From the NCBI RefSeq assembly GCF_013266695.1, contig NZ_JABRXF010000002.1, positions 744,001 through 808,000 of the forward strand: a stretch of 64,000 nt of DNA, in the 5' to 3' direction. Each line of letters opens with the position of its first letter. The first letter of the stretch is position 1. The DNA is from Hongsoonwoonella zoysiae (GTDB lineage Bacteria; Pseudomonadota; Alphaproteobacteria; Rhizobiales; Stappiaceae). The translations under genes and the position numbers were made by a program. Below, piece by piece: positions 1 to 64,000 of the stretch. The notes beneath the pieces are model-generated. The model made no database searches. It was given only the letters and a program-made list of their open reading frames with translations, and was not told where the DNA came from.

Positions 1-398
1 CTCAAGCACTGATGACGCCGACCAGGGTTTACGTGAAGCCGCTTCTTGCGGCGATGAGGCGCACATCAGGCGTAAAGGCACTTGCTCATATCACTGGTGG
101 GGGGCTGCCTGAAAACCTTCCGCGCGTTCTTCCGCACACGCTTTGTGCCGAAATCGACCTTTCGGCGGTTTCCGTGCCACCTGTATTCAAATGGCTCGCG
201 GCGGAAGGCGGCGTGGCGCAAGCGGAAATGCTCAGGACTTTCAATTGCGGGATCGGCATGGTCGTCGTCGCTTCCAGACGGGAAGCCGGCATCATTCGCG
301 AAATTTTAGTCGAGGAAGGTGAGAAAGTCGTCGAAATCGGCCGTCTGGTTCCGCGTGAAGGCGAGGCCGTGGTCTTCAAAGGCGCACTGGAGCTTTGA
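1..398 (+). CDS. purM: Phosphoribosylformylglycinamidine cyclo-ligase (AIR synthetase), C-terminal part
   Basis: This is the 3' end of a gene cut by the window edge. The reading frame is open from base 3 (Gln-Ala-Leu-Met-Thr-Pro-Thr-Arg). The visible 130 or so residues match the C-terminal half of PurM: the TPTRVYVKP stretch, the [14 protein letters not shown] stretch, and a late segment with FNCGIGMVV. PurM makes aminoimidazole ribonucleotide from FGAM with ATP in de novo purine synthesis, in the cytosol. The stop TGA at 396-398 is one base before the purN start, so the two genes are an operon. The ATG at 12 is internal to the real protein, not its start. Confidence 0.95.
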
Positions 399-399
399 G

Positions 400-1056
400 A
401 TGACGTTGCGGAAGCGCGTTGCCGTCCTGATTTCCGGACGCGGCAGCAACATGACCGCGCTGATCGAGGCCGCGCGCGCCAATGACTATCCCGCTGAAAT
501 CGCGCTTGTCGTGTCGAACGTGCCGGAGGCCGGCGGGCTTGAGAAAGCGTCGGCGGAGGGTATCGAAACTGCCACCATCGACCATCGCGGCCGCGGCTCT
601 CGACAGGCATTCGAGGAAGAACTCGACCGGGCAATCCGCGACAGGAATATCGATCTCATTTGCCTGGCCGGCTTCATGCGCATCCTTACGCCGTGGTTCA
701 CAGACCGTTGGCATGACCGTATTCTCAACATTCACCCGGCGCTGCTGCCATCCTTCAAAGGGCTTGATACCCACACTCGCGCCCTCGCCGAAGGCTGCCG
801 CATTCACGGCGCCACAGTCCATTTCGTCCGCAGCGAGATGGATGCCGGCCCGATTATCGTGCAGGGAGCGGTACCGGTGATGGACGGCGACGATGCCGCG
901 ACGCTCGCGGCACGCGTCCTCGCAGTGGAGCACAAGATCTATCCGCGAGCACTTGCGCTCGTAGCGTCAGAACGAACAAGTGTTGAGGGAATGCGCGTAC
1001 TAACAGGCGTTGAAGGCTCGAACGACTTCAGGTCCTTGATTGTACCGGAAAATTAG
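400..1056 (+). CDS. purN: Phosphoribosylglycinamide formyltransferase
   Basis: PurN transfers a formyl group from 10-formyl-THF to GAR in purine synthesis. The 218-residue protein has the usual length. It starts MTLRKRVAVLISGRGSNM, with the phosphate-binding GRGSN loop, and carries the catalytic residues N110 and H112 (NIHPALLPSFKG) and D148 in SEMDAGPI. A longer frame opens at 319 but would overlap purM, and ATG 400 fits the family start and lies one base after the purM stop. The gene overlaps the convergent regulator gene by 4 bp at the stop codons. Confidence 0.96.
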   Translation: MTLRKRVAVLISGRGSNMTALIEAARANDYPAEIALVVSNVPEAGGLEKASAEGIETATIDHRGRGSRQAFEEELDRAIRDRNIDLICLAGFMRILTPWFTDRWHDRILNIHPALLPSFKGLDTHTRALAEGCRIHGATVHFVRSEMDAGPIIVQGAVPVMDGDDAATLAARVLAVEHKIYPRALALVASERTSVEGMRVLTGVEGSNDFRSLIVPEN

Positions 1057-1775
1057 CTCGCTGCGACCTTCCGCTCCTGCTTGTAGCGTTCCAGTTCCAG
1101 GAGTTGCTGCTCCTTCCAGTCGGAGAAGAGTTTCTGTCGGTTCACCGGTGTGCGCCGGTTTGTAACCGTCATTTCGATAATCCGGTCCGTTCTGAAATTG
1201 CGAAAATCCTGACGCAACTCGCACCAGGCGCCGAGCACGCGCGATTGCTGGAAAAAACCGAGCACGATCGGCCAGATCCTGCGCCTTTCAGGCATACGAT
1301 CCGGCACTTGATAGAGAATTTCCACGATCTGCCCGCTCCTGAGCGCCGCGCGCAATTCAGGAAGTTCGATCCGCTCTTGCGGAAACGGCTCGAAAACGGG
1401 CGCATACAGGGGGATCTCGATAAATTCATCGCGCATCGTAGCGGGCAGCACCGCCGCGATTTTCGCCACCGCATTTCGCGCCGCCTTGGCCAACGCCGCA
1501 TCGCCTCTGCTTTCTGCCATGCGCAGGCCCAGCATGACGGCCTCCATCTCGTCGGTGTCGAACATCATTGGCGGGAGGTCGTAGCCTGCTTCGAGGATAT
1601 AGCCGACCCCGGCCTCACCGCGTATCGGCACGCCGCTTGCCTCCAGTGCCACCATGTCGCGATAGATAGTCCTTAGCGAAACCTCAAGCTCCTCCGCGAT
1701 GTAGCGCCCGCTTACCGGTCTTCGCTCACGCCTCAACACCTGGATGATCTGCAGCAGTCTGTCGGCGCGGCGCAT
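1053..1775 (-). CDS. YafY-type transcriptional regulator (HTH plus WYL domain)
   Basis: This is a 240-residue DNA-binding regulator. Residues 1-60 form a DeoR-like winged helix (MRRADRLLQIIQVLRR, then SLRTIYRDMVALEASGVPI), and the C-terminal half is a WYL-type ligand-sensing domain (about 130-200, ending near RTDRIIEM). I chose the ATG at 1775 rather than the upstream in-frame codon at 1814. The family starts at MRRADRL, and the longer start would fall inside the palindrome at 1808-1825. It is divergent from a GST gene, a common arrangement for YafY-type regulators, and probably controls that gene and itself. The effector is unknown. Confidence 0.88.
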   Translation of the reverse strand: MRRADRLLQIIQVLRRERRPVSGRYIAEELEVSLRTIYRDMVALEASGVPIRGEAGVGYILEAGYDLPPMMFDTDEMEAVMLGLRMAESRGDAALAKAARNAVAKIAAVLPATMRDEFIEIPLYAPVFEPFPQERIELPELRAALRSGQIVEILYQVPDRMPERRRIWPIVLGFFQQSRVLGAWCELRQDFRNFRTDRIIEMTVTNRRTPVNRQKLFSDWKEQQLLELERYKQERKVAAS

Positions 1776-1807
1776 CGTCAACGTCCCTGGAACCGAACGG
1801 GAGGATG

Positions 1808-1825
1808 CTGACATTATGCTGTCAG
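1808..1825. promoter_or_regulatory. Candidate operator: CTGACA-N6-TGTCAG palindrome
   Basis: A perfect 6-bp inverted repeat (CTGACA, spacer TTATGC, TGTCAG) lies between the divergent WYL regulator (start 1775) and GST gene (start 1873). Its position fits an operator bound by the neighbouring regulator. The palindrome is seen directly; binding is inferred. Confidence 0.55.
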
Positions 1826-1872
1826 TACTACTGGCGTATCAAGCGGCTATCCAAAAACCGGGAGATCACGTC

Positions 1873-2598
1873 ATGCTTACACTCATAGCTTTCCCTTCGA
1901 TGCCGGGGACCCGCAGCCTCAGCGCCTTTTGCTATAAGGCCGAAGCCCTGCTTGCCATGGCCGGCAAGCCGTATATCTGCGAATACATCGTCGATCTTTC
2001 CGTGACACCGCGCGGCAAGGTGCCGGTGCTGAGAGATGGCGAACTCGTCATACCCGACAGCGCGCTCATTCAGGCGCATCTGGAGCGTTACCACGGGCTA
2101 AATGCCGACAGGTCCCTGACAACAATGGAATTGTCAGTCGCGGAAGCATTCCGCCGCCTTGGCGAGGATCATCTCTATTGGGTGATCCTCTACAGCCGTT
2201 GGATCGACCCGCGAAACGAAACGACAATGATAAACGGCGTCTTGAGCGCACTGCCGGAAGATCAGCGTCAACCCGCCTTCATGGAAATCAGGCGATCGCT
2301 CGACGAGAAACTGGCCGCGCACGGCCTTGGCCTGCATGAACAAACGGCGATCTATGATGCCGGGCGCCGGGATCTCGATGCGATCGCGGGATATCTCGAC
2401 GACAAGGCGTTCTTTCTGGGCGACGAGCCAACCACGATCGATGCCACGATTGTGGGCCTTCTGTCGAACATCCTGAACCCGGCATTCACGTCGCCACTCA
2501 GGTCATATGCCGAGACGGTTCCGGCCTTCCGCGCCTATGTCATCCGCTTCGAGGAAGAGGTCTTCAAGGACAAGGCGATCGTCCCGGCTGCGGCCTGA
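1873..2598 (+). CDS. Glutathione S-transferase family protein
   Basis: This 241-residue soluble protein has a thioredoxin-fold N-terminal domain: MLTLIAFPSMPGTRSLSAFC, then the cis-Pro segment GKVPVLRDGE and the glutathione-contact PDSALI. An alpha-helical C-terminal domain follows. The frame is open from 1744, but ATG 1873 gives the usual GST N-terminus and leaves the divergent promoter and palindrome free. It is probably controlled by the adjacent WYL regulator and ends 8 bp from the convergent oxidoreductase gene. Its substrate cannot be read from sequence; membership in the GST superfamily is secure. Confidence 0.88.
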   Translation: MLTLIAFPSMPGTRSLSAFCYKAEALLAMAGKPYICEYIVDLSVTPRGKVPVLRDGELVIPDSALIQAHLERYHGLNADRSLTTMELSVAEAFRRLGEDHLYWVILYSRWIDPRNETTMINGVLSALPEDQRQPAFMEIRRSLDEKLAAHGLGLHEQTAIYDAGRRDLDAIAGYLDDKAFFLGDEPTTIDATIVGLLSNILNPAFTSPLRSYAETVPAFRAYVIRFEEEVFKDKAIVPAAA

Positions 2599-2606
2599 GA
2601 TGAAAC

Positions 2607-4694
2607 TCAGGCCTTCTTGATCCATATGGCGGTGTCGTGAAAAGCGGCTCCGCCATAGGGCGCGACAGGATCCGCTCCGGTCAGCGTGTTGATGCCGTTT
2701 CCATCGGGATACGCATCATTCGGCCAGATGCCTTCCGCGATTACCACGCCCTTTTTCAGGCCATCCGTCAACCTTGCGTGGAGCGTTACCCTGCCCCGCC
2801 GGTTGCCGAGAACGACGAGATCGCCATCTTCGATACCGAGAGCGCTCGCATCACCGGGAAGGATCATCACCTCCGGCCGGCCTTCCTTTTTTCGCGATCC
2901 CTGCGTTTCGTTGAACGTGGAATTGAGGAAAGATCTTGCAGGCGAGGTCGCAAGGCGGAAGGGGTGGGTTTCATCCGCTTCCTCAACCACAGGCCAGTAA
3001 TCGGGCAAGACCGGCATATCCGCCCAGGGCCCCATCGGCCCGTTGTTGGCGGCCGGAATACGGGTCCAGTCAGGCTTGAAGCGGAACTTGCCATCGGGAT
3101 AGGCGAAGCCGTTGATATAATGCGCTGTTTCGAAATCGGGCTGGCAATCGAGCCAGCGCTTTTCCTCCAGTTCCTCAAGCGTTCCGTAGCCGGATTTCTG
3201 CAACATCCAGTCGATGTGCTCACGGGCCGTCATGCCGAAGCCGGGATGTTGCTTCGCCCCCGTGCGGCGCGCTATCTCATTCTGGACAAACAGGTTTTCC
3301 CTGGCTTCACCGGGCCCGTCCGTCAGCTTCGGTCCGAAAATGAGGTACTGGTGTCCGCCACCCTTGTAGATGTCGTCATGCTCCAGAAACTGCGTTGCGG
3401 GCAGGACGACATCGGCCATCTGCGCCGTTTCGGTCATGAATTGTTCGTGCACGCAAACGAACAGGTCCTCTCGGGAAAACCCTTCTTTTACAAGGGCTTG
3501 CTCGGGCGCTACCGAAACCGGGTTGGTGTTCTGGATTAGCATTGCCGCCACAGGCGGGCCATCCTGAAGCGCCTCACGGTCGTCAGTCAGGATGCGCCCG
3601 ATCAGGCACTGGTCAAGTTTCCTCGTAGTTTCATCAACGATATCAAGACCTTCGACCATGGTCTTGTTAAGTTCATAGATACGCCCGTTGTTGTGGAAAG
3701 CACCGCCACCTTCGTATTTCCACGCTCCGGTGACGGAGGCGATGCAGGAAGCGGCATGCATCGAAACAGTGCCGTTGCGTGAGCGGGTGAAACCATAGCC
3801 GAGGCGGAAGAATGTCCGTTTCGTCTCGCCCACCAGACGGGAAAAACTCTCGATCTCGTCAATCGTCAGACCGGTGATAGATGCGGCCCATTCAGGCGTG
3901 CGCGTCTTCACATGCGCTTCGAGCTCACGCGGCGCATCGGTATATTTTTCAAGGTACTCGCGATCCGCATATCCGTCGCGGAAGAGGACATGCATCACCG
4001 CGCAGGCAAGTGCCGCATCCGTGCCCGGTTTCAGCACAAGGCCTATATCGGCCTGTTTCAGCGTTTCCGTCGGATAGACATCTATCACGACGATTTTCGC
4101 GCCACGCGTTTTCCTTGCCATCACCGCGTGGGTCATGACGTTGACCTGCGTGTTGACCGGGTTCGTGCCCCAGATCACCACCAGATCGGACACCGCCATC
4201 TCGCGTGGATCTGGCCCCGCAAGCCGTCCCGTCCCGGCGATATAGCCATTCCAGGCCATATTCGTGCAGATCGTATCATATTGGCGGGAATAGCTTTTAG
4301 CGTGCCGCAGCCGATGCAGGCCATCGCGCTGTACAAGGCCCATGGTACCGGCGAAATGATATGGCCAGACGGCCTCGGCACCAAAACGTTCTTCCGCCTC
4401 CAGAAATTTCTCAGCAACGATATCCAGCGCCTTTTCCCACGAAACACGCTCGAACCGCCCATCCCCCTTTGCACCGACACGCACGAGCGGATGCGTCAAC
4501 CGGTCGGGGTGGTAGAGCCGCTCGGCATAACGGGCAACCTTGGCGCAGATGACGCCGGCGGTGTAGCGGTTGTCCTTCGCGCCGCGAATACGCCCGATCC
4601 TGCCGTCCGGCATCACTTCAACGTCGAGCGCGCAGGTCGACGGGCAATCGTGCGGGCAGGCGGAAGAGCGGATAACCGGCGCGTTCATGGGCAT
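2607..4694 (-). CDS. Molybdopterin-dependent oxidoreductase (BisC/DMSO-reductase superfamily)
   Basis: This 695-residue protein belongs to the bis-MGD molybdoenzyme superfamily. An N-terminal [4Fe-4S] site is visible (CPHDCPSTC, then ICAKVARY). The pterin-binding segments DLVVIWGTNPVNTQVNVM and AMLIQNTNPVSVAPEQ are present, and the C-terminal molydopterin dinucleotide-binding domain follows from about residue 570 (FRLATSPARSFLNSTF, PYGGAAFHDTAIW). There is no Tat signal, so it should be cytosolic. No partner subunit is adjacent, and the electron donor and substrate are unknown. It could be formate-dehydrogenase-like or a biotin or methionine sulfoxide reductase type. The GTG/ATG choice at the start is not critical: ATGs at 4694 and 4688 are both possible. 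Confidence 0.9.
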   Translation of the reverse strand: MPMNAPVIRSSACPHDCPSTCALDVEVMPDGRIGRIRGAKDNRYTAGVICAKVARYAERLYHPDRLTHPLVRVGAKGDGRFERVSWEKALDIVAEKFLEAEERFGAEAVWPYHFAGTMGLVQRDGLHRLRHAKSYSRQYDTICTNMAWNGYIAGTGRLAGPDPREMAVSDLVVIWGTNPVNTQVNVMTHAVMARKTRGAKIVVIDVYPTETLKQADIGLVLKPGTDAALACAVMHVLFRDGYADREYLEKYTDAPRELEAHVKTRTPEWAASITGLTIDEIESFSRLVGETKRTFFRLGYGFTRSRNGTVSMHAASCIASVTGAWKYEGGGAFHNNGRIYELNKTMVEGLDIVDETTRKLDQCLIGRILTDDREALQDGPPVAAMLIQNTNPVSVAPEQALVKEGFSREDLFVCVHEQFMTETAQMADVVLPATQFLEHDDIYKGGGHQYLIFGPKLTDGPGEARENLFVQNEIARRTGAKQHPGFGMTAREHIDWMLQKSGYGTLEELEEKRWLDCQPDFETAHYINGFAYPDGKFRFKPDWTRIPAANNGPMGPWADMPVLPDYWPVVEEADETHPFRLATSPARSFLNSTFNETQGSRKKEGRPEVMILPGDASALGIEDGDLVVLGNRRGRVTLHARLTDGLKKGVVIAEGIWPNDAYPDGNGINTLTGADPVAPYGGAAFHDTAIWIKKA

Positions 4695-4813
4695 TCCATC
4701 GCGAGGATAAATTCCAGAAAGACGGTGTTTGTCGACCCGATGGCCGCCTCTGTCAAGCCGCCGGCAATTGGCGAAGTTCCGCCATTTGGCCAGTTCGTCC
4801 GCTTGCGTCGAGG

Positions 4814-4849
4814 AAAAAGAAAAACAGGGCCGGCTCGACGCCGGCCCTG
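4814..4849 (-). terminator. Rho-independent terminator downstream of ndk
   Basis: A perfect 10-bp stem (CAGGGCCGGC / GCCGGCCCTG, 4825-4834 and 4840-4849) has a 5-nt loop. On the minus strand it is followed by a T-rich run (complement of 4814-4824). It sits 35 bp past the ndk stop. Confidence 0.85.
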
Positions 4850-4883
4850 CCCAAAAAGGTTATCGAGAAATCCGACGGCGATT

Positions 4884-5306
4884 TCAGCCGACGATTTCGG
4901 TCTGCGAGAACCAGTAGGCGATTTCCTCCGCCGCAGTCTCAGCCGCATCGGAGCCATGGACGGAGTTTTCACCGATGGATTCGGCGTATTTCTTGCGGAT
5001 CGTGCCTTCCGCGGCGTCCGCCGGATTGGTCGCACCCATCACTTCGCGGTTCTTCGCGATCGCATTCTCGCCTTCCAGAACCTGGACGACGGTCGGACCG
5101 GAGGACATGAATTCCACCAGTTCGTCAAAGAACGGACGTTCCTTGTGGACCGCGTAGAAACCTTCCGCCTCGCGGCGAGACATCCACACGCGCTTGGAAG
5201 CAACCACGCGAAGGCCGGCTTCTTCCAGCATGGCCGTGATGGCGCCGGTCAGGTTGCGCTTGGTCGCATCCGGCTTGATCATCGAGAAAGTGCGTTCGAT
5301 CGCCAT
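4884..5306 (-). CDS. ndk: Nucleoside diphosphate kinase
   Basis: Ndk moves the gamma phosphate between nucleoside di- and triphosphates through a phosphohistidine. The 140-residue length is standard. The protein starts [14 protein letters not shown] with the conserved lysine, and the catalytic histidine is H117 in [10 protein letters not shown]. The gene has its own terminator at 4814-4849 and a 210-bp upstream spacer, so it is probably transcribed alone. Confidence 0.98.
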
Positions 5307-5471
5307 AAATCCAGTCCCGTCTTGTCATTACGCAGGCGGCGTTCGGTTCGCCGCGGCTGCGAGCATTTTGAACCCGATAAAGACAAGCCGGCACCGCGCC
5401 GAAAGCGCTCGCCGGCTCATCCCCGTTGCGGGCACGGGTATAGCCTTGTGCCTTGATCGCCGCAAGGCCGG

Positions 5472-5493
5472 AAAACGGGGCTCAACACCCCCG
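5472..5493 (-). terminator. Probable terminator of the downstream-facing GST gene
   Basis: On the minus strand, CGGGG-GTGTTGAG-CCCCG is followed by TTTT. It lies about 25 bp past the stop of the GST gene at 5517. The stem is short (5 bp), so this is a moderate call. Confidence 0.5.
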
Positions 5494-5516
5494 GCCGCAG
5501 ACGATGGCGCACGAGG

Positions 5517-6221
5517 TCAAGCCGCAGCAGCCGCCTGACCGGTTGCGACCTTGCGGCCGAGACCGTCATACATGTCGAGCAAGCGCTCGAACCAGGCATG
5601 CACCGGGGTGCCGGCTTCCAGAAGCTCGATATCGCTGACCACTCTACCCCACTGGAGAGCGGCGAAGATAACGTAGTCGCCGTAAAGCGGCGCATCGCCG
5701 CCGATAAACGGCTGATTGCCGAGCATGATTTCCAGCGGCTTCAGCGCCTTGGCGAGATCGCCCAGGCGGTTTTCACGACCGGCCTGCACTTCTTCAAGCG
5801 TCTTGCCGAAACGCTCTTCGCGGGTGGTGCGGAAATAGGCCTGGTCTTCCGGTGCCAGAACGTCGTGGACATCCTTGACGACGAGCGAAGCGAAAATCGG
5901 CATCAAAGAGATGATGTAACCTTCGACGAAGCGGCTGGCGGCACGCCCGCCATCACCGCCGAAGAGGCTCGGCTTGTCCGGGTAGGTGTCTTCGAGATAG
6001 GTCGCGATCGCCCAGCTGTCGCAAATGGCCCTGTCGCCATCAACGAGGATCGGCACCGTCTTGCCGGCGTCCGGCGCGATGTCCTTGATCTTCGTGAAGG
6101 GTGTCGGGCGAACTTCAACCTCGATCCCCTTGTGCGCCAGGGCGTAGACGGTACGCCAGCAATAGGGGCTGAAACGCTGTTCGGGATTGGCGCCGCACAG
6201 ATCGTACAGGATCGGTTTCAA
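5517..6221 (-). CDS. Glutathione S-transferase family protein
   Basis: This 234-residue GST-fold protein begins KPILYDLCGANPEQRFSPYC and has an SPYCWRT active-site region, the cis-Pro segment KTVPILVDGD and the CDSWAIATYLE motif. A helical C-terminal domain follows. I set the start at a TTG (6221) because GGAGG lies 6 bp before it and the family begins at this point. The ATG at 6245 would place that Shine-Dalgarno sequence inside the coding region. It resembles the GSTs linked with beta-etherase or maleylacetoacetate isomerase-like families, but the substrate is not determined. The C-terminus ends in an alanine run. Confidence 0.85.
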   Translation of the reverse strand: MKPILYDLCGANPEQRFSPYCWRTVYALAHKGIEVEVRPTPFTKIKDIAPDAGKTVPILVDGDRAICDSWAIATYLEDTYPDKPSLFGGDGGRAASRFVEGYIISLMPIFASLVVKDVHDVLAPEDQAYFRTTREERFGKTLEEVQAGRENRLGDLAKALKPLEIMLGNQPFIGGDAPLYGDYVIFAALQWGRVVSDIELLEAGTPVHAWFERLLDMYDGLGRKVATGQAAAAA

Positions 6222-6450
6222 GGGTAACCTCCAGTAATGGGTCATCGTTCGCGCGCGAAACTAACCGCATTCGACGCAACTTCGAAGCACGGCTGCGTGA
6301 TCGACCGTACGGAATTCCGCATCCAGCGCGCGAAATGGCGGCTCAAGCGGCAGATTGGCCCAAATTTGACGCCGCTCAATGCGCACACGGCCGCTCCATG
6401 CTTTCATAAATCCATTGGAAACCGATGCGTCTTTGGAAAGCGAGGTCGGG

Positions 6451-6978
6451 ATGAAGGCCGCATTGCTCATGTTCGCAGAATACAACCGCTGGGCCAACGC
6501 CCGTATTCTGAAAGCCTGTGATGAGCTTACATCGGAAGAATACCACCGCGATCTCGGCGCGTTCTTCCGGTCTGTGCACGGCACGCTCGACCATCTGCTC
6601 GTCGCCGATCTCATATGGATGCATCGCTTCACGGGCCTTGGAGATTCACTCGACAGCCTGGACGAAGTGCTGACGGAGGACTTTGCGTCCCTGAAGGAGC
6701 GTCGCGAAAGCGTGGACGGACGTATTCTCGGCTTCATACAGCAATTGAACGAATCCGACATCATGCGCCCAATCCTCTATCGCACCATCCGCAAGCCTTT
6801 GGTGATGGAGCAGCCGCTCGGTTCGGCCATGTTCCACTTCTTCAATCACCAGACCCACCATCGCGGTCAGGCGCATGCTTTCCTGACGATGCTTGGCAAG
6901 AAGCCAGAAGCGCTCGACATGATCTACTTCCAGCGCGAAACCGGGATTGGAATGTCGAAAGACGCATCGGCGGCGTGA
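6451..6978 (+). CDS. DinB-family protein
   Basis: This 175-residue protein has the DinB four-helix fold. Three histidines that form the usual metal site are visible: SVHGTLDHLL near residue 47, and FFNHQTHHRGQ near residue 132. ATG 6451 follows a GAGGTCGGG Shine-Dalgarno stretch, and the longer open frame from 6379 adds residues unlike the family. DinB-like proteins bind a divalent metal. Some act as thiol-dependent transferases or hydrolases and most are uncharacterised, so no reaction is assigned. It is divergent from the GST at 6221. Confidence 0.88.
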   Translation: MKAALLMFAEYNRWANARILKACDELTSEEYHRDLGAFFRSVHGTLDHLLVADLIWMHRFTGLGDSLDSLDEVLTEDFASLKERRESVDGRILGFIQQLNESDIMRPILYRTIRKPLVMEQPLGSAMFHFFNHQTHHRGQAHAFLTMLGKKPEALDMIYFQRETGIGMSKDASAA

Positions 6979-6994
6979 TCCCGATCATAAGCGA

Positions 6995-7201
6995 TCAACC
7001 GTGCCAGTGCTCCACGTGGATGAAACCGGAGAACGGACGGCCTTCCATCTCGCACACGTCTTTCAGGCATCGGCGATAGAATGTGACATTCATATAGCCC
7101 TCAAACCGGATGAAACAGGGTTCGTTGACCGGCCCCTGATACTGCTGCCAGCAAGCTTCCCAATACGGATTTGCCAGGGTTGGACCGAGTCGGCGCGGCA
7201 T
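6995..7201 (-). CDS. Small hypothetical protein, 68 aa
   Basis: The frame encodes 68 residues rich in aromatic residues and Cys (PYWEACWQQYQGPVNEPC near the N-terminus, then YRRCLKDVCEMEGRP). It is convergent with the DinB gene. No clear Shine-Dalgarno site precedes the ATG, and the frame is open about 14 codons further upstream without a normal start. It may be the tail of a decayed gene or a genuine small protein. The rest of the 6979-7457 spacer shows nothing else I can support. Confidence 0.38.
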   Translation of the reverse strand: MPRRLGPTLANPYWEACWQQYQGPVNEPCFIRFEGYMNVTFYRRCLKDVCEMEGRPFSGFIHVEHWHG

Positions 7202-7457
7202 CGAAATCAGGTGTAGCGGCGGGATTTTCGCTTGAATCCTTCTTCACCTCGAAGACATTGATGGCCCCCGGCGTCGCCTGTTCCCACCTTCGACCGAGTA
7301 ACGCGCAAGCGAGGAATATTTATCCGCCGTGTTTGCCAGCGTGCCGAGGCATCTGCGATAGTCCTTGCCACTTTCCGATTCACAGGCAGGGATCGCTTGC
7401 GCCGGACATGCCGCAAACGCCTGCCCTTCAAACAGATTTCGAAAAAAGGACAATGCC

Positions 7458-8582
7458 ATGGCGGAGCCGGATGTCGACGCGCTGGTTGAAGGCATCAACC
7501 ACTGGGTAGAGGTGGAGACGAATACGCCCGATGCCACCGACCTCGACCGGCTGCTGGGCATCGTCGCGGGCGAAGCTTCGGGTTTCGGTGCCGGCATCAA
7601 GCGTTTTCCGGGCCGCGAAGGATACGGTGGACACCTTCTGGTGCGCTCGCCTTGGGGCGGTCTGGACGAGCCTTATATCCTGACCCTGAGCCATCTGGAT
7701 ACCGTACATCCCAAAGGCACGCTCGCCACCGCGCTTCCCATCCGCCGCGACGGCGACAGGCTGTATGGCCCGGGCGTCTGTGACATGAAGGCAGGCGCCT
7801 ATATCGCGCTCGATGCGATGCGCCGCATCGCCGAGGAGCGGAAGGCCCCGTCCCTGCCTGTCTGGCACCTCTTCACTTCGGATGAGGAAGTCGGCAGCCC
7901 GACATCCCAAGCGCTGATCGAGGAACTGGGCGGGCGCGCGAAATACTGCATCGTGACGGAGCCTGCGCGCAACGGCGGGCATATCGTAACGGCGCGCAAA
8001 GGGGTTGCCCGCTTTCAACTGGCTGTGGAAGGGCGCCCTTCGCACGCGGGGGCGCGCCATCAGGACGGGCGCAGCGCAATCAGGGAACTGGCACATCAGA
8101 TCCTGACGCTTGAAGCGATGACCGATTACGAACGCGGTATCACCGTCAACGTCGGCGTGATTTCAGGCGGCACCGGCTCCAACGTGATTGCCCAGCACGC
8201 GCGCGCGGAAATCGACCTGCGCGTGCCGACGGCGCAAGCCGGCCAGGAAATGGTCGAGAAAATCATGAACCTCAAGCCGCAGACTGACGGCTGTACCGTC
8301 ACAGTGACGGGCGGAATGAACCGTCCGCCGTTCGAGCAGAGTGACGCTTCGAAACGCCTGTTCGACCATGCCGCCGGACTGGCCCAGGAAATCGGCTTCG
8401 AATTGATCGGCGAACATACGGGGGGCGGATCGGACGGCAACTTCATCGCCGACAAGTTGGCGACGATCGACGGGATGGGAGCCGACGGCAACGGCGCCCA
8501 TACGCTTGAAGAGCACATCTTCATCTCATCGCTCGTTCCGCGCATGACGCTCATCAAGCGGCTTTACGAAACACTTGAGTGA
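7458..8582 (+). CDS. M20-family metallopeptidase (carboxypeptidase G2-like)
   Basis: This 374-residue di-zinc hydrolase has the M20 ligand set: H79 in LSHLDTVHP with D81, D109 in GVCDMKAG, the E143/E144 pair in TSDEEVGS, an Asp/Glu after KYCIVTEPA, and a late His in GAHTLEEHIF. The dimerisation insert spans about 175-285. A purine-rich AAAAAAGGA precedes ATG 7458; the longer frame from 7365 has no family-like sequence. There is no signal peptide, so it is cytosolic. The family removes C-terminal Glu or deacylates amino acids, but the exact substrate is unknown. Confidence 0.88.
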   Translation: MAEPDVDALVEGINHWVEVETNTPDATDLDRLLGIVAGEASGFGAGIKRFPGREGYGGHLLVRSPWGGLDEPYILTLSHLDTVHPKGTLATALPIRRDGDRLYGPGVCDMKAGAYIALDAMRRIAEERKAPSLPVWHLFTSDEEVGSPTSQALIEELGGRAKYCIVTEPARNGGHIVTARKGVARFQLAVEGRPSHAGARHQDGRSAIRELAHQILTLEAMTDYERGITVNVGVISGGTGSNVIAQHARAEIDLRVPTAQAGQEMVEKIMNLKPQTDGCTVTVTGGMNRPPFEQSDASKRLFDHAAGLAQEIGFELIGEHTGGGSDGNFIADKLATIDGMGADGNGAHTLEEHIFISSLVPRMTLIKRLYETLE

Positions 8583-8617
8583 GCGGAACCGCAGCGTCGC
8601 AAATGCGCCTTTAGGGC

Positions 8618-8773
8618 ACCTTCTCCCCGACCCTCTCCCGCCAAACTCGGGTGTTCCCGAGTTTGGAAGATAAATGGCGAAGTCGGAAACATCCGACGCC
8701 CAAACTCGGGTGTTCCCGAGTTTGGAAAATAAATGGCGAAGTCGGAAACATCCGACTTCGCGGGGAGAAGGTG
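8618..8773. repeat. Compound palindromic repeat with a tandem 59-bp duplication
   Basis: Two near-identical 59-bp units (8641-8699 and 8700-8758) each contain two hairpins. The first is CCAAACTCGGG-TGTT-CCCGAGTTTGG. The second is GAAGTCGGA-AACA-TCCGACTTC, which is complete only in unit 2. The pair is enclosed by an outer inverted repeat CACCTTCTCCCCG (8618-8630) / CGGGGAGAAGGTG (8761-8773). It is non-coding and lies past the M20 peptidase stop. Confidence 0.85.
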
Positions 8774-8860
8774 CGCAAGTGGCCCCTCCTCTACCCGATA
8801 TCAAGTGCAACAAATTGGGACACCGCGTAATTCAGGAGCATAAATGCCGACCGCAGGCTC

Positions 8861-8912
8861 CCTTACCTCTCCCTTGAAGGGAGAGGTCGGCGCGGCAGCG
8901 CCGGGTGAGGGT
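8861..8912. repeat. Intergenic palindromic repeat (CCTCTCCC / GGGAGAGG type)
   Basis: ACCTCTCCCTT-GAAGGGAGAGGT forms a nearly perfect hairpin, followed by the smaller GCG/CGC-rich hairpin CGGCGC-GGCA-GCGCCG and then GGGTGAGGG. This composition is typical of short interspersed repeats in rhizobial intergenic DNA. The rest of 8583-8976 has no gene I can support. Confidence 0.6.
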
Positions 8913-8976
8913 GAAGCCAGGTTCACGTCATCCGATCGTCCGGTAACAACGCTCGATGCGCGGTACCAGAGAGCGC

Positions 8977-9801
8977 TCAAACCAGAGCGAATACCCTGCT
9001 CGGGCCTCCGGAAGCGCCCTTTATCTTCGGCCCGCCGAGAACGAAGGTCGCGCCCGTCGCCGGAACCTCGTCAAGGTTCGCCACGCATTCCACGCCCCAG
9101 CGCCCGGACGGCAGCCAGGCGTAATGCGTCGAGAAATCCTTCGACGCTCCGAAGTCGAGAGAAAGGGTGTCGACCGCCATGCCGACGACGCCCTTTTCCA
9201 TCATGTACATGGCCGCTTCCACATGGAAGCCGGGGAAATGCATGACGCCCTCGGCATCGACGTTGCGGAATTTCTCGCCCGTTACATATTGCGCCCAACC
9301 GGAGTTCATCACCACGCATCCGCCGTTCGGCAGTTCGCCGTTCGCCGCTTCCCAGGTCTTCAGATCATCGGGAGTGACCCGATAGTCAGGGTTCGATGCC
9401 GCCTTGTCCTTGATATCGACAACGGCGAGCGGCACGACGAGTTGGTCCGCTCCGATCGATGCGGCGTCTGCGCCATCCGCCGAGAAATGGATCGGCGCAT
9501 CAAGATGGGTGCCCGTGTGTTCAACGACCGTCCAGGTGAACATGTTGTAGCCGTCCTTGGCGAAGGCGGCGTTCCGTTCCATCGAAAGCTGGGGCTTGCC
9601 GAAGAATGTCGGGAAATCCGGCCCGAGCGGATGCGTGAGATCCACCACCCTGGAGAATGAAGCCCCTTGCGCATGCGCGGGGCGCGGCGGCGGAAAGGCG
9701 GTGAAAACGGCCGCCCCCGCACCTGCCGCCCCCAATCCCTTGAAAAAGCCCCGCCGGCTGAGGCGACGCATCACCGCTTCCTGGCATCCTGGCACGCACA
9801 T
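8977..9801 (-). CDS. Cyclase-family protein (kynurenine formamidase fold), Tat-exported
   Basis: The 274-residue protein has an N-terminal twin-arginine signal (LSRRGFFKGLG, Arg16-Arg17) with a hydrophobic stretch to an AHAQG cleavage site near residue 45. The Pfam Cyclase metal motif HTGTHLDAPIHF is at 95-106. This family hydrolyses amides such as N-formylkynurenine or related metal-dependent substrates; the specificity here is open. I chose ATG 9801 because AGGGGGA lies about 8 bp upstream, and MCVPGCQEAV is typical of these starts. It is convergent with the repeat region and faces away from the esterase gene. Confidence 0.87.
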   Translation of the reverse strand: MCVPGCQEAVMRRLSRRGFFKGLGAAGAGAAVFTAFPPPRPAHAQGASFSRVVDLTHPLGPDFPTFFGKPQLSMERNAAFAKDGYNMFTWTVVEHTGTHLDAPIHFSADGADAASIGADQLVVPLAVVDIKDKAASNPDYRVTPDDLKTWEAANGELPNGGCVVMNSGWAQYVTGEKFRNVDAEGVMHFPGFHVEAAMYMMEKGVVGMAVDTLSLDFGASKDFSTHYAWLPSGRWGVECVANLDEVPATGATFVLGGPKIKGASGGPSRVFALV

Positions 9802-10033
9802 GGCGTTTCCCCCTGTCTTGAATGTCATGACTGCGGATCGAGCGTATGACGCTGCGGAATAAAATTGCAAAACAATTGTCGCGAAAACGATCTGCCGCGC
9901 TTCGGGAGGAGCTACGGCGCAAGCTTTCGATGTCGCGAGGAAGCTCGACGCTCAAATTGACGTTAGGGGGCGGTCAAACGGCTTATCCGGTCCTATACTT
10001 ATCAGTCGGGGTTTTCCAGCGGAGCGTTCATTC

Positions 10034-10870
10034 ATGAAGTTCTATAAAATCGGAATCTGCGCCGCCGCACTGCTTTCGGCGGCGATGCTCGGCGGGGTCA
10101 ATCCGGCCAACGCCTGCGGAAGGGACAGCGATTGCCTGATCGGCGAACGCAGCTACCGGATCGTGCTGCCAGAGGGTTACGAAAAGATCGACGATCTCGG
10201 CGCCATCGTCTACGCGCACGGCCACAGAGGAGCTGCCGTCAAAACGATCCGCAACAAGGCGCTGACGAAAATTGCCGACGAACTGGGTGTCGCGTTCATC
10301 GCGGCGAACGGCGTGAAAGGACACTGGAACCTGCCGCATCGCCCGGGCGCGAGCCAATTTTTGAGACAGGACGAGCTTGCGTATTTCGACAGCCTGAAAG
10401 CCGATCTGCAAGAACGGTTCGGGATCGCTCCCGACCGCATCATGATGACCGGATTTTCAGCTGGCGGCATGGTGACGTGGCACCTCGCCTGCTACCGGGG
10501 CAACGAATTCATGGGCTTCGCGCCGATGTCCGGCACCTTCTGGGAGCCAGTGCCGGACGAATGCCCCACCGGGCCGGTCAACCTCATCCACTACCACGGC
10601 ACGAATGACAAGGTCGTGCCGCTTGACGGGCGGCGCATCCGCGAGGCCAAGCAGGGCAATGTCTTCGAAGCGCTTAAGCTGATGACGCGCATCGGCGGCT
10701 ACAAGCCGGCAGGCCATGAGGAACTTTCCGACATGGAGTGCGCGCGCAAGGAAAACAACGCCGGCAAGCGGCTGGAGGTCTGTCTCTACCCGAGCGGGCA
10801 CGGCTTCCGGGCCGAAAACATCAAGCGCGCATGGCGCATCTTCAACGGTGAGCGGGCGCACAAGGGATAA
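10034..10870 (+). CDS. Secreted PHB-depolymerase/feruloyl-esterase-like alpha/beta hydrolase
   Basis: This 278-residue protein has a Sec signal peptide (about 1-27, ending NPANACG) and the fold of the esterase-PHB depolymerase family. The nucleophile is S142 in GFSAGG. D192 in HGTNDKVVP and H256 in YPSGHGF complete the likely triad. Several cysteines (28, 34, 153, 177, 236, 250) suggest periplasmic disulfides. Substrates in the family include polyhydroxyalkanoates and aryl esters, and none can be chosen here. The 232-bp upstream spacer is shared with the divergent cyclase gene. Confidence 0.82.
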   Translation: MKFYKIGICAAALLSAAMLGGVNPANACGRDSDCLIGERSYRIVLPEGYEKIDDLGAIVYAHGHRGAAVKTIRNKALTKIADELGVAFIAANGVKGHWNLPHRPGASQFLRQDELAYFDSLKADLQERFGIAPDRIMMTGFSAGGMVTWHLACYRGNEFMGFAPMSGTFWEPVPDECPTGPVNLIHYHGTNDKVVPLDGRRIREAKQGNVFEALKLMTRIGGYKPAGHEELSDMECARKENNAGKRLEVCLYPSGHGFRAENIKRAWRIFNGERAHKG

Positions 10871-10927
10871 CGTTCAAAGGCTGATGCCCCTTGAACTCCG
10901 GCCTCGCTCCTGCCATTGATCCGCGCC

Positions 10928-12811
10928 ATGCTGCAGATCAACGAACTCACATACCGGATCGCCGGGCGAACGCTCATCGACAAGGCAAGCGTCACCTTGC
11001 CGGCAGGCTCCAAGGCGGGTCTCGTCGGCCGAAACGGCGCCGGCAAATCCACGCTTTTCCGGCTGATAACGGGCGAGGCGCAGGCCGAATCCGGCGATAT
11101 CCTGACGCCGAGGGGCGTGCGTATCGGCCAGGTCGCGCAGGAGGCGCCGGGCACGCAAGTGAGCCTGATCGACACCGTGCTGGCAGCCGATGAGGAACGC
11201 ACGCGCCTCATCGCCGAGGCCGAAACCGCAAGCGATCCGCACCGCATCGCGGAAATCCACACCCGCCTTGCCGACATCGGCAGCCATACGGCGGAAGCGC
11301 GCGCGGGGCGGATCCTTTCCGGCCTCGGGTTTGACGAAGCGGCACAGCAGCGCCCCTGCTCCGCCTTTTCCGGCGGCTGGCGGATGCGCGTGGCGCTTGC
11401 CGCGCTTCTTTTTTCCGAGCCCGATCTTCTGCTACTCGACGAGCCCACAAACTATCTCGATCTCGAAGGCACGCTCTGGCTTGAAAGCTATGTCGCGCGT
11501 TATCCGCATCAGGTCATCATCATCAGCCACGACCGCGACCTTCTGAACAAGGCGGTCGATTCCATCGTTCACCTGGACCGGGGCAAGCTCACCTTTTATC
11601 GCGGCGGCTATGACAGCTTCGACAGACAGCGGCGCGAGGCGATGGTGCTGCAGGCCAAGGCGAAGGAAAAGCAGGACGCGCAGAGAAAGCACCTGCAGGC
11701 CTTTGTCGACCGTTTCCGCGCCAAGGCGACCAAGGCGCGCCAGGCGCAGTCGCGCCTCAAGATGCTTGAGAAGATGCAGCCGATCGCCTCCGTAATCGAG
11801 GATCACGTCCAGCCGATCACCTTCCCCGATCCGAACGCCCAGCTTTCCCCGCCCATCATCAAGCTTGAGAATGTCGCCGTCGGCTATGGCGGCGAGCCGG
11901 TGCTGAAAGACCTCAGCCTCAATATCGATCCGGACGACCGGATCGCGCTGCTTGGCGCCAACGGCAACGGCAAATCGACCTTCGCGAAACTGATCGCCGG
12001 AAGGCTTGGCGAGCAGTCGGGCAATATCACCCGCGCGGCGAAGCTGGAGATCGCCTTTTTCGCGCAGCACCAACTGGATGAACTGCGCCCTGCCGAAAGC
12101 CCGGTCGACCATGTGCGCCGGTTGCTGCCGGACGCTGCGGAAGCGAAAGTGCGTGCGCGCGTCGCGCAATTCGGCCTGCCTACGGACAGGATGGATACCG
12201 CAGCCAAAGATCTTTCCGGCGGCGAGAAGGCGCGGTTGCTCTTAGGGCTCGCCACCTTTCACGGCGCGAACCTCCTGATCCTCGACGAGCCGACGAACCA
12301 CCTGGATATAGACAGCCGCGAGGCGCTGATCCACGCGATCAACGGTTTCGACGGCGCGGTGATCCTGATTTCGCACGACAGGCACCTTGTGGAAGCCTGC
12401 GCGGACCGCCTTTGGCTCGTTGCAAACGGCGGGGTGAAGGCCTTTGACGGCGACATGGACGACTACCGCCGACTGATCCTGTCGCGCGACGAAAAACCTA
12501 AAAACGGCGGCAAGCCGCAGGTAGACGATAGCGACCGGAAATCCGCGCAGGACCGGCGTCGTGAGGCTGCCGAGCGCCGCTCCCAACTGGCCCCGCTACG
12601 CAAGGAAATCGCGGCTTGCGAAAAGGAGATGGAAAAGCAACAGGCGCTGATATCGAAATGCGATGCGGCACTGGCCAATGCCGATCTCTACGCCCGCGAT
12701 CCGGCGAAGGCGATAAAACTCGCCAAGGACCGCTCCGACGCTGAAAAGAAACTCGCCGAGATCGAAGAGCGTTGGCTTGAGCTTTCGTCGGAATATGAAG
12801 GCGCTGCGTGA
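10928..12811 (+). CDS. ABC-F family ATP-binding protein (Uup/YheS-like)
   Basis: This is a 627-residue soluble protein with two ATPase domains and no membrane segments. The Walker A motifs are GRNGAGKST (34-42) and GANGNGKST (about 338). The signatures are FSGGWRMR and LSGGEKARLLLG, and both Walker B motifs read LLLDEPTNYLD or LILDEPTNHLD. The linker between the domains is Lys/Arg-rich (residues about 235-290), and a coiled-coil tail starts near 540. ABC-F proteins act on the ribosome E-site or in translation quality control. ATG 10928 fits the family; the upstream TTG at 10916 is less likely. Confidence 0.93.
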   Translation: MLQINELTYRIAGRTLIDKASVTLPAGSKAGLVGRNGAGKSTLFRLITGEAQAESGDILTPRGVRIGQVAQEAPGTQVSLIDTVLAADEERTRLIAEAETASDPHRIAEIHTRLADIGSHTAEARAGRILSGLGFDEAAQQRPCSAFSGGWRMRVALAALLFSEPDLLLLDEPTNYLDLEGTLWLESYVARYPHQVIIISHDRDLLNKAVDSIVHLDRGKLTFYRGGYDSFDRQRREAMVLQAKAKEKQDAQRKHLQAFVDRFRAKATKARQAQSRLKMLEKMQPIASVIEDHVQPITFPDPNAQLSPPIIKLENVAVGYGGEPVLKDLSLNIDPDDRIALLGANGNGKSTFAKLIAGRLGEQSGNITRAAKLEIAFFAQHQLDELRPAESPVDHVRRLLPDAAEAKVRARVAQFGLPTDRMDTAAKDLSGGEKARLLLGLATFHGANLLILDEPTNHLDIDSREALIHAINGFDGAVILISHDRHLVEACADRLWLVANGGVKAFDGDMDDYRRLILSRDEKPKNGGKPQVDDSDRKSAQDRRREAAERRSQLAPLRKEIAACEKEMEKQQALISKCDAALANADLYARDPAKAIKLAKDRSDAEKKLAEIEERWLELSSEYEGAA

Positions 12812-12818
12812 CGCAGCA

Positions 12819-13058
12819 CTAAATGCTCTGTTCCAGCTGCATATGCAGAGCCTGGACAAGACGCGTGTCGTCGCCGTTCCATTCCCCGCACCAGTGATGG
12901 TGATCGGTCGTCGGGAATTTCTGGACGACCACGCCTGACTGAGGGTTGATGTAGATGCCAGGCGGGTAGCGATGACAATGGCCCGCCGTTGCCGGATCTG
13001 CCGTGTGATCTTCCGTCCAGTAGATGCAGTGGCTGCAAGTGGGGCGCAGTTTTTTCAT
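12819..13058 (-). CDS. Small Cys/His-rich protein, putative metal-binding
   Basis: The 79-residue protein has a CxxC (CSHCIYW), then GHCHRYPPG, and late HHHWCGEW. This pattern (CxxCxxW ... CxRxPP ... WCGE) is shared by small uncharacterised proteins in proteobacteria and phages and looks like a four-cysteine metal site. That reading is inferred, and no function is known. It is convergent with the ABC-F gene (7-bp gap) and divergent from the nucleotide cyclase gene. Confidence 0.7.
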   Translation of the reverse strand: MKKLRPTCSHCIYWTEDHTADPATAGHCHRYPPGIYINPQSGVVVQKFPTTDHHHWCGEWNGDDTRLVQALHMQLEQSI

Positions 13059-13251
13059 GTCTACCCGCCATTCAATCTGATTTTTCAGGGACTCACCTTG
13101 CCCCCTGTTGGAATTCCCATTGTAAAGAATAACTGTTTATTACATCTGAACGCTGGCGTCGGCAGTTCCGCAGCAACGCTCATTCAACTAAAAACACTTG
13201 ATTTTTAAGCAATCGTCTCGTGGTACAATCTCTTTCCAAGAGGAAGAAAAC

Positions 13252-15006
13252 ATGGAAAGACGACTTGCCGCGGTGCTTGCAGCAGACATGGCCGGATATT
13301 CCCGGCTTATGGAAATCGATGAGCAAGGCACGCTCGCGCGGCTCAGAACGCATCGGATCGAGCTGATCGACCCGGCGATCGCCAAGAACCAGGGCAATAT
13401 CATCAAGACGACGGGCGACGGGATGCTCGTCGAATTCCAGAGCGTTGCGGATGCGGTGCGTTGCGCCACCGAGATACAGGAGCGGATGTCTCGCCGGAAC
13501 GCGGATGTTCCTGATGAGCGGCGCATCCAGTTCCGGATCGGCATCAACCTCGGCGATATCATCTTTGAGGACGCCGACATATTCGGCGACGGCGTGAATG
13601 TCGCCGCGCGTATCGAGCAGCTTGCGGATATCGGCGGTTTTTGCGTGTCGCAGGCCGTATACGATCAGGTCAGGGACCGCCTGGACATCGGTTTCGAAGA
13701 TCTCGGCGAACGCTCCTTGAAGAATATCGCGCGGCCCGTACACGTGTGGCGCGCGCTTGTCGCAAGCCCGAACGAAGGGCGGGGCGAAACTCAGGCGAAA
13801 GACCGCGAGCGCCCCCGGACGAACAAGCCGACCATCGCGGTTCTCCCGTTCGCGAACATGAGTGACGATCCGGATCAGGAGTTCTTCGTCGACGGTCTGA
13901 CGGAGGATATCCTGACCGAGCTTTCGCGCCGGCACGAGCTTTTCGTCATCTCGCGCAATTCGAGCTTCGTCTACAAGGGCAGGTCGGTAAACCTACGCGA
14001 GGTTGCGCAAGAACTGGGTGCGCAATACCTCGTGGAAGGGAGCGTGCGCAAGGGCGGCGACCGGCTGCGGGTTACCGTCCAGCTCATCGATTCGGCAACG
14101 GATGCACATATCTGGGCGGAGAAATACGACCGCAAGCTCGACGATATCTTCGCCATTCAGGATGAAGTGACGTCTGCAATCGTAGCAACGCTGCCCGGCC
14201 GGGTTGAGGCCGCCCAGCAGGACAGGCTCGCGCGCAAGACGCCATCGAACATGGAAGCCTACGAATGCGTGCTTGCCGCCAAGGTGCGTCATCACCGCAG
14301 CGCACGCGAAGACAACGAATTGGCGCAGACCCTGATCGCCCGCGCGCTTGAACTCGATCCAGACTACGCCCATGCTCACGCCTGGCGCGGGTGTATCCTC
14401 GGCCAGTCCTGGGTTTATGGCTGGTGCGACGACGCGAATGCAACATTCGCGGAAGTGGAACGGGAACTCGAGCTCGCCCTGTCGCTGGACGACAACGACG
14501 CCGACGTCCACCGCATCCTTGCCGCCATCAACGTAAACCGGAACGACCTCACCCACGCACGCTACCACCAGGAACGGGCGCTTGCGCTCAATCCCAATTA
14601 CGATCTCGTGGTCGTCCAACAGGGTGAATTGCTTACCTGGCTCGGCAACCCGAAGGAAGGGATCGACTGGATCAAACGGGCGATGATACTCAATCCGCAT
14701 CATCCCGAGCGGTTCTGGAGCCACCTCGGCAAGGCGCATTTCACCGCCCGGCAATATTCCGAAGCGATCGAAGCTTTCATGCACATGTCGTCGACCGATG
14801 TGCTGCAGCACGCCTTCATCGCCGCCTCCTACGGCTGGCTCGGCGATCAGACCGCCGCGGCGGCGCATATGGGCCGTATCAAGTCGCTCGATCCGGACTT
14901 CACGATAGACGGCTTCCTGGACACGCTTCACTTTGCGAAGGAAGAGGACACGCAGCACTTGCGCGAAGGGCTTGAGAAAGGCGCGGCGTCCGAGGTGCAC
15001 AAGTGA
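13252..15006 (+). CDS. Class III adenylate/guanylate cyclase with TPR region
   Basis: The 584-residue protein has a class III cyclase domain at about 1-165: LAADMAGYSRLM and TGDGMLVEF supply the two metal Asp residues, and FGDGVNVAARIEQLA follows. A TolB-like N-terminal segment comes next (TIAVLPFANMSDDPDQEFF, about 197-320), and then TPR repeats fill the remainder (DPDYAHAHAWRGCILG, ALNPNYDLVVVQQGE). No transmembrane helix is obvious. This cyclase-TolB-TPR architecture is expanded in rhizobia. Whether it makes cAMP or cGMP cannot be decided here. AGAGGAAGAAAAC precedes the ATG and fixes the start. Confidence 0.88.
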   Translation: MERRLAAVLAADMAGYSRLMEIDEQGTLARLRTHRIELIDPAIAKNQGNIIKTTGDGMLVEFQSVADAVRCATEIQERMSRRNADVPDERRIQFRIGINLGDIIFEDADIFGDGVNVAARIEQLADIGGFCVSQAVYDQVRDRLDIGFEDLGERSLKNIARPVHVWRALVASPNEGRGETQAKDRERPRTNKPTIAVLPFANMSDDPDQEFFVDGLTEDILTELSRRHELFVISRNSSFVYKGRSVNLREVAQELGAQYLVEGSVRKGGDRLRVTVQLIDSATDAHIWAEKYDRKLDDIFAIQDEVTSAIVATLPGRVEAAQQDRLARKTPSNMEAYECVLAAKVRHHRSAREDNELAQTLIARALELDPDYAHAHAWRGCILGQSWVYGWCDDANATFAEVERELELALSLDDNDADVHRILAAINVNRNDLTHARYHQERALALNPNYDLVVVQQGELLTWLGNPKEGIDWIKRAMILNPHHPERFWSHLGKAHFTARQYSEAIEAFMHMSSTDVLQHAFIAASYGWLGDQTAAAAHMGRIKSLDPDFTIDGFLDTLHFAKEEDTQHLREGLEKGAASEVHK

Positions 15007-15364
15007 GCCTGCTCGTTCATGCGCGGTTCCATCGCCCAACCTTTCGCGCCAGGATCTATCAGCCACGATAACAAGCTTCGCCACCACGGCGGGCCTTCGG
15101 CAAATGCGGGACCGGGAGCGATTTTCCCAACCATTTGGCGTGCGGGCCGGCACTGCCCTTCCCGATCAGGCGTAATGATGCACGTCCAAAATGCCGCTGC
15201 GATATCGCTGAAACTCGCAATGTGACCATTTCGCATCGCCAGCGTATCAGAAAGAAACGACGGTAAACTTTGACTCAAAGACGACACATTTCCTTATCAC
15301 GCAGGTAATGCCCGCGACGTTACATTGAGTCGGGGAATTGCAGAGATCCGGAGGAAGTCCGCTC
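15007..15364. other. Intergenic spacer without a supported gene
   Basis: About 360 bp between the cyclase gene and the Gly-rich exported protein. I see no convincing ORF, RNA or repeat. The 3' half is less GC-rich and probably carries the promoter of the downstream gene; CGGAGGAAG before 15365 is its Shine-Dalgarno site. Confidence 0.5.
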
Positions 15365-16648
15365 ATGAAACTAATCAACAAAGCGCTGACGGTAACAGCG
15401 TGTGCATCACTGATAGCCATGGCGCCCGTGCTGGCAAGCGGGCTTTCGCCCACATTCGACGACATGACGGCGGCCTATGCCAAGAATGGCGGCGGCAACG
15501 GCGGTGGAAATGGCAACGGCGGCGGTAACGGCGGCGGCAATGGGAACGCCGGCGGCAGCGGTAAAGGCGGCGGCAGCGCCAGCGCCGGAGGCAACGGCCG
15601 GGGCAATGGACATGGCTTCGGCGGAAATTCCGGCAAGAAGGGCGGAAGCTCGGTCGCAAGCGGCAACGGCCGGTCAGTCGGCGGCGCGGTGAACTCCGTC
15701 GGGCGCGGCGTGCAGGATTTCATCGGTGGCATCTTCGGTGCCGACAAAAAGGGCGGGGGAAAATCTCGTGGAAAATCCACCGCCTCATCAACGAAATCGC
15801 GCGGCAACTCCGCTTCGCGGCCTTCGCTTGCCAAGGTTGACGCTATTCCCTCGGCCCATCCGCTTGGCAAGCAAAAAGGTCTCAAAGATCTGAAAGAAAA
15901 GAACATTCACGCAAAGCTGCGCGGCAACAATTCGCTTGGGCGCAACATCAACGCCTACATCAATTCCCAATCGCCGCGCATGGTCGCCTTCAGGGAGTTC
16001 ATCACGAATTCGATCGCATATGAGGATGCGCTGGCGGAGCTGGGCGAGCTTGAGGGAGCGGCAGCGGCTGCACGCGAGGCCTTCGCGGCATCGCTCGCAG
16101 AAATTCAGGCCGCGGTGGCAGGTCTCTCGGAACTCGACGGTTATAACGATTTCGACTACGCCAACGCGACCATCGCGGACCTTGAAGCCCGCCTCGGCGA
16201 GTTGAACGCAATCGATCAGAACGACCTCAGCGAAGAGGATGCGGCCGCGCTCAACGGCGAGATCGAGGCCCTTTCAGCAGCACTTGAGACAGAAGAAGCA
16301 GCCGCGCTCGCCGAAGCGGAGAGCAACCTTTCGGAGGCAGAGACGCAGGCGGCCGAGCTGGAAGCCGCAGTCTCTGATGAAGCGCTGGCCGAAACACTGG
16401 CGGCAACCGGCAGCATCGTCGATCAGGAAGTCGTCGACTGGGCGAAGGAAACACTCGGTGTCGGCGATGTTTACGGCAAGATCGACGAGTACCGGGACGC
16501 GATGGAGGCCATGGAAGCCGACGCAACCGCAACGGAAGAGGCTCCGGGCGACCCGGACGAAGAGACCTCCGCCGACGCGGGCGGCGTGGAGGAAAGCAGT
16601 GTCGAGGTTGCGGAAGTAACCGAGGAACTCAGGCTCGACACGCAGTAA
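15365..16648 (+). CDS. Exported Gly/Asn-rich protein with acidic helical C-terminus, unknown function
   Basis: The 427-residue protein has a signal peptide (MKLINKALTVTACASLIAMA, cleavage near PVLAS). A low-complexity Gly/Asn/Ser region follows at about 40-100 (repeats of GGGNGGGNGNGGG), then a basic linker. A conserved-looking block at about 172-205 has KLRGNNSLGRNINAYINSQS. Long Ala/Glu-rich helices (220-370, coiled-coil-like) and an acidic tail complete it. The conserved block recalls a motif found in Gly-rich surface proteins of Rhizobiales, placed just before a helical domain. A surface or matrix role is a guess. It ends 22 bp before a strong terminator. Confidence 0.82.
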   Translation: MKLINKALTVTACASLIAMAPVLASGLSPTFDDMTAAYAKNGGGNGGGNGNGGGNGGGNGNAGGSGKGGGSASAGGNGRGNGHGFGGNSGKKGGSSVASGNGRSVGGAVNSVGRGVQDFIGGIFGADKKGGGKSRGKSTASSTKSRGNSASRPSLAKVDAIPSAHPLGKQKGLKDLKEKNIHAKLRGNNSLGRNINAYINSQSPRMVAFREFITNSIAYEDALAELGELEGAAAAAREAFAASLAEIQAAVAGLSELDGYNDFDYANATIADLEARLGELNAIDQNDLSEEDAAALNGEIEALSAALETEEAAALAEAESNLSEAETQAAELEAAVSDEALAETLAATGSIVDQEVVDWAKETLGVGDVYGKIDEYRDAMEAMEADATATEEAPGDPDEETSADAGGVEESSVEVAEVTEELRLDTQ

Positions 16649-16670
16649 ACCGATATCGCTTCATGACAAG

Positions 16671-16706
16671 AAGGCCGGCGCGTTTTGCAACGACGCCGGC
16701 CTTTTT
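16671..16706 (+). terminator. Rho-independent terminator after the Gly-rich protein gene
   Basis: The stem AAGGCCGGCG (16671-16680) / CGCCGGCCTT (16694-16703) encloses a 13-nt loop and is followed by a T-run. It lies 22 bp after the stop. Confidence 0.88.
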
Positions 16707-16753
16707 CCATGTCTTTATGCAATCGGTTAATCTCAAGCGAAAGACCGGTGCGA

Positions 16754-17458
16754 ATGGCCATTACGACAATTGGTTTCGACGCCGATGACACGCTTTGGCA
16801 CAACGAACGCTTCTTCAAGCTGACGGAGGAGCGTTTCGCCACTCTCCTCAGCGATTTCACGGCGAAAGAGCATCTGCGGGATCGTTTGCTCGCCGCGGAA
16901 AAGCGAAATATTCGCCACTACGGCTTCGGCGTGAAGGGTTTTACCCTTTCCATGGTGGAGACGGCGATAGAGGTGACCGGAGGAGCCGTTCCGGCAAAGA
17001 TTATCGGCGATATCCTGGAGGCGGGGCGCGAAATGCTCTCCCACCCGGTTGAAACTCTTCCCCACGCACAGGAAACGCTGGAAGCATTACACGGGGCTTT
17101 TCGCCTCGTTTTGATCACCAAGGGCGATCTGTTCGATCAGGAACGCAAGCTCGCGCAGTCCGGCCTCGACCGCTATTTCGATGCCGTGGAGATCGTCAGC
17201 GACAAGCAGGCCGAGACATATGAGCGGATATTCCGCAGCCACGGCGACGGGCCGGAGCGTGCGGCGATGGTCGGTAATTCGCTTAAATCCGATGTCCTTC
17301 CGGCCCTTCGGGCGGGAAGCCACGGTGTCCACGTGCCGCATGACCTCACGTGGGCGCTGGAACATGCGGAAGAACCGCAAAACGATCCGCGCTTCCACCG
17401 TATCGCCAACCTCAGCGAATTGCCTTTGATACTCGACCGGCTAAGACCGGCGAAGTAA
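16754..17458 (+). CDS. HAD-superfamily hydrolase
   Basis: The 234-residue protein starts MAITTIGFDADDTLW. D9 and D11 form the DxDxT nucleophile and acid motif. Motif II is near VLITKGD, motif III is the Lys in VSDKQAETY, and motif IV is MVGNSLKSDVLPALRAG. The cap insert (about 20-95) is of the helical C1 type. It is probably a small-molecule phosphatase of the YjjG or phosphoglycolate-phosphatase-like group. The upstream open frame from 16685 starts inside the terminator and is rejected as a start. Its gene is convergent with the methyltransferase pair. Confidence 0.85.
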   Translation: MAITTIGFDADDTLWHNERFFKLTEERFATLLSDFTAKEHLRDRLLAAEKRNIRHYGFGVKGFTLSMVETAIEVTGGAVPAKIIGDILEAGREMLSHPVETLPHAQETLEALHGAFRLVLITKGDLFDQERKLAQSGLDRYFDAVEIVSDKQAETYERIFRSHGDGPERAAMVGNSLKSDVLPALRAGSHGVHVPHDLTWALEHAEEPQNDPRFHRIANLSELPLILDRLRPAK

Positions 17459-17464
17459 GCCCCG

Positions 17465-18166
17465 TCATCGCACCCGCCTCCAGACCTGAAAAATCTGCGG
17501 GTACTCCCGCCCAAACCAGGTAACCGAAAAGCGCCTTTCGCTGTCGTGTACAAGGCCGAAGCCTGCGAACCGGGCAAGCTCCGAAGGCGTCAACGGCCAG
17601 GGCGGGCCGGGAACCTGCGCGTCTTCGCTTCGCAGCGAAGCCAGAACAAGCAGGATCCCGCCAGGCGCAAGGAGATCGGAAATGGCGGAAAACGCCTTGT
17701 CGCGCGCTTTTCCGTTCAACGTCTGGATCGTGTGGCATTCATGCACGAGATCGAAAGCGCCGCGCCACTCATGCGGCACGTCGAGCAGATCGGCTTGTCG
17801 ATATTCGACACCGGTCTCGGGGAACCGCTGCAGCGCCCAGTCCACGGCACAGCGCGACAGGTCGAACGCGGTTGTCCGGTAGCCGGCGGCGGAGATCGCC
17901 TCTGCGTTGTCGCCAAGCCCGCAGGCGACGTCGATCGCCCGCATGCCCTGACCCGGGTTCCGCGACAACCAGTCGATCAGTTCAGGTTTCGGCGCGAGAT
18001 CGGCCCAGGGTACGGCCGTTGCATCGCATCCAGCCTCTGCATAGATATCCCGAACGTCATTTCCGCCCGAAGCTTCATGCCGGGAATTTTCAGCACGCAG
18101 CGCAGCCACCTTGTCGCGAATTGCCAACCGGCGGGCATGGAACCGGGGATCGCTCAGATCGTCCAT
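17465..18166 (-). CDS. Class I SAM-dependent methyltransferase (copy 1 of a tandem pair)
   Basis: The 233-residue protein has motif I AIDVACGLGDNAEAI, an acidic post-I FDLSRCAVDWA, and motif II-like FDLVHECHTIQTL. It is a close paralogue of the next gene: both carry AVPWADL, the ACGLGDNAEAISAAGY block, and GPPWPL near the C-terminus. The ATG at 18166 is chosen; an in-frame TTG at 18190 overlaps the preceding stop and has no ribosome site. Substrate unknown. The two copies are adjacent and co-directional with holC. Confidence 0.82.
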   Translation of the reverse strand: MDDLSDPRFHARRLAIRDKVAALRAENSRHEASGGNDVRDIYAEAGCDATAVPWADLAPKPELIDWLSRNPGQGMRAIDVACGLGDNAEAISAAGYRTTAFDLSRCAVDWALQRFPETGVEYRQADLLDVPHEWRGAFDLVHECHTIQTLNGKARDKAFSAISDLLAPGGILLVLASLRSEDAQVPGPPWPLTPSELARFAGFGLVHDSERRFSVTWFGREYPQIFQVWRRVR

Positions 18167-18186
18167 CGGACAGCCGGAAGCCTCTC

Positions 18187-18885
18187 TCAATCGCGTCGAT
18201 ATTCGGCGATCACATGCGGGATGATGCGTCCAGGCCGTTCGACGATATATGGATTACTGCCGACAAGCCTCAGGCCTTCGCCTTCAAAACGAGCGAACTC
18301 CGAAGGCATCAGCGGCCACGGCGGACCGGAAGCTTCCTCGCCCTCGCCACGCGAACGGCTGATGACGAGCAATGTTCCGCCGGGTTTCACCAGGGAGGCA
18401 ATTGCCGAATAGGATTTTTCACGCAGGTCCCCATGCAGCGCCTGCACGGTGTAGCACTCGTGGACGAGGTCAAATGCGCCCCGCCATTCCACGGGAGGCG
18501 AAAAGAGGTCGGCCTGCAGATAGTCCACGGATGAATTCGGGAACCGCGCCTGCGCCCAATCAACCGCCCCTTGCGCGAGATCGAAGGCGGTCGTGCAATA
18601 GCCGGCGGCGGAGATCGCCTCTGCGTTGTCGCCAAGCCCGCAGGCTATATCGATTGCCCGCCTGCCCTCTCCCGGATGCCGGGCAAGCCATCCCAGAAGC
18701 TTTTCCTTCGGCTTGAGGTCCGCCCAGGGCACGGCTGCGGGGTCGCCCCCGGCAGTGTCATAAACCTCCTCGAACCATGTGCGTCGGTCATCCGCATCAC
18801 CGCCTTTCGATCCGAAAATGCGGTCAAGCCTTTCGCGCGCGGCATCGCGCCGTGCCATGAAGTCCTCATCGCCGGTATCACTCAT
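18187..18885 (-). CDS. Class I SAM-dependent methyltransferase (copy 2 of a tandem pair)
   Basis: The 232-residue paralogue of the downstream gene has the same AIDIACGLGDNAEAI motif I, FDLAQGAVDWA, and FDLVHECYTVQAL. The start overlaps the holC stop by ATGA (18882-18885), so translation is likely coupled. The frame opens at 18924, but that extension lies inside holC. The N-terminal 60 residues carry a conserved Arg/Asp-rich lead-in before AVPWADLKPKEK in both copies. The methyl acceptor is unknown; the Leu/Pro-rich tail is like those of tellurite-resistance-type methyltransferases. Confidence 0.84.
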   Translation of the reverse strand: MSDTGDEDFMARRDAARERLDRIFGSKGGDADDRRTWFEEVYDTAGGDPAAVPWADLKPKEKLLGWLARHPGEGRRAIDIACGLGDNAEAISAAGYCTTAFDLAQGAVDWAQARFPNSSVDYLQADLFSPPVEWRGAFDLVHECYTVQALHGDLREKSYSAIASLVKPGGTLLVISRSRGEGEEASGPPWPLMPSEFARFEGEGLRLVGSNPYIVERPGRIIPHVIAEYRRD

Positions 18886-19331
18886 GCCTTTTGCTCCCAG
18901 CCCCCGCGTTCCGTTTGCTGCCAATAGGTAATGTCGTGGCCGGCGTCCTTCGCGCTTTTCCAGTGCGCGCGGGCATCGTTCAGCGCATCCGGATCGTGCC
19001 CGTCGAACACGAACACGGCTCGCATGTATGGCGCCAGATCCGGGGGCGATGCACGATCGACAAGAAAGCGCACATTCGCCGCGTTGGGATTGTCCGGCCC
19101 GGATGTCAGGAAAACCGGGTGCTCGGCCCCGTTTCCGTCCCCGGCCGCGCCATGTGGGAGAAACGAATCATCGCGATAGGTCCACAGGAGCGAATCGAGC
19201 GCACCCACTCTTTCGTCGGAGCCGGTCTGAACGACCACGCGCCATTCCCGCTCAAGGCATTTTTCCAGAAGCCCAGGCAACACATCCTCAAGCGGGCGCA
19301 ACGTCAGGTGATAAAAGAGAACCTCGGTCAT
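18882..19331 (-). CDS. holC: DNA polymerase III chi subunit
   Basis: HolC is the chi subunit of the clamp loader; it contacts SSB. The 149-residue protein begins MTEVLFYHLTLRPLEDVLP and has the family LxKCLxRxWRVVVQT segment and FVFDGHDPDALNDAR. In alphaproteobacteria holC commonly follows pepA. Here it is on the same strand but separated from pepA by 590 bp that contain an opposite-strand small gene. Confidence 0.93.
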   Translation of the reverse strand: MTEVLFYHLTLRPLEDVLPGLLEKCLEREWRVVVQTGSDERVGALDSLLWTYRDDSFLPHGAAGDGNGAEHPVFLTSGPDNPNAANVRFLVDRASPPDLAPYMRAVFVFDGHDPDALNDARAHWKSAKDAGHDITYWQQTERGGWEQKA

Positions 19332-19720
19332 GCAAGCGACTGTTATCTTTGATCGCGGTCAGGTCAATCGCAATCCGCCCCCATGCCCGCGCATGGAAAA
19401 CCCGTTCAATTCTAAACCCTTGGGATTTCCCGTGCTCTTTTAAAACGGCGACTGCGCGTGGCAGGCAGTGCCGACCTTCAATCCCTGAGCGACGGGCGAA
19501 CAGGAAGTGCGGCGTTTTCGCAACAGGCCAATTCCATCACGCTCTCATCGCGCGCTTGCGACTTTACTTGGCCACAGTTTCCTTCATTAACCCTTTCCCA
19601 ACTCGAAGCGGCGAACCTCTGGCGCCGGAGGGGGCGGGACGTGATTCACGTCACAGCCTCGGGGTCGTGGAAGGTCTACCTTCCCATTTAATGCGGGATT
19701 GAGACGGGAGTCCGGATTAT
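19332..19720. other. Intergenic spacer upstream of the 40-aa gene
   Basis: This stretch holds no supported ORF above 60 codons. One perfect odd palindrome, ACGTGA-T-TCACGT (19639-19651), lies about 70 bp before the small gene and could be an operator. The rest shows no repeat or RNA that I recognise. Confidence 0.4.
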
Positions 19721-19843
19721 ATGGCTGTGCGTATTGCTCTTTTCTTCGGTCTGGTGATGGGCCTTGCGGGCGTTACCGCCGGGATGGGAACGCTCGTGGC
19801 CGATGAGGCGGTAAGCGCTTGCGGCGCATACAAGACCTGCTGA
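19721..19843 (+). CDS. Small exported protein, 40 aa
   Basis: The frame encodes 40 residues, starting MAVRIALFFGLVMGLAG and ending CGAYKTC. One positive charge is followed by a hydrophobic helix of about 20 residues, so it is a membrane-anchored or secreted peptide, with two cysteines six residues apart at the C-terminus. A strong terminator follows 30 bp downstream, which supports a real transcript. It interrupts the usual pepA-holC neighbourhood on the opposite strand. No family is recognised. GACGGGAG about 10 bp upstream is a weak ribosome site. Confidence 0.55.
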   Translation: MAVRIALFFGLVMGLAGVTAGMGTLVADEAVSACGAYKTC

Positions 19844-19872
19844 CTATCTGTAACCACACCGTTCCATTTGAA

Positions 19873-19903
19873 GAAACCCGCCGTGAACGGCGGGTTTCTT
19901 CGT
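19873..19903. terminator. Bidirectional terminator between the small gene and pepA
   Basis: The stem GAAACCCGCCG-TGAA-CGGCGGGTTTC (19873-19898) is followed by TTCGTTT on the plus strand, and on the minus strand by a short T-rich flank. It can serve the small gene and the converging pepA transcript. Confidence 0.8.
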
Positions 19904-19924
19904 TTCAGGCAGAAGCTTGCAGGC

Positions 19925-21430
19925 TTATTTGCCTTCGTAGTTCTCGGCAACGAGACGATCCAGCAGACGGACGCCGAAGCCGGAAGCCCACCCCTTGCTG
20001 ATTTCCGTTTTCGGACTTCCCATTGCCGTACCCGCGACGTCGATGTGCACCCACGGTACGTCGTTGACGAAACGCTGCAGGAACTGTGCCGCGGTGATCG
20101 AGCCCGCCGCACGACCGCCGGTATTCTTCATGTCGGCATTGGGCGTGTCGATCAGCTTGTCGTAATCCTTGGAAAGCGGCAGGCGCCAGACGTTTTCCTC
20201 CGTCGCCTTGCCGGCCTTGGCAAGGTTTTCGGCAAGCTCGTCATCGTTGGAGAAGATGCCCGCATGATGGTTGCCGAGGGCAACGATGATCGCGCCCGTC
20301 AAAGTCGCAAGGTTGATCATGAACCTGGGCTTGAAGCGGTCCTGCGTGTACCAGAGCGCATCGGCGAGCACGAGACGGCCTTCTGCATCGGTATTGATGA
20401 TTTCGATCGTCGCTCCGGACATGGCGGTGACGATGTCGCCCGGGCGCTGCGCATTGGCGTCCGGCATATTCTCCACAAGGCCGATGACGCCGATCACATT
20501 CGCCTTGGCCTTTCGTGCCGCGAGGGCATGCATGAGCCCGGTTACAGCCGCCGCGCCGCCCATATCACCCTTCATGTCCTCCATACCGCCCGCCGGCTTG
20601 ATGGAGATGCCGCCGGTATCGAAGACGACGCCCTTGCCGATGAATGCGATCGGCTTGTCGTTCTTCTTGCCACCGTTCCATTTCATGATCACGAGCTTCG
20701 GCGGCTTTACCGACCCTTGGGCGACACCCAGAAGCGCATTCATCTTGAGCTTCTTCATGTCCTTTTCTTCAAGGATCTCGACTTCGACGCCGAGGGCTTC
20801 CAACGCCTTGGCGCGCTTGGCAAATTCCACCGTGTCAAGCACGTTCGCCGGTTCGTTCACGAGGTCGCGCGCGAGTATTACGCCGTCGGTAACGCCATCG
20901 CCAGCCGTCCAAAGCTTCCTGGCGTCTCTGGCATTTTCGACGCCGATGGCAAGCTTGACGGGTGAGGTCGGCTCGCCGTTTTCATCGTCATTCGTCTTTT
21001 TGCTCTTGTACTTGTCGAAAGTGTAGGCGCGCAGCTTCGCCCCGGCGGCGAAAGACGTCGCCATTTCCGGCGCAAGCCCAGCATCCGGCAGTTCCAGAAG
21101 CACGGTTGCCGCCGTCGCCTTGGTGGATTTGATCGCCCCCATGGCGACGCCGCCAAGCTTCATCCATTCGCTTTCGCCAAGCTCCCCGGGCTTGCCGAGG
21201 CCGATGACGATCAGCCGGTCGCAGGAAAGGCCGGCCGGAGCGATCAGATCGAGGATGGCGTTCGCCTTCCCCTTGAACGAAGCAGCCTTCGCAGCCTTTT
21301 CCAGAAGGCCATCGGCACCGGCGAGGTATTCGCCCGCCACCGGGCCGAGTTTCAGTTTCTCGTCTGCGAAAACAACTGCTACGCCCTTTTTGGGAGCAGC
21401 GGGATTGGCGAATGAAATATCGGGCAGCAA
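19925..21430 (-). CDS. pepA: Cytosol (leucyl) aminopeptidase
   Basis: PepA is a hexameric di-metal M17 exopeptidase that releases N-terminal residues. The 501-residue length fits. The metal and catalytic blocks [28 protein letters not shown] and [14 protein letters not shown] are intact. The start is a TTG (21430, reading TTG-CTG-CCC-GAT) preceded by AAAGGGAAACCGCC, with no better ATG nearby. It is divergent from lptF. Some PepA proteins also bind DNA, but nothing here shows that. Confidence 0.95.
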
Positions 21431-21736
21431 GGCGGTTTCCCTTTTCTCATTGGCGAAGATTTCGGATGGTCCGCATCACGGAGTGGATACGGTGATCGGT
21501 AAGCGTTGAGGCCAACAATGGCGCGCTTGCATCCATCGGGCAAGCGGCGAACGCCTTGCGCATTCGCAACAGTGACGCACCAACGGTTTGTTAACCCTTT
21601 TTCTTCCGCTTTTTTTTACCTAAATTCGTTTAAAAATACCGGAACATCAGCGACTCGGCGTCACCTGTCGGCACGGTCCTTGCCAAACCGTTCTCGAACT
21701 TGCCGTTATTCGCCGACAAAAAACAACCGTGTGTCC
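21431..21736. other. Divergent promoter region of pepA and the lptFGD operon
   Basis: This 306-bp spacer has a T-rich block (CCTTTTTCTTCCGC and a run of eight T near 21610) and an AAATTCGTTTAAAAAT segment, upstream of lptF. No small gene, repeat or riboswitch was recognised. It probably carries both promoters. Confidence 0.45.
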
Positions 21737-22924
21737 ATGAAAACGTTCGAGCGCTATGTTTTTCGACGCCTGACACTCGCCTTCTTCATGGCGTTGACCG
21801 CGCTGTCGGGCGTGGTCTGGGCGACGCAGGCGCTCAGGGAGCTTGATCTCGTAACCTCGAAGGGCCAGACGATTGTCCAGTTCGTCGGCATCACGATGCT
21901 GGCCATGCCGTTCCTGGTTCTCGCCGTCGCTCCGTTCGCGTTGCTGATCGCTCTCGTTCTCGTGCTCAATTCCCTGTCCCAGGACAGCGAGCTTATCGTC
22001 ATCACCGCATCCGGCGCCTCCCGCAATATCCTTCGCAAACCGGTATTGCTGTTCGCTTGCGGCGTCGGCCTTCTATCAGCGTTTCTGGCGCTATATCTTT
22101 CTCCGGCTTCCCTTTCCCTGCTGCGCAACGAAATTACGCGCGTTCGCGTCGATCTTGTCGCAAACATCGTCAAGCCGGGGCGCTTCATCGGCGTCGAGGA
22201 CGGCCTGACCTTCCATATCCGCAACCGGTCCGGCGACGGTCAGCTCGACGGGCTGATGATGCACGACGAGCGGGCGGCGGGCACCATCAGCACTTATGAA
22301 GCCGCACGCGGGCGAATCGTGGAAGCTGCAGACCACACGCTGCTCGTCATGCAGGATGGCACGATCCAGCGGCGCACGCGCGGCAGCGGCGCGATTTCGA
22401 TCGTGCGCTTCCAGTCTTACGCGTTTGATCTTTCAAGCCTTATCCCTCAGGCTGCGGAACCCACCTACAAGGCGACCGAGCGATCAATGCGCGAACTCCT
22501 CAGCCCGCCGCCCGGCGATAGTTACGCTGCGGAGAACCAGGACAGGATCCTCGCGGAAATACATGACCGGCTCAGTCAGCCGCTTTATCCGTTCGCCTTC
22601 GCAATGATCGTACTGGCGTGTCTTGGAACGGCGCGCACGACGCGCCAGAACCGCAGTGTCGCACTCCTGACCGCGATCACGGCCTGCATAGCGCTTCGCA
22701 CGGTTGGTTTCGGTGCGCTGACATTGGTTTCCGCGGCACCTGCGGCCCGTTTCGCACTCTACGCCGTACCGGTGGCCGGGTTTGCGGCCGCACTCTGGCT
22801 CAGCCTGATGTCTTCCCGTCCCGCATGGATCGTTTCCCTTGTCACCCGTGCCGAGCATCTTGCCGAGCGTGCGGAAGAGTTCCTGTCGCGCAAGCGTGCC
22901 GACAGATCGGGCGGGGTCGCCTGA
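21737..22924 (+). CDS. lptF: LPS export permease LptF
   Basis: LptF is one of the two inner-membrane permease subunits of the LptB2FG lipopolysaccharide exporter. The 395-residue protein has N-terminal helices (ALSGVVWATQALRELDLV), a periplasmic beta-jellyroll in the middle (about 130-260), and C-terminal helices (about 275-365). It starts MKTFERYVFRRLTL, typical of YjgP/YjgQ. The upstream frame from 21506 is intergenic. lptF, lptG and lptD are consecutive with 2-bp and 1-bp junctions. Confidence 0.94.
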   Translation: MKTFERYVFRRLTLAFFMALTALSGVVWATQALRELDLVTSKGQTIVQFVGITMLAMPFLVLAVAPFALLIALVLVLNSLSQDSELIVITASGASRNILRKPVLLFACGVGLLSAFLALYLSPASLSLLRNEITRVRVDLVANIVKPGRFIGVEDGLTFHIRNRSGDGQLDGLMMHDERAAGTISTYEAARGRIVEAADHTLLVMQDGTIQRRTRGSGAISIVRFQSYAFDLSSLIPQAAEPTYKATERSMRELLSPPPGDSYAAENQDRILAEIHDRLSQPLYPFAFAMIVLACLGTARTTRQNRSVALLTAITACIALRTVGFGALTLVSAAPAARFALYAVPVAGFAAALWLSLMSSRPAWIVSLVTRAEHLAERAEEFLSRKRADRSGGVA

Positions 22925-22926
22925 TC

Positions 22927-24024
22927 ATGACGCTCAAGGGATTTACGCTCGCCTCCTATTTCTCCCGTCGCTTTATCGGCGCTATAGCCGGCCTCTTCCT
23001 CCTGGCCGCCGCGCTCATTTTTATCTTCGATTTTCTAGAGCTCGTGCGCCGCTCCGGCGACGAGGAAGGCTTTTCAGTCCTTCGCGTCGCATTGATTTCA
23101 TTGCTGCGCGTGCCGCAGCTGATGGAGGAAGTGCTGCCGTTTGCCGTCCTGTTCGGCTCGATAGCCACGTTCCTTTCGCTCAGCCGCTCTCTCGAACTGG
23201 TGGTAACCCGGGCGGCGGGCGTGTCCGTCTGGCAGTTCGTGGCACCCGGGCTTTTCGTCGGGATGGCTATCGGCACGCTGGCGATCACCGTTTACAATCC
23301 TCTGGCCGTTTATTCGCGAACCCTCTCCGACGAGATTGCCGCCGGGCTTTTCAGCCACGAGCAAAGCTTCCTGCTCCAGACGACGGAGGATGTGTGGTTG
23401 CGTCAGGACGGTAAAGACGGCGAATCGATCCTTCACGCGCGCCAGCTCGTCGACCAGGGCGAAAGGCTGTTCGGCGTAATGCTCCTGACTTTCGGCCGGA
23501 ACGGCAGTTTCCTGGAACGCATCGAAGCGAACGAGGCGGTCCTCGACGAGGGGAACTGGCGTCTTTCGGATGCCACCGTCTACACCACCGGCGGCGATCC
23601 ACAGAAATTCGCGAATTATTCTGTCAGCACATACCTGACGCCGGAGGAGATTCGCTCCAGTATCGGCGCGCCGGAGGCGACCGCGTTCTGGGACCTTCCG
23701 CGGATTGTCGAGCTTTCGGAACGCGCGGGTCTGCCCGCCTATCGATATTCGCTTCAATATCAGGTACTTCTATCTCGACCTCTGCTTCTGGCGGCGATGG
23801 TGCTGATCGCCGCTTCGGTTTCACTAAGAGTTTCGCGTATGGGTGGGATCGGACGTTTGATTGTGGGTGGCATCCTCGCCGGGTTCGTGCTTTACGTTCT
23901 CTCCGAACTGGCGAAAGATTTCGGTGGTGCGGGCCTCGTGCCGCCAGTCGTTGCCGCATGGGCTCCTGGAGTACTGGGTATTTTGATGGGTTGCACGATC
24001 CTCTTGCATCAGGAAGACGGCTGA
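22927..24024 (+). CDS. lptG: LPS export permease LptG
   Basis: This 365-residue partner of LptF shows the same helix-jellyroll-helix layout. It opens MTLKGFTLASYFSRRFIG, has SLELVVTRAAGVSVWQ, and ends with three C-terminal helices (RPLLLAAMVLIAASVSLR). ATG 22927 lies two bases after the lptF stop. The A of its TGA stop (24022-24024) is also the first base of the lptD ATG. It pulls LPS from the inner membrane with LptF. Confidence 0.94.
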   Translation: MTLKGFTLASYFSRRFIGAIAGLFLLAAALIFIFDFLELVRRSGDEEGFSVLRVALISLLRVPQLMEEVLPFAVLFGSIATFLSLSRSLELVVTRAAGVSVWQFVAPGLFVGMAIGTLAITVYNPLAVYSRTLSDEIAAGLFSHEQSFLLQTTEDVWLRQDGKDGESILHARQLVDQGERLFGVMLLTFGRNGSFLERIEANEAVLDEGNWRLSDATVYTTGGDPQKFANYSVSTYLTPEEIRSSIGAPEATAFWDLPRIVELSERAGLPAYRYSLQYQVLLSRPLLLAAMVLIAASVSLRVSRMGGIGRLIVGGILAGFVLYVLSELAKDFGGAGLVPPVVAAWAPGVLGILMGCTILLHQEDG

Positions 24025-26459
24025 TGGGCAAGCCGCAGCTCTTCCCGCATACGGTTCGTGACACGCGCGCGAAAATCGCGCGCACTGCGTCCCCGCGCGC
24101 CCGCAACCTCACGGACATTCTCCTGCGCACCACCGCGCTTGCGGGAATCGTTTTCGCATCGGCGCTGACGGGCTCGGCGGAGCTTCGCGCGCAAGGCGAT
24201 GCGGTTCTCGGCGCCCTAGGCTCATCCGTGGAGGAAGAAACCCCTCTCCTCCTGGAAGCCCGCGAGCTTCGATACGACTTCGACCGGGACATCATTTCCG
24301 CAATCGGCAACGTTCAGATCTACTATGGCGATTATGCGGTGGAAGCCGAACGGGTCGATCTCAACCGCCGGGATCAAACGTTCACGGCTTCCGGCAACGT
24401 GAGAATGACGGAGCCGGATGGCAACGTCGTAACGGCGGAAACGCTGACACTTTCTGAGGATTTCCGCAACGGTTTCGCCAAGGCGCTTCAGCTAGACACG
24501 CCCCAGCGCACGCGCTTCATCGCGGGCAGCGCGAACCGGGCTGACGGAAACCTGACAACCTTCGAAAACGGGCTCTACACCGTCTACACCCGCCCGACGA
24601 CGCCGCCGGGCAAGCCCCCGCTCTGGCGCGTGACTGCGGCGAAGATCATCCACAATCAGCAGGAACAGACGATCTACTTCGAAGACGCGAAGTTCGAATT
24701 CTTCGGCAAACCGATCGCCTATCTGCCGTATCTGTCGATGCCCGATCCCACGGTGCGTAACAAGACGGGCTTCCTCGTACCTTCGCTCGTCATCGGCGAT
24801 CGTGTCGGCGTCGGCGCGACCGTTCCCTATGAGATCGTCATCGACGAAAGCCGCGACCTGCTGCTCCAGGCGACGCCTCTGACAAAACAGGGAGCGCTGG
24901 TCCAGGGGGAATGGCGCCAGCGTCTGGCCAACGGCAGCTATTCCTTCAGCGCGGGCGGGCTTTACCAGGCACAACCGGAAGAATTCGCGGGATCGAGCGG
25001 CGACCGCGATTTTCGCGGCGTTATCGCGTCGGACGGCCGGTTCAATATCAACTCCCGCTGGTCGTGGGGTTGGGATGCGTCGCTTCGTACAGACCGGGCG
25101 TTCCTGAGGGATTACAACTTCACCCAATTCGGCAGCGCCAGCGACATTTCGAACGTCTTCCTGCTGGGGCAAACGGAACGCAACCGCTTCGAGGCCGACG
25201 CCTATGCCTTCCGCATCTCTCAGGAAGACTATTCCGCGAATCCCCCTTCGCTGAATCCCGGCGTTCCATTTTCCCCGGTCGGCTCGGACCTGCAGGACAA
25301 GCAGCCCTTCGTGCATCCGGTGATCGACTGGAACTACATCTTCGAAGATCCACTGGCGGGCGGCGAGCTTTCCCTTGCGGGCAATTTCACCAGCCTCACT
25401 CGTGACGAGACGGATGCGATCCGCGTCAATAACACGACCAACCGCTTCCGCGGCGTCGAGGGCACCTTCACCCGCGCCACGATCGACGGGCAGTGGCGCA
25501 GGTCGTTGATCGACCCTCTCGGCCAGGTCTTCACACCCTTCGCCTATGTGCAGGGGGACGTTTTCTTCCTCGCCTCCGCCGACGACAACGTCGCCGCCTT
25601 GACCGACGAGGCGGTGGTGGGCCGCATCATGCCGGCTGCGGGGCTTGAATACCGCTATCCCTTCATTGCCACATTCGACGGCGGCAACCACGTCCTGGAA
25701 CCGATTGGCCAGATCATTGCCCGGCCCAACGAGCAACGCATCGGTGACCTGCCGAATGAGGACGCGCAAAGCATCGTGTTCGATTCCACGACGCTGTTCG
25801 AATGGGACAAGTTTTCCGGCTTCGACCGTTCAGAAGGCGGCACGCGCGCCAACATCGGCGTCAGGTACAAGTTACAGCTCGACCAGGGCAGCCATCTCAG
25901 CGCGCTTTTCGGCCGCTCGTATCAGCTTGCCGGCGAAAACTCCTTCGCCACGCCGGACATCCTAGATGCTACCGGCAATTCCGGCCTCGATTCCACACAG
26001 TCAGACTATGTCGGCAGCCTCTATTTCGATTCCACGTTCGGTTTCCGCGTCGGCGCGCAAGCGCGTTTCGACCGCGACGATTTCAACGTGAACCGCGCGC
26101 AGGTTCAGGCGTCCGGCATATACGGCCCCGTCGTCGGCACGCTGGCTTATGCCTTCCTCGACGCGCAGCCTGACCTTGGAATAGACGACCCGCGTGAGGA
26201 ATTGCTTGGCTCCACCAGCCTTCGCATCGAGGAAAACTGGCGTCTGTTCGGTTCGCTGAGATATGACGTCGAAAACGCCAATGTCGTTCAAAACGGGATC
26301 GGCGTCGGCTACGACGACGAAGGCTTTTCCGTCTCGATGACCTATTCGGAAGACAGGAGCCGGAACAACGGCGAACTGACGGACAGGCTGTTCTTCCTTC
26401 GCCTCGGCTTCCGCACTCTGGGGGCGACGCAGTTCTCGTCCGGCATTTCGGAAGAGTAG
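24024..26459 (+). CDS. lptD: LPS assembly outer-membrane protein LptD
   Basis: LptD inserts LPS in the outer membrane. The 811-residue protein has a late signal peptide after a 30-residue basic lead-in (hydrophobic TTALAGIVFASALTGSA, about 37-53). An OstA/LptA-like jellyroll follows (DIISAIGNVQIYYGDYAVEA, about 70-230), and then a large beta-barrel domain (about 250-810). The barrel end, LGFRTLGATQFSSG, is close to the C-terminus. The start shares a base with the lptG stop. SurA is encoded next, which is known to help LptD folding. Confidence 0.94.
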   Translation: MGKPQLFPHTVRDTRAKIARTASPRARNLTDILLRTTALAGIVFASALTGSAELRAQGDAVLGALGSSVEEETPLLLEARELRYDFDRDIISAIGNVQIYYGDYAVEAERVDLNRRDQTFTASGNVRMTEPDGNVVTAETLTLSEDFRNGFAKALQLDTPQRTRFIAGSANRADGNLTTFENGLYTVYTRPTTPPGKPPLWRVTAAKIIHNQQEQTIYFEDAKFEFFGKPIAYLPYLSMPDPTVRNKTGFLVPSLVIGDRVGVGATVPYEIVIDESRDLLLQATPLTKQGALVQGEWRQRLANGSYSFSAGGLYQAQPEEFAGSSGDRDFRGVIASDGRFNINSRWSWGWDASLRTDRAFLRDYNFTQFGSASDISNVFLLGQTERNRFEADAYAFRISQEDYSANPPSLNPGVPFSPVGSDLQDKQPFVHPVIDWNYIFEDPLAGGELSLAGNFTSLTRDETDAIRVNNTTNRFRGVEGTFTRATIDGQWRRSLIDPLGQVFTPFAYVQGDVFFLASADDNVAALTDEAVVGRIMPAAGLEYRYPFIATFDGGNHVLEPIGQIIARPNEQRIGDLPNEDAQSIVFDSTTLFEWDKFSGFDRSEGGTRANIGVRYKLQLDQGSHLSALFGRSYQLAGENSFATPDILDATGNSGLDSTQSDYVGSLYFDSTFGFRVGAQARFDRDDFNVNRAQVQASGIYGPVVGTLAYAFLDAQPDLGIDDPREELLGSTSLRIEENWRLFGSLRYDVENANVVQNGIGVGYDDEGFSVSMTYSEDRSRNNGELTDRLFFLRLGFRTLGATQFSSGISEE

Positions 26460-26624
26460 CGTAGAATTGACCCCGCGAAGGTGCGACGCTCCGTTTTCGG
26501 AACGAATGGATTGCCGGTTTCCGCCGCACGACGCCCTTCAATTCGGCGTAGGCATGTGCCACAACCGGATATGAGAAAAACAAATCTGTTCCGCCGCGGA
26601 TATGCTCGGCCACGGAGCGAAAAG

Positions 26625-27551
26625 ATGAACTTGATGCACTTGTTCCGCCTCTCCTTTCTTCTTCTGTTTCTTGCCGCTTCGGCGGGCACGCCGGCAGGCG
26701 CGGCCACCAAGATCGCAGTGATCGTCAACGACAAGGCGATCACCAGCTTTGACGTCGATCAGCGCGCGAAGCTTATTCAGCTGACGAGCCGGCGTTCGGG
26801 AGCGGCGGCACGCAAGGCCGCGCTGGAGGAACTGGTGGACGAAACGTTGCAGCTGCAGGAAGCCAGCCGGTTGAATATCGATGTTTCGGAATCCCAAGTG
26901 GATTCCGCATTCTCCGACATCGCGAGAAACGTCAAGCTGACGCCAAGCCGCCTGTCCGCGGCCCTCCGCCAGCAGGGCGTCAGGCCCGAAACATTGAAGG
27001 ACCGCCTGCGGGCCCAGATCGCCTGGAGTGAGGCCGTGCGCCTCAGATTCAGGGCGGAGGTGAAGATTTCGGACGCCGATGTCATCGCCGCGCTCCGCGA
27101 GCAGGAATCCGAAAGTGCCAACAAGAGCGTGGAATACAGCCTCCAGCAGTTCGTGTTCGTCGTACCTTCCAAGGCTTCGAACTCTTACAAGGCACAGCGC
27201 AAGCGCGAGGTCGATCAGTTCCGCTCCCGCTTCACGACCTGCGAAGAGGCCAGGAATATCGCTGAGGGCCTTAAGGAAGTCGTGGCCATGCCAGCGCGCC
27301 GCCTTCTTGAATCCGAGATCCCGCCAAATCTGCGCGACAAGGTCAAGCAGACGACGATCGGGCGGGCCGTCGAAGTGGAACTTGGCGACAAGGGCTACGA
27401 GGTGACTGCCCTGTGCGACAAGCGCGAATTCGCCGGCACGGCGGATGCGCGCGCGGCGCTTGAGGTTGAACTGCGCGCGAAGGAAGGACAGCAGATGTCA
27501 CGTCAATATCTTCGCGACCTGCGACGCCGCGCCCTGATCGACTATCGCTGA
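26625..27551 (+). CDS. surA: Periplasmic chaperone SurA-like (peptidyl-prolyl isomerase family)
   Basis: The 308-residue protein has a signal peptide (LFRLSFLLLFLAASAGTPAGA) and a SurA N-terminal chaperone domain (IAVIVNDKAITSFDVDQRAKL; about 25-165). A short parvulin-like region follows. ATG 26625 has CACGGAGCGAAAAG upstream and gives a clean signal peptide. The open frame from 26481 would add 48 basic residues. It helps outer-membrane proteins such as LptD, in keeping with the operon. Compared with enterobacterial SurA (about 430 residues) it is shorter, as in other alphaproteobacteria. Confidence 0.88.
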   Translation: MNLMHLFRLSFLLLFLAASAGTPAGAATKIAVIVNDKAITSFDVDQRAKLIQLTSRRSGAAARKAALEELVDETLQLQEASRLNIDVSESQVDSAFSDIARNVKLTPSRLSAALRQQGVRPETLKDRLRAQIAWSEAVRLRFRAEVKISDADVIAALREQESESANKSVEYSLQQFVFVVPSKASNSYKAQRKREVDQFRSRFTTCEEARNIAEGLKEVVAMPARRLLESEIPPNLRDKVKQTTIGRAVEVELGDKGYEVTALCDKREFAGTADARAALEVELRAKEGQQMSRQYLRDLRRRALIDYR

Positions 27552-27553
27552 TC

Positions 27554-28573
27554 ATGCGCAACCCCTCCCTCCCCCTTGCTGTCACTCTCGGCGAACCCGC
27601 CGGCATCGGGCCGGATATTACGCTGATGGCGTGGTCGAGGCGCATGCGCGAAGGGCTGCCCGCCTTCTATGTGCTTGGCGATGCGGATCTTCTGCAAAAA
27701 CGAGCGCAAAGGTTAAACCTGAACGTACCGATAAAGCAGGTCGAGCCGGGCGATACGGTCGAGGTTTTCAACGATGCGCTGCCGGTCGTCCCGGTTGCGA
27801 TCGGACTTGACGACCTTCCGGGAGAACCCGTGCCCGGCTCAGGCAAGGCAGTCGTCAAATCGATCGAGCAGGCGGTGGAGGATGTGCGCTCAGGCGTAGC
27901 CTCGGCGGTGGTCACCAACCCGATTTCGAAAAAGGTCCTCTACGACGCAGGCTTTACCTATCCCGGTCACACGGAGTTTCTGGGCGCGCTTGCGGCAAAG
28001 TTCGAAGGCGGATGGCGTCAGGCAGTCATGCTTCTGGCGGGGCCGGACATGCTGGTCGTCCCGGTGACGGTGCATATTCCCTTGAAGGACGTGCCTTCCG
28101 CCTTGACGAGGGAGTTGATCGTCTCCACGGCGAAAATCGTCACGCGTGACCTGCAGGAGCGTTTCGGCATCGCCGATCCCCACCTCGCTATTTGCGGCCT
28201 TAACCCGCATGCCGGCGAAAACGGAACCATGGGCCGCGAGGAGGTAGAGATCATCGCCCCGGCGATCGATGAGTTGAAGGCTGCCGGCATCACCGCCACC
28301 GGCCCGCATCCTGCCGATACGCTCTTTCACGAGCGGGCGCGTGAAACCTATGATTGCGCCCTTGCCATGTACCACGATCAGGCGCTCGTGCCGGTAAAGA
28401 CCGTCGCCTTCGACGAAGCGGTCAACGCAACGCTCGGCCTGCCCTTCGTGCGCACGTCGCCCGACCACGGCACGGCATTTTCGCTCGCCGGAACGGGCAA
28501 GGCTCGCTCCACAAGCTTCGAGGCGGCCGTCCGCCTTGCCGCCGCGCTTGCCGACCCGCGCACGATCGACTAA
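27554..28573 (+). CDS. pdxA: 4-hydroxythreonine-4-phosphate dehydrogenase
   Basis: PdxA oxidises 4-phosphohydroxy-L-threonine in DXP-dependent pyridoxal phosphate synthesis. The 339-residue protein starts [21 protein letters not shown]. It has the metal-ligand histidine in YPGHTEFLG, the second in [10 protein letters not shown], and the third in [11 protein letters not shown]. Two bases separate it from the surA stop, so it is in the same operon, and rsmA follows 14 bp later. Placement between surA and rsmA is also found in enterobacteria. Confidence 0.96.
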
Positions 28574-28587
28574 GGCGCAGCCTTCGG

Positions 28588-29427
28588 ATGAGCCAGATCG
28601 ACGATCTCCCCCCGCTCAGGGAAGTGATACGCGAGCACGGTCTCGACGCGCGCAAATCCCTCGGCCAAAACTTCCTGCTCGATCTCAACCTCACATCCCG
28701 CATCGCGCGTTCAGCGGGCGATCTGAAAAACATGACGGTGCTTGAGGTGGGCCCCGGTCCGGGTGGTCTTACGCGCGGGCTTCTGGCAGCCGGCGCCAAA
28801 CGTGTCGTCGCGGTGGAAAAGGACCGGCGCTGTCTCGGTGCGCTGGCCGAGATTTCCGACCATTACTCCGGCCGCCTGGAGATCATCGAGGGCGATGCCT
28901 TGAAGGTCGCCCTGAGGGATGTGGCGCACGGCGGGCCGCTCAAGATCGTTGCTAACCTGCCTTACAACGTCGGCACGCAGCTTCTCGTCAACTGGGTCGC
29001 TTGCGAGGATTGGCCGCCCGAGTGGTCGTCCCTGACGCTGATGTTTCAAAAGGAAGTGGCGGAGCGGATCGTGGCGAAGCCCGGAACCAAAGCCTATGGC
29101 CGTCTCGGCGTTCTTGCCGGATGGCGCACGGAAGCGAAAATCCTCTTCGATGTCAGCCCGAAGGCCTTCACCCCGCCGCCCAAAGTCACCTCATCGGTCG
29201 TTCACCTGACGCCGAAGGCAGAGCCTCTCGCCTGCCCCCTCAAGGCGCTGGAGCGCGTGACGGCGGCCGCCTTCGGCCAGCGCCGCAAGATGCTGCGCGC
29301 AAGCCTCAAGCCGCTTTCCGCCGATGCGGAATCGCTCATTCGCCAAGCCGGCATAGAACCGACTCGGCGGGCAGAGGAAATTCCGGTGGAAGGCTTTATC
29401 GCACTGGCGAAAACATTCGCGACATGA
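28588..29427 (+). CDS. rsmA: 16S rRNA dimethyladenosine transferase (A1518/A1519)
   Basis: RsmA (KsgA) dimethylates two adjacent adenosines in helix 45 of 16S rRNA. The 279-residue protein has LGQNFLLD, the SAM-binding [14 protein letters not shown], the [11 protein letters not shown] catalytic motif, and C-terminal [16 protein letters not shown] 28588 follows the pdxA stop by 14 bp. Earlier in-frame ATGs overlap pdxA and do not fit the family. It is convergent with gmk. Confidence 0.97.
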
Positions 29428-29516
29428 GGCGGCGCGTCCAGCGCTCTTCTCCGGACACACCGCACGTCACGCGCATCAACGATCGACGCTAATTTTCGCG
29501 ACGGTCCACTGCCGGG

Positions 29517-30209
29517 CTACTTCCCCAATTCCCGCTCCAGATCCTTCACCATGCCTTCGATGAAGGGACCGATGGCGGGAGAACGCACCCGGCGCAGGCG
29601 TTCCGCCTGGAGGATCGCACGCGCACCCTTGAAAGCGCGCTCCAGATCCTCATTGACGATCACGTAGTCGTAGTCCTTCCAGTGGCGCATTTCTCCCACA
29701 GCCGTCTCAAGCCGGCGCAGGATCACCTCTCCGTCGTCCTCCGCACGGCGGTGCAGGCGCGATTTCATTTCCGCGATGGAAGGCGGCAGAATGAAAATCG
29801 AGACGACGTCGGAGCGCATCTTTTCGTAAAGCTGGAAGGTGCCCTGGATATCGATATCGAAGAGCACGTCCCGCCCGCTTTCCAGCGCCTTTTCAACCGG
29901 ATCGCGTGGCGTGCCGTAGAAATTGCCGTGCACCTCGGCCCACTCCAGCAGCTCGTCGCGCTCGCGCATGTGCTGGAATCGTTCCTGCGAGATGAAATGA
30001 TAGTGGACGCCATCGATCTCGCTGGTGCGCCGCGGGCGGGTCGTCACGGAGACCGACAGGTCGATCCGCGGTTTCTCCTGCTCCAGAAGCTGGCGTGCGA
30101 TTGTCGATTTGCCGGCACCCGAGGGTGAGGAAAGCACAAGCATGAGCCCGCGGCGGCTCGCTTCCGCTTCGTCCGCGGTGACGACTGTGCCATTGGGCGC
30201 TTCGCTCAT
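29517..30209 (-). CDS. gmk: Guanylate kinase
   Basis: Gmk phosphorylates GMP to GDP. The 230-residue protein has the P-loop SSPSGAGKST (28-36), TTRPRR and DIDIQGTFQL, the usual motifs. The N-terminal 20 residues precede the P-loop domain and are variable. ATG 30209 has GGAGTGAGAGT upstream; the frame can extend to 30224. It is the last gene of the minus-strand fab-mltG-yicC-gmk set and starts five bases after the yicC stop. Confidence 0.96.
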   Translation of the reverse strand: MSEAPNGTVVTADEAEASRRGLMLVLSSPSGAGKSTIARQLLEQEKPRIDLSVSVTTRPRRTSEIDGVHYHFISQERFQHMRERDELLEWAEVHGNFYGTPRDPVEKALESGRDVLFDIDIQGTFQLYEKMRSDVVSIFILPPSIAEMKSRLHRRAEDDGEVILRRLETAVGEMRHWKDYDYVIVNEDLERAFKGARAILQAERLRRVRSPAIGPFIEGMVKDLERELGK

Positions 30210-30213
30210 ACTC

Positions 30214-31104
30214 TCACTCCACATTCTGTATCTGCTCGCGCATCTGGTCGATGACGGCCTTCATTTCCAGTCCTATGGCCGTAATTTCCGTGTCGTTCGA
30301 CTTGGAACAGAGCGTGTTCGTCTCGCGGTTGAACTCCTGCGCCAGAAAGTCAAGGCGCCGTCCCGACGGGCTTCCCTTTTCGATAAGATCGCGGGCAGCC
30401 GCGACGTGGGCGTAGAGACGGTCGATTTCCTCGCGGATGTCGGCGCGTGTGGCAAGCAAGGCCGCTTCCTGGTGCAACCGGGCGGCGTCGAAGGCATCGC
30501 TCGCCTCCAGCAGCATTTCCACCTGTGCGCGCATGCGTTCGCGAATGGCCTGCGGCGTTCGCGCCGGATGGTCCTCCGCCCGTTTCGTCAGCGTTTCGAT
30601 GGAACTGAGCTGCGACAGCAAAAGATCGCAAATCGCCTTTCCTTCCGAACGGCGCATGGCATCCAGGTCCGCAAGCGCCTTTTGGAAGCTTTCGCCAAGG
30701 TCTACCCGCAAGGCAGCCCCCTCAGCCTCGTCATCCTCGGGTTCCTTCAGTTCCAGAACGCCCTTGTGCGAAAGGATCCCGTCAAGCGATACGGGCGCGG
30801 CGTCCGGCAGGCGCCGGTGCAGCACATGCACGGCGTTCAGCACGGCTTCCAGCGCCGCCTCGTTGACTTGCAGAACCGCATTGCCCTGTTCACGCTGCAA
30901 GCTGAGGCCGATCGTCACATTGCCGCGTTTCAGCACCTTGGCGGCAGCCTCGCGCAAGGAGGCTTCAATGTCCTCCAGGCCGGTCGGCAGCCGCATACGG
31001 ATGTCGAGCCCCTTGCCGTTCACCGAACGCAGCTCCCAGGTCCAGCGGACGGCCCCCCGCGTCCCTTCCGACCTGGCAAATCCAGTCATACTGGCCAATG
31101 TCAT
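30214..31104 (-). CDS. yicC: YicC/YloC-type endoribonuclease
   Basis: The 296-residue protein opens MTLASMTGFARSEG, typical of the family, and ends with the DUF1732 segment (RRLDFLAQEFNRETNTLCSK, about 247-266). Related E. coli YicC acts with PNPase in RNA decay, and Bacillus YloC is an endoribonuclease; activity here is inferred from homology. GGAGTG precedes the ATG. The gene lies between mltG and gmk, with the same order seen in other alphaproteobacteria. Confidence 0.94.
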   Translation of the reverse strand: MTLASMTGFARSEGTRGAVRWTWELRSVNGKGLDIRMRLPTGLEDIEASLREAAAKVLKRGNVTIGLSLQREQGNAVLQVNEAALEAVLNAVHVLHRRLPDAAPVSLDGILSHKGVLELKEPEDDEAEGAALRVDLGESFQKALADLDAMRRSEGKAICDLLLSQLSSIETLTKRAEDHPARTPQAIRERMRAQVEMLLEASDAFDAARLHQEAALLATRADIREEIDRLYAHVAAARDLIEKGSPSGRRLDFLAQEFNRETNTLCSKSNDTEITAIGLEMKAVIDQMREQIQNVE

Positions 31105-31141
31105 CTATGCACACTCCAGCGGCTGGCTCGCAAAATCCGTC

Positions 31142-32329
31142 TCATTGGCTCGCGCCGTTATCGCCGCCATTTTCAGCTTCTTCGGCTTCCTGCGCGCGCT
31201 TCTCGCGCTCCACTTCACGCCAGCGTCGCACATTGCGCTGGTGCTGCTCGTAGGTTTCTGCAAAAGCATGCCCGCCGCTGCCGTCAGCTACGAAATAGAG
31301 GTCCTTGGTGCGCGAGGGTGCAGCGACGGCCTCCATCGCCGCGCGACCGGGATTTCCGATCGGGCCCGGCGGCAATCCGGCGATCTGATACGTATTATAA
31401 GGGTTATCGGTCTTGAGCTCGGATTGCTTTATCGCAGAGCGATCCTCCTTCCAGGCTTCCCCTCCGTGTAGGCCATAGAGAATGGTCGGGTCCGATTGCA
31501 GACGCATCCCGCGGTTGAGCCTGTTCACGAAGACGCCCGCCACACGCGGGCGCTCATCCGCCCTTGCGGTTTCCTTTTCCACGATCGATGCGAGGATCAC
31601 CAGTTCCTCCGGGCTTTCGATCGGCAGGTCGTCACTGCGCCGCGCCCAGATTTCGGTCAGAGCCTTGTCCTGTGCCCGCTTCATCTGGTTCACGATCTGC
31701 TGGCGCGTCGTCCCCCGCGTGAAGCTGTAGGTATCTGGCAGAAGCGAGCCTTCCGGCGGGATATCCTCCAGTTCCCCCACCAGGATCGGGTCGTTGCGCA
31801 GCCGTTCCACGATCTGGGCGCTTGTCCAGCCTTCGGGGAAGGTCACGGCATGATAGACCGCCTTGCCCTCGACGAGGTCTTGCATGACCTCCTGCATGGA
31901 AACACCGGGCGCGAATGCGTATTCGCCGGCCTTGAGCTTGCCCGCGTTCTTGTAAACCCACACACCGGCCTTGAAGACCGTCTCGTCGTCGATCACACCA
32001 TTGGCTTCAAGCGTGGCGGCGATGGAGTTGAGCCCGGATCCGGAGGCGATGATAACCGTCTTGCGTTCGTCAAGCGGGCCTTTTTTGTCGAACTCCGCCT
32101 TGCCCCAGTAAAGCGCGACACCGACCGCAATGACGCCAAGAACGGCGACCGTCAGCAGGAAATTTATGAATATGACAACGGGGTTTCGCACGTGTCTTGA
32201 GCGTACGGGCGGCTGTGGGGCCGGTTCGGGCTGGATCGCCTCGCGCGGGCTCTTTGGGTTGACGCGGAATTCCCCTGCGTCTTCCGCGCCTTGCGACAGG
32301 CCGTTATCGGACTTGCCGTTGTCACTCAT
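31142..32329 (-). CDS. mltG: Endolytic murein transglycosylase
   Basis: MltG cleaves nascent peptidoglycan and is thought to set glycan length. This protein has a cytosolic N-terminus rich in Pro and Arg, one transmembrane helix (VVIFINFLLTVAVLGVIAVG), a LysM-like segment (TVIIASGSGLNSIAATLE), and the YceG/MltG domain. The catalytic Glu lies in ASIVEKETARADE. The start is ambiguous: GTG 32341 or ATG 32329. I give the ATG, which loses four residues (ANNM lead). It is transcribed with fabF and yicC. Confidence 0.94.
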   Translation of the reverse strand: MSDNGKSDNGLSQGAEDAGEFRVNPKSPREAIQPEPAPQPPVRSRHVRNPVVIFINFLLTVAVLGVIAVGVALYWGKAEFDKKGPLDERKTVIIASGSGLNSIAATLEANGVIDDETVFKAGVWVYKNAGKLKAGEYAFAPGVSMQEVMQDLVEGKAVYHAVTFPEGWTSAQIVERLRNDPILVGELEDIPPEGSLLPDTYSFTRGTTRQQIVNQMKRAQDKALTEIWARRSDDLPIESPEELVILASIVEKETARADERPRVAGVFVNRLNRGMRLQSDPTILYGLHGGEAWKEDRSAIKQSELKTDNPYNTYQIAGLPPGPIGNPGRAAMEAVAAPSRTKDLYFVADGSGGHAFAETYEQHQRNVRRWREVEREKRAQEAEEAENGGDNGASQ

Positions 32330-32367
32330 GTTGTTCGCCACCCGATCTGCCTTGTCTATATTTTACC

Positions 32368-32398
32368 GGCCGTTGCGTTTTGAGGAAAAGCAACGGCC
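32368..32398 (-). terminator. Hairpin between fabF and mltG, attenuator or weak terminator
   Basis: A 9-bp perfect stem GGCCGTTGC / GCAACGGCC (32368-32376, 32390-32398) lies in the 97-bp gap between fabF and mltG. On the minus strand it is followed by GGTAAAATATAG, a poor T-run, so partial termination is more likely. Confidence 0.5.
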
Positions 32399-32426
32399 TG
32401 AATATGGCCAAAGCGGGGAACGGACG

Positions 32427-33692
32427 TTACGCTGCCACCTTGCGGAAAACCAGCGATGCGTTCGTTCCGCCGAAGCCGAAGGAGTTCGACAGGGCGACGT
32501 TGATTTCCATCGGCTTGGCCTTGTTGGGAACCAGGTCGATTTCGGTCTCCACCGACGGATTCTCGAGGTTGATGGTCGGCGGTGCGACGCCGTCCCGCAT
32601 GGCAAGCAACGAGAAGATCGCCTCTATGGCCCCGGCCGCGCCAAGCAGGTGGCCGGTGGAGGACTTCGTGGAAGACATGGTGATGCTTGCGGCATCGTTT
32701 CCGGCAAGCCGCTGGATGGCGCCCAGCTCGATTTCGTCGCCAAGCGGCGTGGAGGTGCCATGCGCATTGACGTAGTCCACCTCGCCAGCCATCACGCCGG
32801 CGCGCTTCAGCGCGGCTTCCATGCAGCGATAGGCGCCGTCGCCATCCGGCGTCGGTGCGGTGATATGATAGGCATCGCCCGAAAGGCCGTAGCCGATCAC
32901 TTCGCCATAGATCTTCGCACCGCGTGCGCGAGCATGCTCGTATTCCTCGAGCACGACGACGCCCGCCCCCTCGCCCATCACGAAGCCGTCGCGGCCCTCG
33001 TCATAGGGGCGTGATGCCTTGGTGGGCGTGTCGTTATAGCTGGTGGACAGCGCCCGGCAGGCGGCAAAGCCGGCAAGAGAAAGGCGTGTGATCGGAGATT
33101 CCGTGCCGCCGGCCACCATCACGTCCGCATCGCCGAGCGCGATAAGCCGTGATGCGTCGCCGATGGCGTGCGCTCCGGTGGAACAGGCCGTCACGACAGC
33201 GTGATTCGGGCCGCGCAACCCGTGGCGGATAGAGATGTATCCGCCGGCGAGGTTGATAAGCCGTCCGGGAATGAAGAAGGGACTGATGCGCCGTGGGCCT
33301 TTTTCGGCCAAAAGAAGCGACGCCTTTTCAATGCCTTCGAGCCCGCCGATGCCGGAGCCGACCAGCACGCCGGAGCGGATCTGGTCCTCGTAGTCTTGCG
33401 GCTTCCAGTCCGCGTCGGCAAGCGCCTGATCGGCGGCCGCCATGGCGTAGATGATGAAATCGTCGACCTTGCGCTGTTCCTTCGGGTCCATCCAGTCGTC
33501 CGGATTGAACGACCCGTTCGAACCGTCGCCGCGCGGTATCTGGCATGCAATCTGACAGGGTATATCGTCGACCTTGAAGGTCTCGACACGGCCTGCGCCG
33601 CTTTCGCCGTTCAGAATGCGTTTCCAGGTGGGCTCCACACCGCAGCCGAGCGGCGTGACCATTCCAATTCCCGTTACGACAACTCGCCTCAT
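32427..33692 (-). CDS. fabF: Beta-ketoacyl-ACP synthase II
   Basis: FabF elongates fatty acyl-ACP chains by Claisen condensation. The 421-residue protein starts MRRVVVTGIGMVTPLGCG. The active-site Cys is C170 in VVTACSTGAH, and the His pair is in NAHGTSTPLGD and KSSTGHLLGA. The ATG at 33692 is preferred to the GTG directly before it. It follows acpP with a strong hairpin in between, which may reduce expression relative to acpP. Confidence 0.97.
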   Translation of the reverse strand: MRRVVVTGIGMVTPLGCGVEPTWKRILNGESGAGRVETFKVDDIPCQIACQIPRGDGSNGSFNPDDWMDPKEQRKVDDFIIYAMAAADQALADADWKPQDYEDQIRSGVLVGSGIGGLEGIEKASLLLAEKGPRRISPFFIPGRLINLAGGYISIRHGLRGPNHAVVTACSTGAHAIGDASRLIALGDADVMVAGGTESPITRLSLAGFAACRALSTSYNDTPTKASRPYDEGRDGFVMGEGAGVVVLEEYEHARARGAKIYGEVIGYGLSGDAYHITAPTPDGDGAYRCMEAALKRAGVMAGEVDYVNAHGTSTPLGDEIELGAIQRLAGNDAASITMSSTKSSTGHLLGAAGAIEAIFSLLAMRDGVAPPTINLENPSVETEIDLVPNKAKPMEINVALSNSFGFGGTNASLVFRKVAA

Positions 33693-33724
33693 CACAATCC
33701 CGTCTTCATACGCCGTTAAAATGC

Positions 33725-33757
33725 GAAACGGACGGTAGGCTAAAAACCGTCCGTTTC
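33725..33757 (-). terminator. Strong hairpin between acpP and fabF
   Basis: A 12-bp perfect stem GAAACGGACGGT / ACCGTCCGTTTC has a 9-nt loop. On the minus strand it lies just after the acpP stop and is followed by GCATTTTAAC. It probably terminates or attenuates transcription, giving more acpP than fabF mRNA. Confidence 0.75.
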
Positions 33758-33768
33758 AAGCACTTCGC

Positions 33769-34005
33769 TCAACCGGCGTTCTTTTCGAGGAACTGCACGG
33801 CATCGCCGACAGTCAGGATCGTCTCGGCGGCATCATCCGGAATTTCCACACCGAATTCTTCCTCGAACGCCATGACCAGCTCGACGGTGTCGAGGCTGTC
33901 TGCGCCAAGGTCGTCGATGAAGCTTGCGTTGTCCTTCACCTTGTCGGTGTCGACGCCCAGGTGCTCGACAACGATCTTCTTAACACGATCTGCGATATCG
34001 CTCAT
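33769..34005 (-). CDS. acpP: Acyl carrier protein
   Basis: The 78-residue acidic protein carries the 4'-phosphopantetheine attachment serine S37 in [12 protein letters not shown]. It is standard AcpP in length and sequence. It delivers acyl chains to FabD, FabG and FabF, all adjacent. It lies 285 bp after fabG, so it probably has its own promoter, as in other alphaproteobacteria. Confidence 0.98.
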
Positions 34006-34290
34006 TTTCTAGTTCCTCGATAACTTCGCGGTGCTCGAACTCAAGACGCCCCGTGCGCTGCGACCGACCGGGATCATAAAAACACCGGCGTCGCCACACC
34101 AGCCCGAACCGTTCCATTCCCCGAAAACTTTGAATTCGTCGTCGGCGCGGATTCGAGCCGTTTGCAGTCCATTCATGAACATGTCAATCGGCCGGCGGGT
34201 TGGTAACACACTTTACGGGGCTTGACCAGCCAGAGGGGCACGCAACGGAACCGCAACCGCAGCGCGACGCCCCAAAGGCAATTCCTTCAA

Positions 34291-35028
34291 TCATATCATG
34301 GCCATACCGCCGTTGATATGAAGCGTCTGGCCGGTCACGTAACCGGCCTCTTCGCTGGCGAGATATACAGCTGCGGCGGCAATGTCCAGAGTGGTGCCGA
34401 GACGGGCGGCCGGAACGCTCTGGAGAATCGATTCCCGCTGCTTGTCGTTCAGCGCATCCGTCATCGCCGTTTCGATGAAGCCGGGCGCGATCGCGTTGGC
34501 CGTGATGTTTCGGCTCGCCACCTCGCGCGCGATCGATTTCGTCATGCCGATCATGCCCGCCTTCGCCGCCGCGTAGTTCGCCTGGCCGGGGTTGCCGGTC
34601 ACGCCCACAACGGAGGTAATGCCGATGATGCGCCCGTAGCGGCGGCGCATCATGCCCTTGATCGCCGCGCGCGTAAGGCGGAAGGCGGAGGTGAGGTCCA
34701 CTTCCATCACCTGGTCCCACTCCTCGTCCTTCATGCGCATGAAGATGTTGTCGCGGGTAATTCCTGCGTTATTGACCAGGATGTCGAGCCCGCCCATCGC
34801 CCCTTCGGCCGCCGGCACCAGTGCGTCCACCGCCTCGCGGTCGGAAAGGTTGGCCGCGCGGATGTGCACGCGCTCGCCAAGGTCGGCGGCGAGCGCCTCC
34901 AGCTTTTCGGCCCGCGTTCCCGATAGCGTCACCGTCGCGCCGCGTTCGTGCAGCGCACGGGCTATACCCTCACCGATGCCGCCCGTCGCACCGGTCACCA
35001 GCGCGGTCTTTCCCGTCAAGTCGAACAT
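34291..35028 (-). CDS. fabG: 3-oxoacyl-ACP reductase
   Basis: FabG reduces 3-oxoacyl-ACP with NADPH. The 245-residue protein has TGATGGIGEG, NNAG, and catalytic S139, Y152 and K156 (NYAAAKAG). It starts MFDLTGKTALVTG at ATG 35028. The longer open frame to 35391 overlaps fabD and is not used. It follows fabD by 26 bp. Unlike the SDR gene at 47322, all its catalytic residues are present. Confidence 0.97.
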   Translation of the reverse strand: MFDLTGKTALVTGATGGIGEGIARALHERGATVTLSGTRAEKLEALAADLGERVHIRAANLSDREAVDALVPAAEGAMGGLDILVNNAGITRDNIFMRMKDEEWDQVMEVDLTSAFRLTRAAIKGMMRRRYGRIIGITSVVGVTGNPGQANYAAAKAGMIGMTKSIAREVASRNITANAIAPGFIETAMTDALNDKQRESILQSVPAARLGTTLDIAAAAVYLASEEAGYVTGQTLHINGGMAMI

Positions 35029-35054
35029 CTGGGCGTTCCCCTGTGTCTTGAATT

Positions 35055-35999
35055 TCAACCGGAAATGCGTTCCATCAGCGCGTCGATATCCGCGCCCGTG
35101 TTGACCGCAATTCCCTCGGCCTCCTTGGCGATGCGCTTGACCATGCCGGTCAGCACCTTGCCCGTGCCGATCTCGCAGAAGGTGTCGACGCCCTGGCTCG
35201 CAAGATATTCCACGGATTCGCGCCAGCGCACCGTGCCCGTCACCTGCTCGATCAGGCGGCGGCGAATCTCGCCCGGGTCCGATATTGCGCTCGCCAGCAC
35301 GTTGGCGACCAGCGGCACGGCTGGTGTCTTGATATCCACGTTGGAGAGTGCATCGGCCATCACGTCGGCGGCAGGCGCCATAAGCGTGCAATGGAACGGC
35401 GCGCTGACGGGCAGGAGCACCGCGCGGCGTGCGCCCTTGCCCTTGGCGATTTCCACGGCGCGTTCCACAGCCGCCTTGTGGCCGGAGACGACCACCTGCC
35501 CCGGCGCATTGTCGTTCGCCGCCTGGCAGACCTCGCCTTGCGCCGCCTCTTGCGCGACAGCCTTTGCCGCCTCGAAATCGAGGCCGAGAAGCGCGGCCAT
35601 CGCCCCTTCGCCAACGGGCACCGCCTGCTGCATGGAGCTTCCGCGAATGCGCAGCAGGCGTGCGGCGTCGGATATGCTCAGGCTGCCGGCAGCCGCAAGG
35701 GCCGAATATTCGCCGAGCGAATGTCCGGCGACGAAGGCAACGCTCGCCTTCAGGTCCAGCCCCTTCGCTTCAAGCACGCGCATGGTGGCAAGGCTCACCG
35801 CCATCAGCGCCGGCTGGGCGTTTGCGGTCAGCGTCAGCGTTTCGGCGGGCCCTTCCCACATGATCTTGCTCAAGGGTTCGCCAAGCGCTGTATCGACTTC
35901 CTCGAAGACTTCGCGCGCTTGCGAATAGGCATCGGCAAGCTCCTTGCCCATGCCCACGCTCTGGCTGCCCTGCCCCGGAAAGGTGAATGCGATGCTCAT
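35055..35999 (-). CDS. fabD: Malonyl-CoA:ACP transacylase
   Basis: FabD charges ACP with malonate. The 314-residue protein has FPGQGSQ, the GHSLGEYSA nucleophile elbow (S94), and FHCTLM with the catalytic His near 200. ATG 35999 gives the normal N-terminus MSIAFTFPGQGSQ. A longer frame to 36041 has no family support. It is first in the fab operon; 263 bp separate it from the GST gene upstream, and I see nothing else in that spacer. Confidence 0.97.
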   Translation of the reverse strand: MSIAFTFPGQGSQSVGMGKELADAYSQAREVFEEVDTALGEPLSKIMWEGPAETLTLTANAQPALMAVSLATMRVLEAKGLDLKASVAFVAGHSLGEYSALAAAGSLSISDAARLLRIRGSSMQQAVPVGEGAMAALLGLDFEAAKAVAQEAAQGEVCQAANDNAPGQVVVSGHKAAVERAVEIAKGKGARRAVLLPVSAPFHCTLMAPAADVMADALSNVDIKTPAVPLVANVLASAISDPGEIRRRLIEQVTGTVRWRESVEYLASQGVDTFCEIGTGKVLTGMVKRIAKEAEGIAVNTGADIDALMERISG

Positions 36000-36262
36000 T
36001 TCGGCCCCGGCCTCAATTTTCCCGCACGCCGCAGAATCCAAGCCCGCACGTGCGTCATTCGATCGAGCGCAAGAACACGGGCTAAGGCGTGCCTGTCAAG
36101 GGTCGGGGCGCAATTTATGCCCGATTATCGGCCGTATGATGCCGGTGGTTGGCCGATTGATGTCAATAAAGACGATCAGGCGCGCAAACGCGCATGGGCC
36201 ACCAGACTGCCGTCGCCACGGGGAACACCGCAGTTCTTTTGGCGATGTGCCTCGCCGAACCC

Positions 36263-36883
36263 TTACGCAATTCCGTCGCGGCAGTATTTCACAAAACCCG
36301 GACGGGAAGACAGGCGCTCCATCCACGCCGCAACGGCGGGCAGATCGGCATGTTCCATCGGCGTCCGCTCCCATCGGTTGGTGGAAAGGGCAAGCACGAT
36401 ATCGGCCAGCGTGAAGAAGGCACCGGCAACATAGGCGCCGGTGGCGACCAATTGGGCCTCGAGAACGCGCATTTGCGCCGTCCAGTCGCGTATGCTTCTT
36501 TCCTGCAATGCGGGATCGGCGAAATCCGGATGCCGCCGCACCCGTCCCATGAAAACACCGCGCCAGGCGGCGTTCAGGTCGCTCGCCTGCCAGTCCATCC
36601 AGCTTTCCACAACCGCGCGGGCGGCGGGCGCTTCAGGCAGAAGGTCGAACCGCCTTTCCCGGGCCGCGAGATACCGGCAAATCGTATTGGACTCGCTCAA
36701 CACCAGATTGCCGTCGACCAGCACCGGAACCAACCCTTTGACGTTGAGCGCGAGAACATCCGGGGCTCCCCTCGCGGATGAAGTGTCGCCCTCCTCCTCG
36801 CGCAGCGGATCAAGCGCCAGTTCGGCGCAGGTCCACAACACCTTGCGCACGTTGATCGAAGATGATCGGCCGATCAGTTTCAT
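36263..36883 (-). CDS. Glutathione S-transferase family protein
   Basis: The 206-residue protein starts MKLIGRSSSINVRKVLW, with the usual Ser near the N-terminus, KGLVPVLVDGNLVLSESNTICRYLA (cis-Pro and glutathione-binding ESN), and a helical domain. It is close in length to rhizobial GSTs of unknown substrate. It lies upstream of fabD on the same strand but is probably separately transcribed. Confidence 0.88.
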   Translation of the reverse strand: MKLIGRSSSINVRKVLWTCAELALDPLREEEGDTSSARGAPDVLALNVKGLVPVLVDGNLVLSESNTICRYLAARERRFDLLPEAPAARAVVESWMDWQASDLNAAWRGVFMGRVRRHPDFADPALQERSIRDWTAQMRVLEAQLVATGAYVAGAFFTLADIVLALSTNRWERTPMEHADLPAVAAWMERLSSRPGFVKYCRDGIA

Positions 36884-37479
36884 GACGGGCTTACCTCTGC
36901 CGGCAGCGCTTTGCGTGGAACCGGAGTCGTTTCAAGGCGCGGAATAACGCCGGGCGTCGTTCATGAAAACATCAAACCGCCGCCACGCTGGCCAGTCACG
37001 CAACTGTCATGCCCCGGAAATGATCTCGGGGTAACAATGCGGTGTATCCGAAACAGGAGATGCGACGCTCATGCCCGATGTCGCCGCACCACTCCTGTCA
37101 TGCCCGCGGAGGCGGGCACCTCCCTCCACACACCGTGTCCTAACGTCACGCCACACGCCGTGCCCTCTCCTTCGTCATCGCCGCCTGTCCCCGGCCTGAT
37201 CGGGGAGGCCCAGACCCGGCGACCCATAGGGCGCAGGAGAAACACTCGGCGGTTGTATGGGTGCGCGGGTCAAGCCCGCGCATGACGAACTGAGAGGATG
37301 CGCCTGGCCTTGATCTCAGCAGATATAATTGACATCAATTGAAGCTATGAGTCGCTGCAAGAGACCAATACTCCTGGCGCTGCGAGACATGAATTTGTTG
37401 CCTAATCTTTTCGGATCGTGGATGACATTGGGCGCTCAGACACGCCCCCATCAGCCTTAACGGGGAAAGATATGCGCAA
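36884..37479. other. Non-coding spacer with a palindromic repeat
   Basis: About 600 bp without a supported gene. The 5' part holds the GST promoter. The central part holds the palindromic repeat annotated separately. The 3' part (from about 37310) becomes less GC-rich (ATATAATTGACATCAATTGA near 37323) and leads into the hypothetical gene at 37480. Nothing else is recognised. Confidence 0.6.
37096..37288. repeat. Rhizobial-type palindromic intergenic repeat
   Basis: TGTCATGCCCGC (37096-37107) and GCGCATGACGA (37278-37288) form outer ends in inverse orientation. Internal hairpins are TGCCCGC-GGAG-GCGGGCA (37101-37118), TCCCCG-N7-CGGGGA (37188-37206) and GCGCGGG-TCAAG-CCCGCGC (37263-37281). This GC-hairpin pattern with TCATG..CATGA ends is common between rhizobial genes. 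Confidence 0.65.
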
Positions 37480-38772
37480 TTATCTTTGCCAGTAACGCGT
37501 CGAAATATAAGGGAATTTTCCCCCTAAATTATCCAGCCTGATGGCATAGACAATATCTGTTTCGCTATCCAGAACATAGATGACGGATCCGCGCCCGCCT
37601 CCACGTCCTATGGCGTGGAACGATGTGCTGGCTGCCCCATTCCAGCTAAAAGGATAACCATCCCCGTAAGTATCTGTTTCGAGCCGAAAACAGGCGTCAT
37701 CGCTCACACAGAATTCCGGATTCCACAGCGACCATCTTGCAGTGCCACCTGATTTTTCTTCGAGTGCTAAATTGTCCAAAAGGACGTAGTCCCGATCACC
37801 CCAAGGATGTTGAAGTTCACTCGGAGAGTGCCAGCGCAACTCAACCTTATTTCCCGAAATGTCGATCCTCGAAACAACGAACCTTTCCCTTTCTTTAGCA
37901 ATTCGGGCGCGATTTGACGCAGAGGTTAATCCGGCCCCACTCCCAAAGGCCTCCGACACGTCTTTGAACCGTGCTTCACCGTCTATTCGTTGCCCTGGCA
38001 ACCCTGGATAGTCCGCCCCCACAGGGAACTTCGCAATATCACCGACTACAATCCATGCAAGCCAACGATGGGACGCAAAGAAGCTTTCAGAAGTGTCTTT
38101 AACTGCCCAAGGAAAGGTATCAGCCAGCTTACTTTGTGCACCGTCACGGCTAGGCCGCATAATGAGGCTCTTGAGCCGGACATCCTCACCAAGGGCTCGA
38201 TTAGGCACACGCGGATCAATACCCCGCATCGTTGAAGGGTCATCGGCATTATCAAACAGCCAGAATGAAAATGGCAGTCTCTCGAAAGTTAAAAGATCTA
38301 CCGTTTTTTCTTCGTCATACGCTTTCTCGACGATGCTCTTGGCTTCTTCCAGGTCTTCCCTGTCTATGTATCCTTTCCTCACGATCTCGAACCCGCGATC
38401 ATGATCGCCCGACACTCCGAGATCCTTTACACCTCGCCAACCCCAAAAAAGGCCATCGTCGTTCAAAGTGCAAAAGCCTTTACCCAACTTGAAGTCAACG
38501 AGTATTACTCGATCATCGGCAAGGCGGACCGCGAGAGCATCTCCTTCTCCCTTGTATCGCAACAAGTTGTGAGCCCAGGAAATGCCTTGTTGTTCAACGC
38601 GCCCTTCAAAATGACAATCATATGTTGCGCGCCCGGAATAAACCTTTCCATCGGCTTCTACAGTTAGCTCAATCGAGTAACCGTAATGCAACGGCTCTAA
38701 TGATGAAGTAGATCCAAATAAAGATAGTAAACAGCCCATAATTATAGAAATGATAGCTACAAAAGCGTCCAT
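37480..38772 (-). CDS. Exported hypothetical protein, 430 aa
   Basis: The protein has a hydrophobic N-terminus (AFVAIISIIMGCLLSLFGS; residues 3-21) that could be a short signal or a degenerate lipobox (IIMGC). No known domain is recognised. The mature region has YGYSIELTVEADGKVYSG, a beta-strand-like start, and repeated Trp/Phe-rich segments (FWGWRGVKD, FSFWLFDNADD). Codon use is poorer in G/C than in its neighbours and the surrounding DNA is AT-richer, which suggests horizontal acquisition. It stands alone between the GST and the rpsF operon. Some rhizobial and phage-linked hypothetical proteins start in this manner, but I assign no function. Confidence 0.7.
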   Translation of the reverse strand: MDAFVAIISIIMGCLLSLFGSTSSLEPLHYGYSIELTVEADGKVYSGRATYDCHFEGRVEQQGISWAHNLLRYKGEGDALAVRLADDRVILVDFKLGKGFCTLNDDGLFWGWRGVKDLGVSGDHDRGFEIVRKGYIDREDLEEAKSIVEKAYDEEKTVDLLTFERLPFSFWLFDNADDPSTMRGIDPRVPNRALGEDVRLKSLIMRPSRDGAQSKLADTFPWAVKDTSESFFASHRWLAWIVVGDIAKFPVGADYPGLPGQRIDGEARFKDVSEAFGSGAGLTSASNRARIAKERERFVVSRIDISGNKVELRWHSPSELQHPWGDRDYVLLDNLALEEKSGGTARWSLWNPEFCVSDDACFRLETDTYGDGYPFSWNGAASTSFHAIGRGGGRGSVIYVLDSETDIVYAIRLDNLGGKFPYISTRYWQR

Positions 38773-39209
38773 CCCTTACCCCCGTACAACAAAAAAATTA
38801 TTTGAGGCGCGATTTATGCATAATTTTCACCGGGTGATTCGCTCGCCATCAAGCAAACTAACATTTTAACAATGACGGTCGGGTGCATCCCAATCCTCAC
38901 ATCCACCATCCCGTACCGGTTACCACACCCGACATTTACCCCCAGCCCCATGCCCGGAATTTCCCGTTTCCCCTTCACCGCGCTTGCGTTTCCTCGCAAC
39001 TCAGGTATAAGCCCCGCTTCATCCGGGACTTTGGCCGGGGGCTGAACGGAAGGTCGCGCCTTTTCACAAGAAAGGCGTGACAGGATCTGAAGGAGGGTCC
39101 GACTTCCCGTGTCTCCGCTCTCGAAGTTGCTTCGTTCGCCTTTCCGGCGGCTCGAAGAGGCTTAGCGCCAGGTTCCACGTTTGAAGCGTATAAAGAAAGG
39201 CAAAACATC
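38773..39209. other. Promoter and long leader of the rpsF operon
   Basis: The 437-bp spacer divides into an AT-rich side belonging to the hypothetical gene's promoter (38773-38880) and a leader for rpsF. From the likely rpsF promoter at 38984-39011, about 190 bp of leader remain before the ATG. It contains CATCCGGGACTTTGGCCGGGGG and AAAGGCGTGACAGG-like pairings that could bind S6:S18, but I cannot confirm that. No ORF is supported. Confidence 0.5.
38984..39011 (+). promoter_or_regulatory. Candidate sigma-70 promoter for rpsF-rpsR-rplI
   Basis: TTGCGT (38984-38989) and TATAAG (39006-39011) with a 16-bp spacer lie about 200 bp upstream of rpsF. It is the best-looking match in this leader. Confidence 0.5.
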
Positions 39210-39632
39210 ATGACTCTCTACGAGCATGTGTTCCTTGCTCGTCAGGACGTCTCGCCGCAGCAGGTCGAGGCTCTGACGGAGCAGTACAAGGCACTGATCG
39301 AGGAAAACGGCGGTTCCGTCGGCAAGGTCGAGACCTGGGGCCTTCGCACCCTCACCTACCGCATCAAGAAGAACCGCAAGGCGCACTACACGCTGATGAA
39401 CCTGACGGCCGAGCCGGCAGCCATCGCCGAGATGGAGCGCCAGATGGGCCTGAACGAGGATATCCTTCGTTTCATGACCATCAAGGTCAAGGAACACGAG
39501 GAAGAGCCCTCCGCAATGATGCAGAAGCGCGATCGCGATGATCGCCGGCGCCGCGACCGCGACGACCGCGGTGATCGTGGTGAGCGCGGCGGCGGTGGCG
39601 GCCGTGGTCCGCGCCGTGGCGACGCAGAATAA
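39210..39632 (+). CDS. rpsF: 30S ribosomal protein S6
   Basis: S6 binds S18 on the 30S platform. The 140-residue protein has the normal S6 fold to about residue 100 ([35 protein letters not shown]). It then carries a tail of Arg/Asp and Gly repeats ([31 protein letters not shown]) that is longer than in E. coli and typical of rhizobial S6. rpsR follows 12 bp later. Confidence 0.97.
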
Positions 39633-39644
39633 GGAGAGCGAACG

Positions 39645-39893
39645 ATGGTCGATATTGCACAGCTTCCCACCCGCCGTCCGTTCTTCCGCCGCCGCAAGAC
39701 GTGCCCGTTCTCGGGTGCCAACGCGCCGAAGATCGACTACAAGGACATCCGTCTGCTCCAGCGCTACATCTCCGAGCGCGGCAAGATCGTCCCGAGCCGC
39801 ATCACCGCGGTTTCGGCGAAGAAGCAGCGTGAGCTGGCCCGCGCCATCAAGCGCGCGCGCTTCCTCGGCCTGCTTCCCTTCGTGATCAAGTAA
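39645..39893 (+). CDS. rpsR: 30S ribosomal protein S18
   Basis: The 82-residue protein has the S18 core [20 protein letters not shown], the [18 protein letters not shown] block and [29 protein letters not shown] precedes the ATG. It pairs with S6 on the small subunit. Confidence 0.98.
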
Positions 39894-39910
39894 GACGCGG
39901 AAAATTTGAG

Positions 39911-39954
39911 GGCAGCGCGCGCCGCTGCCCGATCCGGCCCGGAACGTCCGGGCC
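39911..39954 (+). other. Two adjacent hairpins between rpsR and rplI
   Basis: GGCAGCG-CGCGC-CGCTGCC (39911-39929) and GGCCCGG-AACGT-CCGGGCC (39936-39954) lie in a row 18-60 bp after the rpsR stop, with no T-run. They may stabilise mRNA or attenuate before rplI. The 151-bp gap holds no gene here. Confidence 0.6.
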
Positions 39955-40044
39955 TCCCGGCTGGGGCATTCGGGACCAACCACCTGCCCCTAACCGCTCT
40001 CGTTTCGACAAGGAGACGCGGGACAGACGGTCAAGGAGACTATC

Positions 40045-40653
40045 ATGGAAGTCATTCTTCTGGAGCGTATCGCCAAGCTCGGCCAGATGGGCGACGTCGT
40101 GAAGGTTCGCGACGGCTATGCGCGCAACTACCTGCTGCCGCAGGAAAAGGCGCTTCGCGCCAACAAGGGCAACCTTGCCCGCTTCGAGGCCGAGCGTGCC
40201 CAGCTTGAGGCCCGCAACCTCGAGCGCAAGACGGAAGCCGAAGGTGTTGCCGCCAAGCTCGACAACGAGCGCTTCGTGGCGATCCGTTCCGCCGGCGAGA
40301 CCGGCCAGCTCTATGGTTCGGTTTCGACGCGCGACATCGCCGACGTTCTGACTGAGGGCGGTTTCTCCATCGGCCGCGATCAGGTGCGCCTCAACCGCCC
40401 GATCAAGACCATCGGCCTGCACGCGGTCGAGATCCTTCTCCATCCTGAGGTCGAGGTCACGGTCACGGTCAACGTCGCCCGTTCGAACGACGAGGCGGAG
40501 CGTCAGGCCCGCGGTGAGGACCTCACCCAGCGCGATGTCGACGTCTTCGAGTTCGAAGAGGAAGAAGAAGAGGGCGAAGGCGCTGAAGGCGAAGTTGCCG
40601 AGGGCGAAGCCGAGGCCGCCGGCGAAGAGGCCGAAGGCGAGGAAAACGCCTGA
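40045..40653 (+). CDS. rplI: 50S ribosomal protein L9
   Basis: The 202-residue protein has the standard L9 N-terminus ([33 protein letters not shown]) and C-terminal domain to about 150. It then has a long Glu/Ala-rich tail ([16 protein letters not shown] and on). E. coli L9 is 149 residues. AAGGAGACTATC precedes the ATG. A strong terminator follows. Confidence 0.97.
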
Positions 40654-40686
40654 GCCTTATCCCTTCGTGGATGATCGATTGTGGAG

Positions 40687-40714
40687 AACGGCGCCATTTT
40701 GGCGCCGTTTTTTG
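40687..40714 (+). terminator. Rho-independent terminator after rplI
   Basis: AACGGCGCC-ATTTT-GGCGCCGTT is followed by a T-run (TTTTTGTGTTTT). It ends the rpsF-rpsR-rplI transcript 34 bp after rplI. Confidence 0.92.
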
Positions 40715-40874
40715 TGTTTTTTCGGCAGCTGCGGGCCGCTGCGCCACGGTCAACGGGTTGTCTGAGTTATCCCCGTTGATCCCCACAGGAAAGAATCCGC
40801 GGCGCTCCAGCCTCATTCTCCTTCCCCCGAAGCCTTTCGCAGGGTAACCAAGTGTGGGCAGTGCGGGGGCAGAG

Positions 40875-42356
40875 ATGAATGGGCAGCTTCAAAAGGTAGA
40901 GCCGGCTGAACTGATGCGGGTCGCTCCGCACAACGCGGAAGCCGAGCGGCAGCTTCTCGGTGCGATCCTCGTCAACAACGAGACCTACTACCGCGTATCC
41001 GATTTCCTCGAGGCGGGGCATTTTTATGTCGAGCCGCATCGCGATATCTACGAGAAGATCGCCCAGCTTATCCGGGCGGGCAAGATCGCCTCTCCCATCA
41101 CGCTGAAAACCTTCTTTTCCGCCGATGCCAAGATCGCGGACCTGGCGCCGGCGCAATATCTCCTGCGCCTTGCCGCCGATGCCACCTCGATCATCAACGC
41201 GGAGGATTACGGCCGCGCGATCTACGACCTCGCCATTCGCCGGAACCTGATCCGCATCGGCGAGGACATGGTCAACATCGCCTTCGATGCGCCGATCGAC
41301 ATGCCGCCCGGCCAGCAGATCGACGATGCGGAGCGCAGGCTCTTCGAACTGGCCGAACAAGGGCGCGAGAACACGGGCTTCGTCGGTTTCGGCGAAGCGC
41401 TGACGCAGACGATCGAAATGGCGGCCGCCGCTTTCCAGCGCCAGGGCAAGCTTTCGGGGATATCCACAGGTCTGCGGGATCTTGACGAAAAGATGGGCGG
41501 GCTCCAGCCGTCCGACCTTGTGGTGCTCGCCGCCCGCCCGGCCATGGGCAAGACGTCGCTCGCCACCAACATCGCCTATAACATCGCCGAAGCCTATATG
41601 GCGGAGGAGCAGCCCGACGGCACCCTGAAGACCGTCAACGGCGGGGTGGTCGGTTTCTTCTCGCTGGAAATGTCGGCGGAGCAGCTGGCGACGCGTATCA
41701 TTTCCGAGCAAACGGAAATTTCCTCCTCCAAGATCCGGCGCGGCGACCTTAACGAGGCGGAGTTCGAAATGCTCGTCGCCGCCTCCCAGAACATGCAAAC
41801 GGTGCCGCTCCACGTCGACCAGACGGGCGGCATCTCGATCGCCCAGCTCGTCGCACGCGCAAGAAGGCTCAAGCGCCAGCGCGGCCTCGACCTTCTGATC
41901 GTCGACTATATCCAGCTTCTGACGGGATCCGGCAAAAGCCAGGGTAACCGCGTTCAGGAAATCACCGAGATCACGACGGGGCTCAAGGCGCTCGCCAAGG
42001 AGCTGAACGTGCCGATCATCGCCCTGTCGCAGCTTTCGCGTCAGGTTGAATCGCGCGACGACAAGCGCCCCATCCTCTCCGACCTTCGCGAATCCGGCTC
42101 CATCGAGCAGGACGCCGACGTGGTTCTTTTCATCTACCGTGAGGAATACTACCTCGGAAAAACCATGCCGGAGGAAGGCACCGAGGAATTCTTCAAGTGG
42201 CAGGAAAAAATCGAGCGGGTGAAGAACCGGGCCGAGGTGATCATCGCCAAGCAGCGTCACGGTCCGACCGGCACCGTCGACCTGCACTTCCAGGGCGAAT
42301 ACACCCGATTCTCCGATCTTGCCGATACGGACCGCCTGCCCGACCGCCACGACTAA
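40875..42356 (+). CDS. dnaB: Replicative DNA helicase
   Basis: The 493-residue protein is DnaB: an N-terminal helical collar domain (RVAPHNAEAERQLLGAILVN), then a RecA-like core with P-loop ARPAMGKTS, Walker B LLIVDYIQLL and the C-terminal DADVVLFIYREEYY. It unwinds DNA at the fork. ATG 40875 follows GGGGGCAGAG; an upstream GTG at 40854 is a weaker choice. Confidence 0.97.
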   Translation: MNGQLQKVEPAELMRVAPHNAEAERQLLGAILVNNETYYRVSDFLEAGHFYVEPHRDIYEKIAQLIRAGKIASPITLKTFFSADAKIADLAPAQYLLRLAADATSIINAEDYGRAIYDLAIRRNLIRIGEDMVNIAFDAPIDMPPGQQIDDAERRLFELAEQGRENTGFVGFGEALTQTIEMAAAAFQRQGKLSGISTGLRDLDEKMGGLQPSDLVVLAARPAMGKTSLATNIAYNIAEAYMAEEQPDGTLKTVNGGVVGFFSLEMSAEQLATRIISEQTEISSSKIRRGDLNEAEFEMLVAASQNMQTVPLHVDQTGGISIAQLVARARRLKRQRGLDLLIVDYIQLLTGSGKSQGNRVQEITEITTGLKALAKELNVPIIALSQLSRQVESRDDKRPILSDLRESGSIEQDADVVLFIYREEYYLGKTMPEEGTEEFFKWQEKIERVKNRAEVIIAKQRHGPTGTVDLHFQGEYTRFSDLADTDRLPDRHD

Positions 42357-42450
42357 CTCAGGAACCTTTTTCGCCCCGCCTGGAATTGAAAAATCCCTTT
42401 CTGGATATTTCCTCGCGGATCGTTTTCGTGACGTAATTCGGTGGTCTAGG

Positions 42451-43635
42451 GTGAAGGCGGAAACCGATTCGGCGCATTCTAGCGCCTCAGCACCGGTGCG
42501 AGCATTGAACCCACTTTCGAACGGCCGGATAACCATTGACCTTGGCGCCCTCGCCCGCAATTGGCGCGCGCTTTCCGGGCGTCATTCCGTTACGTCGGAA
42601 TGCGGTGCCGTGGTCAAGGCAAATGCTTATGGTATAGGCATAAAACCGGCTGCGGAGGCGCTATATGCCGCTGGCGCAAGGACGTTTTTCGTCGCCACGC
42701 CGGATGAGGGCCTTGAGCTTCGCGCCATCCTCCCCGGGGCGGGGATATATATTCTGAACGGGCTTTACCCGGGTGCTGCCGGCGCTTACGCGGAAAACGG
42801 CCTTCGCCCCATCCTCGGTTCGCTTCCGCAGGTCGAGGAATGGGCGGATTTCCTCCGTCATTCGGACCTTATTCTGCCTGCCGGATTGCACGTCTGCACC
42901 GGGATAAACCGGCTTGGCCTGTCAATTTCCGAAGCCGAGAACCTCGCCGCAACTATCGGAAATTATGCGCCTTTTTCGCCAGACCTCGTCATGTCGCATC
43001 TGGCTTGCGCGGATGATCCGGGCCATCCGATGAACGCCCGCCAGCGCGACAGGTTCGAGCATGTTTCCAGACTTTTCCCCGGTGCACGGCATTCCCTCGC
43101 CAATTCCGGCGGCATAATGATCGGGCCGGACTATCATTTCGATCTCACCCGCCCGGGAATCGCGCTATACGGCGCGAAGGCGGGCATAACCGCCGATACT
43201 CCGCTTGAAACCGTCGTCACTGTGGAAGCACGCCTGCTCATGGTCCGCACGCTCAGACAAGGCGAAACGATTGGCTACGGCGCCCGCTTCACGGCCCCGC
43301 AGGACATGCGCGCCGGCCTTGTCGCGATCGGCTACGCAGACGGTTTCCTGCGCCGCGCAGGCGGCACGGACGAGCGGGAGGGCGCGAATTTTCATCTATC
43401 CGGCAAGGACTTGCCGGTTGTGGGGCGTGTCTCCATGGATCAGACGGTGGTGGACGTCAGCCACGTGCCGGAAAGCGAACTGACACCCGGAACGATGATC
43501 GAAGTCTTCGGGCCGAACATGCCGATCGACAGAACGGCCGAGCGCGCCGGCACCATCGGCTATGAATTCCTGACTGCGCTTGGCCGCCGATTCGGGCGGG
43601 AATACATCGACGCTCCCGCGGGAGTGCAAACCTGA
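42451..43635 (+). CDS. alr: Alanine racemase
   Basis: Alr is a PLP enzyme that makes D-Ala for peptidoglycan. The 394-residue protein has the PLP lysine in VVKANAYGIG (K56) and the catalytic tyrosine in GYGARFTAP. The first 23 residues are unusual: a Ser/Ala-rich lead before ITIDLGALARNW. A GTG at 42451 is the start used here, and others (GTG 42496) are possible, so the N-terminus is uncertain. Its stop overlaps radA by one base. Confidence 0.93.
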   Translation: MKAETDSAHSSASAPVRALNPLSNGRITIDLGALARNWRALSGRHSVTSECGAVVKANAYGIGIKPAAEALYAAGARTFFVATPDEGLELRAILPGAGIYILNGLYPGAAGAYAENGLRPILGSLPQVEEWADFLRHSDLILPAGLHVCTGINRLGLSISEAENLAATIGNYAPFSPDLVMSHLACADDPGHPMNARQRDRFEHVSRLFPGARHSLANSGGIMIGPDYHFDLTRPGIALYGAKAGITADTPLETVVTVEARLLMVRTLRQGETIGYGARFTAPQDMRAGLVAIGYADGFLRRAGGTDEREGANFHLSGKDLPVVGRVSMDQTVVDVSHVPESELTPGTMIEVFGPNMPIDRTAERAGTIGYEFLTALGRRFGREYIDAPAGVQT

Positions 43636-45026
43636 TGGCGCGGCGCGCATCCTCCTTCGTCTGCCAGAACTGCGGCGCGGTTACGGGAAAATGGGCCGGA
43701 CGCTGCGAATCCTGCGGCGAATGGAACTCCATCGTCGAGGAACAAACCGGCGGCGTGGGAGCCGCCCCGCGTCAGGCGCTGGCACGAAAAGGGCGTGTCG
43801 TTCCGCTCGTCGGCCTTACCGGAGAAAACAAGGAAGCTCCGCGGATCAGCACGAAGGTCGCCGAACTCGACCGGGTAACCGGTGGTGGTTTCGTGCGCGG
43901 TTCCGCGCTTCTCGTCGGCGGCGATCCGGGCATCGGCAAATCGACGCTTCTGATCCAGGCGGCGGCCCAGATCGCACGCCTCGGCCACAAGACCGTCTAT
44001 ATTTCCGGCGAAGAGGCGGTCGATCAGGTGCGCCTTCGTGCCGAACGTCTCGGCCTCACCGACGCGGATGTCGGCCTTGCGGCTGAAACCTCCGTCGAAG
44101 ATATACTCGCAACGCTGAAATCCGGCCCGCCGCCGGCACTCGTCATTATCGATTCCATCCAGACGCTGTGGACGGAACTTGCCGATTCGCCACCCGGCAC
44201 GGTCACCCAGGTCCGCGCTTCGGCGCAAGCCCTTGTCAGATACGCCAAGACGAGCGGGGCAACCGTCGTCATGGTCGGCCATGTGACGAAGGACGGCCAG
44301 ATCGCAGGGCCGCGCGTGGTGGAGCATATGGTCGACGCCGTTCTTTATTTCGAAGGCGACGGTGCGCATCAGTACCGCATCTTGCGGTCGGTCAAGAACC
44401 GCTTTGGCGCAACGGACGAGATCGGCGTCTTCGAGATGACCGACAACGGGCTGAAGCAGGTCGCCAACCCCTCCGCGCTTTTTTTGGGCGAGCGCAACTC
44501 CTCAAGCCCGGGCGCGTCGGTTTTCGCGGGCCTCGAGGGCACTCGCCCCCTCCTGATCGAAATCCAGGCGCTCGTCGCGCCCTCGCCGCTCGGCACGCCG
44601 CGTCGGGCGGTTATCGGCTGGGACAGCGCGCGTCTGTCCATGATCCTGGCCGTCCTTGAGGCGCGATGCGGGGTGAAATTCACACAGCACGACGTCTACC
44701 TGAATGTGGCCGGCGGCCTTCGGATCAACGAGCCGGCGGCGGATCTGGCGGTTGCCGCGGCACTCGTATCCAGCCTTAGCGGGGTTGCCCTTCCTCCCGA
44801 TTGCGTCTATTTCGGCGAAGTCAGCCTGTCGGGTGCGGTCAGGCCCGTCTCGCAGGCGCAATCAAGGCTGAAGGAAGCGCAGAAACTCGGCTTCTCAAGC
44901 GCACTTGCGCCGCAGGCAAATCTGAAGGACGGTTTGAAGGACATGCCGTCGATCACAGGCTTGGCGGAGCTTGGCGACATGGTTGCCCGTATCGCTGCGG
45001 GCCGGAGCAGCGAAGCGCAGGACTGA
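43635..45026 (+). CDS. radA: DNA repair protein RadA
   Basis: RadA (Sms) is a RecA-like branch-migration ATPase. The 463-residue protein has an N-terminal zinc finger (CQNC at 10-13, CESC at 24-27), P-loop GGDPGIGKST, the KNRFG motif (SVKNRFGATDEIG), and a Lon-like C-terminal domain from about 290. Its start ATG shares a base with the alr stop. Confidence 0.97.
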   Translation: MARRASSFVCQNCGAVTGKWAGRCESCGEWNSIVEEQTGGVGAAPRQALARKGRVVPLVGLTGENKEAPRISTKVAELDRVTGGGFVRGSALLVGGDPGIGKSTLLIQAAAQIARLGHKTVYISGEEAVDQVRLRAERLGLTDADVGLAAETSVEDILATLKSGPPPALVIIDSIQTLWTELADSPPGTVTQVRASAQALVRYAKTSGATVVMVGHVTKDGQIAGPRVVEHMVDAVLYFEGDGAHQYRILRSVKNRFGATDEIGVFEMTDNGLKQVANPSALFLGERNSSSPGASVFAGLEGTRPLLIEIQALVAPSPLGTPRRAVIGWDSARLSMILAVLEARCGVKFTQHDVYLNVAGGLRINEPAADLAVAAALVSSLSGVALPPDCVYFGEVSLSGAVRPVSQAQSRLKEAQKLGFSSALAPQANLKDGLKDMPSITGLAELGDMVARIAAGRSSEAQD

Positions 45027-45106
45027 AGGACATCCGCGACGGGTCCACGCGGCAATCTGGACCGACAAACGCCCACGGCGGCGAGGATCAGGGGCTGAAC
45101 CGAGCA

Positions 45107-45727
45107 ATGCCAATCACGCTTCTCGACGGAATCCTTCTCGTGATCATGCTTTTGTCGGCGGTTCTGGCCATGATCCGCGGCTTCGTACGCGAAGTCCTGT
45201 CGATCGCATCATGGGTGGCGGCCGCCGTGGCAGCCTATCTGCTATACGGGCAGGTTCTTCCCCTGGTGAAGCAATACGTCTCGCAGGAATATGTGGCACT
45301 CGGCGTATCTGTGGCGGCAGTATTTCTGGTCACGCTGATCATCGTGAGCTATATCACCATGCGAATTTCCGATTTCGTGCTGGACAGCCGGATCGGAGCA
45401 TTGGACCGTACGCTTGGCTTCGTCTTTGGTGCCGTTCGCGGCTTGCTTCTCGTCGTCGTGGCAATGTTGTTCTTCAACTGGTTCGTGCCGCAGGAGACCC
45501 AGCCGCAGTGGATCGCGAGGGCGAAGTCCAAACCGCTGATGGACAGCATCGGAAACCGGCTCATTGCCGCGCTTCCCGAAGACCCCGAGAAGGCAATCCT
45601 CGAGCGGATACGAAACCGTGGCGAGAGGACAAGCGGAGATGCCGCCTCCGCGCCGGCGGATGAGCCGAACTATTCGGAAAACGAGCGGCAAGGCCTTGAT
45701 CAATTGACGACTTCGGGCGGCAATTGA
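45107..45727 (+). CDS. cvpA: Colicin V production family membrane protein
   Basis: The 206-residue protein has four hydrophobic helices in the first 130 residues (LDGILLVIMLLSAVLAMIRG, SIASWVAAAVAAYLLYG, VALGVSVAAVFLVTLIIVSY, FGAVRGLLLVVVAMLFFNW) and an acidic cytosolic tail. CvpA homologues sit upstream of purF across proteobacteria, as here. The role is not well defined. ATG 45107 gives a clean N-terminus; an upstream frame overlaps radA. Confidence 0.94.
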   Translation: MPITLLDGILLVIMLLSAVLAMIRGFVREVLSIASWVAAAVAAYLLYGQVLPLVKQYVSQEYVALGVSVAAVFLVTLIIVSYITMRISDFVLDSRIGALDRTLGFVFGAVRGLLLVVVAMLFFNWFVPQETQPQWIARAKSKPLMDSIGNRLIAALPEDPEKAILERIRNRGERTSGDAASAPADEPNYSENERQGLDQLTTSGGN

Positions 45728-45846
45728 TCCGTTTGATATACGGGGCAAGCCGCCAGGGAAATACTTATGCGGCTTGCGACCAGGAACCTGAACGCGATCA
45801 AGCCTGCCACACTGCTGGCGGTTCCAGGATCGAGAGATAGGACAAG

Positions 45847-47325
45847 ATGTCCGGCGATACCTTGAATACCAACCCCTTCATCGATGCCGATGGCGACCAT
45901 CTGCGCGAAGAATGTGGGGTTTTTGGCATTTTCGGCCACTCCGACGCCGCAGCGCTTTCCACGCTCGGCCTGCATGCCCTCCAGCACAGGGGACAGGAGG
46001 CGGCCGGGATCGTCACCTTCGACGGGAACCAGTTCCACAGCGAACGGCATATGGGCCTCGTCGGCGACAACTTCACGAAAAAGACCGTGCTCGACCGTCT
46101 CGCCGGCTCCTGTGCGATCGGCCACACGCGCTATTCCACGACCGGCGCATCGGCGTTGCGCAACGTTCAGCCACTTTATGCCGACTTCGCGGGCGGCGGC
46201 TTTGCCATGGCGCACAATGGCAATCTCACCAATGCCATGACGCTGCAGCGGCAGTTGCAACAACGCGGCTCGATCTTTCAGTCGACTTCCGACAGCGAAA
46301 CGATCCTGCATCTGATCGCCACCAGCGACGGCAAGCAGCTCGTCGACAAGCTGATCGACGCCTTGCGCCAGGTGGAAGGGGCCTATGCCCTCGTCGCACT
46401 GTCGGAGAAAAAGCTGATAGGCGCGCGCGATCCACTCGGCGTTCGGCCGCTCATTCTTGGCGACCTGCACGGATCCTACGTTCTCGCCTCCGAAACCTGC
46501 GCACTGGATATCATCGGCGCGCGCTTCGTACGCGATATCCAGCCCGGAGAAATGGTCGTCGTTTCCAAGGACGGGCTGCAGTCACTTCGCCCCTTCGATC
46601 AGCGCAACCATCCCCGGTTCTGCATCTTCGAATACGTTTATTTCGCAAGGCCGGATTCCGAGGTCAACGGAGTGAACGTCTACGGCGTGCGCAAGCGGAT
46701 CGGCGAAGAACTGGCACGCGAGGCCCCGGCGGATGCCGACCTGGTGGTGCCGGTGCCAGATTCCGGCACGCCCGCCGCGATCGGTTTCGCGCAGGCCGCC
46801 AACCTGCCCTTCGAACTCGGCATCATCCGCAACCATTATGTGGGGCGCACCTTCATCCAGCCGACGGATTCCATCCGCCATATGGGCGTGAAGCTGAAAC
46901 ACAACGCAAACCGCGAAATGCTGAACGGCAAACGCGTCATACTGGTCGACGACTCCATCGTGCGCGGCACGACATCGCTCAAGATCGTGCAAATGGTGCG
47001 CGAGGCGGGCGCGCGTGAAGTGCATATGCGCATTGCGAGCCCTCCGACCTCAAATTCCTGTTTCTACGGCGTCGACACGCCGGAAAAAGCGAAGTTGCTT
47101 GCCTCGCGCATGTCGATCGAGGAAATGGCTGCCTATATCAAGGTCGACAGCCTCGCCTTTCTTACCATCGACGGGCTTTACCGGGCCGTCGGCGAAGCCA
47201 AGAGGAACAACGAAATTCCCCAGTTCTGCGATGCCTGTTTCACCGGCGAATATCCGACCGCGCTAACCGACCACGAAAAGCCTGACGACGTGGTGAAGGC
47301 GACCCGCCTGGCGGAGGCCGGATGA
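45847..47325 (+). CDS. purF: Amidophosphoribosyltransferase
   Basis: PurF starts de novo purine synthesis by making phosphoribosylamine from PRPP and glutamine. The 492-residue protein has a 22-residue propeptide before the catalytic cysteine C23 (REECGVFGIFGH), the glutamine amidotransferase domain, and the PRPP loop VILVDDSIVRGTT. It is typical of the family. The SDR gene begins in its last codons (4-bp overlap). Confidence 0.98.
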   Translation: MSGDTLNTNPFIDADGDHLREECGVFGIFGHSDAAALSTLGLHALQHRGQEAAGIVTFDGNQFHSERHMGLVGDNFTKKTVLDRLAGSCAIGHTRYSTTGASALRNVQPLYADFAGGGFAMAHNGNLTNAMTLQRQLQQRGSIFQSTSDSETILHLIATSDGKQLVDKLIDALRQVEGAYALVALSEKKLIGARDPLGVRPLILGDLHGSYVLASETCALDIIGARFVRDIQPGEMVVVSKDGLQSLRPFDQRNHPRFCIFEYVYFARPDSEVNGVNVYGVRKRIGEELAREAPADADLVVPVPDSGTPAAIGFAQAANLPFELGIIRNHYVGRTFIQPTDSIRHMGVKLKHNANREMLNGKRVILVDDSIVRGTTSLKIVQMVREAGAREVHMRIASPPTSNSCFYGVDTPEKAKLLASRMSIEEMAAYIKVDSLAFLTIDGLYRAVGEAKRNNEIPQFCDACFTGEYPTALTDHEKPDDVVKATRLAEAG

Positions 47326-48062
47326 TGACTGAAGCCAAGCGTTTCGAGGGGCGAGTGGCCGTCGTTACCGGAGCTTCGCGCGGTATTGGCTATCAAGTCG
47401 CCAAGGCACTGGGGGCCGAAGGCGCGCATGTGATCGCGATCGCACGCACCGTCGGCGGACTGGAAGAACTTGACGACGAAATCCGGACGGCAGGTGGCTC
47501 GGCAACACTGGTGCCGCTCGACCTGAAGGATTTTGAAGCGATCGACCGGCTCGGAGCCGCGATTTACGAACGCTGGAAAAAGCTCGACATCCTCGTCGGC
47601 AACGCGGGCGTGCTCGGCGTGCTTTCCCCGATTGGCCACATAACACCCAAAGTCTTCGAAGAGGCGCTTGCGGTGAACGTTACCGCCAACTGGCGCTTGC
47701 TCCGCTCGCTCGACCCGCTGCTTCGCCAGTCCGACGCGGGGCGCGCCGTGTTCCTCACTTCCGATATGGCGGAGGACTGCAAGCCGTACTGGGGCATTCA
47801 GGCAACGACGAAAGCCGCGCTCGATGCGCTCGTTCACACCTATGCGAACGAAACGCAATCCATGTCCGTGAACGCCAATCTGTTCGATCCCGGTCCGACA
47901 CGCACCGCCTTGCGGGCCAAGGCGATGCCCGGTGAAAATCCGGAAACGCTGCAGAAACCGGAAGATGTTGTGCCTGCTTTACTGGCCCTTCTGACGCCGG
48001 ACTGCACTGATACCGGAGAGACTTTTTCTTTGGTTGATGAACGGCTTACCGCCGTCGGCTAA
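47322..48062 (+). CDS. Short-chain dehydrogenase family protein lacking the catalytic Tyr
   Basis: The 246-residue protein is a Rossmann SDR: TGASRGIGYQVAK (16-28), NAG (94-96), and a conserved NPG-like FDPGPTRT. The active-site segment retains S147 (LTSDMA) and K164 (ATTKAA), but the tyrosine four residues before the Lys is Gln (Q160, codon CAG at 47799-47801). In classical SDRs this Tyr is the acid/base catalyst, so activity may be lost or changed. It overlaps the purF stop by 4 bp. SDRs often follow purF in rhizobia with Tyr present, from memory. Convergent with der. Confidence 0.9.
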   Translation: MMTEAKRFEGRVAVVTGASRGIGYQVAKALGAEGAHVIAIARTVGGLEELDDEIRTAGGSATLVPLDLKDFEAIDRLGAAIYERWKKLDILVGNAGVLGVLSPIGHITPKVFEEALAVNVTANWRLLRSLDPLLRQSDAGRAVFLTSDMAEDCKPYWGIQATTKAALDALVHTYANETQSMSVNANLFDPGPTRTALRAKAMPGENPETLQKPEDVVPALLALLTPDCTDTGETFSLVDERLTAVG

Positions 48063-48078
48063 CAAGAAACTTCAAACG

Positions 48079-49479
48079 TTACCGCTTCGAGTGATAAGGG
48101 TTCTCGCCCTTGCGGTAAGACAGGCGGATTGGCGTGCCCGGCATGTCGAATGTTTCACGCAGGCCGTTTACCAGGTAGCGCGTATAGCTTTCCGGGAGAT
48201 TGTCCGGCTTGGAGCAAAACACCACGAAATGCGGTGGGCGCGTTTTCGGCTGCGTCATGTAGCGCAGCTTGATGCGCCTGCCTGAAACGGCCGGCGGCGG
48301 ATGGTGAGTCAACACACCGTCTAGCCAACGGTTCAGCCGCGATGTCGACACGCGCCGGTTCCAGACCTCATGCGCCTTGAAGGCGGCATCCAGCAGCTTG
48401 TCGAGGCCTTGTCCGTGCAATCCGGACAGGGTGACGATCTGAACGCCGCGGATCTGGTTGAGGTAGCGCTCGCTGGCATCACGGACCGCCTGCATGGCTT
48501 CCGCGCGGTCCTCGACAAGGTCCCACTTGTTCAGCGCGATGACCACGGCCCGCCCTTCGCGGGCGACAAGGTCTATGATTTGCAAATCCTGCTTTTCGAA
48601 GGAAATCGTGGTGTCAAGCGTGACGATCACAACCTCGGCGAAGCGGATAGCGCGTAGCGCATCGGCGACGGAGAGCTTTTCGAGCTTCTCCTGTACGCGC
48701 GCCTTGCGACGCAGGCCTGCCGTGTCGAAAAGCTTCACATGCCGGTCTTTCCAAACCCAGTCGACAGCGATGGAATCGCGCGTGATCCCGGCCTCCGGTC
48801 CGGTCAAAAGCCGTTCTTCCCCGAGAACACGGTTGATCAGCGTGGATTTGCCGGCGTTCGGCCGGCCGACAATCGCGATCCGCAAGGGGCGCTCAGCGGA
48901 ACCGGCCGGGGCACTCTCCTCCACGTCCTCAACGTCGACGTCCGTCTCGGCTATGGCAGTGTCAGCGCCCTCCCGCTCTTCTGCCGCATCGACAACGGGA
49001 CGAAGCGCTTCGTAAAGATCGGCGAGGCCCTCGCCGTGTTCAGCGGATATTGCGATCGGATCGCCGAGGCCCAACGAATAGGCTTCGAGCAAGCCACCCT
49101 CTCCCGCGCGCCCTTCAGCCTTGTTGGCAAGAAGGAGAACGGGTGTCGGCGACTTCCTCAAAAGATCGGCGAAGGTTTCGTCCGTCGGCGTCAGGCCCGA
49201 GCGCGCATCGATAACGAAAAGAGCGACATCGGCCTCGCCGATCGCTTCTTCCGTCTGCTTGCGCATCCGCCCTTCAAGAGAATGGGCGGCAGCCTCTTCA
49301 AGGCCGGCTGTATCGATCACCTGAAACTTCAGGTCGCCGAGGCGCGCATCACCGACCCGGCGGTCGCGCGTGACACCGGGAGTATCATCGACAAGCGCCA
49401 AACGCTTGCCGACCAGACGATTGAACAGCGTCGACTTGCCGACGTTCGGCCGGCCGACAATCGCAACCTTCGCAACCAC
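48079..49479 (-). CDS. der: Ribosome-associated GTPase Der (EngA)
   Basis: The 466-residue protein has two G-domains. GRPNVGKST starts at the N-terminus and GRPNAGKST at about residue 208, each with DTPGVTRDR or a matching switch, and LNKWDLVE as the second G4. A KH-like C-terminal domain (about 380-460) follows. Der is essential for 50S assembly. It is the 3' gene of the bamB operon in the minus direction. Confidence 0.97.
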
Positions 49480-49502
49480 GGGTGCGCCTTTTCAAATTGG
49501 GT

Positions 49503-50870
49503 TCAGTTGAACGCCACCACTTCGCCCTTGGACGAAACGGCGACGATGCGTCCGCCGGCGACGATCGGGCTGACGTAAATATCGACCGAGGTTTCACGCG
49601 TATCCAGCAGGCGGCCCGTCCTGGCATCCACCCGCGCGATCCGCCCGTCGCTGGAAAACGCAAGGAGCGTACCGTTCGCCAGGAGCGGCCCCGCCCAATT
49701 CGCGCGGTCGTCGTCGTCCTCAGGCTGCGGTAACGGAAGCTGCCACAAAGGCGTTCCGGATTTACGCTCGATCGCAACGAGATTGTCGTCAAGGTCGATC
49801 AAAAACAGCGCATTGCCGGATGCAACAGGCGTGTGAACCGAACCATAGTCGAGTTCCCATTTGCGCTCGCCCGTCTTGAGATCGGTCGCGATCACGCGGC
49901 CTGCGACACCTGCTGTAAAGACCGTCCCATCCGCGATGACAGGACTTCCCGCCACATCGACCAAGCCGGAAACAGCGCGCGTGCGGAAAGACCGGGATAC
50001 ACCGTCGATCCACCTCGGCTCGCCCTTTTCGATATCCATGGCGAGCACTTCACCGGAAGAAGACGGAAAGACGACCGTATCGCCGGAAACCGCCGGATTG
50101 GCCGCCGACAAAACGCCGCCCGTTTCCGGAATGCCGGAGAAAGTCCACTTCTCGGCTCCGTCTTCCTGCGAAACGGCGACCACCTCGTTGTTCTGCGTTA
50201 CAATGAAAACGTGCCCGTTCGCGGCTGTCGGCGCCTCACGAGCCGGCGAATCGAGATCGACCGTCCAAAGCACGGCGCCACTGGATGCATTGAGCGCGGC
50301 AAGCTGGCCGTAACCGGTGGCGACGAAGACGCCGCCATTGTCCGTCGCAACACCGCCCCCGGCGGCGACATCCCGCTCGCCCTCCGGGCGAAGGCTGCGC
50401 GTCCATACGCGTCCACCGTTGCCGGCGGAAAGCGCTACAACGGTGCCGTCCTGCTTGTAGACGTAAATCCGCCCGCCATCGGACACCGGGCGCGCGGCAA
50501 GGCGCATCGGCGAGGAAACGAAGCTGCCGATACCTCCGCCGGAGGAACCGAGCGAAGCACGCCAGGCGCGGGCACCCGACGCCGACACGGCGACATTGCC
50601 CGGATTGTTGCTTGCGTCCCCACCGGACTGCGGCCACGCCTGACCGCCGCTCGCCGGGCCAACCGATGCTTCCTGCCCCGTAATCCGGGCAGGATTATTA
50701 TCAACGTCAAAAAGAGCCTGACGCTCGCCGGGAAGGATCTTCTCCTTGGAGGAAAACGGGTTTACCGAATCCGCGAAGTCGGAAACGGTTCCGCAGCCGG
50801 CAAGCATCAGCCCGACGGAGATGACCAAGGCCGTGCGGAGCGGCCCTTGACGAATGGCAGCGCGCGTCAC
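49503..50870 (-). CDS. bamB: BamB-like outer-membrane assembly lipoprotein
   Basis: The 455-residue protein has a lipoprotein signal peptide with LAGC lipobox (C26), then a PQQ-like beta-propeller: repeated blades ending in GGRVWTRS, GAVLWTVD, GAEKWTFSG, GERKWELD and GTPLWQLP. BamB is a BAM-complex lipoprotein that supports outer-membrane protein insertion. It precedes der, as in E. coli. ATGA overlap with the TPR gene upstream. Confidence 0.93.
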   Translation of the reverse strand: MTRAAIRQGPLRTALVISVGLMLAGCGTVSDFADSVNPFSSKEKILPGERQALFDVDNNPARITGQEASVGPASGGQAWPQSGGDASNNPGNVAVSASGARAWRASLGSSGGGIGSFVSSPMRLAARPVSDGGRIYVYKQDGTVVALSAGNGGRVWTRSLRPEGERDVAAGGGVATDNGGVFVATGYGQLAALNASSGAVLWTVDLDSPAREAPTAANGHVFIVTQNNEVVAVSQEDGAEKWTFSGIPETGGVLSAANPAVSGDTVVFPSSSGEVLAMDIEKGEPRWIDGVSRSFRTRAVSGLVDVAGSPVIADGTVFTAGVAGRVIATDLKTGERKWELDYGSVHTPVASGNALFLIDLDDNLVAIERKSGTPLWQLPLPQPEDDDDRANWAGPLLANGTLLAFSSDGRIARVDARTGRLLDTRETSVDIYVSPIVAGGRIVAVSSKGEVVAFN

Positions 50871-51541
50871 GAATTCTTTCCTTCTTCCGGCGTGCCCTCG
50901 GCGGCGTTCAACAGCTCAAGAAGGAGATTGGCCCGGCTTTCAACCTCGGCGGGAACGCCCTCCGCTTCCACGATACCATCGAGCCATTTGCGCACATTCG
51001 CATTGTCGCCATCCTTCCAGGCGGCAAATGCCAGCGCCTCGCGCGCAAGAAAACGCCATGGATTGTCCTCTCCCGTCAGCGCTTCAAGACGATCCGCCAC
51101 TCCGGCATAATCCTCAGATTCCATGGCAAGATACCCGGCCCGCAACGCTGCAAGGTCACGGTAGACCCCATCGTATGAACCATCGGCGGCAACCGCATCG
51201 AATTCGGCCAGGGCTTCTTCCTTCTGGCCCGACAGGGCAAGGTCCGTTGCCTTGCGCATGCGCGACAACAACGGATAACCGCCCGTTGCATCGCTCAGGC
51301 CTTCAAGCCGCGCAATCGCCTCCTGCTGCTGATCTTCGTCGGAAAGGTTGATCGCCTGAATGAAACGGTCTCCAGCCTCCCGGGCCGCGGTGGTCTGCCA
51401 ATACTGCCAACCCCGATAGCCCGCGGTTGCGACGACGATCAACACCGCCACGGCGATGACGTAAGGACCAAACCTGTCCCAGAGCGATTTATATCGCTCG
51501 CGTCTGATTTCCTCGTCGACTTCGCGGAAAATATCGGACAT
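50867..51541 (-). CDS. Tetratricopeptide-like inner-membrane ancillary protein (YfgM-type)
   Basis: The 224-residue protein has a cytosolic N-terminus (MSDIFREVDEEIRRERYKSLWDR), one membrane helix at about 27-44, and a periplasmic TPR-like domain (LSRMRKATDLALSGQKEEAL, LAALRAGYLAMESEDY). It matches the TPR_21 family, whose E. coli member YfgM binds the SecYEG translocon and PpiD and shares a cluster with bamB and der. It overlaps bamB by 4 bp. Confidence 0.88.
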   Translation of the reverse strand: MSDIFREVDEEIRRERYKSLWDRFGPYVIAVAVLIVVATAGYRGWQYWQTTAAREAGDRFIQAINLSDEDQQQEAIARLEGLSDATGGYPLLSRMRKATDLALSGQKEEALAEFDAVAADGSYDGVYRDLAALRAGYLAMESEDYAGVADRLEALTGEDNPWRFLAREALAFAAWKDGDNANVRKWLDGIVEAEGVPAEVESRANLLLELLNAAEGTPEEGKNS

Positions 51542-51739
51542 GCCTTCAGTATTCCCAATCCGGTTGAAGCCGCCTCGTGCGGCTCGTCAAGTCGCCGCTC
51601 CGCTTGTTTGGCGGCGCGCCACAGTATCCACTCGTGCTGTCGCTGGCAAACGTACAGCGCCCCTCCCTCCAACGCATTGATGGCGGCAGTGAGGCGAGGC
51701 ACGGAATGCCAGAATTTTTCGGCAAAATACAGCGCTAAT

Positions 51740-52318
51740 TCAGGCCGGCAATATCGGAACGCCAATGAGCCACGAATGAAGTTGCCACACAAACAGGCCA
51801 TAGATGACAAGTCCGCCGGCAATCGCCGCGACATCGTTGCGCAGAGCCCCCTCACCCGGCGCCACACCACCTGGCATGCCCCGGCGTTTGAGCGATATGC
51901 GGTCGGCAACGGCCCAGGCAAGAAACGACCCGAACAGCAGAACGGACGCCGCGTCGCCATTCGCCAGCAAATGCGCGAAAGCCCAAATCTTTACCGCCAG
52001 GATCGTCGGATGCTTTGCGCCCGCCTTTATCCTTCCCGGCAGATATGTGGAAAGGACGAGGATGAATACGGGCAACATCAGGAGCATGACCAAATGCGCC
52101 AACCAGACCGGCGGCTCGTAAAGGAGTGCTGGCCCGGCGAAACGCGCATCCCCGTAACCGATCACAATGAAAACGAGACCGACCACGGAAACCAGCGAAA
52201 AGATACCCTTGAAGGCCCCTTCGCCAAGTCGGGCTTTCAGGTGGGAATCGGCATCCGGAAACATCGGCAAACTGTGTGTGCCGAGAAAGAGAACCAGCCC
52301 CAGGACAAGATATGCCAT
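51740..52318 (-). CDS. NnrU-family membrane protein
   Basis: The 192-residue protein has about five to six helices (AYLVLGLVLFLGTHSLPMF; FKGIFSLVSVVGLVFIVIGY; WLAHLVMLLMLPVFILVLS), and conserved H15 in LGTHSLP. NnrU was found in nitric-oxide-related denitrification loci, but most homologues sit apart from nir or nor genes, as here. Its role is unclear. ATG 52318 is used; an earlier in-frame start at 52363 is unlikely. Confidence 0.9.
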   Translation of the reverse strand: MAYLVLGLVLFLGTHSLPMFPDADSHLKARLGEGAFKGIFSLVSVVGLVFIVIGYGDARFAGPALLYEPPVWLAHLVMLLMLPVFILVLSTYLPGRIKAGAKHPTILAVKIWAFAHLLANGDAASVLLFGSFLAWAVADRISLKRRGMPGGVAPGEGALRNDVAAIAGGLVIYGLFVWQLHSWLIGVPILPA

Positions 52319-52477
52319 CCGTTCCGCACTCCAGCTTGTCAGTAAAGCCGATGCCAACCGCACCCGCCGTCACCCGGCTTTGAAGGATTGCGGATGCCGT
52401 GTCAACTCCGTGACGAAGCGATACTTTTTCGGTTAAGCTTTGAAACTGACGGGCGCCTTGCGATCAGGAATGCACGA

Positions 52478-52822
52478 ATGTCCATCGATATCGATGCTGC
52501 AAGAACACGACTTCTTGAACGGAAAAACGAGATCAAGCGACTGAGCGAAATCTCCGAGGATTCGCGCGCGACAGTCAACCTGGACCAGCAATCCGTCGGG
52601 CGCCTTTCGAGGATGGATGCCTTGCAAATGCAGGCGATGGCACAGGCCTCCGAACGCAGCAGAAGCGCGGAACTTCAACGTATCGACGCTGCGTTAGCCA
52701 GAATCGAGACAGGCGACTACGGATATTGCCTCGACTGCGGGGAGGAGATCGCCGAGAAGCGCCTGGAAATCGACCCATCCGCCAGTCATTGCGTCCACTG
52801 CGCAGGCGCGAGGGAAAACTGA
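52478..52822 (+). CDS. DksA/TraR-type C4 zinc-finger protein
   Basis: The 114-residue protein has an N-terminal coiled coil (about 8-75) and a C4 zinc finger: C84, C87, C105 and C108 (CLDCGEEIAEKRLE, then HCVHC). It is shorter than E. coli DksA (151 residues) and lacks the DxxDxA-tip features that I can verify. It may tune RNA polymerase in the stringent response, but could be a TraR-like or housekeeping variant. CAGGA precedes ATG 52478. Confidence 0.85.
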   Translation: MSIDIDAARTRLLERKNEIKRLSEISEDSRATVNLDQQSVGRLSRMDALQMQAMAQASERSRSAELQRIDAALARIETGDYGYCLDCGEEIAEKRLEIDPSASHCVHCAGAREN

Positions 52823-52921
52823 GCAAATTGCATTTGCGATTTCTCAAGCTTTTGGATGGCACTTGATCCCAAACGGAAAACCGAGAAAAAGGTTATGGGT
52901 TCAGGGATTTTGGAGAGCAGA

Positions 52922-53179
52922 ATGTCGGAGCAGGATCGCCGAATAGCTCCTCGCCGCCGCACCATCAAAGGCGGCAAGATCATTATCAACGGCAACTCCG
53001 TCTACGATTGCATGGTCCGCAATCTTTCGGATACCGGCGCCCGGCTGAAGCTTGAGAGCACTATCGGCATCCCGACGGAGTTCGAATTCAGGATCGTCAA
53101 CGAAGACATCCACGTCATCGCACTCGTCAAATGGCGCAACGACCGGGAAATGGGCGTATCCTTCGAACGGTTTCTTTAA
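52922..53179 (+). CDS. PilZ-domain protein
   Basis: The 85-residue protein is a single PilZ domain. The RxxxR-type basic cluster is RRIAPRRRT (residues 6-14), and the (D/N)xSxxG element is NLSDTGARL. Both are needed to bind cyclic di-GMP, so it probably is a c-di-GMP receptor. GGAG lies 7 bp before ATG 52922. An earlier frame from 52856 is not supported. Confidence 0.82.
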   Translation: MSEQDRRIAPRRRTIKGGKIIINGNSVYDCMVRNLSDTGARLKLESTIGIPTEFEFRIVNEDIHVIALVKWRNDREMGVSFERFL

Positions 53180-53320
53180 GGCCAACACACCAATACGCGA
53201 AAGAAACGGGAAGGCGAGCGAAGGTTTCGACAACCGACACAAACAGACCTGTCCCGCATCCCACGTTTGCCACCCCGCTCCTCGACTTGAAGCGCGTGTT
53301 ATTGGCGCCTATAGGCACCC

Positions 53321-54196
53321 TCAAAGTCTTTCGTAGGCTCGTCGGTAACGCTCAAGATTGGTTTCGGTGTAAGTCAGGTAATCGAAATCGATAAACGACG
53401 TGAGTTCCGACACCATGCTCCACATCGTTTCGCGCAATAGCGAGGCGCATTTCATTGCGCCATAGCTTTGCATAAGGCGGGTGTCCGGTTCCCTACCGAT
53501 ATAGGTCTTCAGCATCAGCCGCTCAGCCTCATCCGGCAGGACGCAATTGGTCGCGAGACCGCCGAGGTCGAAAAGCGGTGAGTTGAAGCCGCCATATTCC
53601 CAATCCACGAGCCAATAGCGGTCTTCTCCACGCAAGATGTTGGCCGGCAGCAGATCGTTGTGCCCAAGTACGAGATCGATCTTGCCAACCGCTTTTTCCA
53701 GCCTTTCGGCTTCCTGCATCAACTGCGGGAGCTTCTGGATGTGAGGTGAATTGCGCGCCGAAAGGAACCCGCAATAGTCACGCAGGACATGAAACACCCA
53801 GAAGGTCATTATCGGCCCTCGCGCAAGCACGGTAACCTCTCGGTGCGCCCTGGCGACAAGACGGGTTACGTCCACCAGCGTGCCCTGATCGTGCAGATCG
53901 GCCTCGGACAACGCCGTGGCTTCTTCGAATTCAAGCACGAGAATGCCGGCTTCGGCATGATGTACCGCCGGTGAAATGCCTGCAGCTGCCGCGGCCCGGC
54001 TGATGGCCAGTTCATTGAACCGCATGACGCCATGCTCGGGGATGTCATCTCCGAAGCGGACCACGTATTTTCGGCCCTGGTCCTTAAGCGTCAGATTGAC
54101 ATTGGTAATGCCACCCTCAAGTGGCTCTATGTCCTGCGGATCGGCCCAACACGACAATGCCCGCGCTTTTTTTATCGCCTCTTCAAGTGCGCTCAT
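53321..54196 (-). CDS. Choline-kinase/aminoglycoside-phosphotransferase-like protein 1
   Basis: The 291-residue protein is an APH/choline-kinase-fold enzyme: nucleotide-loop LEGGITNVNL (27-36), Brenner motif HNDLLPANIL with catalytic D181, and VDWEYGGFNSPLFDLG with metal D198. It is the last gene of the transporter operon and overlaps the permease by ATGA. Likely role: ATP-dependent phosphorylation of the imported amine or a metabolite, with choline or ethanolamine kinase type as the best guess. Confidence 0.87.
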   Translation of the reverse strand: MSALEEAIKKARALSCWADPQDIEPLEGGITNVNLTLKDQGRKYVVRFGDDIPEHGVMRFNELAISRAAAAAGISPAVHHAEAGILVLEFEEATALSEADLHDQGTLVDVTRLVARAHREVTVLARGPIMTFWVFHVLRDYCGFLSARNSPHIQKLPQLMQEAERLEKAVGKIDLVLGHNDLLPANILRGEDRYWLVDWEYGGFNSPLFDLGGLATNCVLPDEAERLMLKTYIGREPDTRLMQSYGAMKCASLLRETMWSMVSELTSFIDFDYLTYTETNLERYRRAYERL

Positions 54197-56238
54197 TCCA
54201 GTCCCAGCCTTTGTTGAGATGAGCGGGCCAGCGCCGTGACCACCCGGTCCGCGATTATCGCGATGAAGGCAACCGATAGTCCAGCGACGATGCCCTGGCC
54301 AATATTGGCCTTGGTAAGCGCGATATAAACCTCCTGGCCGAGATCCCGCGTACCAACGAGAGCCGTTATGACAAGCATCGATATCGCCAGCATGATGGTC
54401 TGGTTGAGGCCGAGCAGGAGGGACGGCGCCGCAAGAGGCAGCTTGATCCTCCAGAGGATCTGACGCTCGGTACAGCCGGACACCTTGCCCGCCTCAATCA
54501 GTTCTTCGTCGACAGAACGAATGCCATGCGCCGCATAGCGCACGGCCGGCGCCAGCGCGTAAAGCACGACGGCTATCATTGCCGAAAAGTCGCCAACGCG
54601 GAAAAGCATCACGACCGGGATCAGATAGACGAAACTTGGCAGCGTCTGCAGCGTATCGATCATTGCGCCGATAATGGAATTGGCCCTCGGGTTCTGGCCG
54701 GCCCATATCCCCAACGGAATACCGATCAGGCTCGCGATCAGAACCGAAACCGAGCAAAGGTAGATGGTCGTCATTGCCTCACGCCAGAGGCCTGACGCTG
54801 CGATGAAGAACGTCATCACAGCGGCCATCATGCCCAACCTCCAACCGCAGATACGTGCTGCCGCCAAACCGACGACGACGATGCCCCAAGCCCACGGGAT
54901 ACCGGTGAAGAAGCGCTTTACCGGAAGGAGCAGGAAATTCAGCAAAACCGTTTTGACCGCCTCGATCGCGTCGAAGAAATTGATGTTTATCCACTCTATC
55001 GCGGAATTCCAGAACGTTCCCGTCGTGACGGTAAGATTTGCCGGATATTCCCGAAATTCCGGAAAATAGACACCCGCCAGCGTTGTCGAGATCGTAATCA
55101 GGGCAACAAGCGTCAAAACGGGGTGGCGCTTATGAAATGGCATTTGCGAATTTCCGGGTGGGCGAACCCGCCGCACGGCGAATGCCTGGCTTAGACGGTC
55201 CAATGCTATGGCCATGACGACGATAGCGAGCCCGGCTTCTATGCCTCCGCCAATATCAAGACGCCGCAATGCGGTCAGAACGTCGTAGCCAAGCCCGCCT
55301 GCCCCGATCATGGATGCTATGATGACCATATTGAGACTGAGCATGATGACCTGATTGACGCCGACCATGAGCGACGGCATCGCGGTGGGCACAAGCACCT
55401 TCCACATGAGTTGCCCGCGCCTGCAGCCAACCATGCGCCCGGCTTCGATCACTTCCTCCGGCACCGTGCGTAGTGCCACAGTCGAGATGCGCACCATCGG
55501 CGGCATTGCGTAGATCACCGTCGCGATCAGTGCGGCCACCGGACCGAAACCAAAAAGGACAAGGATCGGGACGAGATACGCAAAGACCGGGACCGTCTGC
55601 ATCAAGTCGAGAACGGGGCGCAGGAATCGTTCAAAAGCGGGCATCCGATAGGCGGCAATGCCGAGCGCAAGCCCTCCGACAACGCCAATGGGAACGGCGA
55701 TGAGCACCGATGCGAGCGTGACCATGGCGCTTTCCCACTGCCCGAAGATGGCAAGATAAGAAAAGCAGAACCCCACCAACAGGGCGAGCGCCCAATCCTT
55801 GGCGTAAAGGGCAAGGGCAACGACAATTGCGATGATCGCGATCCAACTGAGGGGCGGCGCAACTTCCAGCGCCTGCTGCCCTTGCCCGATCGTAAAACCC
55901 TCGATCAGAAATGACCGCGTAAGGTCATATGGTGCCTCGACAAGGGATGAGATGAACCGGGTGAAATCCCGAAAGGTGAATAGCCCGAAGCTTAAGTCCT
56001 CGACGAGCCAGTTCGTCGCATTGGAAATCCACCTGTCGAGAGGTATTTCCAGATTCTTTGGATAGCGGATGATCCAGCGTGCATCGAATGCCTTGTAGAG
56101 CGCAAACGACCAGGTCGACAGCGCCCATGTGATTAAAAAAAGTATTATCCAGAAGATCCGGGAAACAGAGGGTACGGCGGCAAAAACCGGTGCCGGGGCC
56201 TGAGCCGATTCAGCATGGTGGTGCACCCCATCCGTCAT
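54193..56238 (-). CDS. Glycine-betaine-type ABC transporter permease, fused tandem
   Basis: The 681-residue inner-membrane protein contains two ProW-like permease halves. Each has an EAA loop: EEVIEAGRMVGCRRGQLMWK (261-280) and EELIEAGKVSGCTERQILWR (about 585-605). Both halves carry LDLMQTVPVFAYLVPILVLF or IDTLQTLPSFVYLIPVVMLF. Standard ProW is one half used as a homodimer, so this is a covalent dimer. It overlaps both proV and the phosphotransferase genes by 4 bp. Confidence 0.93.
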   Translation of the reverse strand: MTDGVHHHAESAQAPAPVFAAVPSVSRIFWIILFLITWALSTWSFALYKAFDARWIIRYPKNLEIPLDRWISNATNWLVEDLSFGLFTFRDFTRFISSLVEAPYDLTRSFLIEGFTIGQGQQALEVAPPLSWIAIIAIVVALALYAKDWALALLVGFCFSYLAIFGQWESAMVTLASVLIAVPIGVVGGLALGIAAYRMPAFERFLRPVLDLMQTVPVFAYLVPILVLFGFGPVAALIATVIYAMPPMVRISTVALRTVPEEVIEAGRMVGCRRGQLMWKVLVPTAMPSLMVGVNQVIMLSLNMVIIASMIGAGGLGYDVLTALRRLDIGGGIEAGLAIVVMAIALDRLSQAFAVRRVRPPGNSQMPFHKRHPVLTLVALITISTTLAGVYFPEFREYPANLTVTTGTFWNSAIEWININFFDAIEAVKTVLLNFLLLPVKRFFTGIPWAWGIVVVGLAAARICGWRLGMMAAVMTFFIAASGLWREAMTTIYLCSVSVLIASLIGIPLGIWAGQNPRANSIIGAMIDTLQTLPSFVYLIPVVMLFRVGDFSAMIAVVLYALAPAVRYAAHGIRSVDEELIEAGKVSGCTERQILWRIKLPLAAPSLLLGLNQTIMLAISMLVITALVGTRDLGQEVYIALTKANIGQGIVAGLSVAFIAIIADRVVTALARSSQQRLGLE

Positions 56239-57263
56239 GCGCCCGCCCGCCCTATCATGATATCTATTGCGGTCCGGGCGTCTACGGTTCCGATTGCCTC
56301 TCCTCCTTCGCCGGTCACCTTGAAGGGATGCGTCGCGGCATCGATCCGGCGAACGGTGTCCGCGACAGTTAGATTGCCTGAAAGTTCTCCGGCATAAGTG
56401 CCTTCGGGAACGCCCGGCGACATGATTGAGCGCAGCTTCGTCACCTTGGCGCGCGGAACATGACGGGTGAATTCCTCGACATAAGGCGTCGCCGGATCGA
56501 GAACCAGTTCCTCGGGCGTTGCCGTCTGCTCGATACGCCCCCCCTTCATGACCGCAATACGATCGGCAAGGCGGATCGCCTCATCGAAATCATGCGTGAT
56601 GAAGACGATCGTCTTGTGCAGCATGGACTGAAGACGGAGAAACTCGTCCTGCATTTCACGGCGGATAAGCGGATCAAGCGCGGAAAAGGGTTCGTCGAGG
56701 AACCAAAGGTCAGGGTCCGCGACCAACGAGCGGGCGATGCCGACGCGCTGCTGCTGACCGCCGGAAAGCTGACGCGGGTAATAGTCTTCCCGCCCCGTCA
56801 GGCCGACGATATCTATCATCTGTCGCGCCTTTTCCTCCCGGGTGCGGCGGTTCACCCCCTGAACCTCAAGCGGGAAAGCCGCGTTCTGCAGTACAGTGAG
56901 ATGCGGCAACAAGGCAAAGTGCTGAAAAACCATGCCCATTTTCTTGCGCCGAAGATGAATGAGTTCGCTCTCACTCATCGCCAGCAAATCATTGCCTTCG
57001 AAACGGATTTCACCCGCCGTCGGCTCGACAAGGCGGGACAAACACCTCACCAGGGTGGATTTTCCAGATCCGGACAATCCCATGATGACGAAAATTTCGC
57101 CCTTCCGGATCTCAACGCTAGCGTCCCGCACGGCACTGATGATGTTACCATCCGCCAACTCCCGGTCGGTGGGTGCGCCGTTGTGCTTTTCAAGAAAACC
57201 CTTGGCTTGAGGCCCATAGAGTTTCCAGACTCCGCGGCAATCAAGGATGACAGGGCGCTCCAT
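56235..57263 (-). CDS. Quaternary-amine ABC transporter ATP-binding protein (ProV-like)
   Basis: The 342-residue ATPase has P-loop GLSGSGKST, Q-loop VFQHFALLPH, signature LSGGQQQRVGIARSL, and Walker B DLWFLDEPFSALD. A C-terminal extension (about 270-340) looks like a reduced CBS region (SIMSPGVPEGTY...GEGGEAIGTVD), which in ProV/OpuAA proteins senses osmolality. ATG 57263 has GGAG upstream, whereas TTG 57269 does not fit. It lies 194 bp downstream of the binding-protein gene. Confidence 0.94.
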   Translation of the reverse strand: MERPVILDCRGVWKLYGPQAKGFLEKHNGAPTDRELADGNIISAVRDASVEIRKGEIFVIMGLSGSGKSTLVRCLSRLVEPTAGEIRFEGNDLLAMSESELIHLRRKKMGMVFQHFALLPHLTVLQNAAFPLEVQGVNRRTREEKARQMIDIVGLTGREDYYPRQLSGGQQQRVGIARSLVADPDLWFLDEPFSALDPLIRREMQDEFLRLQSMLHKTIVFITHDFDEAIRLADRIAVMKGGRIEQTATPEELVLDPATPYVEEFTRHVPRAKVTKLRSIMSPGVPEGTYAGELSGNLTVADTVRRIDAATHPFKVTGEGGEAIGTVDARTAIDIMIGRAGA

Positions 57264-57277
57264 CGCCAACTCCGGTC

Positions 57278-57329
57278 TAGAGCATATCCCGCGAATTCAG
57301 AATCGGATTTCGCGATAAGGACATGCTCA
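57278..57329. repeat. Rhizobial palindromic repeat (GAGCAT..ATGCTC type) between binding protein and ATPase
   Basis: GAGCAT (57280) and ATGCTC (57323-57328) mark an imperfect palindrome with CCCGCGAA / TTTCGCG inner arms. This sequence pattern recurs in intergenic DNA of many rhizobia from memory. It sits directly upstream of the ATPase gene. Confidence 0.55.
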
Positions 57330-57419
57330 AATCTTTGATTCTGCAGCGATTTCTCGTTACGAATGCGATCTCGCTTTCAGGACAAGCGCTCCAGGGCATC
57401 AGGTCGTCAGACACAATAA

Positions 57420-57445
57420 CGGCGGTGCCTTTCCGGACACCGCCG
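57420..57445 (-). other. mRNA hairpin after the binding-protein gene
   Basis: An 8-bp perfect stem CGGCGGTG / CACCGCCG with a 10-nt loop lies 13 bp past the binding-protein stop, with no U-run. It could protect the 5' part of the operon transcript so that the binding protein is made in excess. Confidence 0.55.
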
Positions 57446-57457
57446 ATGAAGTTTTCA

Positions 57458-58399
57458 TTACTGAGCCCAGGAACTCCAGCTATCTTTGTTTGCCGCCATC
57501 CATTCTGCGACCACATCCTCAACCGACATTCCCTGAAGATCGACCTTCGCGACCATCTCGCCCATATCTTCGTTACTGACGTGGAATGCCCTGATCGCCT
57601 TGGCGGCGCCCGGCCACTTTTCCTCGACGCCTTTCCAGGCAACTTTCCAGATCGGACCGGTCGGCTTGCCGCAGTCGTAGGCGGCATCGGGGTTGATGCC
57701 GGCGGACGGATCGTTATAGCACTCCACGGAGAAAGGCGGGAATTTCACGAAGCTGCCTTCATATTTCGAAGGAGCCCAGTGAGGCGAGTAGAGCCACAAC
57801 ACGATTGGCGCCTTGCGCTGATAGGCGGATTCAAGCTCCGCAAAAAGGGCGGCGTCCGTGCCGGCATGGACAACTTCGAAATCCATGCCGAGAGCCTCGA
57901 CGCGTTCATCATCAAAGCCGCCCCAGGTAACGGGCCCGCCGAGATAACGGCCAAGCGGCGCGGTCTCCGGTGTGGCGAATTCTTCCGCGCAATCATTAAG
58001 GGCTTTCCAATCCGGCAGGCCGGGGCAGACGTCCGCCATATAGGCGGGGTACCACCACTCCTCAATGGCGACCATGCCCGTTTCGCCCATGTTCACGACA
58101 TTGCCGGTTGCGGTCGCCTCATCCATGGCTTCGCGACCCGTTGTCTCCCAGATTTCCATGGCGACGTGGAGATCGCCGGTTTTCAGGCCGGCGAACTGGG
58201 CAATGTAATCGGCCTGAACATATTCGATATTATAGCCGGCGTTCTTGAGCACTTCGCCCATGATCGTGGTGGTCACGATCTGACCGGTCCAATCATGGGT
58301 CGTCAGCTTGATCGGGTCTGTCGATTCCGGCCCCGCTGCCGCCGTATGAACCGCCAAGGTGGAGAAAGCGGCCACGGCCGCCAAGAATTTACGAGCCAT
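57458..58399 (-). CDS. Glycine-betaine/choline-type ABC substrate-binding protein
   Basis: The 313-residue protein has a Sec signal (RKFLAAVAAFSTLAVHTAAAG, about 3-23) and an OpuAC/ProX-type fold (KLTTHDWTGQIVTTTIMGE). Trp residues that could form an aromatic box for a quaternary amine are frequent: EIWETTG, EEWWYPAYM, PVTWGGFDD, WLYSPHW. It has paired Cys residues (125/137 and 228/242 by count), as in periplasmic binding proteins with disulfides. It is first in the operon. Confidence 0.92.
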   Translation of the reverse strand: MARKFLAAVAAFSTLAVHTAAAGPESTDPIKLTTHDWTGQIVTTTIMGEVLKNAGYNIEYVQADYIAQFAGLKTGDLHVAMEIWETTGREAMDEATATGNVVNMGETGMVAIEEWWYPAYMADVCPGLPDWKALNDCAEEFATPETAPLGRYLGGPVTWGGFDDERVEALGMDFEVVHAGTDAALFAELESAYQRKAPIVLWLYSPHWAPSKYEGSFVKFPPFSVECYNDPSAGINPDAAYDCGKPTGPIWKVAWKGVEEKWPGAAKAIRAFHVSNEDMGEMVAKVDLQGMSVEDVVAEWMAANKDSWSSWAQ

Positions 58400-58460
58400 C
58401 TCAGAATTCCCCGCTGATTTTCCTTGTCCGATCCTTTCGACGACCGGAATAAAAACGTAT

Positions 58461-58503
58461 CAACGATTCCACAAAACGCAACATAAACCAACATGATTTG
58501 TGG
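58461..58503 (-). promoter_or_regulatory. Candidate operator region upstream of the transporter operon
   Basis: Direct repeats CAACAT lie 10 bp apart (58479 and 58489). The second is followed by GATT. They sit within an inverted repeat CCACAAA (58469-58475) / TTTGTGG (58497-58503). A related arrangement lies upstream of the oxidoreductase gene (62877-62907). A DeoR-family binding site is inferred. The rest of this 225-bp divergent spacer shows nothing more. Confidence 0.4.
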
Positions 58504-58624
58504 ATATAGACGTCTTGCATGGCTGCCCAGCGTGCTTTTGCATGGCCTTTAGTGCAAACTTCACGTGTAATGCCGACTATCGATTGCCGAGCCCCCCCAA
58601 CGACCCGCGCGGCTGGAAGCGAGC

Positions 58625-59401
58625 ATGAAAACGGATATTGAAAAGATCGCTCAGTTGGCTACTGAAATCGTGGAACGGGCAAGCCCTATCGCGATGGCGC
58701 ACTTCCGTGCGCCGCTGGCTCTTGAGGCCAAGGCCGACAATAGCCCGGTAACCATCGCGGACCGGGAAACGGAAACATTTATTCGCAAGGAGCTTGCCTC
58801 GGCATTTCCCCAGGACGGAATATTCGGAGAGGAATTCGGGACGGACAATCCGGATGCGGAGGCAGTCTGGTTCATCGATCCTATCGATGGAACGCGCTCA
58901 TTCATCACCGGAAATCCGCTGTTCGGAATGTTGCTCGGGCGCTATGCGAAGGATCTGCCCCAACTCGGGATCGTACGGATGCCGGCGCTTAACGAAACCT
59001 ATGTCGGCGTTAAAGGCCATGGCGCAACGCTTAACACAAAGACGATAACCTCTCGCGGCACCACGCGCCTTTGCGACGCCATGGTCTATATCAACGAGGC
59101 AGAGCAGATGAACGCGGACGACCCAGCGCGTTTTTCGCGCCTTTGCAGCATCGGGCATACTCGCCGAATGGCCTATGACTGCTATCCCCACGCCCTCGTC
59201 GCCTCGGGCCAAATCGACGCTGTGGTGGACTTCGGGCTCGAACCTTACGACTACCTCCCCCTTGTCGGGCTTGTCGAAGCCGCCGGTGGCGTGATGTGCG
59301 ATTGGAACGGCGGCCCGCTTGGCCTTGCCTCCGACGGTCGCGTCGTCACCGCCGCGACTCCGGCTCTGCGCGACGAAATACTCGCCGTTCTAAACGCCTG
59401 A
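58625..59401 (+). CDS. Inositol-monophosphatase-family phosphatase (HisN/IMPase-like)
   Basis: The 258-residue protein has the metal sites of this family: GEEFG (E69-E70), DPIDGT (D85, D88) and EPYDYLPLVGLVEAAGG. The sequence is closest to HisN-type histidinol-phosphatases of rhizobia, though it lies in a transporter cluster rather than a his operon. It may dephosphorylate a compound made by the nearby kinases. It is divergent from the binding-protein gene, so the 225-bp spacer serves both. Confidence 0.85.
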   Translation: MKTDIEKIAQLATEIVERASPIAMAHFRAPLALEAKADNSPVTIADRETETFIRKELASAFPQDGIFGEEFGTDNPDAEAVWFIDPIDGTRSFITGNPLFGMLLGRYAKDLPQLGIVRMPALNETYVGVKGHGATLNTKTITSRGTTRLCDAMVYINEAEQMNADDPARFSRLCSIGHTRRMAYDCYPHALVASGQIDAVVDFGLEPYDYLPLVGLVEAAGGVMCDWNGGPLGLASDGRVVTAATPALRDEILAVLNA

Positions 59402-59453
59402 ACAATCGGCAGGGGCGGAACAACGACCTGGATAGTGCCAGCTTGCAGGAAGG

Positions 59454-60383
59454 CTATCCTGCTCTGACCGCCGCAACGTGGCCCGCAAACTCCTCGCTCT
59501 GCATCAGCGCCTTGCAGCGCTCGAACCTGGTTGTAGAGTAAACCCAGAAATCTTCCGCCGGGTTCTCGTCGGCATGCTGGATCAGCCCCCACAAGGTCCA
59601 AAGCAGGTCGCACATCGCCTTGTAGACTACGACACGGCCCTTCTCCGCCGCCGTAGGCGCCCTGCCGAAGTAACCGTGAAGAAGCTCCGCTTCGCGCGCC
59701 TCGTCCATGCCCGCTTCGACCGAGAGGTCCCCTACATCCCATAGCGGATCGTTCATGCCTGAGTATTCCCAATCGACGACCCACATGACCTTGCCATCAT
59801 CCAGAAAGTTTTCGCATAGCGGATCGCAATGGCAGGGTGCGAGTTCGGCCGGATTGGCAGCTAGCGCATCCTTGACCGGCTCCGCCGCCGTTACGATGTC
59901 ATGGTATCCGTCAGGCAGTTCCACATCCCTTGTGGAGAGCACCTTCAGATAACCGTCGATCATGGAAAACAGCTCGAACCGGAAGTCGAATGCCTCGCCA
60001 GACCGATGCAATCTCGCAAGCGCCTCTCCGGCCCGCACGGGCGAACCCGAACGGGATTTGAAAAGATCGGGCGTCATGGTGGCGATGCCGTCTATGGTGC
60101 GCGTGATCATGACGCCGCTTTCGGCACTGGCCCAGATGACCTCAGGCGACACGCCCGCACGATGGGCAGCCCTCGCATTGGTAATCTCGACCGCGCGGTC
60201 GATATATTCTTCCGTGCCCTCTCCCGGAATGCGAACAATCACGTCGCCCTGCGGGGCCGTCACCCGATGCACCAGATTGGTCAAACCACCGAGGCGGGTG
60301 ATCGAACATTCCTCCGATTTGATATCGGAAAAACCTGGAGCGTTGCGAAGAGCTGCAAGGACCAACTCCGCATTGTTTGCCAT
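59454..60383 (-). CDS. Choline-kinase-like phosphotransferase 2
   Basis: The 309-residue protein has the same fold as the first phosphotransferase but is only distantly related. Its loop is LGGLTNLVHRV, with Brenner-like CHCDPLCENFL (D187) and VDWEYSGMNDPLWDVG (D204). ATG 60383 follows GGAGAGTTTG; the TTG before it is not needed. It lies 10 bp after the oxidoreductase gene, in the same operon. The CHCDPLCENF form is usual in rhizobial choline/ethanolamine kinase-like proteins. Confidence 0.87.
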   Translation of the reverse strand: MANNAELVLAALRNAPGFSDIKSEECSITRLGGLTNLVHRVTAPQGDVIVRIPGEGTEEYIDRAVEITNARAAHRAGVSPEVIWASAESGVMITRTIDGIATMTPDLFKSRSGSPVRAGEALARLHRSGEAFDFRFELFSMIDGYLKVLSTRDVELPDGYHDIVTAAEPVKDALAANPAELAPCHCDPLCENFLDDGKVMWVVDWEYSGMNDPLWDVGDLSVEAGMDEAREAELLHGYFGRAPTAAEKGRVVVYKAMCDLLWTLWGLIQHADENPAEDFWVYSTTRFERCKALMQSEEFAGHVAAVRAG

Positions 60384-60393
60384 CAAACTCTCC

Positions 60394-62817
60394 TCAGGAT
60401 TTCAGCCGTTCGTTGCGCGAGTCGTATAGCGGCCCATCGACACGCTCGACCGGATGACGGTCACCGAAGACCTCTACCTCGAACATTCCACGATCCCATA
60501 ACGCGGCATCCAGATAGCCGAAGACTATCGTCTTCCCGACGGTGTGACCGAACCCGGCCGATGTCGCGAGGGAGACCGGTTCACCCCCATGAAGAATGGT
60601 CTCTCCGCCAAAGACCGGAAGCCTGGATGCGGTTACGAAAGTGCAGAGTTTGCGCCGCGGACCGCCCGTTTTCTGCTTCTCCAGCGCGTCGCGGCCGATA
60701 AAGTTTCCGCCCGACTTCAGATGGACCCGGAAGCCGAGCCCGGCCTCAATCGGCGTATAGTCGGGAGAGATGTCGGCAGACCAGTAGAGATAGCCTTTTT
60801 CGAGGCGCAAGCTGTCGATCGCGCGATAACCGACATCGCGGATTGCGTATGCTTCGCCCGCTTCGCGCAGAACACTGTAGACATGCGCGCCGAATTCGGT
60901 CGGCACATGCAACTCCCAGCCCAGTTCGCCGACAAAACCGATGCGGACCGCACGCACCGGCGCGGCGCCTACAATGACCTCCTGCGCCGTGGCGAAAGGA
61001 AATGCGGAATTTGAAACATCCTGCTCGCAGACCGCCTGCAAGACCTCACGCGACCTAGGCCCGCAAATGTTGATGACCGCGCGCGCCGACGTCATTTCGA
61101 CAAGCTGAACGGAGCCATCCTTTGGCATGTGCCGGCGGATCCAGTCCGCATTGTGCGTTCCGAATCTCGAACCTGTAACGATATAGAAATGATCCTTGCC
61201 GAGGCGGGTGATCGTCAAATCCGCCTCGATCCCGCCGCGCTCGTTGCACAACTGGGCGTAGATGACAGAGCCGGCGGGCTTGTCCATGTCGCAGGCCGCG
61301 AGCCTTTGCAGGAGATCGAGAGAACCCGGGCCGATCATCTCGAATTTGGCGAAGCTCGACTGGTCGATCAAAGCAACGCCTTCGCGAACAGCCTTGTGCT
61401 CTTCGGCTGCAAACGCGTGCCAGCCCGGCTGCAGGAAATCAAGCTGGTCGACCGGTTCCACCCCTTCAGGCGCGAACCAGAGCGGCCTTTCCCAGCCGTT
61501 TTTGGAGCCGTAAACCGCGCCACGATGCCTCAGGATCCCGTAGAGCGGCGAGAGGCGGAGTCCACGGGCGCTTTCATGCTCCTCACCCGGATAGCGCATC
61601 TTGTAATGGTGGGCATAGTGCTCCACCGCGCGTGGGTACATGAAGGCTTTCGTACCGTGATGCGGGCCGAAGCGGCGAACGTCCAGCGGCCAGAGATCGA
61701 GGCTCGGCCGTCCTTCCGTAATCCATTCGGCAATCATTTCGCCCACACCGCCGCCAGCCGCTATTCCATAAAGGAAGCCTGTCGCCATCATCAGATTGTC
61801 AAAGCCCGGCGCCCAACCCATGACGAAGTCGCCGTCGGCGGAATACGGGATCGGACCATTGATCACAGTCCTGACGCCGACCTCATTCAGAATGGGCGTC
61901 ACCTCGGCCGCCAATGCCGCCAGAGGCGCGAAGCGATCCAGATTATCGGGAAGAAGCTGGCGGGTGAACTCGCCGGGAATGCCGTCGTCGCCGAACGGCA
62001 AGGTTCCCTCCTCATAACCTCCGATCACCAATCGGCTGCCAGCATCGGGCTTATAGTAGACCAGCCGTTCCGGATCACGCAGCGTGGGCAGATTCTTGAC
62101 CAACTCCGGGTCGGGCAGCGGCTCGGTGACGATATATTGGTGCTCGACAGCGCATGCCGGCACGCGAATCCCAAGCTTCGCGCCAAGCTCGCGGCTCCAC
62201 ATGCCGGCGGCAAGGACGACGACATCCGCCGTGTAGTCACCACTGGAGGTCGACACCTTCGTAATGCGGCCATCATTGACCTCGAAACCCTCGACCTTGA
62301 TACCCTGCCTGATCGTGGCACCGGCTTTTCGCGCAGCGGCTGCGATCGCCTGGGTCAGGCTCGCCGGATCCACATAGCCATCGGAAGGGATATAGGCCGC
62401 ACCGAGAACCCCTGAAGCATCGATATAGGGGAAGAGCGCCTTCGCTTCTTCGGCGGTGATCATATGCATTTCGAGGCCGAAGCTGCGCGCCATGGTGGTC
62501 AGTCGCCGGGCTTCCAGAAGGCGCTCCTTGGTCACCGCTAGACGAAGACTGCCGACTTTCTTCCAGTCGAATGCCATGCCCGAAACTTCTTCAAGGCTGT
62601 CGTACATGGCGACAGAACGCTGCAACATTCTGGTCGTATTGCGCGAAGACCGAAGCTGGCCAACAAGGCCCGCGGCATGCCAGGTCGCCCCCTCGGTGAG
62701 AGATGCCTTCTCCAGAAGCACGACATCCTCTTCGCCGTTCTTTGCCAGATGGTAGGCAATCGAGCACCCGATGATGCCACCGCCAATGATCAGGTGCTTT
62801 GCTTCGAACTGGCCCAT
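60394..62817 (-). CDS. FAD-dependent oxidoreductase fused to GcvT domain (dimethylglycine dehydrogenase class)
   Basis: The 807-residue protein has a DAO-type FAD fold at the N-terminus (GGGIIGCSIAYH, 12-23), TWHAAGL with the His that can hold FAD covalently in DMGDH and sarcosine dehydrogenase (H47), and a GcvT folate domain in the C-terminal half (from about 430, with YLYWSADISPDYTPIEAGLG). Such enzymes oxidise N-methylated glycine or amines and pass the methyl to THF. The exact substrate may differ here. GGGGAGCCGGGA precedes the ATG. Confidence 0.9.
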   Translation of the reverse strand: MGQFEAKHLIIGGGIIGCSIAYHLAKNGEEDVVLLEKASLTEGATWHAAGLVGQLRSSRNTTRMLQRSVAMYDSLEEVSGMAFDWKKVGSLRLAVTKERLLEARRLTTMARSFGLEMHMITAEEAKALFPYIDASGVLGAAYIPSDGYVDPASLTQAIAAAARKAGATIRQGIKVEGFEVNDGRITKVSTSSGDYTADVVVLAAGMWSRELGAKLGIRVPACAVEHQYIVTEPLPDPELVKNLPTLRDPERLVYYKPDAGSRLVIGGYEEGTLPFGDDGIPGEFTRQLLPDNLDRFAPLAALAAEVTPILNEVGVRTVINGPIPYSADGDFVMGWAPGFDNLMMATGFLYGIAAGGGVGEMIAEWITEGRPSLDLWPLDVRRFGPHHGTKAFMYPRAVEHYAHHYKMRYPGEEHESARGLRLSPLYGILRHRGAVYGSKNGWERPLWFAPEGVEPVDQLDFLQPGWHAFAAEEHKAVREGVALIDQSSFAKFEMIGPGSLDLLQRLAACDMDKPAGSVIYAQLCNERGGIEADLTITRLGKDHFYIVTGSRFGTHNADWIRRHMPKDGSVQLVEMTSARAVINICGPRSREVLQAVCEQDVSNSAFPFATAQEVIVGAAPVRAVRIGFVGELGWELHVPTEFGAHVYSVLREAGEAYAIRDVGYRAIDSLRLEKGYLYWSADISPDYTPIEAGLGFRVHLKSGGNFIGRDALEKQKTGGPRRKLCTFVTASRLPVFGGETILHGGEPVSLATSAGFGHTVGKTIVFGYLDAALWDRGMFEVEVFGDRHPVERVDGPLYDSRNERLKS

Positions 62818-62876
62818 TCCCGGCTCCCCGCTTTGACGACGCGAACGGCATGCTGAACGGCGGCCCTTTCAAAAAG

Positions 62877-62907
62877 CAACATTACTCCACATATATCAAC
62901 ACTGATT
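62877..62907 (-). promoter_or_regulatory. Candidate operator region upstream of the oxidoreductase operon
   Basis: CAACAT (62877-62882) and CAACAC (62897-62902), the latter followed by TGATT, lie 20 bp apart. The spacing is two helical turns, against one turn in the transporter promoter. The rest of the 62818-63109 spacer (292 bp) shows no gene I can support. Confidence 0.4.
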
Positions 62908-63109
62908 GTAGCTTTTTGTGCAAATCAGCCCACAAGGCGAATTCGGGCCCGAAGCCCTGACTCGCAGGCAAAGGCCGCTCGATCCGGAAAGGGTATCGGC
63001 TTCAATACCTTCGCCGCGATAATCATGCGCAGCCGGCATACGCGAAAAAGACACCTTGTCAGCATGGCACGGACGAACACTAAGCGAGCGCCAATATCCT
63101 CACGCGTTG

Positions 63110-63895
63110 TTACCCCACCCAATCGGCAAGGTGGACCTCAATGCCCCAATTGCGCATTGCCGCCCGCAAGTCTTCCGGAAGCCCTTCATCGGTCACAAGA
63201 TGATCCACCTGATCGGGATTGCCGATCGTTACGGGCCCCTCGCGTCCGAACTTGCTTGAATCGCAAGCCATAATCCGCGTGCCGGAATTTTTCATTATAT
63301 GCCGGGAAAACTTGGCCTCCTCCAGGTCGAAGAGCGTAAAGCCGTTTCGCGGATCGAGGCCGGCGGTGGAGAGGATAGCGAATTCCGTATGGAAATTGGA
63401 GACGAACGCCATCGCATCCGCGCCAAAGGCACCGCCGTCTTCGCCTCGCAGTTCGCCACCGGCCATGAAAACGCGGTTGTCGTTGCGCATGGAAAGGCGG
63501 TAGGCGACATAGACGGAGTTGGTCACGATCGTCAGCTTGCGGTGACCGCGAAGCGCATCGGCGATAAAAGCGGTAGTGCTGCCGATATCGAGAAAAAGCG
63601 AACATTCATTGGGGATCATTCTGGCTACATAACCGGCAATGCGTTTTTTTGCCGTCCGGTTCAGACTAAGCCGCTCCTGCAGATTACCCTCTTCCTGTTC
63701 TTCCTGGTCGATCAGTTGAACGCTGCCGTGCGACTTCTCCACAGCCCCCATTTCCACGAGCCGTTTGACGTTACGACGAACGGTTTCTCCGGAAATACCC
63801 AACGCCTCCGCCAGAACGCTGATCTTCTGCAATCCGCCGACCTTACGCAACTCGTTCAGGATCTGTCGTTGCGTGTGATTGGGAAATGCATCCAT
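63110..63895 (-). CDS. DeoR/GlpR-family transcriptional repressor
   Basis: The 261-residue protein has a DeoR winged helix (MDAFPNHTQRQILNELRKVG; LGISGETVRRNVKRL, about 33-47) and a C-terminal ISOCOT-like sensor domain with FLDIGSTTAFIADAL (the phosphosugar-binding GST motif), and TNSVYVAY. Family members bind phosphorylated sugars or polyols and then leave DNA. ATG 63895 has AGGAG upstream; the frame can extend to 63961 but starts in a palindrome. It probably controls the adjacent oxidoreductase and transporter operons. Confidence 0.88.
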   Translation of the reverse strand: MDAFPNHTQRQILNELRKVGGLQKISVLAEALGISGETVRRNVKRLVEMGAVEKSHGSVQLIDQEEQEEGNLQERLSLNRTAKKRIAGYVARMIPNECSLFLDIGSTTAFIADALRGHRKLTIVTNSVYVAYRLSMRNDNRVFMAGGELRGEDGGAFGADAMAFVSNFHTEFAILSTAGLDPRNGFTLFDLEEAKFSRHIMKNSGTRIMACDSSKFGREGPVTIGNPDQVDHLVTDEGLPEDLRAAMRNWGIEVHLADWVG

Positions 63896-63955
63896 GCGTA
63901 TCAGTCTCCTGCGAGTGGCCGAACGACTCACGCTAAGAGAAATTCCCACGCAAGG

Positions 63956-63970
63956 CCACATTCACTGTGG
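63956..63970. promoter_or_regulatory. Palindrome upstream of the deoR-type gene
   Basis: CCACA-TTCAC-TGTGG is a 15-bp inverted repeat 60 bp upstream of the repressor start. CAACGT is found at the very end of the window (63995-64000). It could be an autoregulatory site. Confidence 0.35.
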
Positions 63971-64000
63971 GTTTCATGACAATATCACATTATTCAACGT

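Follow-up and report, generated by a model that had tools for sequence, protein, structure and literature searches.

Gene content of the locus

The window is a stretch of 64,000 nucleotides from Hongsoonwoonella zoysiae. An earlier note, made from its letters alone, placed eight open reading frames at 53321-63895, and all eight are found there, with profile matches that agree with the family proposed for each gene. They lie in two minus-strand units around the plus-strand phosphatase gene IMP, and the overlaps and short gaps between genes are consistent with this arrangement. The gene list was correct in what it named but lacked one member, a second FAD-GcvT enzyme (DMG2) just outside the window. 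Position 63895, taken as the end of the DeoR gene, is an internal ATG, and the open reading frame reaches 63961. The catalytic residues of the locus enzymes are intact. To the first reading we add another predicted demethylase, the matching of each kinase to a demethylase of its own, and an operator-like site common to both units. The features are as follows.

53321..54196, minus strand: K1, 291-aa phosphotransferase resembling choline/ethanolamine kinases, paired with DMG2 (69 bits to Pfam Choline_kinase, 51 bits to APH)
54193..56238, minus strand: PERM, fused double permease, 681 aa (two BPD_transp_1 domains)
56235..57269, minus strand: ATP, ProV-type ABC ATPase, betaine/proline/choline type (TIGR01186 330.8 bits, cut-off 326.6)
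57458..58399, minus strand: SBP, predicted periplasmic methylammonium-binding protein (OpuAC 174.6 bits)
58469..58493, minus strand: operator-like site 1, TGTKG repeated three times every 10 bp, 70-94 bp ahead of SBP
58625..59401, plus strand: IMP, IMPase-family phosphatase (Inositol_P 164 bits)
59454..60386, minus strand: K2, 310-aa phosphotransferase resembling choline kinases, paired with DMG1 (nearest among solved structures: 3dxq, with E 1.6e-117, and the LicA choline kinase)
60394..62817, minus strand: DMG1, FAD-GcvT N-demethylase, 807 aa (DAO, FAO_M, GCV_T and GCV_T_C domains)
62877..62901, minus strand: operator-like site 2, TGTKG repeated three times every 10 bp, 60-84 bp ahead of DMG1
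63110..63961, minus strand: DeoR/GlpR-family regulator, start ATG at 63961 or 63895 (DeoRC 158 bits and HTH_DeoR)
C2:808158-810602 (L083:2159-4603), divergent from the DeoR gene: DMG2, second FAD-GcvT enzyme, starting 158 bases beyond the window end

In the 4.36-Mb genome the tandem of three TGTKG units is matched exactly at two places, both at this locus, and the reversed control gave 0. Since such a site is present only before the SBP gene and DMG1, both minus-strand units probably form one putative DeoR regulon, and the sharing of the site strengthens the idea of DeoR control. No inverted repeats were found in the locus promoters.

Kinases and demethylases

The two kinases differ in how much of the LicA choline site they retain. 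Among 78 orthologs of K2, at least 95% have the catalytic residues D188, N193, D205 and E207, with the HxD...N and D...E motifs in place. Its residues Y208, W263, W266, Y283 and E224 correspond to Tyr197, Trp251, Trp254, Tyr268 and Glu213 of the LicA choline pocket and are likewise conserved in at least 95% of the 78 orthologs. The motifs and the pocket suggest that K2 is a choline kinase of the LicA type. In 45 orthologs of K1 the LicA-site residues T31, D181, N186, D198, Y201, W259 and Y276 are kept, and in the ortholog alignment the catalytic D181, N186 and D198 are conserved, more so than Glu in the DWEY motif. The aromatic choline pocket of LicA was sought in K1 and is incomplete; two residues are replaced, N217 standing for LicA Glu213 and V/T/I262 for LicA Trp254 (45 orthologs). 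The best NCBIfam match of both kinases is the guanitoxin kinase GntI, which was rejected as an assignment because the scores are far under the cut-off (149 and 113 versus 357 bits), and the match is read as general LicA-type kinship.

The solved structures nearest to DMG1 are human and rat DMGDH and DMGO, and DMG2, which is 48% identical to DMG1, is also nearest to DMGDH. The FAD-linking His47, the dyad His226/Tyr254 and the folate-site Asp533 of DMG1 are invariant in 65 sequences, as are the covalent-FAD His, the His/Tyr dyad and the folate-site Asp of DMG2 in 66 sequences. Both enzymes have the dehydrogenase-type Ala beside the FAD-His. By these residues, DMG1 and DMG2 are predicted to be folate-linked N-demethylases of the DMGDH/DMGO type. 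Genes for ETF and ETF-QO adjoin the modules at four loci of other genomes (L071, L140, L141 and L155), and ETF does so in Salipiger.

Conservation across genomes

The earlier note had staked its reading on co-occurrence of the genes in other genomes, and this is conserved both at K2 loci and in genomes with K1 and DMG2. K1 is present in 38/38 genomes with a DMG2 ortholog, adjacent to it in 34 of the 38, with a background of 52/387 genomes (hypergeometric p ~3e-41 on raw genome counts, kinship ignored). It is also found in 14 of the 15 K2 genomes (p ~2e-12, again on raw counts with kinship ignored). K1 and DMG2 are present too at 41 of the 54 K2 loci that span 20 kb or more, and at 28 the set is complete, with the IMPase included. 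The co-occurrence of the gene set is far from chance. Neighbour genes were called by codon-position scoring, as longest open reading frames misled through antisense frames in GC-rich genomes. Each kinase goes with one predicted demethylase in other genomes, K1 with DMG2 and K2 with DMG1. Rhizobium rosettiformans has a single run, DeoR / SBP-ATP-PERM-K1-DMG2-DMG1-K2, and K1-DMG2 is found even in streamlined 1.4-Mb genomes. The cluster is widespread in marine alphaproteobacteria.

Transporter, phosphatase and neighbouring genes

PERM scores 441 bits against the ChoW-type model TIGR03416 (cut-off 363). The closest solved structure to SBP is TmoX (4xz6, 129 identical residues), and the TmoX pocket residues W55, W102, F106, E131, W177, F220 and W222 were compared. 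A cage of W37, W84, E113, W159, W202 and Y204 is invariant in 59/59 SBP sequences, with F106 replaced by G/A, F220 by W and W222 by Y in all 59. TMAO was rejected as the ligand because the pocket differs from TmoX at 3/7 positions; Gly or Ala in place of F106 would give a roomier methylammonium cage than the TMAO site. The ChoX choline-binding protein model TIGR03414 gave SBP 42.5 bits against a cut-off of 379. The choline-like ligand proposed in the earlier note is suggested by the SBP cage and the K2 pocket, but choline itself is not favored, as the gene contexts favor N-methylated ethanolamines.

The metal-site residues E69, D85, D88 and D209 of IMP are invariant in 31 sequences. Histidinol-phosphatase (HisN) was rejected as its identity, with 234 bits under a cut-off of 275 and the true HisN elsewhere in the genome at 313 bits. 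An IMPase is present at 35/80 loci. A HAD phosphatase adjoins K2 at two loci (L148 and L079) and lies between DMG2 and DMG1 at a third (L080).

EutH recurs among the neighbours, adjoining K1-DMG2 at L144 and L168 and lying near DMG1-K2-HAD at L079. In Salipiger one gene run leads from the transporter through K1-DMG2-ETF-FolD-PurU-NFGAH-GS-ALDH-FeADH-GlyA-SdaA-HAD, and its later genes match a gamma-glutamyl-ethanolamide-type route on to serine, of the kind put forward for ethanolamine breakdown in Streptomyces (PMC6529630). The three EutH loci and the Salipiger run point to ethanolamine as the end product. In H. zoysiae the GS/ALDH/FeADH/NFGAH set is on contig C1, apart from the locus, and the TGTKG operator was not found at this gamma-glutamyl cluster. 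Ethanolamine ammonia-lyase (the Eut route) was rejected as the next step because EutB (PF06751) has no match in this genome and occurs no more often in genomes with K1 than elsewhere (3/52 versus 28/335 others). Some K1-DMG2 or K2 loci adjoin phosphonate genes (TmpA/TmpB, PhnW), and some have choline dehydrogenase or homocysteine methyltransferase beside them; by these neighbours other substrates would also suit.

Proposed pathway and alternatives

We propose, at about even chances, that the locus serves to break down N-methylated ethanolamines as a regulon under DeoR control, with phosphorylation preceding demethylation and ethanolamine as the end product. The substrates would be N,N-dimethyl- and N-monomethylethanolamine, perhaps with other choline-like amino alcohols; the choice of N-methylated ethanolamines over choline follows from the need of a flavin N-demethylase for a tertiary or secondary amine. 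The amine would be imported by SBP-ATP-PERM and phosphorylated on its hydroxyl by K2 and K1, which would trap it and place an anionic group close to the amine, so that it resembles dimethylglycine in this respect. Each paired with its own kinase, DMG1 and DMG2 would oxidize the N-methyl groups through covalent FAD, the methyl carbon passing to tetrahydrofolate as 5,10-methylene-THF and the electrons to ETF. K2-DMG1 may act on the more methylated substrate and K1-DMG2 on the last methyl group. The IMPase would take off the phosphate, a role that a HAD phosphatase would have in certain other genomes, and ethanolamine would be broken down via gamma-glutamylation to glycine. Demethylases of phospho-dimethylethanolamine and phospho-methylethanolamine, yielding phosphoethanolamine, would be new activities, a tentative proposal that we place slightly below even. 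The gene set, the pairing, the catalytic and pocket residues, the operator pair and the neighbours are read from sequence; we infer what the substrate is, that it is phosphorylated before it is demethylated, which compound acts as inducer and in what order the two pairs work. Among the points against the model are the absence of EutB and the phosphonate, choline dehydrogenase and homocysteine methyltransferase neighbours described above. K1 also lacks two choline-pocket residues, and a single phosphorylation step would call for two kinases only if the cell takes in substrates that differ in their degree of methylation.

It is also conceivable, though unlikely, that the FAD-GcvT enzymes demethylate free amino alcohols and that the kinases act on the resulting (methyl)ethanolamines, to trap them, to feed lipid synthesis or to make the inducer of DeoR. 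The linkage, pocket and ethanolamine-context evidence fits this order equally, and K1, without part of the quaternary-amine pocket, is as a kinase of a less methylated product would be. However, K2 retains the choline pocket and hence expects a methylated ammonium, the nearest characterized relatives of the demethylases, DMGDH and DMGO, have anionic substrates, and phosphatases recur beside the modules.

A variant choline/glycine-betaine route, with DMG2 and DMG1 as dimethylglycine and sarcosine dehydrogenases and the kinases diverting choline, is improbable. The nearness of both enzymes to DMGDH among solved structures, betA preceding the locus in L141 and homocysteine methyltransferase flanking it in L140 and L155 fit such a route, but glycine betaine and dimethylglycine offer no hydroxyl to obligately linked kinases, and the route as published for Roseobacter includes DMGDH, SARDH and BHMT and names no kinase (PMC4744692). 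The earlier note had set the locus apart from the betA/betB route, and betA of this genome does sit elsewhere, outside the locus.

Degradation of N-methylated aminoethylphosphonate, with DMG1 and DMG2 demethylating dimethyl-/methyl-AEP to AEP for PhnW or acting after TmpA/TmpB-made glycine betaine, is about as improbable: L137 has the run K1-DMG2-TmpA-TmpB beside PhnW-PhnA-PhnY, TmpA/TmpB adjoin the locus in L034, PhnW directly follows the permease in L015/L026 and TmpA occurs in 17/52 K1 genomes versus 16/335 others (raw counts, kinship ignored), but TmpA was not found in the H. zoysiae genome and is not close to K1 in most genomes, a phosphonate offers the kinases no hydroxyl, and at its oxygen end the SBP cage retains the TmoX Glu in place of a basic residue.

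N-methylated ethanolamines are head groups of membrane phospholipids or their precursors. In the literature searched we found no kinase and dimethylglycine loci, no paper with the proposed kinase-demethylase route and no bacterial catabolic genes for N-methylated ethanolamines. If the phosphorylation-first model is true, the locus supplies such genes and a new catabolic logic, in which methylated amino alcohols are phosphorylated and then demethylated by dedicated folate-linked flavoenzymes. In marine alphaproteobacteria it would connect nitrogen and methyl groups from lipids with the one-carbon metabolism of folate, and K1-DMG2, K2-DMG1 and the TGTKG operator would be markers for metagenomes. 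The locus makes it testable whether flavin N-demethylases act on phosphorylated amino alcohols.

Comparison with known systems

The kinases have fold and motifs in common with LicA of Streptococcus pneumoniae and 3dxq of Mesorhizobium loti, and K2 retains the choline pocket. LicA serves cell-wall phosphocholine, whereas K1 and K2 are tied to demethylases and a transporter and the K1 pocket is altered. DMG1 and DMG2 share with DMGDH and DMGO the domain order DAO-FAO_M-GCV_T-GCV_T_C, the covalent-FAD His, the His/Tyr dyad, the folate Asp, the Ala and the ETF neighbours. Unlike these enzymes they are paired with a kinase gene, and they probably act on an amino alcohol or on the phosphate of one. 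The TMAO transporter TmoXWV has the nearest solved binding protein, with a cage of Trp and Glu like that of SBP, but here the permeases are fused, no TMAO demethylase is at the locus and three pocket residues are changed. Genes of the kinds in the GlnA4 route of Streptomyces coelicolor (GS-like, alcohol/aldehyde dehydrogenase and formylglutamate-amidohydrolase family) follow K1-DMG2 in Salipiger; in contrast to that route, demethylation would come first here, and in H. zoysiae the set is on another contig. The BetAB/BHMT/DMGDH/SARDH route has choline-type amines and folate-linked FAD-GcvT demethylases in common with the locus, but it includes no kinase or phosphatase and is encoded by separate genes in this genome.

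Gene content and control of the locus

All eight genes that the earlier note had described are present at their coordinates, with the domain families named there. They form two minus-strand units, SBP-ATP-PERM-K1 and DMG1-K2, with a plus-strand phosphatase between them, and a DeoR-type regulator.

53321-54196, minus strand: K1, choline-kinase-like phosphotransferase
54193-56238, minus strand: PERM, fused double permease
56235-57269, minus strand: ATP, ProV-type ATPase
57458-58399, minus strand: SBP, OpuAC binding protein
70-94 bp upstream of SBP: operator-like site 1
58625-59401, plus strand: IMPase, phosphatase
59454-60386, minus strand: K2, choline-kinase-like phosphotransferase
60394-62817, minus strand: DMG1, FAD-GcvT N-demethylase
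60-84 bp upstream of DMG1: operator-like site 2
63110-63961: DeoR regulator
158 bases beyond the window end, divergent from the DeoR gene: start of DMG2, outside the earlier reader's view

DMG2 is a second FAD-GcvT enzyme of 814 aa, 48% identical to DMG1, and is followed by a gene that we take from its sequence to be guaA. To the left of the locus (51740-53179) lie an NnrU gene, a DksA/TraR-type zinc-finger protein and a 107-aa small ORF, seemingly unrelated. The genome lies near Stappia; K2 is 84% identical to that of Stappia sediminis.

Both minus-strand units are preceded by one and the same operator-like sequence, in which three TGTKG units follow each other at a spacing of exactly 10 bp. 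This pattern has exactly 2 matches in the 4.36-Mb genome, both at the locus, and the reversed-control pattern has 0; since the pattern was built from these two sites, the count tests its rarity elsewhere and not its discovery. The independent test was 2.2 Mb of related loci, where the two-unit form matched 104 times, with 84 matches no more than 250 bp from the start of a locus gene; other spacings gave 9-43 matches, of which at most 11 were near starts. The sites share the tandem consensus TGTTGATTTW, which DeoR presumably binds.

Co-occurrence across genomes

The earlier note had proposed comparing the gene set across genomes, and the locus genes do belong together. In a sample of the best 80 K2 loci, 54 were at least 20 kb long; K1 and DMG2 are present in 41 of these 54, the transporter and K1 likewise in 41, and the whole set including IMPase in 28. 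Because this sample had been picked by K2, 387 whole genomes of the class were also searched. In raw counts that ignore phylogeny, K1 occurs in 52 and K2 in 15, 14 of which also carry K1; a DMG2 ortholog (at least 56% identity) occurs in 38, all with K1, which is adjacent in 34. The pattern is a nested one, and informative: K1-DMG2 can occur by itself, K2-DMG1 almost never. Rhizobium rosettiformans has the order SBP-ATP-PERM-K1-DMG2-DMG1-K2. Streamlined 1.4-Mb genomes (L140, L141, L155) keep K1-DMG2 beside ETF/ETF-QO and homocysteine methyltransferase or choline dehydrogenase.

Demethylases and the end product

DMG1 and DMG2 are complete as demethylases: neither family shows any variation at the FAD-linking His, the His/Tyr dyad or the folate-site Asp. 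Beside the FAD-His both have Ala, whereas the oxidase has Pro; we take this Ala for the gatekeeper of the dehydrogenase type that has been named in the human enzyme (PMC5082570). ETF genes adjoin kinase-demethylase modules in several lineages, which fits ETF as electron acceptor. Enzymes of this family act on tertiary or secondary amines, and choline itself is therefore not a likely direct substrate. In Shinella HZN7 (L086:15395-16747) the genes right after K1-DMG2 encode a metal/formaldehyde-sensitive repressor and the efflux protein DmeF; they may answer formaldehyde that escapes during demethylation.

The product to which neighbouring genes point would be ethanolamine. The ethanolamine permease EutH follows K1-DMG2 in two genomes and lies near DMG1-K2-HAD in a third. 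Salipiger abyssi has one run, SBP-ATP-PERM-K1-DMG2-ETFb-ETFa-FolD-PurU, then N-formylglutamate amidohydrolase, a glutamine-synthetase-like enzyme, aldehyde and alcohol dehydrogenases, GlyA, L-serine ammonia-lyase and a HAD hydrolase. Its middle part is the route via gamma-glutamyl-ethanolamide that has been proposed for Streptomyces (PMC6529630), and GlyA would join glycine from that route to demethylase-made methylene-THF. Parts of the route also lie beside the locus in L004, L005, L031 and L086, and the same four genes occur on another contig, C1, of the window's genome (glutamine-synthetase-like 56%, aldehyde dehydrogenase 60%, alcohol dehydrogenase FeADH 62%, amidohydrolase 48%). EutB was not found in this genome. 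Its betA sits elsewhere, in agreement with the earlier view that this is not the betA/betB route.

On the S. abyssi plasmid (L173:14582-21015) a second ProX-like transporter, with a gene just short of the TMAO demethylase cut-off (1074 of 1100 bits) after it, lies between the two kinase-demethylase modules. At L148:8596-11122 the genes after SBP-ATP-PERM are a sarcosine/dimethylglycine-methyltransferase-like one, K2 and a HAD phosphatase; neither K1 nor a DMG gene is present, and the locus may put the same ligand to the opposite, methylating use.

Proposed pathway

The most economical reading is that N-methylated ethanolamines are phosphorylated, then demethylated, then dephosphorylated, in an order that we infer. 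Phosphorylation would give the amino alcohol an anionic group, as in the dimethylglycine used by the nearest relatives. The genome has a separate HisN elsewhere, which leaves IMPase free for this pathway; in other genomes HAD phosphatases lie beside K2 or between the demethylases.

The chief rival signal comes from phosphonate metabolism. TmpA is enriched in K1 genomes, L137 has the run K1-DMG2-TmpA-TmpB, and PhnW follows the permease in L015 and L026, but TmpA was not found in the window's genome. N-methyl aminoethylphosphonates are near-isosteres of O-phospho-N-methylethanolamines, and therefore one demethylase may serve both in some lineages. L015 (3859-9881) and L026 (3838-9857), two AT-rich marine genomes, also have an SDR gene before the transporter and a divergent K2 without DMG1; L015 has an aminoethylphosphonate transporter nearby.

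Comparison with known systems

Each enzyme family in the locus is already known. No description of a choline-kinase-type enzyme paired with a folate-linked flavin demethylase, two such pairs to one regulon, was found in the open-licence full-text literature searched, though earlier work may exist. The ligand class can be read from the binding-protein and kinase pockets. The nearest solved structure to SBP is TmoX, whose pocket has seven residues, among them a Glu that bonds the N-oxide oxygen (PMC8918994). All 59 SBP sequences retain four of the seven, namely the Glu and three Trp residues, whereas Phe220 is replaced by Trp, Trp222 by Tyr and Phe106 by Gly or Ala; the pocket is a methylammonium cage roomier than TMAO requires. 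Compared with the choline-binding residues named for LicA (PMC4364537), K2 keeps all except for a Val to Leu change; in K1 two of these residues, the Glu and a Trp, are absent.
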